This document shows, piece after piece, positions 1-37,124 of a stretch of 37,124 nt of DNA. Where the stretch lies: positions 1-37,124 of the forward strand of contig CAMZGO010000016.1 of the NCBI GenBank assembly GCA_947306425.1, given 5' to 3'. This DNA is from an uncultured Elusimicrobia bacterium (GTDB lineage Bacteria; Elusimicrobiota; Elusimicrobia; Elusimicrobiales; Elusimicrobiaceae). How positions within the stretch are numbered: position 1 is the first letter of the stretch; each line of letters begins with the position of its first letter. Made by a program: the position numbers and the translations under genes. Under the pieces are notes generated by a model, which did not search any database, was not told where the DNA came from, and saw only the letters and a list, made by a program, of their open reading frames with translations.

Positions 1-515
1 AACTTTTGGTAGTTGTTTTAATAATCGGCATTTTAGCAGGTATTGCCTTACCGCAATATCAAATGGCCGTGACTAAAGCCAAAGTCGCCGCAATTTTACC
101 GATTATGCGCAGGTGGAAAGATGCTTTAATGGAATGGAAATTAATGCATGGTACTAGTTATTATTGTCCTATGGTAAACGGAGAGTGTGAAGATATGATT
201 TATGCCGACGAGTTAGGTGTAAGTTGGCCTAGCGATTGGAATGATGGAAATTGTTCAGATGAAGATACAGAATGTAGCAATAGTGATTGGTATTGTAGTG
301 CAAATGAAGATTTGACTGCTGGATATGTTTTTTGTTGGAATCAGAAAAAACCATTTCAAATATATATGCACCAACTTGATGACCCATATTGTGAGCAATG
401 CAGAAATAAAATAACTTGTAAAGCAATAAATTGCGAGGCAGAAGGGCATAAAGTTTGTAAAGCACTAGGTGGGAAATTAGTTGATGGCTCTGATGACACA
501 TATATTCTATATTAA
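1..515 (+). CDS. Type IV pilin-like (pseudopilin) protein, 5' truncated by the window edge
   Basis: The reading frame is open from base 3, and the window starts inside the hydrophobic N-terminal helix: [20 protein letters not shown], then MAVTKAKVAA. This is the class III pilin/pseudopilin signature, so the prepilin peptidase site and the start codon lie just outside the window. The globular part contains about eleven cysteines, an unusually high number, and ends with a C-x(n)-VCKALGG motif that resembles the VCKDLG near the end of the pilin-like gene at 10235. It would be exported, processed by PilD and displayed or assembled by a type IV pilus or type II secretion-like machine. It stands alone, with no pilus assembly genes nearby. 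A strong terminator follows. The pilin class is sure; the exact role (major, minor or adhesive) is not. Confidence 0.85.
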   Translation, partial: LLVVVLIIGILAGIALPQYQMAVTKAKVAAILPIMRRWKDALMEWKLMHGTSYYCPMVNGECEDMIYADELGVSWPSDWNDGNCSDEDTECSNSDWYCSANEDLTAGYVFCWNQKKPFQIYMHQLDDPYCEQCRNKITCKAINCEAEGHKVCKALGGKLVDGSDDTYILY

Positions 516-526
516 ACTTTTATCGC

Positions 527-563
527 AAAAACACCCCCACACTTTTGCGCGGGGGTGTTTTAT
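527..563. terminator. Bidirectional intrinsic terminator between pilin-like gene and mscL
   Basis: The stem AAAACACCCCC pairs with GGGGGTGTTTT across a short loop, and T-rich sequence follows in both directions. The pilin-like gene (stop at 515) and mscL (stop at 582 on the minus strand) converge here, so it probably serves both. Confidence 0.85.
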
Positions 564-581
564 ATTAAAAACAAACAAACC

Positions 582-1040
582 TTATTTTAATTCTGAAGTA
601 CAATTAGGGCAGCGGGTTGCTTCAATATTAATATCAGTTTTGCAATACGGGCATTTTTTTGTATTTGCAGGTGCCGGGGCAGGGGCTTTTTTAAGTTTAT
701 TTATACCTTTAATCAAAATAAACACCGCAACGGCAACGATTAAAAAACTGACCAAAGTATTTAAAAATGCACCAACATTTAAAATAATTGCACCTGCCTG
801 ATTTGCCGCATCAATAGACGGATAAGGCCCGGCGACATTTGCACCGTCTTTTAAAGTAAAAAATAAATTGGAAAAATTTATTTTTGACATTATTAAATTA
901 AACGGCGGCATAATAATATCTTTAACCAAAGAATTAACTACACCGGAAAAGGCAGCACCGATTATGATACCTACTGCCATATCAATCATATTTCCTTTGA
1001 CGGCAAATTCTTTAAACTCATGTATAAATTTCTTAAACAT
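582..1040 (-). CDS. mscL: Large-conductance mechanosensitive channel MscL with C-terminal zinc ribbon
   Basis: MscL is an inner-membrane pentamer that opens under membrane tension and releases solutes on hypo-osmotic shock. The start FKKFIHEFKEFAVKGNMID followed by MAVGIIIGAAFSGVVNSLVKDIIMP is the classic amphipathic N-helix plus TM1, and TM2 lies at about residues 90-112. At 152 aa it is a little longer than typical MscL. The extra C-terminus has an alanine/proline linker and a CPYC-x10-CPNC ribbon (C130, C133, C144, C147), where the usual cytoplasmic helical bundle would be. The start ATG lies two bases after the lon stop. Its Shine-Dalgarno AGGAGGAGA overlaps the last lon codons, so mscL is probably co-transcribed and translationally coupled to lon. 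Confidence 0.95.
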   Translation of the reverse strand: MFKKFIHEFKEFAVKGNMIDMAVGIIIGAAFSGVVNSLVKDIIMPPFNLIMSKINFSNLFFTLKDGANVAGPYPSIDAANQAGAIILNVGAFLNTLVSFLIVAVAVFILIKGINKLKKAPAPAPANTKKCPYCKTDINIEATRCPNCTSELK

Positions 1041-1042
1041 TT

Positions 1043-3493
1043 TTATCTCCTCCTACTGCGTTTTGTTTTGACTGCTTTTTTTATTGCTCTTTTCGCGGTT
1101 TTCTTAATTGCTTTTTTAACCGTTTTTTGTGCTGCTTTTTTAACTGCTTTAGAATTTTCTAATTTCCCAAACACAACTTTAGCGACTTCATCCATGTGCG
1201 TTACAGGAATAAGATTTAATTCTTTCCTTATTTGTTCAGGTATTTCGGAAACATCTTTTTCATTAGTTTTTGGGTATAAGACAGTTTTAATATTTTCACG
1301 GTAAGCGGCCAAAAACTTTTCCTTAATACCGCCAACGGGTAAAACGCGCCCTGTTAAAGTTATTTCGCCCGTCATCGCAATACCTTTTTTAACGGGGGTA
1401 TTTGTTATTAAACTAACCAAAGCCGTACAAATTGCAGTACCGGCACTAGGGCCGTCTTTTGGAACGGCACCTTCAGGAAAGTGTATATGAATATCGTTTT
1501 TATCAAAATCAAACTTTTTGCCATACCCTTTTGCTCGGGCATAACTCAAAGCAGCTTGAACACTTTCCTTCATGACATTTCCAAGCGCACCGGTTAAAAT
1601 AAGGCGGCCTTTGCCCTTGAAAGAAGTGGCTTCTATGGCTAAAGTTTCCCCCCCGACCGAAGTCCACGCAAGGCCGGTAGAAATACCTATGCCGTTTTCT
1701 TCCGCCGCAAAATTTGTATATTTTGGTATACCAAGGAATTTTTCCAAATTGTCTTTATTAACGGTTACGGCTTTTTTGTTTTCAAGGTACATTTTGGCAA
1801 CTTTCCTTGCTATTGTTCCGATTTCGCGCTCAAAGCGGCGTACACCTGCTTCACGGACATAATCGCGCATAATACTGTCAAGCGCACCGGTGTCAATTTT
1901 TAAAATATCGTCCTTTAAACCATGCTCTTTTAACTGTCTGGGTATTAAATATCTTGTTGCAATTTCGCGCTTTTCATAATTTGTATAGCCGGAAAATTCT
2001 ATAACTTCCAGACGGTCCCGCAAAGTTGTCGGTATTGATGCTAAAGAATTTGCCGTCGTAATAAACATTACTTTTGAGACATCAAAAGGAACATCTAAAT
2101 AATGGTCAACAAAATCTTTATTTTGTTGCGGGTCCAAAAGTTCAAGGAGTGCGGCAGCCGGGTCCCCGCGCCAATCGGAACCCATCTTATCAATTTCATC
2201 TAACAAAAATACAGGGTTATTGGTTTTGGCCTTGCTGATTCCTTGAATAATGCGCCCGGGCATTGAGCCGATATAAGTGCGCCTGTGACCGCGAATTTCG
2301 CTTTCATCACGCACACCGCCAAGGGACATCCTTATAAACTTGCGCCCGATAGCCGATGCTATTGATTTCGCAATAGATGTTTTACCTGTTCCCGGTGGTC
2401 CTACAAAGCATAAAACCGGCCCTTGCAAACTCTTTGTAAGTTGGCGGACTGCAAGATATTCCAAAACGCGTTCTTTAACTTTTTCAAGCCCGAAGTGGTC
2501 TGCTTCCAAAACGGATTTGGCTTTATCCAAATCTAAAATATCCTCGCTTGAAATATTCCAAGGCATATTTACCAGCCAATCCAAAAAGGTTCTTGAAACC
2601 GTTGATTCCGGAGAAAAGGGCGCCATTTTGCTAAGACGTTCAATTTCTTTATTTGCAACTTCCGCCGCTTGTTTAGGTAAATTATTTTTCTTTACTTTCT
2701 CGCGCAATTCGTCTAAATCTTTCTGGAAATCGTCCTTTTGGCGCAACTCTTTTTGAATTGCTTTCATTTGTTCGTTAAGGTAATATTCTTTTTGGGATTT
2801 ATCAATTTGACGTCTGACTTTTGTATGTATTTTTTCTTCTAAATTGATGATTTCCACTTCGCTTGCAAGCAGTCTTAAAAGTTTTTCAAGGCGCTCTTTG
2901 ACATTAACGGCCTCTAAAATATTTTGCCTTTCTTGTGTTTTAACGATTATGTTTGAAGCAATAGTATCCGCTAATTTTGAAGGGTCCTCAATTTGTCTTA
3001 AGAAAGAGACACCTTCAATGGCAATGCGTTTTGATGCCATAGCATACTCTTCAAATTGGTCTAAAGTTTGACGCATAAGGGCCTGTATTTCTGCATCGGG
3101 GGCTGCATCATCTTGAGGGTAAGAAACCTCTGCAAACCAACATTTCGCTACACTATCAAAGACCAAATTATTTATTTTCGCACGTGCGATACCCTGTAAA
3201 AAAACTTTCATACTGCCGTCGGGCATTTTTAAAGATTGGGTTATTTCGGAAAGTACGCCGAATCTGTAAATATCATCCGCAGAAGGATCATTAATTTCCG
3301 CAACTTTTTGGGAAACGGAAAGTATATATTTGCCCGTTGTGCCAAGCGCAAGTTCCACTGCCATTACAGATTTTTTTCTGTCTACCGAAATCGGCAAAGA
3401 CATACCCGGAAACATCACCACATCCCTAATGACTATTGCCGGTAACCTGCTTGGGAAAATTGATTCTTTTTTTATATCATTTGTAAGGTCCAT
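1043..3493 (-). CDS. lon: ATP-dependent protease Lon (LonA type)
   Basis: Lon is a cytosolic AAA+ serine protease that degrades misfolded and regulatory proteins. The order is a Lon N-terminal substrate domain (about 10-205), a coiled coil (about 210-290), an AAA+ module with Walker A GPPGTGKT (365-372) and Walker B FLLDEIDKM, and a protease domain with the Ser-Lys dyad: S683 in PKDGPSAG and K726 in GGIKEKFLAA. At 816 aa it is slightly longer than E. coli Lon. The last ~35 residues (782-816) are an unusual histone H1-like tail of lysine, alanine, threonine and arginine ending RSRRR. The start has a good AAGGGGT ribosome-binding site. Upstream lie a clear sigma70 promoter and a CIRCE-like inverted repeat, which suggests heat-shock control. 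Confidence 0.97.
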   Translation of the reverse strand: MDLTNDIKKESIFPSRLPAIVIRDVVMFPGMSLPISVDRKKSVMAVELALGTTGKYILSVSQKVAEINDPSADDIYRFGVLSEITQSLKMPDGSMKVFLQGIARAKINNLVFDSVAKCWFAEVSYPQDDAAPDAEIQALMRQTLDQFEEYAMASKRIAIEGVSFLRQIEDPSKLADTIASNIIVKTQERQNILEAVNVKERLEKLLRLLASEVEIINLEEKIHTKVRRQIDKSQKEYYLNEQMKAIQKELRQKDDFQKDLDELREKVKKNNLPKQAAEVANKEIERLSKMAPFSPESTVSRTFLDWLVNMPWNISSEDILDLDKAKSVLEADHFGLEKVKERVLEYLAVRQLTKSLQGPVLCFVGPPGTGKTSIAKSIASAIGRKFIRMSLGGVRDESEIRGHRRTYIGSMPGRIIQGISKAKTNNPVFLLDEIDKMGSDWRGDPAAALLELLDPQQNKDFVDHYLDVPFDVSKVMFITTANSLASIPTTLRDRLEVIEFSGYTNYEKREIATRYLIPRQLKEHGLKDDILKIDTGALDSIMRDYVREAGVRRFEREIGTIARKVAKMYLENKKAVTVNKDNLEKFLGIPKYTNFAAEENGIGISTGLAWTSVGGETLAIEATSFKGKGRLILTGALGNVMKESVQAALSYARAKGYGKKFDFDKNDIHIHFPEGAVPKDGPSAGTAICTALVSLITNTPVKKGIAMTGEITLTGRVLPVGGIKEKFLAAYRENIKTVLYPKTNEKDVSEIPEQIRKELNLIPVTHMDEVAKVVFGKLENSKAVKKAAQKTVKKAIKKTAKRAIKKAVKTKRSRRR

Positions 3494-3548
3494 ACTACAC
3501 CCCTTTACTTAGTTATATACATAGTTCGCCCTTTTGGGCGTTATTTAC

Positions 3549-3577
3549 ATTATACTCTTTTTTAGCAGAGTTTGCAA
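3549..3577 (-). promoter_or_regulatory. Sigma70-type promoter of lon(-mscL)
   Basis: On the minus strand TTGCAA (3572-3577), a 17-base spacer and TATAAT (3549-3554) form a well-spaced promoter. Transcription would start near 3542. The predicted 5' end of the mRNA would fold at once into a CGCCC-AAAA-GGGCG hairpin (3527-3540). Confidence 0.75.
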
Positions 3578-3588
3578 CAGTTTGCTAA
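3562..3588. promoter_or_regulatory. CIRCE-like inverted repeat overlapping the lon -35 box
   Basis: TTAGCAGAG, nine bases, then GTTTGCTAA has the 9-9-9 geometry of the HrcA operator CIRCE (TTAGCACTC-N9-GAGTGCTAA). The outer six bases of both arms match exactly; most inner arm bases do not. It covers the -35 box, so a bound repressor would block lon transcription. HrcA binding is inferred; hrcA is not in the window. Confidence 0.5.
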
Positions 3589-3612
3589 TTATGGAACATT
3601 TTATTTACGCAA

Positions 3613-3640
3613 AATACCCACGCTTTATGGCGTGGGTATT
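3613..3640 (-). terminator. Intrinsic terminator downstream of the 3670-4614 gene
   Basis: A perfect 11-bp stem (AATACCCACGC with GCGTGGGTATT), a six-base loop and a T run on the minus strand. It separates the upstream hypothetical gene from the lon promoter. Confidence 0.85.
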
Positions 3641-3669
3641 ATTAAAACAAGCAATATTTATTGTACTTG

Positions 3670-4614
3670 TTAATTTGCTTTTGCTTCCGCTCTTAAACGT
3701 TCGGCTAAATTGTGCAAATATTCCGTTTTCTGTTCTGAGTCTAATTTTTGCCAATATGCAGTTTGAGTGTAAAGGCGTTCTTGCATATTATCTATAGCAG
3801 GATTCATTGAAATATAATATTCAATATCTACTGCATCATTTAACACTTTAGCGCAATCTTCACTTCCGTTATAAAATCCTTCTAAATCACTTGCACCGCT
3901 TTTATTAAACATAGCAAGTGTATAGAAAGGGTTTTCAAGAAATTGATTTTTTCTTTCATCAGGTGTCAAATTAGATGGAAAATAAGGTCTAGCAGGGCTT
4001 GTAAACAAGCAAAATGCGCCAGCAACCACAGCAACAGTTCCTAAACCTACCCAACCGGCAATACTCTCTAATGAACTATAGAGTGATACTGCGAAAGCGA
4101 TTGCCCCTGCAACAATAGTTGTCGTTGCAGCCAACGTATAATAACCGTCTTTGTAGTCTTCATACTGTTTTTCTATATCTTTAGCTTTTTCCATTTCGTC
4201 ATATAAAACTGTATAAAAGGCATCACGCAACATTTCTTCTTCACTTTTTTCGCCAAAATATTTGGGGTCTTCTTTTACTCTTTTCATTGCTTCTTCTTTC
4301 AAAAATTCCACATAACTTTCATATTCTTGGGAAGAATTATTTAACTTAAATCTTTCTAAATTACGTTTATTATTTTTTACTGCTTGTTTATATCTTGCTT
4401 CTATTGTTTGGGCATCCGGCAAACCTTCATAAGTTTTCTTCTTTGCTTTGAGCCAACCGTCCGCAGGCATAGAGGAAGATATTTCTTCTCTTAATTCATT
4501 TAATTCTGCCATATCTAAAGTGGTGGAAAATTCCGCCGCTTGCAAGACAGGGGTAGCGGTAATTAACATAATTACTGCCATTGTTAAACTAATAATTTTA
4601 TTTAGTATTTTCAT
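3670..4614 (-). CDS. Exported/membrane hypothetical protein with signal peptide
   Basis: I do not recognise the family. The 314-aa protein starts with a typical signal peptide (MKILNKIISLTMAVIMLITA, cleavage near VLQAA). A charged, mostly helical segment rich in Glu/Lys (about 35-155) follows, then two hydrophobic stretches (about 160-180 and 185-205) separated by a short turn, then a polar C-terminal part of about 105 residues. This suggests a protein anchored in the inner membrane by a helical hairpin, with large periplasmic portions. The start has an AAGGAG site five bases before ATG. The gene is monocistronic, with its own terminator. The only intergenic space upstream is shared with the divergent gene at 4824. 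Confidence 0.8.
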   Translation of the reverse strand: MKILNKIISLTMAVIMLITATPVLQAAEFSTTLDMAELNELREEISSSMPADGWLKAKKKTYEGLPDAQTIEARYKQAVKNNKRNLERFKLNNSSQEYESYVEFLKEEAMKRVKEDPKYFGEKSEEEMLRDAFYTVLYDEMEKAKDIEKQYEDYKDGYYTLAATTTIVAGAIAFAVSLYSSLESIAGWVGLGTVAVVAGAFCLFTSPARPYFPSNLTPDERKNQFLENPFYTLAMFNKSGASDLEGFYNGSEDCAKVLNDAVDIEYYISMNPAIDNMQERLYTQTAYWQKLDSEQKTEYLHNLAERLRAEAKAN

Positions 4615-4758
4615 TTTTACTCCTTATAAATATTAAACAAATTTATACTTTGTATCACAAGAGCATTTAGACCTACTTAAAAGTACCCAAAAGACCTAGA
4701 TTAAAACCTAGTGCGAACATTCGGCAAAGAATAATGACTGTCAATTGCCTATTTTAAT

Positions 4759-4787
4759 TTGACCTTTGACGTATAATATGTTAAAAT
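4759..4787 (+). promoter_or_regulatory. Promoter of the LPS-kinase-like gene
   Basis: TTGACC (4759-4764), a 17-base spacer and TAAAAT (4782-4787), with TATGT just before the -10 (extended -10). A near copy lies at 5647-5675. The rest of the gap between 4615 and 4823 shows only short direct repeats of AGACCTA around 4669 and 4703. Confidence 0.75.
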
Positions 4788-4823
4788 ATTTTTTCAAGAT
4801 ACAATAAATTGAGGTTTTCTTTT

Positions 4824-5645
4824 ATGGAAATTAAACGCGGAAATTCCACGTTTCATATTTGCAAAACGCGGGTCTATAATATAAATAAAATCGGAATAAA
4901 CAATAACTTCTTACAAAATTTACCTGAGTACTTTAATAATCACGGCGAAACAATTTTTAGGGCCCGTAATGAAATAAAGGTTATTGATTTAAACGGTCAT
5001 AAAATAAACGTAAAAAAATATTGTATTCCGCCAATAATTAACCGAGTTTTATATTCAGTGGGAATTCGCACCCCAAAATGTAAAAGTGCATTTTTAAATG
5101 CATCAAAAATATTAATGGCCGGTTTTGAAACGCCAAAACCCTATGCCTATATAATAGAGAGAAGAAACGGCCTTATCCGTCATTCCTATTTAGTAAGCGA
5201 ACAATTGGAAAATGTAAACCAAATAAGAAGAGGAAAAGGTTTTAATTTAATAAAGGAATTTGCTAATTATACGGCACTTTTGCATGAAAAGGGCTTAAAC
5301 CCGATAGACTACACCCCCGGTAATATTTTGTTCCGCAAAGAAAATGGAAAGTATCGTTTCTTTTTGATTGACGTAAACAGATTTAAGTTCAAAAATAAAC
5401 CTTTGAATATAGACCAAGTGCCATATAACCTTTATACAACTGTACACAGCCGAAGAAAGTTAAATTACTTCGTAAGCTGTTATGCAAATTACCGTGCGAT
5501 GAACGTAAAATATCTAGTAGGTAAAACTTTCTTTCTCCGTTATGTAAGGGAAATGTACAGTAAGTTTAAAAGAATATTGAAAAAATTGCCCGGTGCTGAT
5601 AAACTTATAGGCAAACCAATTGGTAATGTTTATAAAAAGGACTGA
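4824..5645 (+). CDS. Lipopolysaccharide kinase (Kdo/WaaP/InaA) family protein
   Basis: The sequence carries a small eukaryote-like kinase fold. D162-x4-N167 in IDYTPGNILF is the catalytic loop, and D183 in FLIDVNRFKF takes the place of the DFG aspartate. These are the hallmarks of the WaaP/Kdo-kinase/InaA group, which phosphorylates LPS core sugars on the cytosolic face. The C-terminus is strongly basic (KFKRILKKL), as in membrane-surface enzymes. The ATG at 4824 is preceded by TTGAGG ten bases upstream. An in-frame TTG lies at 4809 but inside that SD region, so ATG gives 273 aa. The gene stands alone between two similar promoters. Substrate (lipid A core, Kdo or another glycan) cannot be deduced. 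Confidence 0.75.
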   Translation: MEIKRGNSTFHICKTRVYNINKIGINNNFLQNLPEYFNNHGETIFRARNEIKVIDLNGHKINVKKYCIPPIINRVLYSVGIRTPKCKSAFLNASKILMAGFETPKPYAYIIERRNGLIRHSYLVSEQLENVNQIRRGKGFNLIKEFANYTALLHEKGLNPIDYTPGNILFRKENGKYRFFLIDVNRFKFKNKPLNIDQVPYNLYTTVHSRRKLNYFVSCYANYRAMNVKYLVGKTFFLRYVREMYSKFKRILKKLPGADKLIGKPIGNVYKKD

Positions 5646-5646
5646 T

Positions 5647-5675
5647 TTGACCTTGCGCGTTTAATATGTTAAAAT
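5647..5675 (+). promoter_or_regulatory. Promoter of the rimP-nusA-infB operon
   Basis: TTGACC (5647-5652), 17 bases, TAAAAT (5670-5675). It matches the 4759 promoter at 26 of 30 positions from the -35 through the base pair after the -10. It starts right after the stop codon of the previous gene. Transcription would begin near 5682. Confidence 0.75.
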
Positions 5676-5695
5676 AAAGTATCAACACATCTTGC

Positions 5696-5721
5696 AAAGC
5701 GGCTTTTAAAGCCGCTTTTTT
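5696..5721 (+). terminator. Terminator/attenuator hairpin in the rimP leader
   Basis: The stem AAAGCGGC/GCCGCTTT is an eight-pair helix with a seven-base loop and six T's. It lies between the predicted rimP promoter and rimP, only about 15-40 nt into that transcript. It may simply end the upstream kinase gene's transcript, or it may act as an attenuator for the nusA operon. Confidence 0.8.
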
Positions 5722-5750
5722 GATACATACGCAAGAATATAGGAGGTTGT

Positions 5751-6209
5751 ATGCAGAGCAAAAATATTATTGAGGAAACAATATATAAAGCACTTCTTCA
5801 AGACGGTTATGAATTAATTGACCTGATTATTCAACATCAGGGAAGTAAAGAACTTTTACAATTTTTTGTTGATAAAGAAGGCGGTATAAGTTTAAATGAT
5901 TGTGAAATTTTAACCAAAAAAATTGATTCCGTCCTAACTATGGAGAATTTAGTTGAAGGTGCTTATATTTTGGAAGTATCCTCCCCGGGTATTAAACGTG
6001 TGCTTAAAAAACCGGAACATTTTAAGAAATTCATTGGGGAACGTGCTTGCATCTTCCTTAAAGCACCAATTGAGAAACGCGCCCGTTTCACCGGTTTAAT
6101 TGATAGCGCAAATGATACAAATTTCGTGCTTGACGACGGCACAAATAAATTTACCTTCGCCTACAGCGATGTAAAAAAAGCAAATTTGGACCCTGTAACA
6201 GAGTTCTAA
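5751..6209 (+). CDS. rimP: Ribosome maturation factor RimP
   Basis: RimP helps assemble the 30S ribosomal subunit. The 152-aa length, the N-terminal alpha/beta domain, the signature EVSSPGIKRVLKKPEHF (about 82-97) and the C-terminal SH3-like strand region match the family. The ATG has a strong AGGAGG site five bases upstream. It is the first gene of the conserved rimP-nusA-infB cluster, with a 16-base gap to nusA. Confidence 0.95.
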   Translation: MQSKNIIEETIYKALLQDGYELIDLIIQHQGSKELLQFFVDKEGGISLNDCEILTKKIDSVLTMENLVEGAYILEVSSPGIKRVLKKPEHFKKFIGERACIFLKAPIEKRARFTGLIDSANDTNFVLDDGTNKFTFAYSDVKKANLDPVTEF

Positions 6210-6225
6210 AATAAGGAGATAAAAA

Positions 6226-7623
6226 ATGGAAAATAAAGATTTACTTATAGCCCTTGAAAGTTTGGAAAGGGAAAAAAACATAAGCCGCGAAGATACAATT
6301 AAGACAATAGAAGATGCCTTAATTTCCGCACTTCGTAAACACTTCGGAAGGACTGCTTTACTCACTGCTAAGATTGACCCGGAAATCGGCACAATTGAAG
6401 CATATCAAACTTTAGTAGTTGCAGAAGAAGTTACTAATCCTGAGGTCGAAATTTCCTTAGAAGAAGCCAAAAAAGAAAACCCGAAAATAAAAGTCGGCGA
6501 AGAACTTGTAATGACATTAAACGTTGACGATTTCTCAAGAATCGCGGCACAAATCGCAAAACAGGTTTTAATACAAAAAGTGCGCGGTATTGAACGCGAT
6601 AATTTATATAAGGAGTATAAACCGCGTGAAGGTGAAGTAGTTACAGGTCTTGTAAGAAGATTTTCCGATAAAGATATTGTAGTTGACTTGGGCAAAGCGG
6701 AGGCATTACTTCCCTATTCCGAACAAATCAGGAAAGAACGCTATACGCATGGTAGCCGCATAAAAGGAATTATAATGCGTGTTCTTACCCAGGCAGATTT
6801 TGTTGATATGGACACAAAGGCTGACCCCGCTCTTGGACGTTACAAATCCGCTGCTTACCGCTTAGATAAAGCACAAAGAGGGCCTTACATTATACTTTCA
6901 AGAACAGCCCCGGAATTTTTGCAAGACTTAATGAAAGTAGAAATACCTGAACTTGAAGAAGGCATTATTGAAATAAAAGGCATTTACAGGGACCCTGGCG
7001 TAAGGGCAAAAGTTGTGGTAAAAAGTAATGACAGCAAAATTGACCCTATTGGAACATGCGTCGGTATGCGCGGAATTAGGATTCGTGCAGTAACTAATGA
7101 ACTTTCCGGTGAAAAAATTGACCTTATAAACTTTAGTGACGATATAACGAGCACGATAGTTAATGCTTTATCTCCTGCTAAAGTTCTATCCGTTAAAGTA
7201 AAAAATCTAGAAAAGAAAAAAGCTATTGCAATAGTTCCCGATGACCAACTTGCCATTGCTATAGGTAAAGATTGGCAAAATATCCGCCTTGCGAGCCGCG
7301 TTTGCGGGTGGGATCTTGATGTAAAGAGTGAAAGTCAACAAAAACAACAAGGGCAGGAAGAAACCCAACTTAAACAAGATGTTTTGAGTGAAGTGGAAGG
7401 CATAGGCCCGAAACTCGCAGAAGTATTAATAAAAGCCGGTTTTACTACCGTTGAAAAAATTGCTTCCGTAGGGGTTGAACATTTGGCCACCGTACAAGGT
7501 ATAGGTGAAAAAACTGCTGAAAAGATTATTGAAGGTGCTAAAAAATATTTAGCTAAACAAGAAAATGCTTCCCAGCAGCCAAGCGAGGAGGCAAAAAATG
7601 ACAGCAACGAAGAATCAAAATAA
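6226..7623 (+). CDS. nusA: Transcription termination/antitermination factor NusA
   Basis: NusA binds RNA polymerase and nascent RNA and controls pausing, termination and antitermination. Domains in order are the N-terminal RNAP-binding domain (1-130), S1 (about 133-200, GEVVTGLVRRFSDKDIVVDL), tandem KH domains (about 230-345, including GTCVGMRGIRIRAV and AIAIGKDWQNIRLA), and a C-terminal helix-hairpin-helix region (about 380-440, VEGIGPKLAEVLIKAG and VQGIGEKTAEKIIEG) in place of the acidic repeats of E. coli NusA. The 465-aa length is ordinary. SD AAGGAG precedes the ATG. The 3' end overlaps the infB start by 26 bases. Confidence 0.97.
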   Translation: MENKDLLIALESLEREKNISREDTIKTIEDALISALRKHFGRTALLTAKIDPEIGTIEAYQTLVVAEEVTNPEVEISLEEAKKENPKIKVGEELVMTLNVDDFSRIAAQIAKQVLIQKVRGIERDNLYKEYKPREGEVVTGLVRRFSDKDIVVDLGKAEALLPYSEQIRKERYTHGSRIKGIIMRVLTQADFVDMDTKADPALGRYKSAAYRLDKAQRGPYIILSRTAPEFLQDLMKVEIPELEEGIIEIKGIYRDPGVRAKVVVKSNDSKIDPIGTCVGMRGIRIRAVTNELSGEKIDLINFSDDITSTIVNALSPAKVLSVKVKNLEKKKAIAIVPDDQLAIAIGKDWQNIRLASRVCGWDLDVKSESQQKQQGQEETQLKQDVLSEVEGIGPKLAEVLIKAGFTTVEKIASVGVEHLATVQGIGEKTAEKIIEGAKKYLAKQENASQQPSEEAKNDSNEESK

Positions 7624-9688
7624 AGAAACTGAAAGAAAAACAAAAACAGCCGCACAAAAAACAACTAAAAAGGCAGCCCCTAAAAAAACGGCAGCCAAAA
7701 AAACAACGGCAAAAAAGGTATCCGCAAAAAAAACGGAAACCAAAAAAGTTGTTGCGGAAATTAAGGAAACAAAAGAACAAGTAGCACAGGTTAAAAAGCA
7801 GGAAAATAAACATAACCCTGTTGTAGTTGTTTCCCATGAAAAAGAACAAGAGCAGGAAAATAAACATGAGGTAAAGGAACAAAAACCAATACCCCAAACA
7901 CCCGTTCAAGAGGAAAAACCAAAAGAAAAAGTTATCAAAATTTTAGGCCAGCCGACAATCAAAGAACTTGCCGAAAAGATGGACTATAAAATAAATGACT
8001 TTATAAAGAAACTTATGGGCATGGGTATCTTTGCAACCATAAACCAAAAACTTGAACAAGATATGATGGAACTTGTTTTGGCGGAATGCGGTTTTAAAGC
8101 AGAAATTACCCAAGAATTTGCCGCAGAAGAAATTGCTGCCCAAGGAGATGATAATCCGGCCGATTTGGCCCCGCGCGCTCCCGTAGTTACTATTATGGGG
8201 CACGTAGACCACGGTAAGACAAGTTTACTTGATGCTATACGCCATTCTAACGTTGTTGCAGGTGAATTTGGGGCTATAACACAGCATATCGGTGCATATA
8301 GGGTTAAGACCTCGCGCGGTTATATTTCCTTTTTAGATACCCCGGGCCATGAAGCTTTTACAGCCATGCGTGCAAGGGGTGCGCAAGCAACGGATATCGT
8401 TATCTTGGTAGTTTCCGCTACTGACGGTATTATGCCGCAAACGATTGAAGCAATAAACCACGCACAAAGCGCAAAAGCCCCTATAATAGTTGCTGTTAAT
8501 AAAATTGATTTACCCGGCGCAAACCCAGACAGGGTCAAACAAGATTTGGCCGGCCGCGGTTTAGTACCTGAAGAGTGGCAGGGAAATACAATTTTTGTTG
8601 AAATTTCTGCCAAAAAGCGCATAAATATTGATAAATTGCTTGAAATGGTTTCAATTCAAGCAGAAATGATGGAACTAAAGGCAAACCCAAAGCGTAAAGC
8701 AGTCGGCGTAATTTTGGAAAGCAAACGCGATAATAAAAGAGGTGTTGTCGCCACTGTCTTAGTACAAAAAGGAACTTTAAGAGTGGGCGACCCGTTTATC
8801 GTAGGAACTACTTACGGAAGAGTGCGCGCTTTAATTGACGAACACGGCCACCGTATGCAAAGCGCAGGCCCAAGCGTTCCGGCTGAGGTTCTTGGTATTA
8901 ACGGCGAGCCGCCCGTAGTGGGTGAAACACTGTACGTAGCAGAAAGTGATAAGGAAGCCAAACATATTTCTGAAAAGCGAAAACTTGCCCATAAAGCAGA
9001 AAATATTGAGCATCAAAAACACGTTTCTTTAACAAATCTCAAGCAAAGTGTAGACGGCAAAAAAGTTAAAGAACTTGCAATAATATTAAAAGCTGATGTT
9101 CAAGGTTCTATAGAAGCTATCAAAGATGCTATTTTAGGATTAAGCAATGAAGAAGTGCAAGTAAAAGTTATTCATGCAGCTGCAGGTGATGTTAATGAAT
9201 CGGACTTATTGCTTGCTAAAGCAAGTGATGCAGTTATAATTGCATTTAATGTTAATACCATCCCTTCAGTAGCAGATGAAGCCGAACGCGAAGGTATTGA
9301 AATACGAACTTACAATATTATCTTTGAATTGCTTGAGGACTTAAAAGCCGCCATGGAAGGCCTATTAGAGCCGGAAATTGTGGAAGAAATCGTAGGTCGT
9401 GCAACTGTGCGTCAGGTATTTGATTTAAGTTCCGGCTTTATTGCTGGCTCTTATGTGGAAGAAGGCAAAATCACACGTAATTTTGATGCTAAAATTATGC
9501 GCGGCGGTGAACAAATCCACAAAGGCAAAATCGGCGGGCTTAAACGCTTTAAAGATGATGTCAAAGAAGTAGAAAAGGGTTATGAATGCGGTATTTTAAT
9601 TGAAGGCTTTAGAGGCACAAAAGCGGGGGACACAGTCCTTTGCGTACAGAAGAAGACCATCACGCGCCGCATAACAAAACCTGAGTAA
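7598..9688 (+). CDS. infB: Translation initiation factor IF-2
   Basis: IF-2 is the GTPase that places fMet-tRNA on the 30S subunit and promotes subunit joining. G1 is GHVDHGKT (201-208), G3 is DTPGHEAF, G4 is NKID and G5 is SAK; domains II, III (C1) and IV (C2) follow to residue 696. The first ~110 residues are a low-complexity Lys/Ala/Thr-rich arm (KKAAPKKTAAKKTTAKK) leading into a small IF2-N domain (about 115-170). An in-frame ATG at 7565 exists inside nusA, but GAGGAGG lies just before the ATG at 7598, so I choose that start. Usual downstream partners such as rbfA and truB are absent; a terminator follows at once. Confidence 0.97.
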   Translation: MTATKNQNKETERKTKTAAQKTTKKAAPKKTAAKKTTAKKVSAKKTETKKVVAEIKETKEQVAQVKKQENKHNPVVVVSHEKEQEQENKHEVKEQKPIPQTPVQEEKPKEKVIKILGQPTIKELAEKMDYKINDFIKKLMGMGIFATINQKLEQDMMELVLAECGFKAEITQEFAAEEIAAQGDDNPADLAPRAPVVTIMGHVDHGKTSLLDAIRHSNVVAGEFGAITQHIGAYRVKTSRGYISFLDTPGHEAFTAMRARGAQATDIVILVVSATDGIMPQTIEAINHAQSAKAPIIVAVNKIDLPGANPDRVKQDLAGRGLVPEEWQGNTIFVEISAKKRINIDKLLEMVSIQAEMMELKANPKRKAVGVILESKRDNKRGVVATVLVQKGTLRVGDPFIVGTTYGRVRALIDEHGHRMQSAGPSVPAEVLGINGEPPVVGETLYVAESDKEAKHISEKRKLAHKAENIEHQKHVSLTNLKQSVDGKKVKELAIILKADVQGSIEAIKDAILGLSNEEVQVKVIHAAAGDVNESDLLLAKASDAVIIAFNVNTIPSVADEAEREGIEIRTYNIIFELLEDLKAAMEGLLEPEIVEEIVGRATVRQVFDLSSGFIAGSYVEEGKITRNFDAKIMRGGEQIHKGKIGGLKRFKDDVKEVEKGYECGILIEGFRGTKAGDTVLCVQKKTITRRITKPE

Positions 9689-9701
9689 TTTATTTACCGG
9701 C

Positions 9702-9738
9702 AAAAACCCCGATAACAAAACGTTATCGGGGTTTTTTT
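9702..9738 (+). terminator. Intrinsic terminator after infB
   Basis: A 15-bp stem (AAAAACCCCGATAAC with GTTATCGGGGTTTTT) and a T tract, ending the rimP-nusA-infB transcript. Confidence 0.9.
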
Positions 9739-9747
9739 GATAAATTT

Positions 9748-9790
9748 GGTCTAATGGTCAAAAATGTTGCTGATTAAGTATCTTTTCCTT
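9748..9790 (+). repeat. 43-bp direct repeat, copy 1 (left end of the MITE-like element)
   Basis: This stretch is identical base for base to 37082-37124. The flanking bases just outside differ (T here, C there), which marks the left boundary of the repeat. Confidence 0.95.
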
Positions 9791-10090
9791 AAAATTGTTG
9801 CTCTTTTATTTTCCTCCCCCTTTGCCGTTTTATTTTTGCCTTAGCAAAAATAAGAAAGGGCGGAGGGGTTAGGGGTGGGGGTTGCCCATTAATACATTTT
9901 ACGTCTCTGAAGTTTACTAATAAGGTACCCCCCTCTTGCCTCGCAAATAAAATTTGCTCGGCTTTCTCCCGCCCATTTTTTACATAGATAAAGACCGTAA
10001 AAAATGGGTGGCGAAAATAAAAGAGAAAGCAAAAAAATAACATTCCATCATTTTTGATACGGTATTAGCAATATTTTTGACCATTAGGCC
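9748..10090. mobile_element. MITE-like structured element with 35-bp imperfect terminal inverted repeats
   Basis: The left end (9748-9782) and the reverse complement of the right end (10056-10090) agree at 29 of 35 positions, both starting GG(T/C)CTAATGGTCAAAAAT. The inside is full of nested hairpins: TTATTTTTGC/GCAAAAATAA within a larger CCCTTT/AAAGGG stem (about 9815-9865), TTGC-CTC-GCAA (9936-9946), GCAAAT/ATTTGC (9943-9957), GCCCATTTTTTAC/GTAAAAAATGGGT (9971-10009) enclosed by GCTTTCTC/GAGAAAGC (9961-10030). There is no transposase and no convincing coding frame. The exact left 43 bp recur at 37082-37124. AT-rich AAATTT flanks both sides, but no clean target duplication is visible. It occupies most of the gene-free gap between infB and the pilin-like gene. 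Confidence 0.75.
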
Positions 10091-10234
10091 AAAAATTTTA
10101 TTTTTCAAGTATATGCACTTACAAAATTAAACCATTTTCCGTCGGAACTTTTAAATACCTCTTGACTTGAATTTTTTGATATAATTTAGCTATATGGAAA
10201 TAAAAATCCCGTAAAAATCAGATTAGGATATTTC

Positions 10235-10696
10235 ATGAAGAAAATAAAAAATGGTTTTACACTTATTGAACTTTTAGTTGTGGTACTGATTATAGGTATA
10301 TTAGCTGCTGTGGCTTTGCCGCAATATAAAGTAGCGGTAGAAAAAAGCCGGGCTACAGAAGCTATCACAAATTTAAATTACATTCACAAACGAATGCAGG
10401 TACGTGCTCTTGAGTGTGGATATACAGATGATTGTTTGCGCGATATGAAAAATTATGTAGAATTAAACGGTGGAGAATGGTTGGACAATATCCAGTATCA
10501 AACTAAGTATTTTCTATATGATACAGATTATGAGCTGTGTGCATATAATAACAAATATGTTATATGTTTTGGAAATGCAGAGAACTGGGAAGGTATTGTA
10601 AATGAAAATTCCAAAACATGTGAAATACAAAACCAACTTTATTGTAAAGTTTGCAAAGACCTAGGATCAGAATATACAACATATGGTTGTAATTAA
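10235..10696 (+). CDS. Type IV pilin-like protein, cysteine-containing
   Basis: A short basic leader (MKKIKNG) is followed by [20 protein letters not shown] and [16 protein letters not shown]. This gives a prepilin peptidase site G^F with Glu at mature position +5 and a full N-terminal helix. The 153-aa protein has eight cysteines and ends with [11 protein letters not shown] and a final CN, similar to the tail of the window-start pilin. Exported via Sec, processed by PilD, then assembled or displayed. The ATG has AGGA seven bases upstream; a TATAAT lies at 10180-10185, giving a leader of about 43 nt. Single gene between the MITE-like element and a terminator. Confidence 0.9.
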
Positions 10697-10724
10697 GACG
10701 TGTAATGAAATAATCTTCCCACAT

Positions 10725-10766
10725 AAAAATGCCTCCGTCAGCAAATTTGCTAAAGGAGGCATTTTT
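10725..10766. terminator. Bidirectional terminator between pilin-like and SurA-N-like genes
   Basis: AAAAATGCCTCC pairs with GGAGGCATTTTT. The loop holds a perfect 12-base palindrome, AGCAAATTTGCT (10740-10751). Genes converge here from both sides. Confidence 0.9.
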
Positions 10767-10783
10767 ATTAAAATAAATATCAA

Positions 10784-11461
10784 CTAAAATTGCATATTTA
10801 AATTAGTTCTGTATTTATTGTTTAATACATCGCTGAAAGCAGCACCAAAAGCATTAGCTTTAAGTTCAAGCATATAATTTTCAAGGGCTTGTTTTTCCTC
10901 TCCCTTTAACTTAGATGCACCCTGTGTTAAAATATTTTTTTCAAAAGAAGTAGGCATAGAGCTAAAAGCCATAATTCTTTTAAGTTTTTGAACGGAGAGC
11001 TGCTTCATAAAATTGCTTTCAAATTCCGCAGGATTTACGTGGAATTGATTTCTTACCACATAGATATAAGCATTTTTACTAAATTCTCCGTTAGGGGCAA
11101 ACATTGGAGAGTTTTTAATAAAGAAAGCAACTTCCGCCTTGCTTGTACCGATTCCCAATTCTTTTGCTGCTTGGCTTAATGCTTCTTCTAAAATCAGGCT
11201 TTGAATAATTTCTTGTTTAAGCTGCTTATCTTGTTCCTCGCTTATTTCTTTGCCTTCATCAATATATTTTTGACGAACAAGTTCATAAGCAGTAACAAAA
11301 CTTTTATACTTTACCTTTTCATTTCCCACCTTAGCCAAAACAGCATTTGCGCCGTATTCATCAGCTATAATACCTGCACCCATTATGCCAATACTAGCTA
11401 AAAAAATTACAACTGTTGTAATTAAAATAGGGTTCCTGTACTTAATAAAAAATGAAATCAT
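10784..11461 (-). CDS. Membrane-anchored SurA-N/PpiD-like chaperone domain protein
   Basis: One transmembrane segment (about residues 10-32, PILITTVVIFLASIGIMGAG) anchors a periplasmic part. The anchor is followed by LAKVGNEKVKYKSFVTAYE, a SurA N-terminal-type start, and helices such as LKQEIIQSLILEEALSQAAKELGI. This layout matches the N-terminal chaperone part of PpiD/SurA folding factors. At 225 aa there is no room for a parvulin prolyl isomerase domain, and none is seen. It is probably a periplasmic chaperone or a substrate-holding factor. The start overlaps the bactofilin stop by four bases (ATGA), so it is translationally coupled to the bactofilin/M23 unit. Confidence 0.7.
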   Translation of the reverse strand: MISFFIKYRNPILITTVVIFLASIGIMGAGIIADEYGANAVLAKVGNEKVKYKSFVTAYELVRQKYIDEGKEISEEQDKQLKQEIIQSLILEEALSQAAKELGIGTSKAEVAFFIKNSPMFAPNGEFSKNAYIYVVRNQFHVNPAEFESNFMKQLSVQKLKRIMAFSSMPTSFEKNILTQGASKLKGEEKQALENYMLELKANAFGAAFSDVLNNKYRTNLNMQF

Positions 11462-11862
11462 TTTTGTTTCTCCGTTTTAGCTTCAAGAATATCTTCGCCT
11501 TCCGGTTCTTCTTCTTCACCTGTTACTACGGTAACCGTAGCATTAACTTTGGCGCCCTTTTCAATAAGAATTGTTTTTGTACGAATATTACCTTTTATAT
11601 TGGCATCTGCCAATATTTCAAGTTCCTCAACACAAATATCGCCTTCTATTTTACCGATTATTACAGCACCTTTTGCCGCAATATCGCCTTTCATGATACC
11701 CGTCTTGCTGATAGTAACAAGTTTGGCATTATCAATATTGCCTTCAAGGGTACCGTCTATTCTTATTGAACCCTGCAAATCCAAAGTACCATGGAATTGG
11801 CATTGTTCGCTTATTACTGAGGTATATTCACCTGCTTTTTCTTCTTTATCAAGAAAACTCAT
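11458..11862 (-). CDS. Bactofilin (polymer-forming cytoskeletal protein)
   Basis: The central region (about 14-115) is a run of six-residue turns rich in Gly, Ile and Val (DLQGSIRIDGTLEGNID, MKGDIAAKGAVIIGKIEGDI), typical of the right-handed beta-helix of bactofilins. The C-terminal tail is acidic and disordered (EEEEPEGEDILEA). Bactofilins polymerise under the inner membrane and recruit peptidoglycan enzymes. SD GGAGAG precedes the ATG. It lies nine bases after an M23 endopeptidase gene, a pairing known from cell-shape loci such as ccmA/csd in Helicobacter. The short 134-aa length is usual. Confidence 0.92.
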   Translation of the reverse strand: MSFLDKEEKAGEYTSVISEQCQFHGTLDLQGSIRIDGTLEGNIDNAKLVTISKTGIMKGDIAAKGAVIIGKIEGDICVEELEILADANIKGNIRTKTILIEKGAKVNATVTVVTGEEEEPEGEDILEAKTEKQK

Positions 11863-11870
11863 AAACTCTC

Positions 11871-12773
11871 CTATAAATAATCTTTTGGATTAACGGGTGT
11901 TCCGTCTTTCCATACTTCATAATGTAAATGTACACCGGTTGAACGGCCTGTTGTGCCCATGCTGGCAATAACTTGGCCGCGTTTAACGCGGTCACCTTTC
12001 TTAACGCGGATATCCGCTAAATGCCCGTACAAAGTTGAATAACCAAAACTGTGATCTATTAACACCGCCTGCCCGTAACCTAAAGCCCAGCCTGTTTGCC
12101 TTACAACACCGTCAGCCGTAACGTAAATCGGGGAATTGGCTTTGCCGGCAAGGTCCATGCCGTAATGATAAGACGGAAACGGTGATAAACGATAACCGAA
12201 ATTAGAGGTAACCCTATAATTATTAGTCGGCTTTATAGAAGGCTTTGCATTGCTGCTGTTCTTTTGATTTGTGTAGAACCAAGCTATTTCCTGAAAACTT
12301 GCAAGTTGCTCCTCTGCGGCGGCGGTAGTTTCTTTAAAGACCTCATTTATTTCCTGTTCATTAATATCTTTACTGTCCTTAGAAAAGATGGAACTAAAAG
12401 TAATCTCGCGTGATTCTTTACCTGTTTCTATACCGCCCGGCATATTAATATATTTACCGCCTTTCATGCCAAGCATTTGGCGCATTTGTTTATCTGTATC
12501 ACGGGCAAGTTTTAAATACTTGCGGTTGTTTGAAAGTTCTTCCGCTATCATTGCGAGTTTAGCTTTCATAACTTTATTATCAGCTTTAACAAAATTATAA
12601 TCAATTTCCCTTGTAATTATGAAGACGGAATAAAGCGTTAGGGCAAGCCATAAAAACGCAACGATGCATAAAAAATAGGGCCGTACAGAAAACTTAAATC
12701 CACGCGAAATTTTGGGGATTAAAACGATATCCATCGGTTCAATAAAAAAGCTGAAAAAGGTCTTTCTTTTCAC
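11871..12773 (-). CDS. M23 (LytM-type) peptidoglycan endopeptidase, membrane-anchored
   Basis: The N-terminus has a short cytosolic part, one membrane segment (about 33-55, FLCIVAFLWLALTLYSVFII) and a helical periplasmic stalk to about 170. The C-terminal M23 domain keeps the zinc and catalytic motifs: H203-x3-D207 in HYGMD and H282-x-H284 in HLHYE, with the YGHL motif between them. It should cleave peptidoglycan cross-bridges and act with the bactofilin just downstream. The frame starts at a GTG (12773) exactly six bases after TAAAAT, with no Shine-Dalgarno, so either the mRNA is leaderless or translation starts at Met14. The domain call does not depend on this. Confidence 0.93.
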   Translation of the reverse strand: MKRKTFFSFFIEPMDIVLIPKISRGFKFSVRPYFLCIVAFLWLALTLYSVFIITREIDYNFVKADNKVMKAKLAMIAEELSNNRKYLKLARDTDKQMRQMLGMKGGKYINMPGGIETGKESREITFSSIFSKDSKDINEQEINEVFKETTAAAEEQLASFQEIAWFYTNQKNSSNAKPSIKPTNNYRVTSNFGYRLSPFPSYHYGMDLAGKANSPIYVTADGVVRQTGWALGYGQAVLIDHSFGYSTLYGHLADIRVKKGDRVKRGQVIASMGTTGRSTGVHLHYEVWKDGTPVNPKDYL

Positions 12774-12779
12774 TCTTAA

Positions 12780-12785
12780 ATTTTA
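12780..12785 (-). promoter_or_regulatory. Extended -10 box of the M23-bactofilin-SurA-N unit
   Basis: On the minus strand TATGATAAAAT gives an extended -10 (TG-N-TAAAAT), followed by six bases and GTG. No good -35 is visible at 16-18 bases. Confidence 0.5.
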
Positions 12786-12817
12786 TCATATTTAGAGGCA
12801 TTTGTGTTTTTTATATT

Positions 12818-12850
12818 AAAGAGAGCGGTTAAACAATAACCGCGCTCTTT
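12818..12850 (-). terminator. Terminator after the RND efflux operon
   Basis: AAAGAGAGCGGTTA pairs with TAACCGCGCTCTTT over a five-base loop, with one A/C mismatch. A TTTAATAT tail follows on the minus strand. It lies 22 bases after the RND pump stop. Confidence 0.8.
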
Positions 12851-12872
12851 GTTAAAATATAACCACTTCAAT

Positions 12873-15800
12873 TTAACTAATTTTTTTACTGCTTATTTTA
12901 TCTGTTACTGTTTGAACCAAAACATAAAATAACGGAATAATGAATAAACCTAAAACAGTACCAAGCAACATTCCCCAAAATACAGGTATACCTATTGCTT
13001 TACGGCTGTTTGCACCCGCACCTGTTGCTATTAATAACGGCACAATACCTAAAATAAAGGTAAAAGCAGTCATCAAAACAGCACGGTACCTTTCCTTTAA
13101 ACCGGTTACGGCAGAATTTATTATACTGCTGCCGCGCTCATGTTCTTCATTAGAAAATTCCACAATCAAAATAGCATTCTTTGCGGCAAGCCCGACAAGC
13201 AAAACTATACCTAATTGTGCATAGATACTTAAAGTTTCACCCATCATTACAAGCCCTATAAGCCCGCCGGTTAAAGCAACGACTACCGACATCATAACCG
13301 CAAGAGGAATACTCCAACTTTCATATTGAGCAACCAAAAACAAATAAGCAAATACTAAAGCTAATAAAATCAAAATACCCATTTGGCCTTCATTTTGCTT
13401 TTCCTGATAACTGATACCGCTCCATTCATAAGCATAACCTTTGGGCAAATATTCATTAGCATTCTTTTCAATCTTTCTTATAATTTCCCCGGTACTAGCC
13501 CCCTGTTTAGGCTGAATGGTAATACCCGCTGTAGGATATTGGTTATAACGCACAATTTGACGGGGAGAAAGAACTGTCCTCAAATTAACCAAAGCACCCA
13601 GAGGTACCATAGCACCTTTATTGCTTGGAACATAAATATTATTTATGCTTTGCAGATTTTTGCGGTATTTCCAATCAGACTGCACAATAACTTTGTTTAC
13701 TTGCGTACCCAAATTGACATCGTTTACGTAACCCGAACCTAAATAGTTTTCAATAGTACTGAAAATATTTGAAAGAGGGACATTCATAGCCTCTGCTTTT
13801 GTACGATCAATATCAAGGTAAATATTAGGTGTCTTAGATGTAAAATCAGAAAAGCCGTAGCTAACTTCCGGTAAACCCATTACATTACCGATAAAGTTTT
13901 TAGCTGCATTATCAAGTTGGTTATAATCACTGCTTTGAAGTGACTGTATTTTTATTTGTACACCGTCAGATACACCCAAAGCCGGTATAGCGGGCATTTC
14001 CACTATCATAAATTCCGCTTCAGGGATACCCATGGTTTTCGCACGTAAACGTTGCGCAATAGCAGTAGAAGAATTATCTTCCAAAAGTTTATGGTGTCCG
14101 AAAGTTATTAACCACAAAAGACGGTTAATAATTTTTTTATAAAATGGGTTTATACGCTCACTCCACGGTTTTAAAGTCATCATAAACATAGCTACGTTTT
14201 CGCCCGAACCTCCAATAAAACTAAAACCTAAAATGGTAATAGCATCCTTTATTCCCGGTTCTGTTTTAGTAATTTCGGCAAACTTTTTAGTAATTTCTTC
14301 TGTCCTGCCGAAAGTTGCACCTTCCGCAAGTTGTACACTTGCCATAACGAAACCTTGATCCTCCGGCGGAACAAATGATGTCTTATTAAATTTAAATGTA
14401 CCAAAAGCGAGAATAACTAAAATTGCAAATATTATGGCTATCAAAAACACATGCCTGCCAACCAAACGTGTAAAAGCAGCATACTTATTACGAGCAAAAT
14501 CTACCAAATTATTAAACCAAATCAGAACTTTAATTTTTGTAGGTTTAATATCTGTAAGCATCGTAGCGCAAATGGCAGGTGATAAAGTTAAAGCATTAAC
14601 TGAAGAAAATGTTACTGCCGTTGCAATAGTAACGGCAAATTGTTGGTAAATTTTACCCGTAATACCGCCTAAAAATGCTATCGGCACAAAAATTGCAAGT
14701 AAAACTAAGGTGGTAGCAATAATAGGGCCTGAAATTTCTTGCATAGCACGGACTGTAGCATCATATCGGTTCATTTTTTCGCGGCTCATAAGCAAGATTA
14801 CACGCTCTACAACACATATAGCATCATCCACAACTACACCGATGGCAAGGACCAAACCAAGCAGGGTAAACATATTTATAGAATAACCAAGCCCTTTGAT
14901 TACAATAAAGGTTGCAAGCAAGGAAACAGGTATTGCTATTGAAGGCACTAAAGTGGCATGCCAATCTTGCAAGAAAAGATAACAAACGAAAACAACTAAA
15001 AGGAAAGTTATAACCAAGGTCCAAATAACTTCGTTGACAGATTCTTTAATAAAATCTGTTGTATCTGCAGTAACTTGATATTTTAAACCTTTTGGGAAGA
15101 ATTGCGACAAACGTTCCATCTCTGCCTTAACATCAGCCATGGTAGATAAAGCATTTGCCCCCGAAGTCAGTTTAAGCATCATATTTGAAGAAGTCCTGCC
15201 GTTAATACTACCGGAAAAAGAGTAACTTTCCATACCTATTTCTATCTTGGCAACATCACCTAAACGTAACAGTCCGCCTTCTTCATCGGTACGAATAATG
15301 ATATTTTTAAAATCTTCAACAGAACTTAAACGTCCTTGCGTTTGTAAAGGGTAAATAATAAGTTCACTATTATCATTGGGACGCGCGCCGATTTTACCTA
15401 AAGTAGGCATATAGTTTTGTGAACTTATCGCGCTTTTAACACTTGATATAGGAACACCAAGAAGTGAAAGTTTATCTGCATCAAGCCAAATACGCATACT
15501 CTTTTTAGCACCAAATACAGTTGCATCCCCTACACCATTTATTTTAGTTAAATCCTTCTTAATATTGTCCTCAACATAATCGTTTAAATCGCTGGAATTT
15601 AGTGAATCATCTTCTGAAATAAAACTTAAAACACCTAAAATACTTGAAGACATTGCACGAACAGTAAAACCTTGTCTTGTAACTTCACTGGGCAGCTGTC
15701 CCGTTGCTTGCTGTAAACGATTTTGAAGTTTAACTTGTGCGATATCAGGGTCCGTACCACTTTCAAAAGTTACTGCAAGTGAATATCTTCCATCTGAAGA

Positions 15801-16046
15801 GGTTGAAGACATGTAAATCATGTCTTCCACACCGTTTATGGCGTTTTCTATTGGTATACCTACGACTTTTGAAACAACATCAGCACTCGCACCGGGATAC
15901 ATTACATCAACGTGTATTTCAGGAGGTGTAATTTCAGGGTATAAAGCGACGGGTAATCTCCACACACAAATTATACCTGCAAGAGACATTATTATAGCAA
16001 TAACTGCAGCAAAACGCGGCCTGTCAATAAAGAATTTTGAAAACAT
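12873..16046 (-). CDS. RND multidrug efflux pump, inner-membrane subunit (AcrB/MexB, HAE-1 family)
   Basis: The 1057-aa protein has the family's size and layout: TM1 at the N-terminus (FFIDRPRFAAVIAIIMSLAG), large periplasmic loops after TM1 and TM7, and twelve membrane helices. Proton-relay residues are kept: the DD pair in TM4 (GVVVDDAICVVERV) and the Lys in TM10 (GLAAKNAILIVEF). It exports drugs or toxic amphiphiles from the periplasm using the proton gradient, docking with the MFP and TolC-like subunits encoded just upstream. Its start codon overlaps the MFP stop (TAATG). It is the last gene of the tetR-tolC-MFP-RND operon. Substrates cannot be predicted. Confidence 0.96.
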   Translation of the reverse strand: MFSKFFIDRPRFAAVIAIIMSLAGIICVWRLPVALYPEITPPEIHVDVMYPGASADVVSKVVGIPIENAINGVEDMIYMSSTSSDGRYSLAVTFESGTDPDIAQVKLQNRLQQATGQLPSEVTRQGFTVRAMSSSILGVLSFISEDDSLNSSDLNDYVEDNIKKDLTKINGVGDATVFGAKKSMRIWLDADKLSLLGVPISSVKSAISSQNYMPTLGKIGARPNDNSELIIYPLQTQGRLSSVEDFKNIIIRTDEEGGLLRLGDVAKIEIGMESYSFSGSINGRTSSNMMLKLTSGANALSTMADVKAEMERLSQFFPKGLKYQVTADTTDFIKESVNEVIWTLVITFLLVVFVCYLFLQDWHATLVPSIAIPVSLLATFIVIKGLGYSINMFTLLGLVLAIGVVVDDAICVVERVILLMSREKMNRYDATVRAMQEISGPIIATTLVLLAIFVPIAFLGGITGKIYQQFAVTIATAVTFSSVNALTLSPAICATMLTDIKPTKIKVLIWFNNLVDFARNKYAAFTRLVGRHVFLIAIIFAILVILAFGTFKFNKTSFVPPEDQGFVMASVQLAEGATFGRTEEITKKFAEITKTEPGIKDAITILGFSFIGGSGENVAMFMMTLKPWSERINPFYKKIINRLLWLITFGHHKLLEDNSSTAIAQRLRAKTMGIPEAEFMIVEMPAIPALGVSDGVQIKIQSLQSSDYNQLDNAAKNFIGNVMGLPEVSYGFSDFTSKTPNIYLDIDRTKAEAMNVPLSNIFSTIENYLGSGYVNDVNLGTQVNKVIVQSDWKYRKNLQSINNIYVPSNKGAMVPLGALVNLRTVLSPRQIVRYNQYPTAGITIQPKQGASTGEIIRKIEKNANEYLPKGYAYEWSGISYQEKQNEGQMGILILLALVFAYLFLVAQYESWSIPLAVMMSVVVALTGGLIGLVMMGETLSIYAQLGIVLLVGLAAKNAILIVEFSNEEHERGSSIINSAVTGLKERYRAVLMTAFTFILGIVPLLIATGAGANSRKAIGIPVFWGMLLGTVLGLFIIPLFYVLVQTVTDKISSKKIS

Positions 16047-17176
16047 TAAAAGGCCTCCGTAGCTTTAACTTTTTGGCCGTTACTGAGTTTTTGAACGCCG
16101 GTAATAGCAATTTTATCTTCTTCCGTTAAACCGCTTTTAACAACAAAACGGTCTTTAAAAGTTTCACCAAGTTCCACATATCTTTGCTCGGCAATGTTCC
16201 CATTAATAACCATAACATATTTGCCGTTACCATCTTGTGCAACTGCTACTTGCGGAATTGTAATTTCTTCCTTGGCAGATGTTTCCGAAACTAAAATATT
16301 TATAAAATTACCCGGTATTAAAAGATTATCGGCATTTTGATATTCAATATAAAGCGGTATTGTTGCTGTTTGTGCGCTGACCTCGTTATCAACGTAAACT
16401 TTATTAGGTTCAATATCAATGATAGTACCATCCGAAAGTTGTGCCTGCAAATTCATTTTTGATTCATCTGGGCCTTTAGACATATCTTTAATAGCATTTA
16501 ATCTTTCTTTATCTGTTACTGAAATGTTTATGCGGATAGGTTGAGTTTGAACAATACGTGCTAAATTAGCCCCCCCGCTTGCGACAAAATTACCTTTACT
16601 GATTAAGGTTTTACCAATACGGCCGGAAATAGGAGCACGAATATCAGCATGATCTAAATCAACTTCTGCCAAATCCAAAGCGGCTTTGGCTTTAGCTACA
16701 TTTGCTTCTGCCACCTCAAGTTCTGCTTTGGGAAGCATTTTATCTTTATACAAAGCCTGTTGCCTCTTATAATCATTTTCAATTTGCATTAAATTTGCTT
16801 TTGCGCTTGCGACATTCGCGGCATAACGGCGTTTCTCAATATCATAAAGGGCTTGACCTACCTTGACTTCTGTACCATCCTCAAACAATACTTCTTCAAT
16901 ATATCCGGAAACCTGAGGTTTAATATCAACCGCATTTATCGCTTCAACTTTAGCAATATATTTTTTATTACTTGTAACATTTTCAACTTTAGGTGCTTGA
17001 ACAGTAATATAAGTTTCTTTATTCATAGCAGCCATCATCTTTGCAAAACCCTTTCTAGCTAAATAAGAAGTTACAAGAGCGCCAATACTTATCCCTACCG
17101 CAAGTATAAGCAAAATTACTCCTCCCTGAGTTAAAAATTTTTTCATTTTGATATGTTTTTCATTACTGTTGGTCAT
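16046..17176 (-). CDS. RND efflux periplasmic adaptor (membrane fusion protein, AcrA/MexA type)
   Basis: An N-terminal membrane anchor (about 15-38) is followed by a biotinyl-lipoyl-like half motif (VDIKPQVSGYIEEVLFEDGTE), an alpha-hairpin (about 105-165) and the second half (DIRAPISGRIGKTLISKGNF), then beta-barrel and membrane-proximal domains. This is the standard adaptor that links the RND pump to the outer-membrane channel. No lipobox is seen, so it is held by the helix. It overlaps the TolC-like gene by four bases (ATGA) and the RND gene by one. Confidence 0.95.
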   Translation of the reverse strand: MTNSNEKHIKMKKFLTQGGVILLILAVGISIGALVTSYLARKGFAKMMAAMNKETYITVQAPKVENVTSNKKYIAKVEAINAVDIKPQVSGYIEEVLFEDGTEVKVGQALYDIEKRRYAANVASAKANLMQIENDYKRQQALYKDKMLPKAELEVAEANVAKAKAALDLAEVDLDHADIRAPISGRIGKTLISKGNFVASGGANLARIVQTQPIRINISVTDKERLNAIKDMSKGPDESKMNLQAQLSDGTIIDIEPNKVYVDNEVSAQTATIPLYIEYQNADNLLIPGNFINILVSETSAKEEITIPQVAVAQDGNGKYVMVINGNIAEQRYVELGETFKDRFVVKSGLTEEDKIAITGVQKLSNGQKVKATEAF

Positions 17177-18516
17177 TTTTCTAATCTCCCTACTGCTCTA
17201 TATAATTGTGCTTTATTAATTAACAAGCCGTAAAAAGCATTTACTACGCCTTGCTTCGCTTCCGCTAATTTACTGTTTGCATTTAACAAATTCAAAATAT
17301 CTACTTTACCTACTTCATAATAGCGAAAGGCAACCCTTGAATTTTCTTCAGCAGTTGCTAAAATTTGTTTGCTTATTTCATAAGCTTTGACACTTGTTTG
17401 ATAATTTTGATAATAACTCCAAACCTCATTTAAAATAGATACTTTTTTACTATCAAGATTTCTTTGGCTTTGCTCATATAAGAATTTTGCCTGATCCACT
17501 TGATACATCGTTGACAGACCGGAAAATAAAGGCCAACTTAATCTAAGCCCCACATTAGTGTCAATAGTGTAAGGATTAGAGCGTTTCCAATTATCGCCAT
17601 AAGTACCGTTTGCAATTGCGCTCAAGGAAGGCAAAGCACCTGCTCTTGCATAAGTTATACCTTCCTTACTGGCTATAACAGTACTTTCCTGTGCCTTTAA
17701 TTCGGGACGTAAGAATAAGGCTTCTTCCATAAGTTTTTGGATTTCGTCCCCCGCTTCAAGTCTAGTAATAATTCCGTCGTCTTTGATTTCAACAATTTTT
17801 ATTTCCGTAGCAGGGTTTAAATTCAATAAAGCGGCTAAATTACCTTGTGCTTGCCGCAAATTGTTTTCGGCCTGCACTACTTGTAATTGGCTTTGCTCAT
17901 AACTTGTTTGGGCTTGTAATTTGTCAACTAAAGTCACGATTCCCAATTCATAGCGTTTTTTGGATTCATCATACGCTCTTTTATATGTCTTGTTGCTTTC
18001 CTTATAACTCTCCAAAGATGCCCTTGCACTTAAAGTGTTTAAGTAGGCATTATTAACTTGGAGTATCAATTCTTGTAAAGCGGCATTGTAGGCGTAATTA
18101 GTTGCTGAAAGCAAGGCCTTATTTTGCCCGACATTAGAGGAACGCCCGCCGAAATCGTAAATTAACCACTGTGCCGAAACACTAGCTTTATATGGTTCCT
18201 GTTCCACCATATTATTACCTTCTGTCTTGTTACCGTTTAAAACACCCTCGCCGGTTACGGTTACAGTCGGTAAATATTGCCCCTTTGAAGCTCCTAATGC
18301 TGCTTCTTTTGATTTAAGAAGCATATATTCAGCACTTAAAGAAGGATTATTACATACGGCAATTTGCATTAAATCAGAGAGTGTAACTTCCCCCCCTAAA
18401 TCAGTTTCAATGCAACCCTGAGGAGCTTGACTGTCGTAAACACTGTATAAATCAAGCCCGCTTATATGAGTAACAGTCACAAAAACTGCTAAGACAGTTA
18501 TTAAATACTTTTTCAT
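17173..18516 (-). CDS. TolC-family outer-membrane efflux channel
   Basis: A signal peptide (MKKYLITVLAVFVTVTHISG) precedes two OEP repeats with long amphipathic helices (about 45-215 and 250-440). Typical family phrases include LSDLMQIAVCNNPSL near the start of repeat one, LRLSWPLFSGL in repeat two and ENSRVAFRYYEVGKVDILNLLNA near the end. It would form the trimeric outer-membrane exit duct of the pump. Its start overlaps the TetR-family gene stop by four bases, so regulator and pump are one transcript. Confidence 0.95.
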   Translation of the reverse strand: MKKYLITVLAVFVTVTHISGLDLYSVYDSQAPQGCIETDLGGEVTLSDLMQIAVCNNPSLSAEYMLLKSKEAALGASKGQYLPTVTVTGEGVLNGNKTEGNNMVEQEPYKASVSAQWLIYDFGGRSSNVGQNKALLSATNYAYNAALQELILQVNNAYLNTLSARASLESYKESNKTYKRAYDESKKRYELGIVTLVDKLQAQTSYEQSQLQVVQAENNLRQAQGNLAALLNLNPATEIKIVEIKDDGIITRLEAGDEIQKLMEEALFLRPELKAQESTVIASKEGITYARAGALPSLSAIANGTYGDNWKRSNPYTIDTNVGLRLSWPLFSGLSTMYQVDQAKFLYEQSQRNLDSKKVSILNEVWSYYQNYQTSVKAYEISKQILATAEENSRVAFRYYEVGKVDILNLLNANSKLAEAKQGVVNAFYGLLINKAQLYRAVGRLEK

Positions 18517-19160
18517 CTTTTTTCCTTTATATAGTAATCTAAAATCAGTTCCGTTTGGTTTAAAACAATTTCTTTAATTAAAGATATTGTCTTTTTGTCA
18601 TATTTTTTTAAACCAAGTATCATAAAAATACGTGCCTTATCACGCCCAAACAATACAGCTTGGTTAAGCAAGGTTTCCGTTATTATAACTATTTTTTTAC
18701 TATTCTTTGGAAGGCCGGTAATTTTACTGATTAGTTTCATCGTTTCAAGTGAAAGAGGAAACATCTTCTCAGTAAAAACCTTAATGGCCATAGCACTCGG
18801 GTTTACGGATTCCTTTGCCAATATCATACTAAGATAAACATTTTGTGGGGTAAAAGAGGTATCTAAAATCGTTGAATATGCTTTTAAAAAAATTTCCCTA
18901 GCTTCCTTAATGCTCATATCATCAAGTTTCTTATTGTAACTAAGAACCCTAATGATATCGGCAGCATCTTTTTTTAATATGTCTCTTATATGTTCCAAAA
19001 CTGCAGAATAAAGCGCTTCTTTGCCGCCGAAATAATAGGTTATTGCCGATATATTAACTTTTGCTTTTTGTGCTATTTCCCGTGTAGATGTACCCTTCAA
19101 TCCATTAGTTGCAAATAATTTTAAGGCTACATCAAGTAAGCGTGTTTTTGAATCCTTCAT
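18513..19160 (-). CDS. TetR/AcrR-family transcriptional regulator of the efflux operon
   Basis: The N-terminal helix-turn-helix is clear: RLLDVALKLFATNGLKGTST, then REIAQKAKVNISAITYYFGG. A ligand-binding helical C-domain follows. I start at the ATG at 19160 (215 aa). An in-frame ATG at 19187 would place the start inside the promoter: TTGATT, 17 bases, TATAAT lie directly upstream, and ATG 19160 follows the -10 by six bases with no Shine-Dalgarno, so the mRNA is probably leaderless. First gene of the efflux operon and probably its repressor, acting on the palindrome at 19192-19207. Confidence 0.93.
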   Translation of the reverse strand: MKDSKTRLLDVALKLFATNGLKGTSTREIAQKAKVNISAITYYFGGKEALYSAVLEHIRDILKKDAADIIRVLSYNKKLDDMSIKEAREIFLKAYSTILDTSFTPQNVYLSMILAKESVNPSAMAIKVFTEKMFPLSLETMKLISKITGLPKNSKKIVIITETLLNQAVLFGRDKARIFMILGLKKYDKKTISLIKEIVLNQTELILDYYIKEKR

Positions 19161-19166
19161 ATAAAA

Positions 19167-19195
19167 ATTATAGCAAAAAGCATACAAAAAATCAA
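19167..19195 (-). promoter_or_regulatory. Promoter of the tetR-tolC-MFP-RND operon
   Basis: Minus strand TTGATT (19190-19195), a 17-base spacer and TATAAT (19167-19172). The ATG is six bases after the -10. Confidence 0.75.
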
Positions 19196-19207
19196 TCGTT
19201 TGATTGA
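19192..19207. promoter_or_regulatory. Palindromic operator candidate for the TetR-family regulator
   Basis: TCAATC-GTTT-GATTGA, a perfect 6-bp inverted repeat, overlaps and abuts the -35 box of the operon. Its location fits autorepression. Binding is inferred. Confidence 0.55.
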
Positions 19208-19229
19208 ATTACTAAAAAATATTTCAAAA

Positions 19230-19251
19230 AACGTGGGCATCACCCACGCTT
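19230..19251 (-). terminator. Terminator after the ispD-cysS-pilin unit
   Basis: On the minus strand GCGTGGG, TGAT, then CCCACG and six T's. It insulates the efflux operon promoter from the upstream genes. Confidence 0.8.
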
Positions 19252-19273
19252 TTTAACTTTAAATATATTAATA

Positions 19274-19750
19274 CTATTCACAGGTATTTGCGCCGGTTTC
19301 AAGCGAAGGCATGATAGCACATATTCCGTTACCGCCGTCTGCTTCCGTACACCACATTCTACTATCTTCAATGGGGGTATAGATTGTAAATATGGGATCA
19401 TCCAAATCATCCCCATAAGAAACAACAATACAATTTTTCGTACTATTTATCTTCACCATGTATAATCCCTTTTTTAAGACACCGCCCTCAACTACCTTTG
19501 CATCATTTCCTTTTATTAAACGTGTCCTTCCGGTTACATGGGAATTATTAAATGCTTTAAAATAACTTCCGTTTACAACTAAATTACGTTGTTGTGCTTC
19601 GCGCACAATTTCGGTCAAAGCAACTGCTTCAGCCACACGTGCTTTTGTAATTGCCTTAGTGTACAAAGGGTATGATATAGCAGAAAGCCCTGCGATAATA
19701 AGAACAACTACCATAATTTCGGTTAAGGTAAAACCTTTTTTATTTTTCAT
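19274..19750 (-). CDS. Type IV pilin-like (pseudopilin) protein
   Basis: MKNKKG is followed by FTLTEIMVVVLIIAGLSAIS and YPLYTKAITKARVAEAVAL: a prepilin peptidase site G^F, Glu at +5 and a hydrophobic helix. The protein is 158 aa with four cysteines, all in the C-terminal half. Its mature part differs from the other two pilin-like proteins here. The ATG at 19750 is supported by GGAGATT seven bases upstream; an in-frame upstream ATG overlaps the cysS stop and would disrupt the prepilin leader. It is the last gene after cysS, 41 bases away, and may be co-transcribed with it. Confidence 0.9.
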   Translation of the reverse strand: MKNKKGFTLTEIMVVVLIIAGLSAISYPLYTKAITKARVAEAVALTEIVREAQQRNLVVNGSYFKAFNNSHVTGRTRLIKGNDAKVVEGGVLKKGLYMVKINSTKNCIVVSYGDDLDDPIFTIYTPIEDSRMWCTEADGGNGICAIMPSLETGANTCE

Positions 19751-19791
19751 ACAATCTCCTAAATTTAGTTTAGCAAAAAATACATATATTA

Positions 19792-21168
19792 TCAATATTC
19801 CTGCCCGCGCGGTGTATCTTTAACTACAATACCCATTGCAAGCAATTTCGCGCGTAGTTCATCGGATTTTTTAAAATCCTTTTGTTTTCTTGCCTCTGCG
19901 CGTTCCGCTAAAATTGCTTTGGCTTCTTCGGAAATTTCTTTCCTATCTTCTTCCAGTAAATTTAAACCTAAAAAGTCATCAGCGAACTTTACAAATGCAA
20001 TTTTTTCTTCGGCGTTTGCCTCACCTTTTACAAAATCCCATAAAAGCGAAAGGGCTTTAGATGTATTCAAATCATCTTCCATCGCGGAAACAAAATTATT
20101 CTTCGCTTCTTTTAATATTTCTGTTTCCCCGCTTTCTCCGTTAGCAAGCTTTTTTATATTTGCAATTTTTGATTTTAAACTTTGACGGCTTTTTTGGGCA
20201 AAATCTAAACTGTCATAAGAAAATTCAAGTTGAGTTCTATAATGCGCACCAAGACATAAATAACGATAATCAAGAGGGCTGTATCCTTTTTCTTTTAAAG
20301 TATCAATGGTAACAAAAGTTCCTGCGGATTTTGACATTTTACCAGCACTCATAACCAAAAACTCACCGTGTATCCAATAGCGTACATATTGTTTGCCGGT
20401 TGCTGCCTCCGCTTGGGAAATTTCATTTGTATGATGTATAGCAACATGGTCTATACCGCCACAGTGAATATCTAATGTTTCCCCCAAATACTGCATAGCC
20501 ATGGCAGAACACTCAATATGCCACCCCGGGAAACCGATACCCCAAGGGCTTTCCCATTCCATTTGACGTTTTTTATCAGACGGGGAAAATTTCCATAAAG
20601 CAAAATCGGTAGCATTTTTCTTTTCCCCAAAATCTACGCGCGCCCCTGTTTTTAAGCCTTCAAGATGCGCTTTGTTCATCAAAATGCCATAATCTGCAAA
20701 CTTAGAAGTATCATAATAAATACCGTCTGAAGTCCTATAAGTGTATCCCTTATCTTCAAGTGTTTTAACCAAATTTATCATTGCCGGAATATGTTCGGTT
20801 GCGCGCGCAACAATATTAGGACGTTTACAATTTAGAGAATCAAAATCCTCAAAAAATTTATTCTCATAAAATTTAGCAATTTCCCATGCACTTTTTCCTT
20901 CCTTTTCGGAGGCGAGGGCAAGTTTATCCTCCCCTGCGTCCGCATCAGAAGTTAAGTGCCCTACATCAGTAATGTTCATCATGTGTTTTACGGGTATGCA
21001 ATAACGAAGCGTACGCATTAAGAGGTCCTCAAAAATATATGTTCTCAAATTCCCGATATGGGCGAAATTATAAACTGTAGGCCCGCAGCAATAACAAGTT
21101 ACCTCTTTGGCATTCAGTGGCTTAAATTCTTCCTTCCTGTGGTGCAAGGTGTTATATATTTTTAGCAT
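19792..21168 (-). CDS. cysS: Cysteinyl-tRNA synthetase
   Basis: A class I synthetase that charges tRNA-Cys. The HIGH-type motif is HIGN (37-40), the zinc region starts with CCGPTVYN (C28) and continues with WHIECSAMAMQYLGETLDIH, and KMSKS is at 277-281. The 458-aa length matches the family. The C-terminus has the usual anticodon-binding helical part (AEARKQKDFKKSDELRAKL). It lies one base after the lipoprotein gene stop, in an ispD-ispF cluster like that of Firmicutes (yacL-ispD-ispF-gltX-cysE-cysS). Confidence 0.97.
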   Translation of the reverse strand: MLKIYNTLHHRKEEFKPLNAKEVTCYCCGPTVYNFAHIGNLRTYIFEDLLMRTLRYCIPVKHMMNITDVGHLTSDADAGEDKLALASEKEGKSAWEIAKFYENKFFEDFDSLNCKRPNIVARATEHIPAMINLVKTLEDKGYTYRTSDGIYYDTSKFADYGILMNKAHLEGLKTGARVDFGEKKNATDFALWKFSPSDKKRQMEWESPWGIGFPGWHIECSAMAMQYLGETLDIHCGGIDHVAIHHTNEISQAEAATGKQYVRYWIHGEFLVMSAGKMSKSAGTFVTIDTLKEKGYSPLDYRYLCLGAHYRTQLEFSYDSLDFAQKSRQSLKSKIANIKKLANGESGETEILKEAKNNFVSAMEDDLNTSKALSLLWDFVKGEANAEEKIAFVKFADDFLGLNLLEEDRKEISEEAKAILAERAEARKQKDFKKSDELRAKLLAMGIVVKDTPRGQEY

Positions 21169-21169
21169 T

Positions 21170-21721
21170 TTATTCCGCCTGCTCTTGTGCTTTTTTTAGT
21201 TTTTCGTTCTCATATTCAACGGGTATTTGAGCGAAAAATGCATCACATACCCTTTTACCTGACGTATTCGCGAAACTATCACTAAGCAAGCACTGTATAT
21301 TTATTACGGATAGAGGGTTCACTGTCCCTGCCGGTGCAAGAGTATATGTAAAGCCTTCAGTTCTGTAACTCCTTAAAATAATATTGTAGGAATTATCCAA
21401 GGCAATTTGAAATGTGTTTAAATCTTCATAAGTAGCCTTCTTACCAAGAGGAATCTTTTTACTGGCCATAACCACAACAGCCTCCCCGTAAGCCTGATTA
21501 CTACTTTCAATGATTTCTTCTTCCGTAATTTCCTCTATTACTGGGGTGTCAATATTTTCTTGAGAAATCTCCTCCTCTTTTTCCAATACTTCAGCGGAAG
21601 AAAGTGGCGTTTCATAAACCCCATAATTAATACCGGAATACTCTTTATATCTCTTTGGGCTGTAAGGGCTGCAAGATACAAATAAAATAACCGGCAATAC
21701 AATTATAATTAAATATTTCAT
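21170..21721 (-). CDS. Predicted lipoprotein of unknown function
   Basis: MKYLIIIVLPVILFVSC gives a lipoprotein signal with Cys17 as the lipidation site, followed by SPYSPKRYKEYSG. An acidic Glu-rich linker (about 45-75) comes next, then a globular C-terminal domain of about 100 residues with two cysteines (CLLSDS and VCDAFF). I do not recognise the domain. The lack of Asp after the Cys suggests outer-membrane sorting if a Lol system is present. The start overlaps the ispF stop by four bases and the stop is one base from cysS, so it is embedded in that operon. Confidence 0.8.
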   Translation of the reverse strand: MKYLIIIVLPVILFVSCSPYSPKRYKEYSGINYGVYETPLSSAEVLEKEEEISQENIDTPVIEEITEEEIIESSNQAYGEAVVVMASKKIPLGKKATYEDLNTFQIALDNSYNIILRSYRTEGFTYTLAPAGTVNPLSVINIQCLLSDSFANTSGKRVCDAFFAQIPVEYENEKLKKAQEQAE

Positions 21722-22227
21722 TTTTTCCTCTTATTTCCTTTTTTAATCTTTATTGTTACTGCGGCAAAGCAAGAAAGCGCTTTACCGGCACCTATATCAC
21801 CAAGACCTTCATGGCTTTTGGCTTTAAAACTAATATTATCAAGCCCTATTTTAAATATGGATTCTAACGATTTTCTTATCGTCAAATAATGCGGGCGCAT
21901 TTTTGGGGTTTCAGCAACTATAGTAACATCAATATGGGTAATTTGGGCCCCCTTACTTTTTAAGATATCAAGCACTTTTTTTGTAATCACAACGCTTGAA
22001 ATACCTTTTATTTTTTTATCGCTGGGAGGAAAATATTCACCAATTTCCCCTGCACATACTGCCCCCAAAGCGCCATCACAAATGGCATGCAAAACTAAAT
22101 CACCGTCGCTATGCCCAAGCATACCGTGTGTGTGGGGTATAAGTGCACCGCCTAAAAAGAGTTTTAAACCCTTTTTGTACCGATGAGTATCATAACCGAA
22201 ACCAAATTTTATTTCTTCTTTTTGCAT
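21718..22227 (-). CDS. ispF: 2-C-methyl-D-erythritol 2,4-cyclodiphosphate synthase
   Basis: MEP-pathway enzyme that cyclises CDP-ME-2-phosphate to MEcPP with loss of CMP. GYDTHRY holds the first metal ligands (D13, H15), and GHSDGDLVLHAICDGALGA and GDIGAGKA are signature motifs. The 169-aa length is normal. It overlaps the 3' end of ispD by 19 bases, which suits coordinate synthesis of consecutive pathway enzymes. Confidence 0.97.
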   Translation of the reverse strand: MQKEEIKFGFGYDTHRYKKGLKLFLGGALIPHTHGMLGHSDGDLVLHAICDGALGAVCAGEIGEYFPPSDKKIKGISSVVITKKVLDILKSKGAQITHIDVTIVAETPKMRPHYLTIRKSLESIFKIGLDNISFKAKSHEGLGDIGAGKALSCFAAVTIKIKKGNKRKK

Positions 22228-22871
22228 AAAGCGTTTGCTATAACCAAATCTTCCGGAGTAGTTATTTTTATATTCTCATAATCACCGACTACGGCTGTAA
22301 TTTTAATGCCTAACTTCTCCACTAACTGCGATTCATCCGTTGCTAAAATTTCATTTCCGTATTTTGCCAAAGCACTTTTAAGAACATTTGACCGGTAACA
22401 TTGCGGTGTTTGCGCAGCAAAAAGTTCAGAGCGTTTTAAAGTTTTTATTATTTTACCGTCTCTTACCACTTTAACCGTATCTTTAACAAATACACCCAAA
22501 ACAGCAGCTTTATTCTTGTCCGCTGCTTTTAAACAGGCATCAATATACTCTGCTTTTACCAAAGGGCGCGCACCGTCTTGAACAGCAATTAAACGGGAAG
22601 ATAATGATACCTCTTTTACCCCGTTTATCACAGATTGCAACCTTTCGCTTCCGGCCGGTGCAAATTTTAAACCCTTTATTTTTCCGCTTACAATCTTAAA
22701 ATTTTCCGGGGTGGTAACTACAATTATTTCTTTAACCCTTTTAACTTTTTTAAATACGGAAATTGTCCTAATAAGCACTTCTTTTCCGTCAATCTTAAGC
22801 AGCTGTTTCGGGCGTCCCATACGCGCCCCTTTTCCACCGGCGGCAATTATGACGGATGTGTCTTTTTTCAT
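22209..22871 (-). CDS. ispD: 2-C-methyl-D-erythritol 4-phosphate cytidylyltransferase
   Basis: MEP-pathway enzyme making CDP-methylerythritol from MEP and CTP. The nucleotide-binding loop AAGGKGARMGRPKQLL is at residues 10-25, VQDGARPLV holds the catalytic-site Asp/Arg, and TDESQLVE is a conserved C-terminal phrase. The ATG at 22871 overlaps the stop of the PIN/TRAM gene (TAATG); a longer in-frame start at 22889 would add only six residues ahead of the conserved core. 220 aa is close to the family norm. Confidence 0.96.
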   Translation of the reverse strand: MKKDTSVIIAAGGKGARMGRPKQLLKIDGKEVLIRTISVFKKVKRVKEIIVVTTPENFKIVSGKIKGLKFAPAGSERLQSVINGVKEVSLSSRLIAVQDGARPLVKAEYIDACLKAADKNKAAVLGVFVKDTVKVVRDGKIIKTLKRSELFAAQTPQCYRSNVLKSALAKYGNEILATDESQLVEKLGIKITAVVGDYENIKITTPEDLVIANALCKKKK

Positions 22872-23827
22872 TATTCTTCCGTTTCGCAAACTCGTGTAAA
22901 AAACATTTTACCTGCTGACGTCTGTAAAATTGAATATACCTGTGCCTCAGCACGTTTACCTATAAATTTACGCCCGCCTTCAACGACTACCATGGAACCG
23001 TCATCAAGGTAAGCAATACCCTGATCTTTTTCCTTACCTTCTTTCATAACGAATAAAGAAATTTTGGTCCCCGGTAAAAATACAGGCTTTAGGGATCTTG
23101 TTAAATCTGCTATATTTAAAACAGGTATATTCTTTATAATCGCTTCCTTATTTATATTAAAGTCAACTGTTAATATAGATGCTTGGTATAAATCTGCTAA
23201 AGAAACAAGTTTTTGTTGAGAATTTTTGCCCTTTCCCTCCTTTGAGGTAACATGAACTCTCAAGCCTCTAATTTCTTTTAAACGCCTTAAAATATCTTGC
23301 CCGCGGCGCCCGCGCGCTTTTTCAATTACGTCTTTAGAATCTGCCAAAGAAGCCAAATCCTTCAACACGGTTTTTGAGATTAATAATTCCCCGGTTAAAA
23401 AACCGCTTTCACATATATCGTAAATACGTCCGTCAATCAATGCGCTTGCATCTATAACCTTTATATGACGCCCCTTGCGTTTGATGCCGGTAATTTCCGG
23501 CGCCCTGATTAGAGCAATACAAGCCCCAAGCATGGTAAGAACAGCGGCGACAGTAGCGGAATTTGCGTTCCAAAAAGCAGATACTTCCGGCAATTCCATT
23601 TGTGATACGACATAATTACCTATAAAGAAAATGCCATACCCGATAAGAGCCCCGAATATACCTACAATTATTGATATAAATTTCAAAGTCCTTATAAAAT
23701 ATTCTGCCGCCACAATAACAAGGGCCAGAATAAAGGCAAGAATAACGGAGTACCAATTATCTAAAAAGACATAAGCAAGTAAAGGTAATCCGAGTAATGC
23801 TGAAATACGAAAAAGCCAAAACAACAT
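22871..23827 (-). CDS. PIN/TRAM-domain membrane protein (YacL-like)
   Basis: Four membrane segments in the first ~110 residues precede a PIN nuclease domain (about 123-235) and a C-terminal TRAM RNA-binding-like domain (about 255-315). PIN acidic residues are seen in KVIDASALIDGRIYDI and LTVDFNINK. The architecture matches the YacL family; RNA cleavage is suspected for these proteins but the role is unproven. SD GGAGGA precedes the ATG. As in Bacillus, it sits right before ispD-ispF. Confidence 0.93.
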   Translation of the reverse strand: MLFWLFRISALLGLPLLAYVFLDNWYSVILAFILALVIVAAEYFIRTLKFISIIVGIFGALIGYGIFFIGNYVVSQMELPEVSAFWNANSATVAAVLTMLGACIALIRAPEITGIKRKGRHIKVIDASALIDGRIYDICESGFLTGELLISKTVLKDLASLADSKDVIEKARGRRGQDILRRLKEIRGLRVHVTSKEGKGKNSQQKLVSLADLYQASILTVDFNINKEAIIKNIPVLNIADLTRSLKPVFLPGTKISLFVMKEGKEKDQGIAYLDDGSMVVVEGGRKFIGKRAEAQVYSILQTSAGKMFFTRVCETEE

Positions 23828-23892
23828 AATAAATCCTCCAAGAGAAATATCCCTTCCCTTTTCCCTCTTGTTAAAAAAGGGAGGTATAGAAT

Positions 23893-23921
23893 ATTTTACA
23901 TTTTTATTACCTACACTGCAA
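23893..23921 (-). promoter_or_regulatory. Promoter of the PIN/TRAM-ispDF-cysS operon
   Basis: Minus strand TTGCAG (23916-23921), 17 bases, TAAAAT (23893-23898). It overlaps the divergent promoter of the 23972 gene. A CCCTCTTG run at 23863-23870 lies in its leader and recalls the boilerplate hairpin motif seen at 9931 and 36917. Confidence 0.7.
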
Positions 23922-23936
23922 AAAATATGTTAAAAT
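23907..23936 (+). promoter_or_regulatory. Promoter of the DUF885-like gene
   Basis: TTACCT (23907-23912), 18 bases, TAAAAT (23931-23936) with the TATGT extension seen in other promoters of this window. It interleaves with the opposite-strand promoter, so the two transcripts may compete. Confidence 0.6.
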
Positions 23937-23971
23937 ATAGTGGTTATTTAACTTTTAAAGGGGATGTATTT

Positions 23972-25786
23972 ATGAAAAGACTATTTAGTGTTTCCTTAAT
24001 ATTTAGTGTTGTATTATCTGTTTGCGGAAGTTACTTATTTGCCAGTTCCAGCGACAGTCTGTTAGTAAATGATGACAGAATTTTTGCATTAGGTAATAAG
24101 TATACTTCTTTAATTGCCTCTATGTATGAGGAAGAAACTTCCCATATTGGTCTTAAAGGTTACCATTACAATTTGGAAAAGCACACAGCACAAAATGAGA
24201 TTGCAAAAATTAAATCACTTACCGCTTTTTCAGAAGCAATAGAAGAAATTGACCCAAGTTCTCTATCCCCTTTTGCACAAGCGGATTACTACACTTTGAA
24301 AGAGTTAGTAGGGTTAAAATATTTTAACGCTAAAATTAAAAACCAGTTGGAAGAAGACCCTCTTTGGTATTTACAACCCATAGACGGTGTTTACGAATTA
24401 TTAATTAAAAATTTCCTGCCCGGACAAGAACGTCTTAGTTATGCATTGAAAAGGCTTGAGATGATACCGACATCTCTGCAAGATGCTGAAATGAATATTA
24501 CTAATCCGCCTGATTTAACTTTACGCCTTGCCATAGAAAAAACAAAACTTGAAAATACTTATCTTCCGAACTTAACCGCTTTGGTTCTGAGAATTTCAGA
24601 TGATAAAGTAACGAAGAATAAAATAAAACAACTTTCTGAAGATATTAAAACATCCTTGAGCAGATATGAAACTTTTTTAAATAGCAAACTTAAAGAAAAA
24701 GAATTCTCCGACTTCAGAATCGGGGAAGAAAATTACAAATATTTGTACCAAGATGTATATTCCGTACCTATGAAATACAGTAAATTGGAAAATCTCTTGG
24801 AAAAGACCTTAAATAAGGCACAAAAAAATCTTATTGAAGGAATAACGCCCAAAGTTCTGCCATTGTTAAGTGAAGAAGAAAAACAAAACAGAACGATAAA
24901 AAAGAACGTAAAAATTTATCCGAGTGACTATTATTCGCTGGCAGAAAAATATAAAAATGCACCGGAGTATGATAATGTTCTTAAATCCTACTCAACAGAA
25001 ATTAAAAAAGCAGACCAATTCCTTACAACAAAACGTTTGTTTCCTGCCCTTACTTTACCGATATCTATAATTACTGCTCCGCCGATATTAAGGGCTGAAC
25101 ATGAACAAGTAACCATTTATCCGCCTGTACCTTTAGCAGATAAACAAAGTGCAGATATTTTGGTGTCTTTACCTAAAAAAGCAGGGATGAACAAATCAGA
25201 TTTTGAGAAAGAATATAATTATGGTAAAATTAAATTCAACACAGCGGAATTTGTAACACCAGGAAAAACCTTAATTTACTCCGTAGAACCGGCAAATTTA
25301 TCTTTACTTTACAAACTTTCAAACGATATTTTTTACATCCATGGCTGGATAAATTATTCCCTCAATACAGCTGCTGAAAACGGTTTGTTAAATACCGAAC
25401 AAGATAATATAAACTTGCTATGGTTTAATTATAAGAAGGCAATTTATGCTTTAGCGGACTATAAGTTACAAACCTTACAATTTGATTATACGTCTGCATT
25501 AGCGTATATAACACAAGCAGGTATTGATTCTAAAGAAGCAGAGGTCTATTTGGACTATTTGGCCCTGCATCCCTTTGATGCCGTTTCATACATCGTAGGT
25601 GCACAAGAATTTGAGCGCCTAAAAGCAAAATACAAAAAGGAACTAGGCAAAAAATTTGACTTACTTACCTTCCATACAAAAATTCTTTCCCTTGGAAGAA
25701 TACCTCTGATATCAATGGAAGAAGCCCTAAAAAGGGCCTACACAAAAAAGGAAATTGACAGTTATTTCAGCATGACCTATTTCTAA
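23972..25786 (+). CDS. Exported DUF885-family protein with degenerate metal-binding motif (putative pseudo-peptidase)
   Basis: A signal peptide (MKRLFSVSLIFSVVLSVCGS) starts a 604-aa protein. FRIGEENYKYLYQD (about 250) and the C-terminal run from YLDYLALHPFDAVSYIVG to FDLLTFHTKILSLGRIPL match DUF885 proteins, zinc-peptidase-like enzymes with a HEAIPGHH motif and a downstream EGWALY. Here the aligned positions read EFVTPGKT (426-433) and HGWINY (457-462). Pro-Gly and Gly-Trp remain, but the His, Glu and His ligands and the EGWA Glu are gone. The fold is probably kept and catalysis lost. The ATG at 23972 has GGGG nine bases upstream. The gene is intact, with its own promoter and terminator. The family call is from memory. 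Confidence 0.75.
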   Translation: MKRLFSVSLIFSVVLSVCGSYLFASSSDSLLVNDDRIFALGNKYTSLIASMYEEETSHIGLKGYHYNLEKHTAQNEIAKIKSLTAFSEAIEEIDPSSLSPFAQADYYTLKELVGLKYFNAKIKNQLEEDPLWYLQPIDGVYELLIKNFLPGQERLSYALKRLEMIPTSLQDAEMNITNPPDLTLRLAIEKTKLENTYLPNLTALVLRISDDKVTKNKIKQLSEDIKTSLSRYETFLNSKLKEKEFSDFRIGEENYKYLYQDVYSVPMKYSKLENLLEKTLNKAQKNLIEGITPKVLPLLSEEEKQNRTIKKNVKIYPSDYYSLAEKYKNAPEYDNVLKSYSTEIKKADQFLTTKRLFPALTLPISIITAPPILRAEHEQVTIYPPVPLADKQSADILVSLPKKAGMNKSDFEKEYNYGKIKFNTAEFVTPGKTLIYSVEPANLSLLYKLSNDIFYIHGWINYSLNTAAENGLLNTEQDNINLLWFNYKKAIYALADYKLQTLQFDYTSALAYITQAGIDSKEAEVYLDYLALHPFDAVSYIVGAQEFERLKAKYKKELGKKFDLLTFHTKILSLGRIPLISMEEALKRAYTKKEIDSYFSMTYF

Positions 25787-25805
25787 AATATTATAGTTAC
25801 ATCAA

Positions 25806-25836
25806 AAGCCCGCGTTAAGTTCTGCGCGGGCTTTTT
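25806..25836 (+). terminator. Terminator after the DUF885-like gene
   Basis: AAGCCCGCG pairs with CGCGGGCTT and is followed by a T run. Confidence 0.9.
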
Positions 25837-25850
25837 AAAGCCCTAATAAT

Positions 25851-27221
25851 ATGACATCTAAATCAAAGGATAATCCTTTTAAAGATAGAAACATTTCAAA
25901 GTTGCTGGTAAAATTTTCTGCTCCGGCTGTAGTAGGAATGTTTGTTAATGCTTTACATAACATCATCTCTCGCATATATATAGGGCGTTCTCTAGGAGCA
26001 CTCGGAATTGCAGGTATTGCTATTGTTTTCCCCCTGGCTATTTTATTTATGGCCTTAAGTGTGCTAATAGGTATAGGGTCAAATGCATTATTTTCAATAT
26101 ATTTGGGCAAAAAGGAAGAAGAACATGCACGTTACATTTTAGGTAATGCCTTTGTTTACCTATCTTTAACCGCAATAATTTCCGTTACTTTTGCTTATTT
26201 ATTTTTGGAAGATATTTTAATTGCTTTCGGTGCTACACCTGAAATTTTACCCCATGCTATTTCTTACACTAAACCGCTTTTGATTGGTTATTCTCTTGCA
26301 ATGGTAACAATGGGTTTAAACCATTTCATACGTTCAAGCGGATACCCGAAAACAGCCATGGCAACGCAAATTATCGGCGCTGTAATAAATCTAATTCTTG
26401 CACCGATTTTTATTTTTATCTTAAAATACGGCATGGCCGGTGCCGCTTGGGCAGTGGTAATAGGGCAAACATTTTCCTCCTTATGGGTAATAATATTCTT
26501 AATAGGTAAAAAAACAAAATACCGCTTAGAACTTAAGTACCTAAATATGAATTTCAATTTGTTTTTAGACAGTATAAAAATCGGTTTTTCCCAATTTGTC
26601 TTTCAGCTGGCGACAAGTTTACTAAATATTATTTTAAACCACTCTCTTGTAAGATATGGAGGGAATTTGGCTGTTTCAGCTATGGGAATAGTTGTAGCAA
26701 TAAATACAATAATCATTATGCCTGTTATCGGTATCAGCCAAGGGGCGCAGCCTTTAATCGGTTATAATTACGGAGCAAGGAAGTATAATACATCCATCCA
26801 AACTTTAAAAATGGCCATACGATGGAGTATAGTAATAACCGTTTTGGGTTTTATATTGACTGAAATATTTGCAAGACAATTTGTATCTGTGTTTAATTCT
26901 ACAGATACGGCATTAATTAACCTTACTTCAAGCGCTTTGAGATATTTTAACATAATGTTGCCTTTGGTACCAATGCAAATACTTGCTACAATTTTCTTCC
27001 AAGCAATAAATAAACCGTTAAAGGCGTTAATTTTGAGTTTATCAAGGCAGGTTTTACTTTTGATACCCGCAGTATTGATTTTACCCCTGTTTTTAGGTTT
27101 AAGAGGCGTTTTTATAGCAACACCGGTAGCGGACTTGATTTCAATATTACTATCAAGTTATATGCTAAGGAAATATTTTATTAAGCATAAACAAAACTTT
27201 TTCTTTTCAAAAAAATTTTAG
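25851..27221 (+). CDS. MATE-family efflux transporter
   Basis: A 456-aa protein with about twelve membrane helices in two six-helix halves. The opening NISKLLVKFSAPAVVGMFVN and IYIGRSLGALGIAGIAIVFP, the mid GYPKTAMATQIIGAVINLIL and the second-half IGISQGAQPLIGYNYGARKY are classic MATE (NorM/MepA-like) phrases. It exports cationic compounds using sodium or protons. The ATG lies only 15 bases after a terminator T run, with no visible Shine-Dalgarno and no clear promoter, so how it is expressed is unclear. Confidence 0.93.
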   Translation: MTSKSKDNPFKDRNISKLLVKFSAPAVVGMFVNALHNIISRIYIGRSLGALGIAGIAIVFPLAILFMALSVLIGIGSNALFSIYLGKKEEEHARYILGNAFVYLSLTAIISVTFAYLFLEDILIAFGATPEILPHAISYTKPLLIGYSLAMVTMGLNHFIRSSGYPKTAMATQIIGAVINLILAPIFIFILKYGMAGAAWAVVIGQTFSSLWVIIFLIGKKTKYRLELKYLNMNFNLFLDSIKIGFSQFVFQLATSLLNIILNHSLVRYGGNLAVSAMGIVVAINTIIIMPVIGISQGAQPLIGYNYGARKYNTSIQTLKMAIRWSIVITVLGFILTEIFARQFVSVFNSTDTALINLTSSALRYFNIMLPLVPMQILATIFFQAINKPLKALILSLSRQVLLLIPAVLILPLFLGLRGVFIATPVADLISILLSSYMLRKYFIKHKQNFFFSKKF

Positions 27222-27231
27222 GGATTTAATA

Positions 27232-27262
27232 TTGTACCCTTTTGCGCGTAATTTTATATAAT
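27232..27262 (+). promoter_or_regulatory. Promoter directly upstream of the 27269 gene
   Basis: TTGTAC (27232-27237) and TATAAT (27257-27262) with a long 19-base spacer (17 if TATATA at 27255 is used). The ATG comes six bases after the -10. Confidence 0.5.
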
Positions 27263-27268
27263 AAATAT

Positions 27269-28762
27269 ATGCGTAAACCGGCACTTACTTTAATATTCTG
27301 TTTGTGTACCGTTTTTGGTTTTGCCGTATCTTTTAGTTCAAAAGATAAGGGTTTTAGTATTTCCCTTTCTTCAAAATGGCAAAATGAGGCAACAAAAGAT
27401 ACACAAGTATTAAATTTGCAAAACGGGGCAAATAAAATAATCGTAATACCATTGGATAAATGCAATCAGGTAGATTGCCTTGAAAAAATTATAAAAAACA
27501 GAATTAAACAAGTTAAAAGTAAAAAGTTTAAACTTATAAAAAATACTTATTCGGGGGAAGAAATTAAAAGAACTGAATTTTCTACCTTGGACCCTTTACT
27601 TTCCTTTAGTTATATTGCTGATGATACAAATTATACTGAGGGTTATTTTTTAGCGGATTCAAAAGGATATAAAATTGAGGTCGTAGGTTTAAGCGATGTT
27701 GATGCCGCAGTTAACCTTTCCTTTATAACTCCAAAACCAAAAGAAATTCAGGACTTACCCCTAATTACCGAAGAAAAACCCTTAATTGAAGAAAATATAA
27801 TCGTACCGGAAATACAAGAAACCCAACGTCAAACCCTTGCCCAAACATTTTCAAGTAAACAATCTTTGCAAAACAAAAAAGAAAATAAAATTTCTATTTC
27901 TAAAAAATTTTCTTCCATAATTTTTTTGGTTTTTATTTATATATTTGTTGCAGTAAGTTTTTTCTTTTACAACATTTTCTTTGCACAAAAACCGGATAAA
28001 ACACCCACTAACCCTAAATCATTTTATCCTATAAGAGGAGCACGTTTATATGGTTCGCCGGATTTATTTTTGCGGCTTTATGACAGTCAAGGTCAAAATT
28101 TTGTTGTTACTTCCCAGAGGTGGAGTAGTTTTTTAATGGAATTCGGTTTTTATGGCACCTTGTTTTTCCTATTCTTACATTTTGTTGTAGAATCATTGAC
28201 TAATCAAGGGCCCGGCACAAATACAGTTTTAGTAAACACCTTTCTTTCATTGTGTTATTTGTTTGCAATTTTCGGTTTAATATTTATGTTGAGCGGTAAA
28301 GTGCTTAATATTCTTTTCCCACCGGCTATCTACATATATACCGATAAAGGTACAATATTATTTAAAATTATTAGGCGCGGAAGCGGAATTTTAAATTATG
28401 CTTATTTAGTTCTGACAAACAATGATGCCGTATTGTTCCGGTTGGAAACGCCGAAACTTTTTTTGTTAAGAAAATTTATGCTCTTGGATAAAACAGGAAG
28501 ACTTGCCATAATAAAAGAAAAATCCTTACCAAAAGCAATTGCACGCAAAATATTTGGTCATTTGGGCGGAACACTTAGGGCAAGTTATACTGTTGAAGGC
28601 AAAAATGAAAGTAAAGGGGAAATTTTATCATTGCGTAGGATAAATACTCAATTCCAGGCAGATATAAATAAACCTCAAGCAATTTCCCCCAGTGCAATGC
28701 TTGCTGTGCTGGCAGTAATTTTTGTAATAGATAGAGATAAATATTATCCATGGTTTAATTAA
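27269..28762 (+). CDS. Membrane protein of unknown function with N-terminal signal sequence
   Basis: I do not recognise the family. The start MRKPALTLIFCLCTVFGFAV is a signal sequence. An extracytoplasmic beta-rich domain (about 22-165) with a CNQVDC pair follows, then a Pro/Gln/Glu linker, a membrane helix (about 214-238), a soluble segment starting FYPIRGARLYGSPDLFLRLY, two more helices (about 293-311 and 320-348) and a C-terminal domain of about 150 residues. A TTG start at 27242 is possible but would overlap the promoter and spoil the signal peptide. No Shine-Dalgarno is visible, consistent with a leaderless message. The stop is one base before the ftcD-type gene. Confidence 0.75.
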   Translation: MRKPALTLIFCLCTVFGFAVSFSSKDKGFSISLSSKWQNEATKDTQVLNLQNGANKIIVIPLDKCNQVDCLEKIIKNRIKQVKSKKFKLIKNTYSGEEIKRTEFSTLDPLLSFSYIADDTNYTEGYFLADSKGYKIEVVGLSDVDAAVNLSFITPKPKEIQDLPLITEEKPLIEENIIVPEIQETQRQTLAQTFSSKQSLQNKKENKISISKKFSSIIFLVFIYIFVAVSFFFYNIFFAQKPDKTPTNPKSFYPIRGARLYGSPDLFLRLYDSQGQNFVVTSQRWSSFLMEFGFYGTLFFLFLHFVVESLTNQGPGTNTVLVNTFLSLCYLFAIFGLIFMLSGKVLNILFPPAIYIYTDKGTILFKIIRRGSGILNYAYLVLTNNDAVLFRLETPKLFLLRKFMLLDKTGRLAIIKEKSLPKAIARKIFGHLGGTLRASYTVEGKNESKGEILSLRRINTQFQADINKPQAISPSAMLAVLAVIFVIDRDKYYPWFN

Positions 28763-28763
28763 T

Positions 28764-29738
28764 ATGCGTTTAGTAGAATGTGTCCCAAACATCAGTGAAG
28801 GCAAGGATCAAAATAAAATAAAGCAAATAATAAATGAACTTACCTCGGTAAAAGGGGTGGAAGTTCTAGGCTATGAAATGGGTAAAAGTGCAAACAGAAC
28901 AGTTATAACTTTTATCGCTACTCCGGAAAATGTTACCCAAGCTGCTATAAAATTAATTAAAAAAAGCATTGAACTTATAGATATGCGTAAACATTTAGGC
29001 GTACATCCTCGTATAGGATGTGTAGATGTTTTGCCTTTCGTACCTTTTAAAAAAATTTCGCTAGAAGAATGTGCAGAAATCGCAAAAAATGTGGCTAAAG
29101 AGGCAGCAGTAAATTTTAATGTTCCGGTATACTTGTATGGTGCTGCAGCTCCAAATGCAGAACGCCAAAAATTAAGTTTTTTAAGAAAAGGCGGCTATGA
29201 AATGCTGCCTGCCAAAATGACTGAAATTATACCTGATTTCGGCCCTAGTAATTATAATAAAGATATCGCAAAAACAGGTGCCTTGTGTATAGGTGCAAGG
29301 AACTTTTTACTTGCATATAACATTAATTTAAATACCAATGATTTACAAACCACAAAACAACTTGCAAAAGAACTGAAAGTACAAATTCAAAACATAAAAA
29401 CAATTGGTTGGTATATTGAAGAATATGGTTTTTGCCAAGTTTCCGTAAACATAGAAGATTATAAAAAAGCACCGCTTTATTTAGTATATGAAACCTGTAA
29501 AAATTTGGCAGATAAACTGAAAGTATCCGTAACCGGAAGCGAACTTGTGGGATTACTTCCAAAAGATGCCTTGCTTGACAGCGCAAAATTCTACCTTAAT
29601 AAACAAAACAAAATAATGCTTGGTATGCCGCATGAAGAAGTATTTGACCTTGTTATACAAAATTTAAATTTAAGTCAAATTACACCTTTTATACCTGAAG
29701 AAAAAGTTTTGGAATTAAAACTAAAAAGTTTGAAATAA
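28764..29738 (+). CDS. ftcD: Glutamate formimidoyltransferase (single-domain FtcD)
   Basis: Transfers the formimino group between formiminoglutamate and tetrahydrofolate, a late step in histidine breakdown. MRLVECVPNISEGKD, then LGVHPRIGCVDVLPFVP (H81, matching the catalytic His82 of the mammalian enzyme) and GARNFLLAYNINLNT are family signatures. At 324 aa it has both formimidoyltransferase subdomains but no cyclodeaminase domain, as usual in bacteria. No other histidine-degradation gene (hutH, hutU, hutI) is in the window. The ATG has no Shine-Dalgarno and starts one base after the preceding stop, so it probably depends on coupling. Confidence 0.93.
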   Translation: MRLVECVPNISEGKDQNKIKQIINELTSVKGVEVLGYEMGKSANRTVITFIATPENVTQAAIKLIKKSIELIDMRKHLGVHPRIGCVDVLPFVPFKKISLEECAEIAKNVAKEAAVNFNVPVYLYGAAAPNAERQKLSFLRKGGYEMLPAKMTEIIPDFGPSNYNKDIAKTGALCIGARNFLLAYNINLNTNDLQTTKQLAKELKVQIQNIKTIGWYIEEYGFCQVSVNIEDYKKAPLYLVYETCKNLADKLKVSVTGSELVGLLPKDALLDSAKFYLNKQNKIMLGMPHEEVFDLVIQNLNLSQITPFIPEEKVLELKLKSLK

Positions 29739-29768
29739 CCTGCTTATTATTCGCCATAAAAAATCTGC

Positions 29769-29797
29769 TTTACAAAAGCCCTAATAAATGTTAAATT
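29769..29797 (+). promoter_or_regulatory. Promoter of the PTS operon
   Basis: TTTACA (29769-29774), 17 bases, TAAATT (29792-29797). The start site would lie about 20 bases before the ATG at 29822. Confidence 0.6.
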
Positions 29798-29821
29798 GTA
29801 TATATATGTCAAAGAGGTGTT

Positions 29822-32320
29822 ATGGCCCTAAAAACTTTAAATTTGTACAGCCCTGTTAATGGGGTAATGATTGATATTTCCAAAGTACCTGACGATGCCT
29901 TTGCGGAAAAAATGCTTGGGGACGGTGTCGCTTTTGAACCGGAAGAAAATTTTATTTCCGCACCTTCGGACGCCACGGTTAAAACGCTTCACAAATGTTT
30001 ACATGCCATAGTACTTGAAAAGGACGGTTTTGAAATTTTAATTCATATCGGTGTTGATACTGTTTCGCTGAGAGGACAAGGCTTTAAAGCTCTTGTTAAA
30101 GACGGTGATAGCGTAAAAAGAGGACAAAAGATTATTGAATTTGACCGGGATTTTTTAGCAAAAAATGCTAAAAGCAATATAGTAATTATGGTTATTGCCA
30201 CACCTTTGGAAGTAACATTGAAAAAAGAAAACTTAATTAAAGTATCACCTCAAACAAAAGTTTTTGATGCTTTCTATCAAGAAATATTACCACAAGTGGT
30301 TGAACCAAGAATCTTCCAAACATTTACCAGCGAAGAATTCAGTATTCTAAATAAAACCGGGCTTCATGCAAGGCCGGCAGGGGAAATTGCAACTTTAGCA
30401 CAAAGCTTTAAAAATACAGATATTTTTCTTCTAAAAGGGCAAAAACAAGCAAAGGCAAAAAGTGTAGTAGAAATTCTAGGACTTTCTTTGGAATACGGGG
30501 ACAAAGTAAAAGTTATGGCAACCGGTGCCGATGCAGAATTTGCTGCAGTTGAAGTTAAAAATTTTATTTTAAGTGAACTCAATGATAACTTAATACCCCC
30601 TAAATTGCAGCCTGAAATACCTTCAAGAATTCATATTGCCGGGGAAGCTCAATTTAAAGGTATCGGTATTTTTGACGGGTTAAGTATCGGTAAAGCTTAT
30701 GTTTTAAGGGGTTACAAATTTGATATACAAGAAAAGTCTCCGTTCACTGTAGAGCAAGAACTTGCAAAATTTCAAGGTTCACTTAAAAATGTCAAAAGTA
30801 CCTTAGATAAAGAACGCCATGCCGTTTACGGGCAAAAAGACAGGGAAGAAATATTACTCGCCCACATTACTATTTTGGAAGACCCTTTCCTAATTGATGA
30901 AACTGAACAATTAATAAAACAAGGTTATAGTGCTGCTTTTGCGTTTTCTTCCGCAGTGAAGCGCGCAATAGATGTTTTGAAAAAGGCAGGTAATGCTATA
31001 TTAAGATCTAGAGTAGCAGATTTTGTTGACTTGGAAACCCGCTTGCTTGCTGATTTAACCGGCCAAAATTACGGGCTTCCCAAATTTACGGAAGATACAA
31101 TAATAATTGCCAAAGAATTGCTGTCCCATCACTTAAACGACTTAAACGAACACATAACCGGCATAGTTATGGCAGAAGGGTCCGCCCTATCCCATGTATC
31201 GATAATGTTGAAAACACTTGGCATTCCTACAGTCATAGGTGTAGGCCAAGATATTTTGACAATTTCAGACGGGGCAGATATTATTTTAGATTCCAAACTC
31301 GGTACAATTACCGTTAATCCCACAAATATAAGCGAGGTAAAAAAGCAGACAGAAATTATTAAAATAAACCGCCAAGAAAATATGGCTCATGCTTTTGAAC
31401 CCGCTGTAACAAAAGATGGTGTTGAAATTACGGTTACGGGAAATGTCGGGACCTTAGACCAGGCCAAAAAAAGTGCCGAGCAAGGCGCACAAGGTATAGG
31501 ACTTGTAAGGACGGAATTTTTATTTGCAAGCGCGAAAAAAGCACCAACCGAACGAGAGCAATATGAAATTTATCAAAAAATAGTTGATTTACAAAACGGA
31601 AACCCGGTTATAATCAGAACCTTAGATGTCGGCGCCGATAAACCTATATCGTTTATTCCTCAAATTAAAGAAGAAAATCCAATCCTCGGTAGGCGCGGAA
31701 TAAGAACATCCTTTGCAAACGTGGAAATTTTAAAAACACAACTTCGCGCAATAATGCGCGTTAAACCATACGGTATGGCAAAAATAATGATACCTATGGT
31801 AACTTTTATAGAAGAAATTTCTACTGTCCGCCGTTTTGTTAAAGAAGAACAAAGTAAACTTGGGATTGATAAGGTATCCCTTGGCATGATGGTTGAAGTT
31901 CCAGCCGCTGCCTTAATGGCCGAAGAGTTTGCAAAGAAAGTAGACTTCTTTTCCATAGGTACTAATGATTTGACACAATATACTTTGGCATTAGACAGAT
32001 CGCACCCGACTTTAAATTTTCTTTCCGACAGTCTAAATCCTTCAATTTTGCGTATGGTAAAAATGACTGTTGAAGGGGCTAAAAAATATGGTAAACCTGT
32101 TGGTGTTTGCGGTGCCATTGCGAGCGAACCTGCAGGCGCAATTTTACTTATCGGGCTTGGAATAAGGGCCCTAAGTGTAGTGCCGAGTGCAATTGCTGAT
32201 ATTAAAGCACTCATACGTAGAATTGATATCAAAAAATGCGAACAAGTGGCACAAAGAGCAATAAACTGTACTAGTGTTGCGGAAGTAAGATATTTGGTAA
32301 AAACGGAGTTTGAACTTTAA
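29822..32320 (+). CDS. Fused PTS phosphotransferase: EIIA(Glc-type)-HPr-Enzyme I
   Basis: One 832-aa polypeptide carries three PTS steps. EIIA of the glucose type (1-150) has its phospho-His in EILIHIGVDTV (H75). HPr (about 170-255) has GLHARPA (H182). Enzyme I (about 270-832) has its phospho-His in ALSHVSIM (H458), DVGADKPISFIP, RTEFLF, GTNDLTQYTLALDR and the C-terminal active-site Cys in GVCGAIA (C763). Phosphate would pass from PEP to EI, HPr and EIIA within or between chains, then to the IIB domain of the next gene. Good AGAGG site before ATG. The HPr region keeps a Ser (AKSVVEILG) near the Ser46 site, but no HPr kinase is in the window. Confidence 0.95.
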   Translation: MALKTLNLYSPVNGVMIDISKVPDDAFAEKMLGDGVAFEPEENFISAPSDATVKTLHKCLHAIVLEKDGFEILIHIGVDTVSLRGQGFKALVKDGDSVKRGQKIIEFDRDFLAKNAKSNIVIMVIATPLEVTLKKENLIKVSPQTKVFDAFYQEILPQVVEPRIFQTFTSEEFSILNKTGLHARPAGEIATLAQSFKNTDIFLLKGQKQAKAKSVVEILGLSLEYGDKVKVMATGADAEFAAVEVKNFILSELNDNLIPPKLQPEIPSRIHIAGEAQFKGIGIFDGLSIGKAYVLRGYKFDIQEKSPFTVEQELAKFQGSLKNVKSTLDKERHAVYGQKDREEILLAHITILEDPFLIDETEQLIKQGYSAAFAFSSAVKRAIDVLKKAGNAILRSRVADFVDLETRLLADLTGQNYGLPKFTEDTIIIAKELLSHHLNDLNEHITGIVMAEGSALSHVSIMLKTLGIPTVIGVGQDILTISDGADIILDSKLGTITVNPTNISEVKKQTEIIKINRQENMAHAFEPAVTKDGVEITVTGNVGTLDQAKKSAEQGAQGIGLVRTEFLFASAKKAPTEREQYEIYQKIVDLQNGNPVIIRTLDVGADKPISFIPQIKEENPILGRRGIRTSFANVEILKTQLRAIMRVKPYGMAKIMIPMVTFIEEISTVRRFVKEEQSKLGIDKVSLGMMVEVPAAALMAEEFAKKVDFFSIGTNDLTQYTLALDRSHPTLNFLSDSLNPSILRMVKMTVEGAKKYGKPVGVCGAIASEPAGAILLIGLGIRALSVVPSAIADIKALIRRIDIKKCEQVAQRAINCTSVAEVRYLVKTEFEL

Positions 32321-32322
32321 TT

Positions 32323-33750
32323 ATGAACATAACCTTTAAAAAGTTTGCTGCTTTTTTTGTATCTTTGGGTAAATCATTAATGTTGCCCATCGCAGTGCTT
32401 CCTATAGCCGGGCTTTTGCTAAGATTCGGGCAACCCGATATGCTTAATATCCAATTTTTAGCAGCTGCAGGGGAAGCTGTATTCAACAATTTGCCTGTTA
32501 TTTTCGCTTTAGGCGTTGCGGTAGGTTTTTCAAAGGAAGAACACGGCGCAGCAGCCCTTTCGGCTTTTGTAGGTTATGTGGTTATGACTTCGGGCATGAA
32601 AATTTTTGATGAAAAAATTGATATGGGTGTTTTAGGCGGTATAATCATGGGTATAACGGCGGGATTGCTTTACAACAAATATAAGTCAATAAAATTGCCG
32701 CCTTTTCTCGCTTTCTTTGGCGGAAGGCGCTTTGTGCCTATAATTACGGGATTATTTGCCATATTTTATGCTTTAATTTTCGCTTTTATTTGGCCTCAAA
32801 TTTCCAATGTGATATCAAGTTTCGGCAAATGGGTAATAGCAAGCAATAACATAGGTCTTTTCTTTTTCGGGCTTGCAAACCGTTTGCTTATACCTCTAGG
32901 TTTACACCATGTGCTAAATAATTTGGTTTGGTTTCAATTCGGGGATTTTACCGTAATTGAAACAGGGGCTGAAATCGTAAAACATGGGGACTTATGGCGT
33001 TTCTTTGCAGGAGATCCTACCGCCGGGGCTTTTATGTCCGGCTTTTTTCCTGTAATGATGTTTGGACTTCCTGCGGCGGCTTTGGCCATGATACTTGAAT
33101 CATATAAAAATAACCGTAAAGCGACCGCAGGTATATTACTGAGTGCGGCTTTGACCTCCTTTTTGACAGGTATAACGGAACCTATAGAATTTGCTTTTAT
33201 GTTTTTGGCTTTCCCTCTTTATATTTTGCATGCCGTTTTGACAGGAATAAGTTTAGTGATTATGAATACGCTGGGGGTAAAGTTAGGGTTTACGTTTTCA
33301 GCGGGATTATTTGACTATCTTTTAAATTTCGGTATAAGCACTAAACCTTTGGTTTTACTGCCTGTCGGGCTGGCATATGGCGTATTGTACTTTTTCCTGT
33401 TTAGATTTGTAATTCGCAAATGGGATTTAAAAACACCGGGAAGGGAAACCCTAACCCAAAATCCTACCCCGTCCGCCAGCCATAATACGCAGGTGATTGA
33501 CAATAAAGTAAATTTTACCAGAGGTGCTAAATACCTGCTTGCTTTAGGAGGAAAGGAAAATATTAAAAATCTCGGTGCATGTGCAACACGCTTACGTTTG
33601 GAAGTATTTGACAGCAGTAAAGTAGATGTAACAACGTTAAAAACTCTTGGTGCAAGAGGAGTAATAAATAAAGAAGGGATAGTACAAGTAATTATAGGGC
33701 CGGAGGCGGACCTAATAAGTGATGAAATCCGCCACGCACGGGAAGGTTGA
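32323..33750 (+). CDS. PTS sugar permease IICB, GlcNAc/glucose type
   Basis: The IIC part (1-370) has about ten membrane segments, with FGLPAAALAM, LTGITEPIEFAFMF and GLHHVLNNLVWFQFG; the last is closer to N-acetylglucosamine permeases (NagE) than to PtsG. The IIB part (about 400-475) carries the phospho-Cys in GACATRLRLEV (C420). There is no IIA in this protein; it is in the fused upstream gene, so the two genes make a complete PTS. It starts two bases after the previous stop. Substrate is GlcNAc or glucose by similarity; GlcNAc is my preference. Confidence 0.92.
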   Translation: MNITFKKFAAFFVSLGKSLMLPIAVLPIAGLLLRFGQPDMLNIQFLAAAGEAVFNNLPVIFALGVAVGFSKEEHGAAALSAFVGYVVMTSGMKIFDEKIDMGVLGGIIMGITAGLLYNKYKSIKLPPFLAFFGGRRFVPIITGLFAIFYALIFAFIWPQISNVISSFGKWVIASNNIGLFFFGLANRLLIPLGLHHVLNNLVWFQFGDFTVIETGAEIVKHGDLWRFFAGDPTAGAFMSGFFPVMMFGLPAAALAMILESYKNNRKATAGILLSAALTSFLTGITEPIEFAFMFLAFPLYILHAVLTGISLVIMNTLGVKLGFTFSAGLFDYLLNFGISTKPLVLLPVGLAYGVLYFFLFRFVIRKWDLKTPGRETLTQNPTPSASHNTQVIDNKVNFTRGAKYLLALGGKENIKNLGACATRLRLEVFDSSKVDVTTLKTLGARGVINKEGIVQVIIGPEADLISDEIRHAREG

Positions 33751-33752
33751 TT

Positions 33753-34601
33753 ATGAAAAAATTATTTTGTTTATGTTTATTTTGCAGTTTTGCAATATCA
33801 AGTTTTGCTTTCAGCGCAGGGGACTTATTCATAAAAAACTCACGCTTTTGGCAAAATAAATTTTCGCTTGATATAATATCGGAAGAACCGGTCTTTATTG
33901 GATTTTCTTTTAACTTGACCGACCACCGCAACTTTGACAAAAAAATCTACTCTTTTAATCTTCCTTTTATGTTATCTTTCCCTTTTTTTGATTTAATTTT
34001 TGAACCGTTTATATATCCTAACACAAATAATGATGCCTGGGCCTATGGGGGAAACGTTACAATAAAAGGCCTTTTGAGAAATGATGAAATCAATAATACT
34101 TCATCCCAAGGTTATTTGAGGGCAGGTTTTGCAAACCAAAACGCGAATATAACCAGAATCGGAGGAACTAACGAAAAAGAAAATTTCAGGCAATTTGCCT
34201 TTGAAGGTGGCCTTAACTTTAATTTCCAAAACCTTTTTAACTTTGATATTAACGGTAACATTTTTACATATCCTGATGAAGTAAAAAATGTTGTGGCTTT
34301 TGGCGGTATAATGAATCAAAATGAAATTTCTAACTTAGGCACCATAGATTATGTGCTTAACTTCCCGCATTATTCAGTAGGCGGCGGTATTACATGGCTT
34401 TCTACGGAAACTGACGCAAAAACCTCTATTTCATATAAATACGTAGATTATGAGAACGATTTAAAAACCCATTCCGTTATGGTTCAAACAAAAGTTTCCC
34501 TTGAACAGCATTTAATAATGACTTTAATTTACAACCATTTGTTTGAAACGCACGGAAAAAACAGGGATTTATTCGGCATAGGCCTAAATTATTTGTTTTA
34601 G
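33753..34601 (+). CDS. Predicted outer-membrane beta-barrel protein
   Basis: The signal peptide MKKLFCLCLFCSFAISSFAF precedes alternating hydrophobic/polar strands such as FNLPFMLSFPFFDLIFEPF, FEGGLNFNFQNLF and TSISYKYVDYEND, ending in FGIGLNYLF. A terminal aromatic residue is the mark of barrels inserted by BamA. At 282 aa it may form about 10-12 strands. ATG 33753 has GAAGG six bases upstream; the ptsC-type gene ends three bases earlier. Its place next to a sugar PTS suggests an outer-membrane pore or a related envelope role, which is inference. Confidence 0.75.
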   Translation: MKKLFCLCLFCSFAISSFAFSAGDLFIKNSRFWQNKFSLDIISEEPVFIGFSFNLTDHRNFDKKIYSFNLPFMLSFPFFDLIFEPFIYPNTNNDAWAYGGNVTIKGLLRNDEINNTSSQGYLRAGFANQNANITRIGGTNEKENFRQFAFEGGLNFNFQNLFNFDINGNIFTYPDEVKNVVAFGGIMNQNEISNLGTIDYVLNFPHYSVGGGITWLSTETDAKTSISYKYVDYENDLKTHSVMVQTKVSLEQHLIMTLIYNHLFETHGKNRDLFGIGLNYLF

Positions 34602-34609
34602 GGGGAATT

Positions 34610-35395
34610 ATGGAAGAAATTAAAAAACACGCACATCATACTACAGCAGGGGATAATTCCCTTGCTAAAGATGCAGCCACAAGGGTTTTATCATTAGTAT
34701 CACATAAATTAAAAACACCGCTTTCAATTATAAACGGTTATTCGGAAACAATTTTAGCGGAATTAAAACCCGGGGAAATGTCCAATTTCAGTATAAAAGC
34801 CCTTGAAGACATAAATAAGCAAGGGGAAAAGTTAAGTATTTTAATTGATAAACTTGTCCGCTTTGCCAATATTAGTGATTTGTTACCTGAGGACTTGCAG
34901 AAAAAAGAAATAAATGTACGTAAAATATTTTCTGAAGTATCCTCAAAATGTATTTTGCGTGATGATTCAATTACAATAACGTCATCAGATAATACTATCC
35001 GCGACAGGGCACCAAATGTGGAAATTAAGTGTGACAATGATACCAAAATATATGCCGACGGGGCTTTGCTTTCTATTGCCCTTGAAGAACTTGTGGATAA
35101 TGCAATAAGGTTCAACAATAATGTTAACAAAAAATTACGCCTATTCTATTATGAAGACCAAGGCAAGGATATTTTAGCAGTTGCCGACAACGGCGTAGGA
35201 ATAAGAGAACAACATATAGGTAAAATTTTTCATAAGTTTTATCAAGTAGATGATTTTTTCACCGGACAAATAGAGGGCTGGGGGCTGGGACTTGCTTTGG
35301 TCAAACGTATTATGAATTTACACGGCGGAAACATAACTGTTCGTTCTCAATACGGGGTTGGAACGATTATCTCTTTGGTCTTTCCGAAACAATGA
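34610..35395 (+). CDS. Soluble sensor-less histidine kinase
   Basis: A 261-aa cytosolic kinase. The H-box is SHKLKTPLSIINGYSE (H32), the N-box is ALEELVDNAIRFNNN, G1 is VADNGVGI, the F-box is IFHKFYQVDDFF and G2 is GWGLGLALVKRIM. No membrane helix and no PAS/GAF sensor domain is present; only about 25 residues precede the dimerisation helix. No response regulator is in the window, so it is an orphan. Ribosome site AGGGGGA. Its stop overlaps the next gene's ATG (ATGA), a sign of tight co-production with that unknown protein. Confidence 0.92.
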   Translation: MEEIKKHAHHTTAGDNSLAKDAATRVLSLVSHKLKTPLSIINGYSETILAELKPGEMSNFSIKALEDINKQGEKLSILIDKLVRFANISDLLPEDLQKKEINVRKIFSEVSSKCILRDDSITITSSDNTIRDRAPNVEIKCDNDTKIYADGALLSIALEELVDNAIRFNNNVNKKLRLFYYEDQGKDILAVADNGVGIREQHIGKIFHKFYQVDDFFTGQIEGWGLGLALVKRIMNLHGGNITVRSQYGVGTIISLVFPKQ

Positions 35396-35868
35396 TACAG
35401 AATTTAAAAACCTTTAATTCGGATTTTGAAGAAAAAATTAAAAATTTTTCTGCTTTGGTAAAAGATTTCAAAAATCTTGAAACGCGGCTTGATAAAATTT
35501 CAGTACAAAAAAAACGTAAATTTGAAGTGCGTGATACCGATTTTGAAAAGGATTTCTGCATATTTGCTCTTGCTTTACAAAAAAGCAGTATTACGATGTA
35601 TGATTTTATACAAGAACTTCGTTTTAATTCCTTAAGAATTTTCCCAAAAGAAGACACTTTAATTTTAAAAGAATTTGCCATTTATTGCCAGGCCTGTAAC
35701 ACGCAAATAAAAAACTTTGATATAATTTTCAATACAGTGGGGAATCAAATTCAGGAAACATCTTTAAACTTAAAATGGGGGCTTATATCAATAGCGAGAA
35801 ATGACTTAGTAGCCCTAGGAAAACAATTATTATCTTTGGTTAAAGAGGTTAAAAAATATTATGAATAA
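35392..35868 (+). CDS. Helical hypothetical protein coupled to the histidine kinase
   Basis: The 158-aa protein matches no family I know. It looks wholly alpha-helical: an N-terminal coiled-coil-like part (FEEKIKNFSALVKDFKNLE), then a helical domain with cysteines in CIFAL and YCQACN, and a basic end (LVKEVKKYYE). It contains no histidine at all, so it cannot be a phosphotransfer (Hpt) domain. Overlap of four bases with the kinase gene and eight with the transporter gene points to a functional link with one or both. Confidence 0.75.
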   Translation: MIQNLKTFNSDFEEKIKNFSALVKDFKNLETRLDKISVQKKRKFEVRDTDFEKDFCIFALALQKSSITMYDFIQELRFNSLRIFPKEDTLILKEFAIYCQACNTQIKNFDIIFNTVGNQIQETSLNLKWGLISIARNDLVALGKQLLSLVKEVKKYYE

Positions 35869-36910
35869 AAAAAATATAAGTTCCGTACCAACAGGAATAA
35901 ACACCTATAATAAAATAAATACTCTTTGTTTAACTATTATTGCCGCAGTCAGCATAACCCTTGCACTTATTTACACCCGCACAATTTTGGTACCTTTGGT
36001 GATATCGGTATTTATCTTTGTTATGATTACCCCTCTTATCAGATATATAAAATATTTTACCCGTTGGCCTAAGTGGATATGTATCTTGATAGCAACAATT
36101 ATAGTATTGGTACCTTTGGTTTTGGTAATTATTTTTATAGCAAACTCTATTTCCAATTTTGCACAAGAAGCATTTACCTACCGCATCAGATTACTTGAAT
36201 TATTGAATCATTTTACCGCATTTTTAAAATCACAAAAAATACCTATACCTGATGAAATGTTAACATTTTCAAGTATCAGGGAAGTTCTTTCCGCCCCATA
36301 CTATACGAAACTATTAAGGGGGGTTGGCTCTAATGCAATGACATTTATTTCCTACTCCTTTTTAGTTTTTATCTTTCTGTTCTTTTTCTTAATAGGCAGC
36401 GGGCGTACTAAAATTACAAATAATTTAATTAAGGAGATACAAAATAAAATTTCAGCTTACTTATATATTCATATTATTATGTCTCTGATAACCGGTTTTT
36501 GTGTTTGGGTAGTATATGTTTCCTGCGGTCTTGATTTAGCTGTAATGTTCGCTGTATTAACGGTACTGCTTAATTTTATACCTAATATCGGCTCGGTAAT
36601 ATCTGTAGTATTGCCTTTGCCTATTGCTTTTTTACAATTCGGATGGGGTGTAAAATTTGTATTAATTCTGCTTTTACCTTCAATAATTCAATTCGTTTTG
36701 GGAAGTTTGATTGAGCCTAAAATTTTAGGTGAAGGCGTTGATTTACATCCCGTAACGATAATCGGTTCCTTAATTTTTTGGGGTCTTGTTTGGGGAATTC
36801 CAGGTGCATTTATGGCAGTTCCGATGACTGCGGCATTCCGTATAGTTTTAGAAAAAATTGAACCGACGCGCCCCTTTGCCGAACTCCTTGCAGGAAGATT
36901 ACCGAAGTAG
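35861..36910 (+). CDS. AI-2E/PerM-family transporter
   Basis: The 349-aa protein has the AI-2E family pattern: two early helices (about 23-60), a third at 75-100, a soluble insert (about 100-155) and a cluster of helices to the C-terminus with the diagnostic LLNFIPNIGSVISVVLPLPI and IEPKILGEGVDLHPVTII. Family members export small molecules or act as sodium/proton antiporters; AI-2 export is only one case. Last gene of the six-gene unit. No clear intrinsic terminator follows. Confidence 0.9.
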   Translation: MNKKNISSVPTGINTYNKINTLCLTIIAAVSITLALIYTRTILVPLVISVFIFVMITPLIRYIKYFTRWPKWICILIATIIVLVPLVLVIIFIANSISNFAQEAFTYRIRLLELLNHFTAFLKSQKIPIPDEMLTFSSIREVLSAPYYTKLLRGVGSNAMTFISYSFLVFIFLFFFLIGSGRTKITNNLIKEIQNKISAYLYIHIIMSLITGFCVWVVYVSCGLDLAVMFAVLTVLLNFIPNIGSVISVVLPLPIAFLQFGWGVKFVLILLLPSIIQFVLGSLIEPKILGEGVDLHPVTIIGSLIFWGLVWGIPGAFMAVPMTAAFRIVLEKIEPTRPFAELLAGRLPK

Positions 36911-36916
36911 TTATCT

Positions 36917-36960
36917 CCCTCTTACTTCGTAACCCCTCTGTTGCTCCGCGACATCTCCCC
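36917..36960. repeat. Tandem triloop-hairpin (REP-like) sequence
   Basis: CCCTC, TTAC-TTC-GTAA, CCCCTC, TGTTGC-TCC-GCGACA, TCTCCCC: two small perfect stems (one G-U pair in the second) with three-base loops, framed by C-rich linkers. The CCCTC plus TTrC-yTC-GyAA unit recurs inside the MITE-like element at 9931-9946 with a compensatory base change. The rest of the gap up to 37081 shows nothing recognisable. Confidence 0.6.
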
Positions 36961-37081
36961 AATTTTTTGAAACAACACAAAAAATTAAGGCAATTTATTC
37001 GGAAATTTTACCTTGGTTTGCTCGCCCTTATCACGTCTATTTTTTACTTACATTTGGACAGAAAGAAACAATAAAATTTTC

Positions 37082-37124
37082 GGTCTAATGGTCAAAAATG
37101 TTGCTGATTAAGTATCTTTTCCTT
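37082..37124 (+). repeat. 43-bp direct repeat, copy 2 (start of a second MITE-like element)
   Basis: Identical to 9748-9790 and cut by the window end. It is preceded by AAAATTTTC, similar to the AAATTT before copy 1. Confidence 0.95.

What the first reader, a model, noticed from the sequence alone, without database searches (positions are those of the whole stretch)
25247..25357. DUF885-family protein without its metal-binding motif
Family members carry HEAIPGHH and, downstream, EGWALY. The corresponding sites here read EFVTPGKT and HGWINY. Flanking family phrases are well kept, the frame is intact over 604 codons, and the gene has its own promoter and terminator. A kept fold with a lost active site suggests a binding or regulatory pseudo-enzyme in the periplasm.
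Basis: partly seen in the sequence, partly recalled or inferred. Interest (0 to 1): 0.65.

Follow-up and report, generated by a model that had tools for sequence, protein, structure and literature searches.

The report
Order-wide dead exported peptidase-fold protein
An exported bacterial protein that kept the shape of a zinc peptidase but lost all of its metal-binding residues turns out to be a shared, preserved feature of a whole bacterial order, so it probably binds peptides or partner proteins instead of cutting them.

Summary
The 604-aa protein (window 23972-25786, +) is a DUF885 member (PF05960, E 2.8e-39) whose four catalytic and metal-site residues read E426, F427, K432 and H457 instead of H, E, H, E. 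The predicted fold is intact (pLDDT 92.3; VIA Z 31.1 to 3u24, 535 residues aligned, rmsd 5.0).

The loss is ancient. All 130 orthologues read from Elusimicrobiales genomes lack the full site (99 keep none of the four residues, 29 one, 2 two), while all 40 other DUF885 proteins read (39 from other orders of the phylum, one paralogue inside the order) keep it whole. The 130 form one clade (support 0.999) whose sister is intact. The lost glutamate became asparagine in 116 of 130. dN/dS of 0.03-0.21 and signal peptides throughout argue for a selected, exported protein.

In the environmental family the gene sits directly behind lon in a tig-clpP-lon cluster (45 of 45 loci). In the window, lon is 20 kb away.

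Binding or regulation is inferred, not shown. I favour a peptide- or protein-binding role in the envelope. New variant of a known kind (pseudopeptidases), interest 0.5.

The parts
23972..25786 (+). DUF885-fold pseudopeptidase gene, 604 aa plus stop
   Evidence: PF05960 E 2.8e-39; only copy in its genome; AlphaFold2 pLDDT 92.3
23957..23964 (+). ribosome-binding site AAAGGGGA, 7 nt before the ATG
   Evidence: read from the sequence; supports the 604-aa start over the 619-aa ORF start
23972..24043 (+). signal peptide, about 24 aa (MKRLFSVSLIFSVVLSVCGSYLFA)
   Evidence: read by eye; orthologues have the same kind of N-terminus; cleavage site not computed
25247..25270 (+). site of the lost HExxPGH motif, residues 426-433, EFVTPGKT
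25340..25357 (+). site of the lost EGW motif, residues 457-462, HGWINY
25804..25835 (+). intrinsic terminator, 12-bp stem then a U run
   Evidence: -21 kcal/mol, z -4.3
1043..3493 (-). lon protease gene, the ancestral neighbour, now 20 kb away
   Evidence: adjacency in relatives

Best explanation
It is an exported pseudopeptidase: a DUF885-fold protein that lost its metal site once, on the stem of the order Elusimicrobiales, and has been kept since under purifying selection as a non-catalytic protein (shown by sequence, tree and fold prediction; about 0.9 likely on its own). How I think it works (inferred; about 0.5 to 0.6): the helical clamshell that once held a peptide for cleavage now binds peptides or unfolded or partner proteins in the periplasm without cutting them, serving envelope protein quality control. 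That fits its ancestral place behind tig, clpP and lon. In the gut lineages, including the window, more of the old pocket residues have gone, so there it may act more as a scaffold or partner-binding protein than as a peptide binder.
For: Site residues H426, E427, H432 and E457: 40 of 40 outside the clade, full set in 0 of 130 inside; E457 became N in 116 of 130. Monophyly 0.999 with intact sister L168, support 0.999. Fold kept: window model pLDDT 92.3, Z 31.1, 30.8 and 28.8 to 3u24, 3o0y and 3iuk; the next rows, other clan peptidases, at 14.7 and below. A representative of the other family behaves alike. dN/dS 0.03-0.21 in pairs across three groups. Signal peptides throughout. Of 26 non-catalytic positions conserved in at least 90% of intact members, family f2 keeps 21, genus g2 16, genus g1 14. 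In f2, lon lies directly upstream in 45 of 45 loci and an ABC ATPase directly downstream in 49 of 49. Precedents of metallopeptidase relatives that use the dead site to bind proteins are reviewed in PMC11266112.
Against: No ligand, partner or phenotype is known. Tig, ClpP and Lon are cytosolic while this protein is exported, so the linkage may be only a shared transcript or history. The linkage is broken in most gut lineages. No coordinates were available, so I could not check whether the cleft is still open or what lines it. Pocket residues have eroded in the window's genus.
Confidence: 0.6

Rival explanations
1. Non-catalytic subunit or scaffold: it works through its outer surface, holding together or regulating another envelope complex, and the old cleft plays no part.
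For: The old pocket residues are eroding in the gut genera while the fold is kept; new near-invariant positions such as P401 and A523 appeared in the clade.
Against: In family f2 21 of 26 conserved non-catalytic positions remain, which a pure surface scaffold would not need. No partner gene travels with it through the whole order.
Confidence: 0.25
2. It is still an enzyme, with a different non-metal chemistry in the same cleft.
For: E457 became one specific residue, Asn, in 116 of 130; W459 and G458 are invariant in the clade and Y462 nearly so.
Against: No new conserved set of catalytic-type residues appears: positions 426, 427 and 432 vary freely.
Confidence: 0.1
3. Metal ligands are supplied by other residues, so it is an unorthodox metallopeptidase.
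For: The window has E426 and H457, the ligand types swapped, and so have three of its nearest relatives; H433 is kept in 55 of 130 and H568 in 107 of 130.
Against: The swap is not kept even among the five closest species (L006 has N457), and no trio of His, Glu or Asp is conserved through the clade. H568 is also invariant in intact members, where it accompanies the normal ligands.
Confidence: 0.05
4. A decaying pseudogene or an assembly error.
For: Only the loss of catalytic residues itself.
Against: 130 intact readings from independent genomes and dN/dS 0.03-0.21.
Confidence: 0.01

Closest known systems
DUF885 proteins of solved structure: 3u24 (Shewanella), 3o0y (Colwellia), 3iuk (Arthrobacter)
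   Same: Whole fold, length, export in the two lipoproteins, and the PG and GW..Y positions around the site
   Different: They carry HExxPGH and EGW; the window protein and its clade do not
L168, the intact sister in the same class of Elusimicrobiota
   Same: Closest relative of the clade (support 0.999), one gene behind lon in its genome
   Different: Carries HEAIPGHH and EGWALY
Oligoendopeptidase F and Pz peptidase (M3), M32 carboxypeptidases, ACE (M2)
   Same: Distant shared helical clamshell, Z about 9-15
   Different: About 5-12% identity; active HExxH enzymes, as known from the literature
Known pseudometallopeptidases such as alpha-MPP, Ebp1 and Goe
   Same: Peptidase fold kept, metal residues lost, non-catalytic role (PMC11266112)
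   Different: Other peptidase families (M16, M24, M13); the section of that review that I read lists no DUF885 case

Membership tests
DUF885 (PF05960), as a protein family | Profile match above the gathering cut-off | tested here: met
   136.6 bits against 32.4, profile positions 5-531 of 532
DUF885 (PF05960), as a protein family | DUF885 fold | tested here: met
   Z 31.1, 30.8 and 28.8 to the three solved members; rmsd 3.3-5.0; 508-535 residues aligned
Active DUF885 peptidase (Peptidase_MA clan) | HExxPGH with both His and the Glu | tested here: not met
   EFVTPGK in the window; 0 of 130 in the clade keep the full set
Active DUF885 peptidase (Peptidase_MA clan) | Third ligand Glu in EGW | tested here: not met
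   His in the window, Asn in 116 of 130
Active DUF885 peptidase (Peptidase_MA clan) | Bound metal and hydrolytic activity | not testable with these tools
   Needs purified protein
Pseudopeptidase | Homologous fold without catalytic residues | tested here: met
Pseudopeptidase | Conserved as a functional gene | tested here: met
   dN/dS 0.03-0.21; a DUF885 gene in 135 of 149 genomes of the order
Pseudopeptidase | A demonstrated non-catalytic role | not testable with these tools
   No binding or genetic data

The most novel reading that the evidence does not exclude
A whole bacterial order converted an exported peptidase, once and irreversibly, into a non-cutting periplasmic peptide- or client-binding chaperone that was wired into the tig-clpP-lon protein quality control operon.
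Probability: 0.2. Interest if true: 0.7.

Novelty: new variant of a known kind. Interest (0 to 1): 0.5.

Why it matters
DUF885 is still listed in Pfam as a family of unknown function. Here one branch shows a single, placeable loss of catalysis followed by long preservation across about 130 species, with an intact sister for comparison. That gives a natural experiment on what the fold does besides cutting, and a conserved exported protein to study in a poorly known phylum. Names such as 'DUF885 peptidase', if given to these genes by automatic annotation, would be misleading.

Tried and rejected
Single-protein scan of genome contigs gave no relative; the scan with alignment A2 gave 53 loci. NCBIfam has no model that matches. 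No phage match. The HrcA hit in Pfam (E 0.01, below cut-off) was taken as chance. A regulatory partnership with an active DUF885 paralogue was rejected as a general model: the window genome has one copy and only one genome of the order has an intact second copy (L143). Loss of lon as the reason for the move in gut lineages was rejected: lon is present in 50 of 51 good genomes of the family. Papers: 13 mention DUF885; the one opened (PMC12572635) has only a computed zinc site in one member, two His and one Glu. No paper held joins Elusimicrobiota and 'pseudoenzyme'.

Full report
Observation. The ORF at 23972-25786 (+) encodes 604 aa behind a good ribosome-binding site. It matches PF05960 (DUF885) at E 2.8e-39 over nearly the whole profile and the solved DUF885 proteins 3u24, 3o0y and 3iuk by sequence profile. 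The terminator is confirmed. A consensus promoter is not.

Organism. The window lies in a 1.44-Mb genome. Named records were found with the profile of the sister family f2: most record titles read Elusimicrobia, Elusimicrobiota or Elusimicrobiales, and a few say only 'bacterium'. The order is therefore most likely Elusimicrobiales. One single-contig relative of the same family, G085, has 1,643,562 bases, which from memory is the size of the Elusimicrobium minutum Pei191 chromosome. I did not verify this.

Extent of the loss. A DUF885 gene is present in 82 of 90 genomes of the family by protein search and in 135 of 149 of the order by profile. I read 130 orthologous proteins from the order and 40 other DUF885 proteins: 39 from other orders of the phylum, plus the second copy L143 inside the order. 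The four positions are H, E, H, E in 40 of 40 of the others and in none of the 130; 99 keep none, 29 keep one and 2 keep two. E457 is Asn in 116 of 130. G431, G458 and W459 are invariant in the 130, P430 and Y462 in 128. I take 426, 432 and 457 as the ligands because they are invariant in intact members and because a computed zinc site in one DUF885 protein has two His and one Glu (PMC12572635). This was not tested by structure here; position 433 (His in 30 of the 40) is the alternative for the second His.

History. A FastTree tree of 170 proteins puts all 130 in one clade (0.999), next to intact L168 (0.999). L168 carries HEAIPGHH and EGWALY. One loss on the stem of the order is the simplest reading; the tree rests on one gene and was rooted with an arbitrary outgroup member. 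Tips of genera g1 and g2 (small genomes) are about twice as far from the clade's root as those of f2 (2.3-2.4 against 1.1).

Selection and fold. dN/dS is 0.03-0.21 in 32 pairs with a usable value across g1, g2 and f2; for the more distant pairs dS is saturated. AlphaFold2 on an 80-sequence alignment gives pLDDT 92.3 and pTM 0.91. VIA-align: 3u24 Z 31.1 (rmsd 5.0, 535 aligned), 3o0y Z 30.8 (3.3, 527), 3iuk Z 28.8 (4.3, 508); other clan peptidases follow at Z 14.7 and below. Foldseek agrees (E 9.6e-18 to 3u24). A representative of f2 gives pLDDT 90.6 and Z 32.3, 31.9 and 31.1 to the same three. The fold is kept on both sides of the order.

What was kept and what was lost. Of 26 other positions that at least 90% of intact members share, f2 keeps 21, g2 16 and g1 14. 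In f2 the metal site is lost while R447, E464, R489, R492, D496 and H568 remain; in the window's genus most of these have gone too. New near-invariant positions in the clade are P401 and A523. This suggests catalysis was lost first and pocket residues later in the small-genome lineages. It is an inference from conservation, as I had no coordinates.

Location in the cell. Nearly all complete members begin with a basic, hydrophobic signal sequence, many ending in an Ala-x-Ala-like motif. Export is therefore likely. The cleavage site was not computed.

Neighbourhood. In f2 the order is tig, clpP, lon, DUF885, ABC ATPase, ABC-2 permease, TPR protein, all on one strand. Among the 53 loci, lon is directly upstream in 45 of 45 with enough sequence, and the ABC ATPase directly downstream in 49 of 49. 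The one member of genus g4, in the window's own family, has the same order (L207). In the intact sister L212 the order is lon, class-V aminotransferase, DUF885, so the link with lon may be older than the loss; this rests on one contig. In most other genomes of the window's family that I looked at, the gene stands divergently next to tig; in the window's five-species group it stands before a MATE transporter gene, without tig. In the window lon is at 1043-3493 (-), 20 kb away. In 23 family genomes with both on one contig the distance is 2 to 275 kb.

Mechanism. Shown: fold (predicted), loss, age, selection, likely export. Inferred: the cleft binds peptides or proteins without cutting. The tig-clpP-lon linkage is a hint of a protein-quality role but does not prove it, because those proteins are cytosolic. 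Rivals are a surface scaffold (0.25), a new chemistry (0.10) and a rebuilt metal site (0.05). For the last, the window's E426 and H457 look like swapped ligands, but L006, one of the five closest species, has N457.

Novelty. Pseudopeptidases are a known kind (PMC11266112). I found no description of one in DUF885 in the held papers; the papers library is partial. I rate it a new variant of a known kind.

Noticed in passing
L214 (G173:C5:26000-40000): A DUF885 domain with an intact HESYPGHH site lies inside an open frame of 17,755 aa; the 4,666 aa read also hold M48 peptidase, MGDG synthase/GT28, glycosyltransferase, PLD-like and mechanosensitive-channel matches. A giant multi-domain gene in a relative of the same class.
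   Followed up: partly
L143 (G099:C4:35600-38500): The only second DUF885 copy read in the order has an intact site (HEALPGHD, EGWAMY) and falls outside the pseudopeptidase clade.
   Followed up: partly
window 25247-25357 and L009, L011, L013: Four of the five closest species carry Glu at the first His position and His at the third-ligand Glu position, as if swapped; the fifth (L006) has Glu and Asn.
   Followed up: partly
L089 and L092: Two g2 members keep both E427 and H432 (ELIPGHYYQ, EIVPGHYYQ), the most of any in the clade, but lack H426 and E457.
   Followed up: no
G088 (family f1, genus g5, 2.2 Mb, 99% complete): This genome has no DUF885 and no Lon match, unlike nearly all its relatives.
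   Followed up: no
window 27242-28762 (+): A 506-aa ORF with no Pfam match at 1e-5, between the MATE gene and a 324-aa gene; conserved in the window's five-species group.
   Followed up: no
window 29822-32320 (+): One gene fuses PTS EIIA, HPr and enzyme I domains.
   Followed up: no

What the first reader, a model, noticed from the sequence alone, without database searches (positions are those of the whole stretch)
29822..36910. Six-gene operon: complete two-polypeptide PTS plus outer-membrane barrel, orphan kinase, unknown helical protein and PerM transporter
Gaps are 2, 2 and 8 bases, then overlaps of 4 and 8. EIIA, HPr and EI are one chain and IICB the next, so sugar uptake is self-contained. 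The kinase has no sensor domain and no response regulator, and lies among envelope proteins. One hypothesis is a sugar-uptake unit in which the kinase reads PTS or envelope state through the 158-aa protein.
Basis: partly seen in the sequence, partly recalled or inferred. Interest (0 to 1): 0.6.

Follow-up and report, generated by a model that had tools for sequence, protein, structure and literature searches.

The report
Envelope kinase cassette beside sugar PTS
Six genes that look like one operon in a gut bacterium are really two older units placed side by side, a sugar-uptake system and a conserved membrane-and-signalling cassette of unknown purpose, so the second one is the part worth studying.

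Summary
The six genes, their coordinates and their tight spacing are real. The reading as one sugar-sensing unit is not supported. Across 60 Elusimicrobiaceae genomes the last four genes (14-strand outer-membrane barrel, sensor-less histidine kinase, four-helix protein, PerM) form one tight cassette in 52. The PTS pair (IIA-HPr-EI, GlcNAc IICB) directly precedes it in only 4, which form one clade. In the other relatives checked the PTS pair is followed by nagB and lies elsewhere or about 8 kb away, and 7 genomes without the fused EI keep the whole cassette. So the window shows a recent junction of two units. The kinase descends from a GAF-containing soluble kinase found across the phylum; its pairing with the barrel is limited to the order. 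Gut lineages lost the GAF part and carry the helical protein and PerM instead. The helical protein has no histidine, so it is not an Hpt. One genome lost the kinase cleanly and kept barrel, helical protein and PerM; it is also the only one of 43 lacking a stand-alone receiver (RRA) next to phosphoglucomutase. RRA is therefore the best candidate partner. Signal and output remain unknown.

The parts
29822..32320 (+). PTS fusion: EIIA(Glc-type)-HPr-EI, 832 aa; belongs to the GlcNAc PTS unit, not to the conserved cassette
32323..33750 (+). PTS IICB, GlcNAc-specific (TIGR01998 over cut-off), 475 aa; in relatives checked followed by nagB
33751..33752 (+). 2-base junction between the PTS unit and the envelope cassette; such adjacency seen only in a four-species clade
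33753..34601 (+). Outer-membrane barrel, signal helix + 14 strands (AF2 pLDDT 91.9), fold like CymA/OmpG/FadL; the gene before the kinase throughout this order
34610..35395 (+). Soluble HisKA-HATPase_c histidine kinase, 261 aa, phospho-acceptor H32; core of an ancestral GAF-containing kinase
35392..35868 (+). U158: predicted cytosolic four-helix bundle, 158 aa (AF2 pLDDT 94.1), no histidine, family-specific
35861..36910 (+). PerM / AI-2E family transporter, 349 aa; closest solved relative TqsA

Best explanation
Two units are juxtaposed. Unit 1 (29822-33750) is the front of a NagF/NagE-type GlcNAc phosphotransferase operon, whose nagB-nagA genes are gone from this place. Unit 2 (33753-36910) is a vertically inherited envelope cassette: a 14-strand pore, a soluble PhoR-type kinase core, a four-helix cytosolic protein and a PerM transporter, in overlapping or nearly touching frames. 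Shown: gene order, conservation, separability, predicted folds, absence of the GAF region in the gut lineages, and the joint absence of kinase and receiver RRA in one genome. Inferred: the kinase autophosphorylates on H32 and hands the phosphate to RRA (a stand-alone receiver beside phosphoglucomutase, outside the window) to set envelope state or expression, while U158 works with PerM at the inner membrane and the barrel is the outer-membrane pore. In this clade the junction may put the cassette under the PTS promoter, which could tie pore level to GlcNAc supply without any protein-level coupling.
For: Cassette complete on one contig in 52 of 60 family genomes and in 66 of the 70 Elusimicrobiaceae loci among 80 named ones, the other four being three cut at contig ends and one without U158 (these overlap with the 60). 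PTS adjacent in 4 of 60, one clade, support 95/100. Fused EI full length in 48 of 60; nagB after IICB in the other genomes whose PTS locus reached that far. Kinase ortholog in 81 of 149 phylum genomes, with a GAF domain in the non-gut ones examined. G126: barrel stop and U158 start overlap (TAATG) where the kinase was, and no receiver lies between phosphoglucomutase and LptF/G. Kinase and RRA are each present in 42 of 43 family genomes, the same one missing (Fisher p 0.023).
Against: The kinase-RRA link rests on one co-loss in a 92%-complete genome. In family f2, G120 lacks the kinase yet has a 100-bit RRA-like hit, and no RRA match of 112 bits or more was seen outside the family. In G042 U158 is absent, so it is dispensable there. 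No transcript, phosphotransfer or transport data exist. R. eutropha has a porin gene beside nagFE (PMC3222305, passages), so a pore beside a GlcNAc PTS can be functional and not chance.
Confidence: 0.55

Rival explanations
1. One functional sugar-uptake regulon: barrel as GlcNAc porin, kinase reading PTS or envelope state through U158.
For: 2-base junction and co-orientation in the window clade; R. eutropha nagF-nagE-nagC includes a porin annotated as GlcNAc-specific (PMC3222305, passages seen); PTS and cassette lie about 8 kb apart in three other same-genus genomes.
Against: PTS adjacent in only 4 of 60 genomes; 7 of 12 genomes without full-length fused EI keep the whole cassette; kinase and U158 are each missing alone in one genome.
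Confidence: 0.12
2. Transporter-coupled sensing: the kinase lost its GAF part and now takes its signal from PerM through U158, much as PhoU links a transporter to PhoR (PhoU role recalled).
For: The genera with U158-PerM behind the kinase have the truncated kinase; the two genomes with a GAF kinase in the family (G128, G132) lack the PerM ortholog and keep U158 elsewhere; 4-base overlaps of kinase and U158 in most genomes; best NCBIfam hit is PhoR, below its cut-off.
Against: G126 keeps barrel-U158-PerM without kinase and G042 keeps kinase-PerM without U158; the correlation may be a single evolutionary event; no PhoU match by sequence, and the listed structural rows are generic bundles.
Confidence: 0.2
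3. Pure genomic proximity: the cassette genes share envelope-related expression only, with no physical or signalling link.
For: Barrel pairing is absent outside the order, where the kinase ortholog has varied neighbours; kinase or U158 can be missing.
Against: Order kept in 52 of 60 genomes with overlapping or nearly touching frames, while flanking genes differ between genera.
Confidence: 0.2

Closest known systems
NagF-NagE GlcNAc PTS (Ralstonia eutropha nagFEC, PMC3222305)
   Same: EI, HPr and EIIA on one chain plus a GlcNAc IIBC chain; a porin gene, nagC, belongs to the set there (passages)
   Different: Here the barrel belongs to a separate conserved kinase cassette; homology of nagC to the barrel was not tested
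HK853-RR468 of Thermotoga maritima (3dge and other entries; names and pairing recalled)
   Same: Best solved relatives of the kinase core; a stand-alone receiver as partner
   Different: This kinase has no membrane or sensor part; its partner is inferred, not shown
TqsA / PerM (AI-2E) transporters, 7nb6
   Same: Same family, E 1.2e-25
   Different: Frame overlaps with a four-helix protein gene behind a kinase gene; substrate unknown
CymA, OmpG, FadL 14-strand pores
   Same: Fold: Z 20.1 CymA, 19.5 OmpG, 19.6 FadL
   Different: No sequence match to any solved chain below E 0.1 or Pfam family

Membership tests
HisKA histidine kinase | Phospho-acceptor His, N, G1 and G2 boxes conserved | tested here: met
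   H32, N164, D193, G195, G197, G223, G225, G227 invariant in 11 aligned rows; over Pfam cut-offs
HisKA histidine kinase | Sensor domain and cognate response regulator | tested here: inconclusive
   No sensor domain in the window protein; GAF in relatives; RRA is a candidate by co-loss only
NagF/NagE-type GlcNAc PTS | IIA-HPr-EI fusion plus GlcNAc-specific IIBC | tested here: met
   Domains and cut-offs
NagF/NagE-type GlcNAc PTS | Linked nag catabolic genes | tested here: inconclusive
   nagB after IICB in relatives; nagB and nagA not found in the window or in the sister loci L040, L093, L094; rest of the own genome not searched for them
AI-2E / PerM transporter | PF01594 full-length match | tested here: met
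   139.4 bits vs cut-off 34.3, profile 4-326 of 327
Hpt phosphotransfer protein (U158) | Phospho-accepting histidine in a helical bundle | tested here: not met
   Four-helix bundle but no histidine in the window protein and none among invariant or nearly invariant columns of 61 rows
PhoU-type adaptor (U158) | PhoU sequence or fold | tested here: inconclusive
   No Pfam hit; structural rows are generic bundles, best Z 13.1
CymA/OmpG/FadL barrels | 14-strand single-chain pore of the same sequence family | tested here: inconclusive
   14 strands and Z near 20; no sequence match

The most novel reading that the evidence does not exclude
A trans-envelope signalling unit specific to gut Elusimicrobiaceae: a kinase that discarded its GAF sensor and is instead governed by a PerM transporter through a new four-helix adaptor (U158), made together with its own outer-membrane pore, and signalling to a stand-alone receiver encoded elsewhere.
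Probability: 0.2. Interest if true: 0.7.

Novelty: new variant of a known kind. Interest (0 to 1): 0.42.

Why it matters
PerM/AI-2E proteins are widespread and their physiological role is poorly settled (recalled). Here one is tied over a whole bacterial family to a pore, a kinase and a protein with no known family, which gives a defined genetic setting in which to test a PerM role and a kinase without a sensor. It also shows that a tight six-gene run can be a recent junction of two units, so operon-based guesses need relatives.

Tried and rejected
PTS-kinase unit: rejected as a conserved unit. U158 as Hpt: rejected, no histidine. U158 homologues in G128 and G132 first looked like chance to me (note) but are real by profile, 106 and 105 bits, and lie beside an RnfC/PduS-like gene, with a BMC gene between in G128. 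U158 structural matches (MukF, STAT, FlgN rows) were not taken as relatives: Foldseek gave no E of 0.001 or less and the best Z is within what helical bundles reach by chance. A phosphoglucomutase beside the kinase ortholog in other families looked like support for RRA, but it is only 34-36% identical to the RRA-linked one, and genomes of this family also hold a second mutase at 32-34%, so it was dropped. I first took the barrel-kinase pair for phylum-wide (note); one search limited it to the order: 15 of 15 loci inside, 0 of 8 outside. Terminator scan no better than shuffles (7 vs 6.9), promoter scan weak (33 vs 24.9, sd 5.9). Literature searches showed no description of this cassette in the listings seen; only passages of PMC3222305 were read. 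That G032 is Elusimicrobium minutum Pei191 is recalled from its genome size, not confirmed.

Full report
OBSERVATION. The six genes are present at the stated places with gaps 2, 2, 8 and overlaps 4 and 8. Families: IIA-HPr-EI, GlcNAc-type IICB, HisKA-HATPase_c kinase, PF01594 transporter; barrel and 158-aa protein (U158) have no family. Hydropathy shows no membrane segment in kinase or U158.

NEIGHBOURS IN THE FAMILY. 60 Elusimicrobiaceae genomes were searched with the EI fusion, kinase and PerM and loci read. The complete order barrel-kinase-U158-PerM is on one contig in 52 of 60. The other eight: G042 lacks U158; G126 lacks the kinase; G156, G153 and G073 are split by contig ends; G128 and G132 have only barrel + longer kinase at the locus; G150 (66% complete) has no hit. 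The PTS pair sits directly upstream in 4 of 60 (own, G094, G154, G157); G156 cannot be decided. In a kinase tree the four form one clade, 95/100 (43 rows, namely the window, 40 of the 80 named loci and two from G128/G132). The fused EI is full length in 48 of 60. In G032 EI and kinase are at 1452657 and 187358 of a 1.64-Mb contig; in G034 at 359707 and 669649 of one contig. In G007, G010 and G049 about 8 kb separate IICB from the barrel, holding nagB, nagA, a glycosyltransferase-like gene (my reading of the sequence) and opposite-strand genes. Seven proteins of that block were sought in the window and in loci of its PTS-linked sisters (L040, L093, L094), with none found. Of the 12 genomes without full-length fused EI, 7 keep the whole cassette on one contig (G040, G151, G152, G057, G063, G102, G160). 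So the window joins two units.

NAMED LOCI. A scan of GTDB contigs with the kinase alignment kept the best 80 of 195 loci. Barrel before kinase: 79 of 80, the exception cut at its contig end; PTS adjacent: 3 of 80. Ten loci outside Elusimicrobiaceae carry barrel + a 510-521-aa kinase; GAF was shown in the two examined by Pfam. The named loci overlap with the 60 genomes.

DEPTH OF THE PARTS. The kinase has an ortholog at E 1e-50 or better in 81 of 149 phylum genomes. Barrel pairing: 15 of 15 loci read in families f1 (G128, G132) and f2, 0 of 8 in other families, and none in 20 wider loci outside the order, which include some of those eight. U158 by profile: 42 of 43 family genomes, plus one marginal hit elsewhere. 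The GAF domain is present in G128; the G132 kinase is of the same length and starts alike; the gut-genus kinases of about 250-285 aa lack it. A PAS-like stretch is below cut-off.

STRUCTURES. Barrel: signal helix and 14 long strands by my count, pLDDT 91.9; Z 20.1 to CymA over 231 residues at 2.5 A, with FadL and OmpG tied. U158: four long helices, pLDDT 94.1; no Foldseek hit at E 0.001; best Z 13.1, within the chance range for bundles. Invariant U158 columns are R32, Q39, D48, R77, K93.

CANDIDATE PARTNER. The own genome has six receivers, three stand-alone: RRA, RRB, RRC. In ten other family genomes RRA was found in 9 of 10, missing in G126; RRC in 10 of 10; RRB in 9 of 10 (for G149 only two receivers were fetched). 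G126 is the genome without the kinase; it has a receiver-GGDEF protein instead of a third stand-alone receiver. There phosphoglucomutase and an LptF/G gene are intact with no receiver between them, while in G032 RRA lies between the corresponding neighbours. Over the 43 family genomes of the phylum sample, kinase and RRA are each missing only from G126. RRA has the receiver residues D8, D9, D54, T82, K104 invariant in 10 rows (roles recalled). This is one event, p 0.023, and G120 in a sister family speaks against a general rule.

MECHANISM. Most likely (inference): kinase to RRA signalling about the envelope; U158 with PerM at the inner membrane; barrel as passive pore. In this clade the cassette may be read from the PTS transcript, since 2 bases leave no room for a promoter except inside IICB. 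No paper in the listings seen describes the cassette.

Noticed in passing
G000 genome, C4:69236-69475 and window 29822-32320: The own genome has a free HPr but only one EI match, the fused one; G094, G154 and G157 also show a single EI match while most relatives show two. The fused EI may serve the free HPr as well.
   Followed up: partly
L049:5371-8883 (G128) and L323 (G132): U158 homologues lie beside an RnfC/PduS-like gene in both genomes, with a BMC-domain gene and an aminotransferase in G128.
   Followed up: partly
window 27242-28762: 506-aa protein with no Pfam or NCBIfam match, conserved upstream of FTCD in the sister species at 57% identity.
   Followed up: no
L321:2113-2751 and L320:2753-3391: In G128 and G132 a 212-aa protein precedes RRA; in G128 it has a weak, below cut-off CheX match.
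   Followed up: no
L043:10889-12064 and equivalents: A divergent metallophosphatase-like gene lies upstream of the barrel in many relatives but was not found in the window or its PTS-linked sister loci.
   Followed up: partly
L330:4253-5482 (G100), L245 (G051): In family f4 a different protein with a barrel-like C-terminus (my reading) lies just upstream of the kinase ortholog.
   Followed up: no
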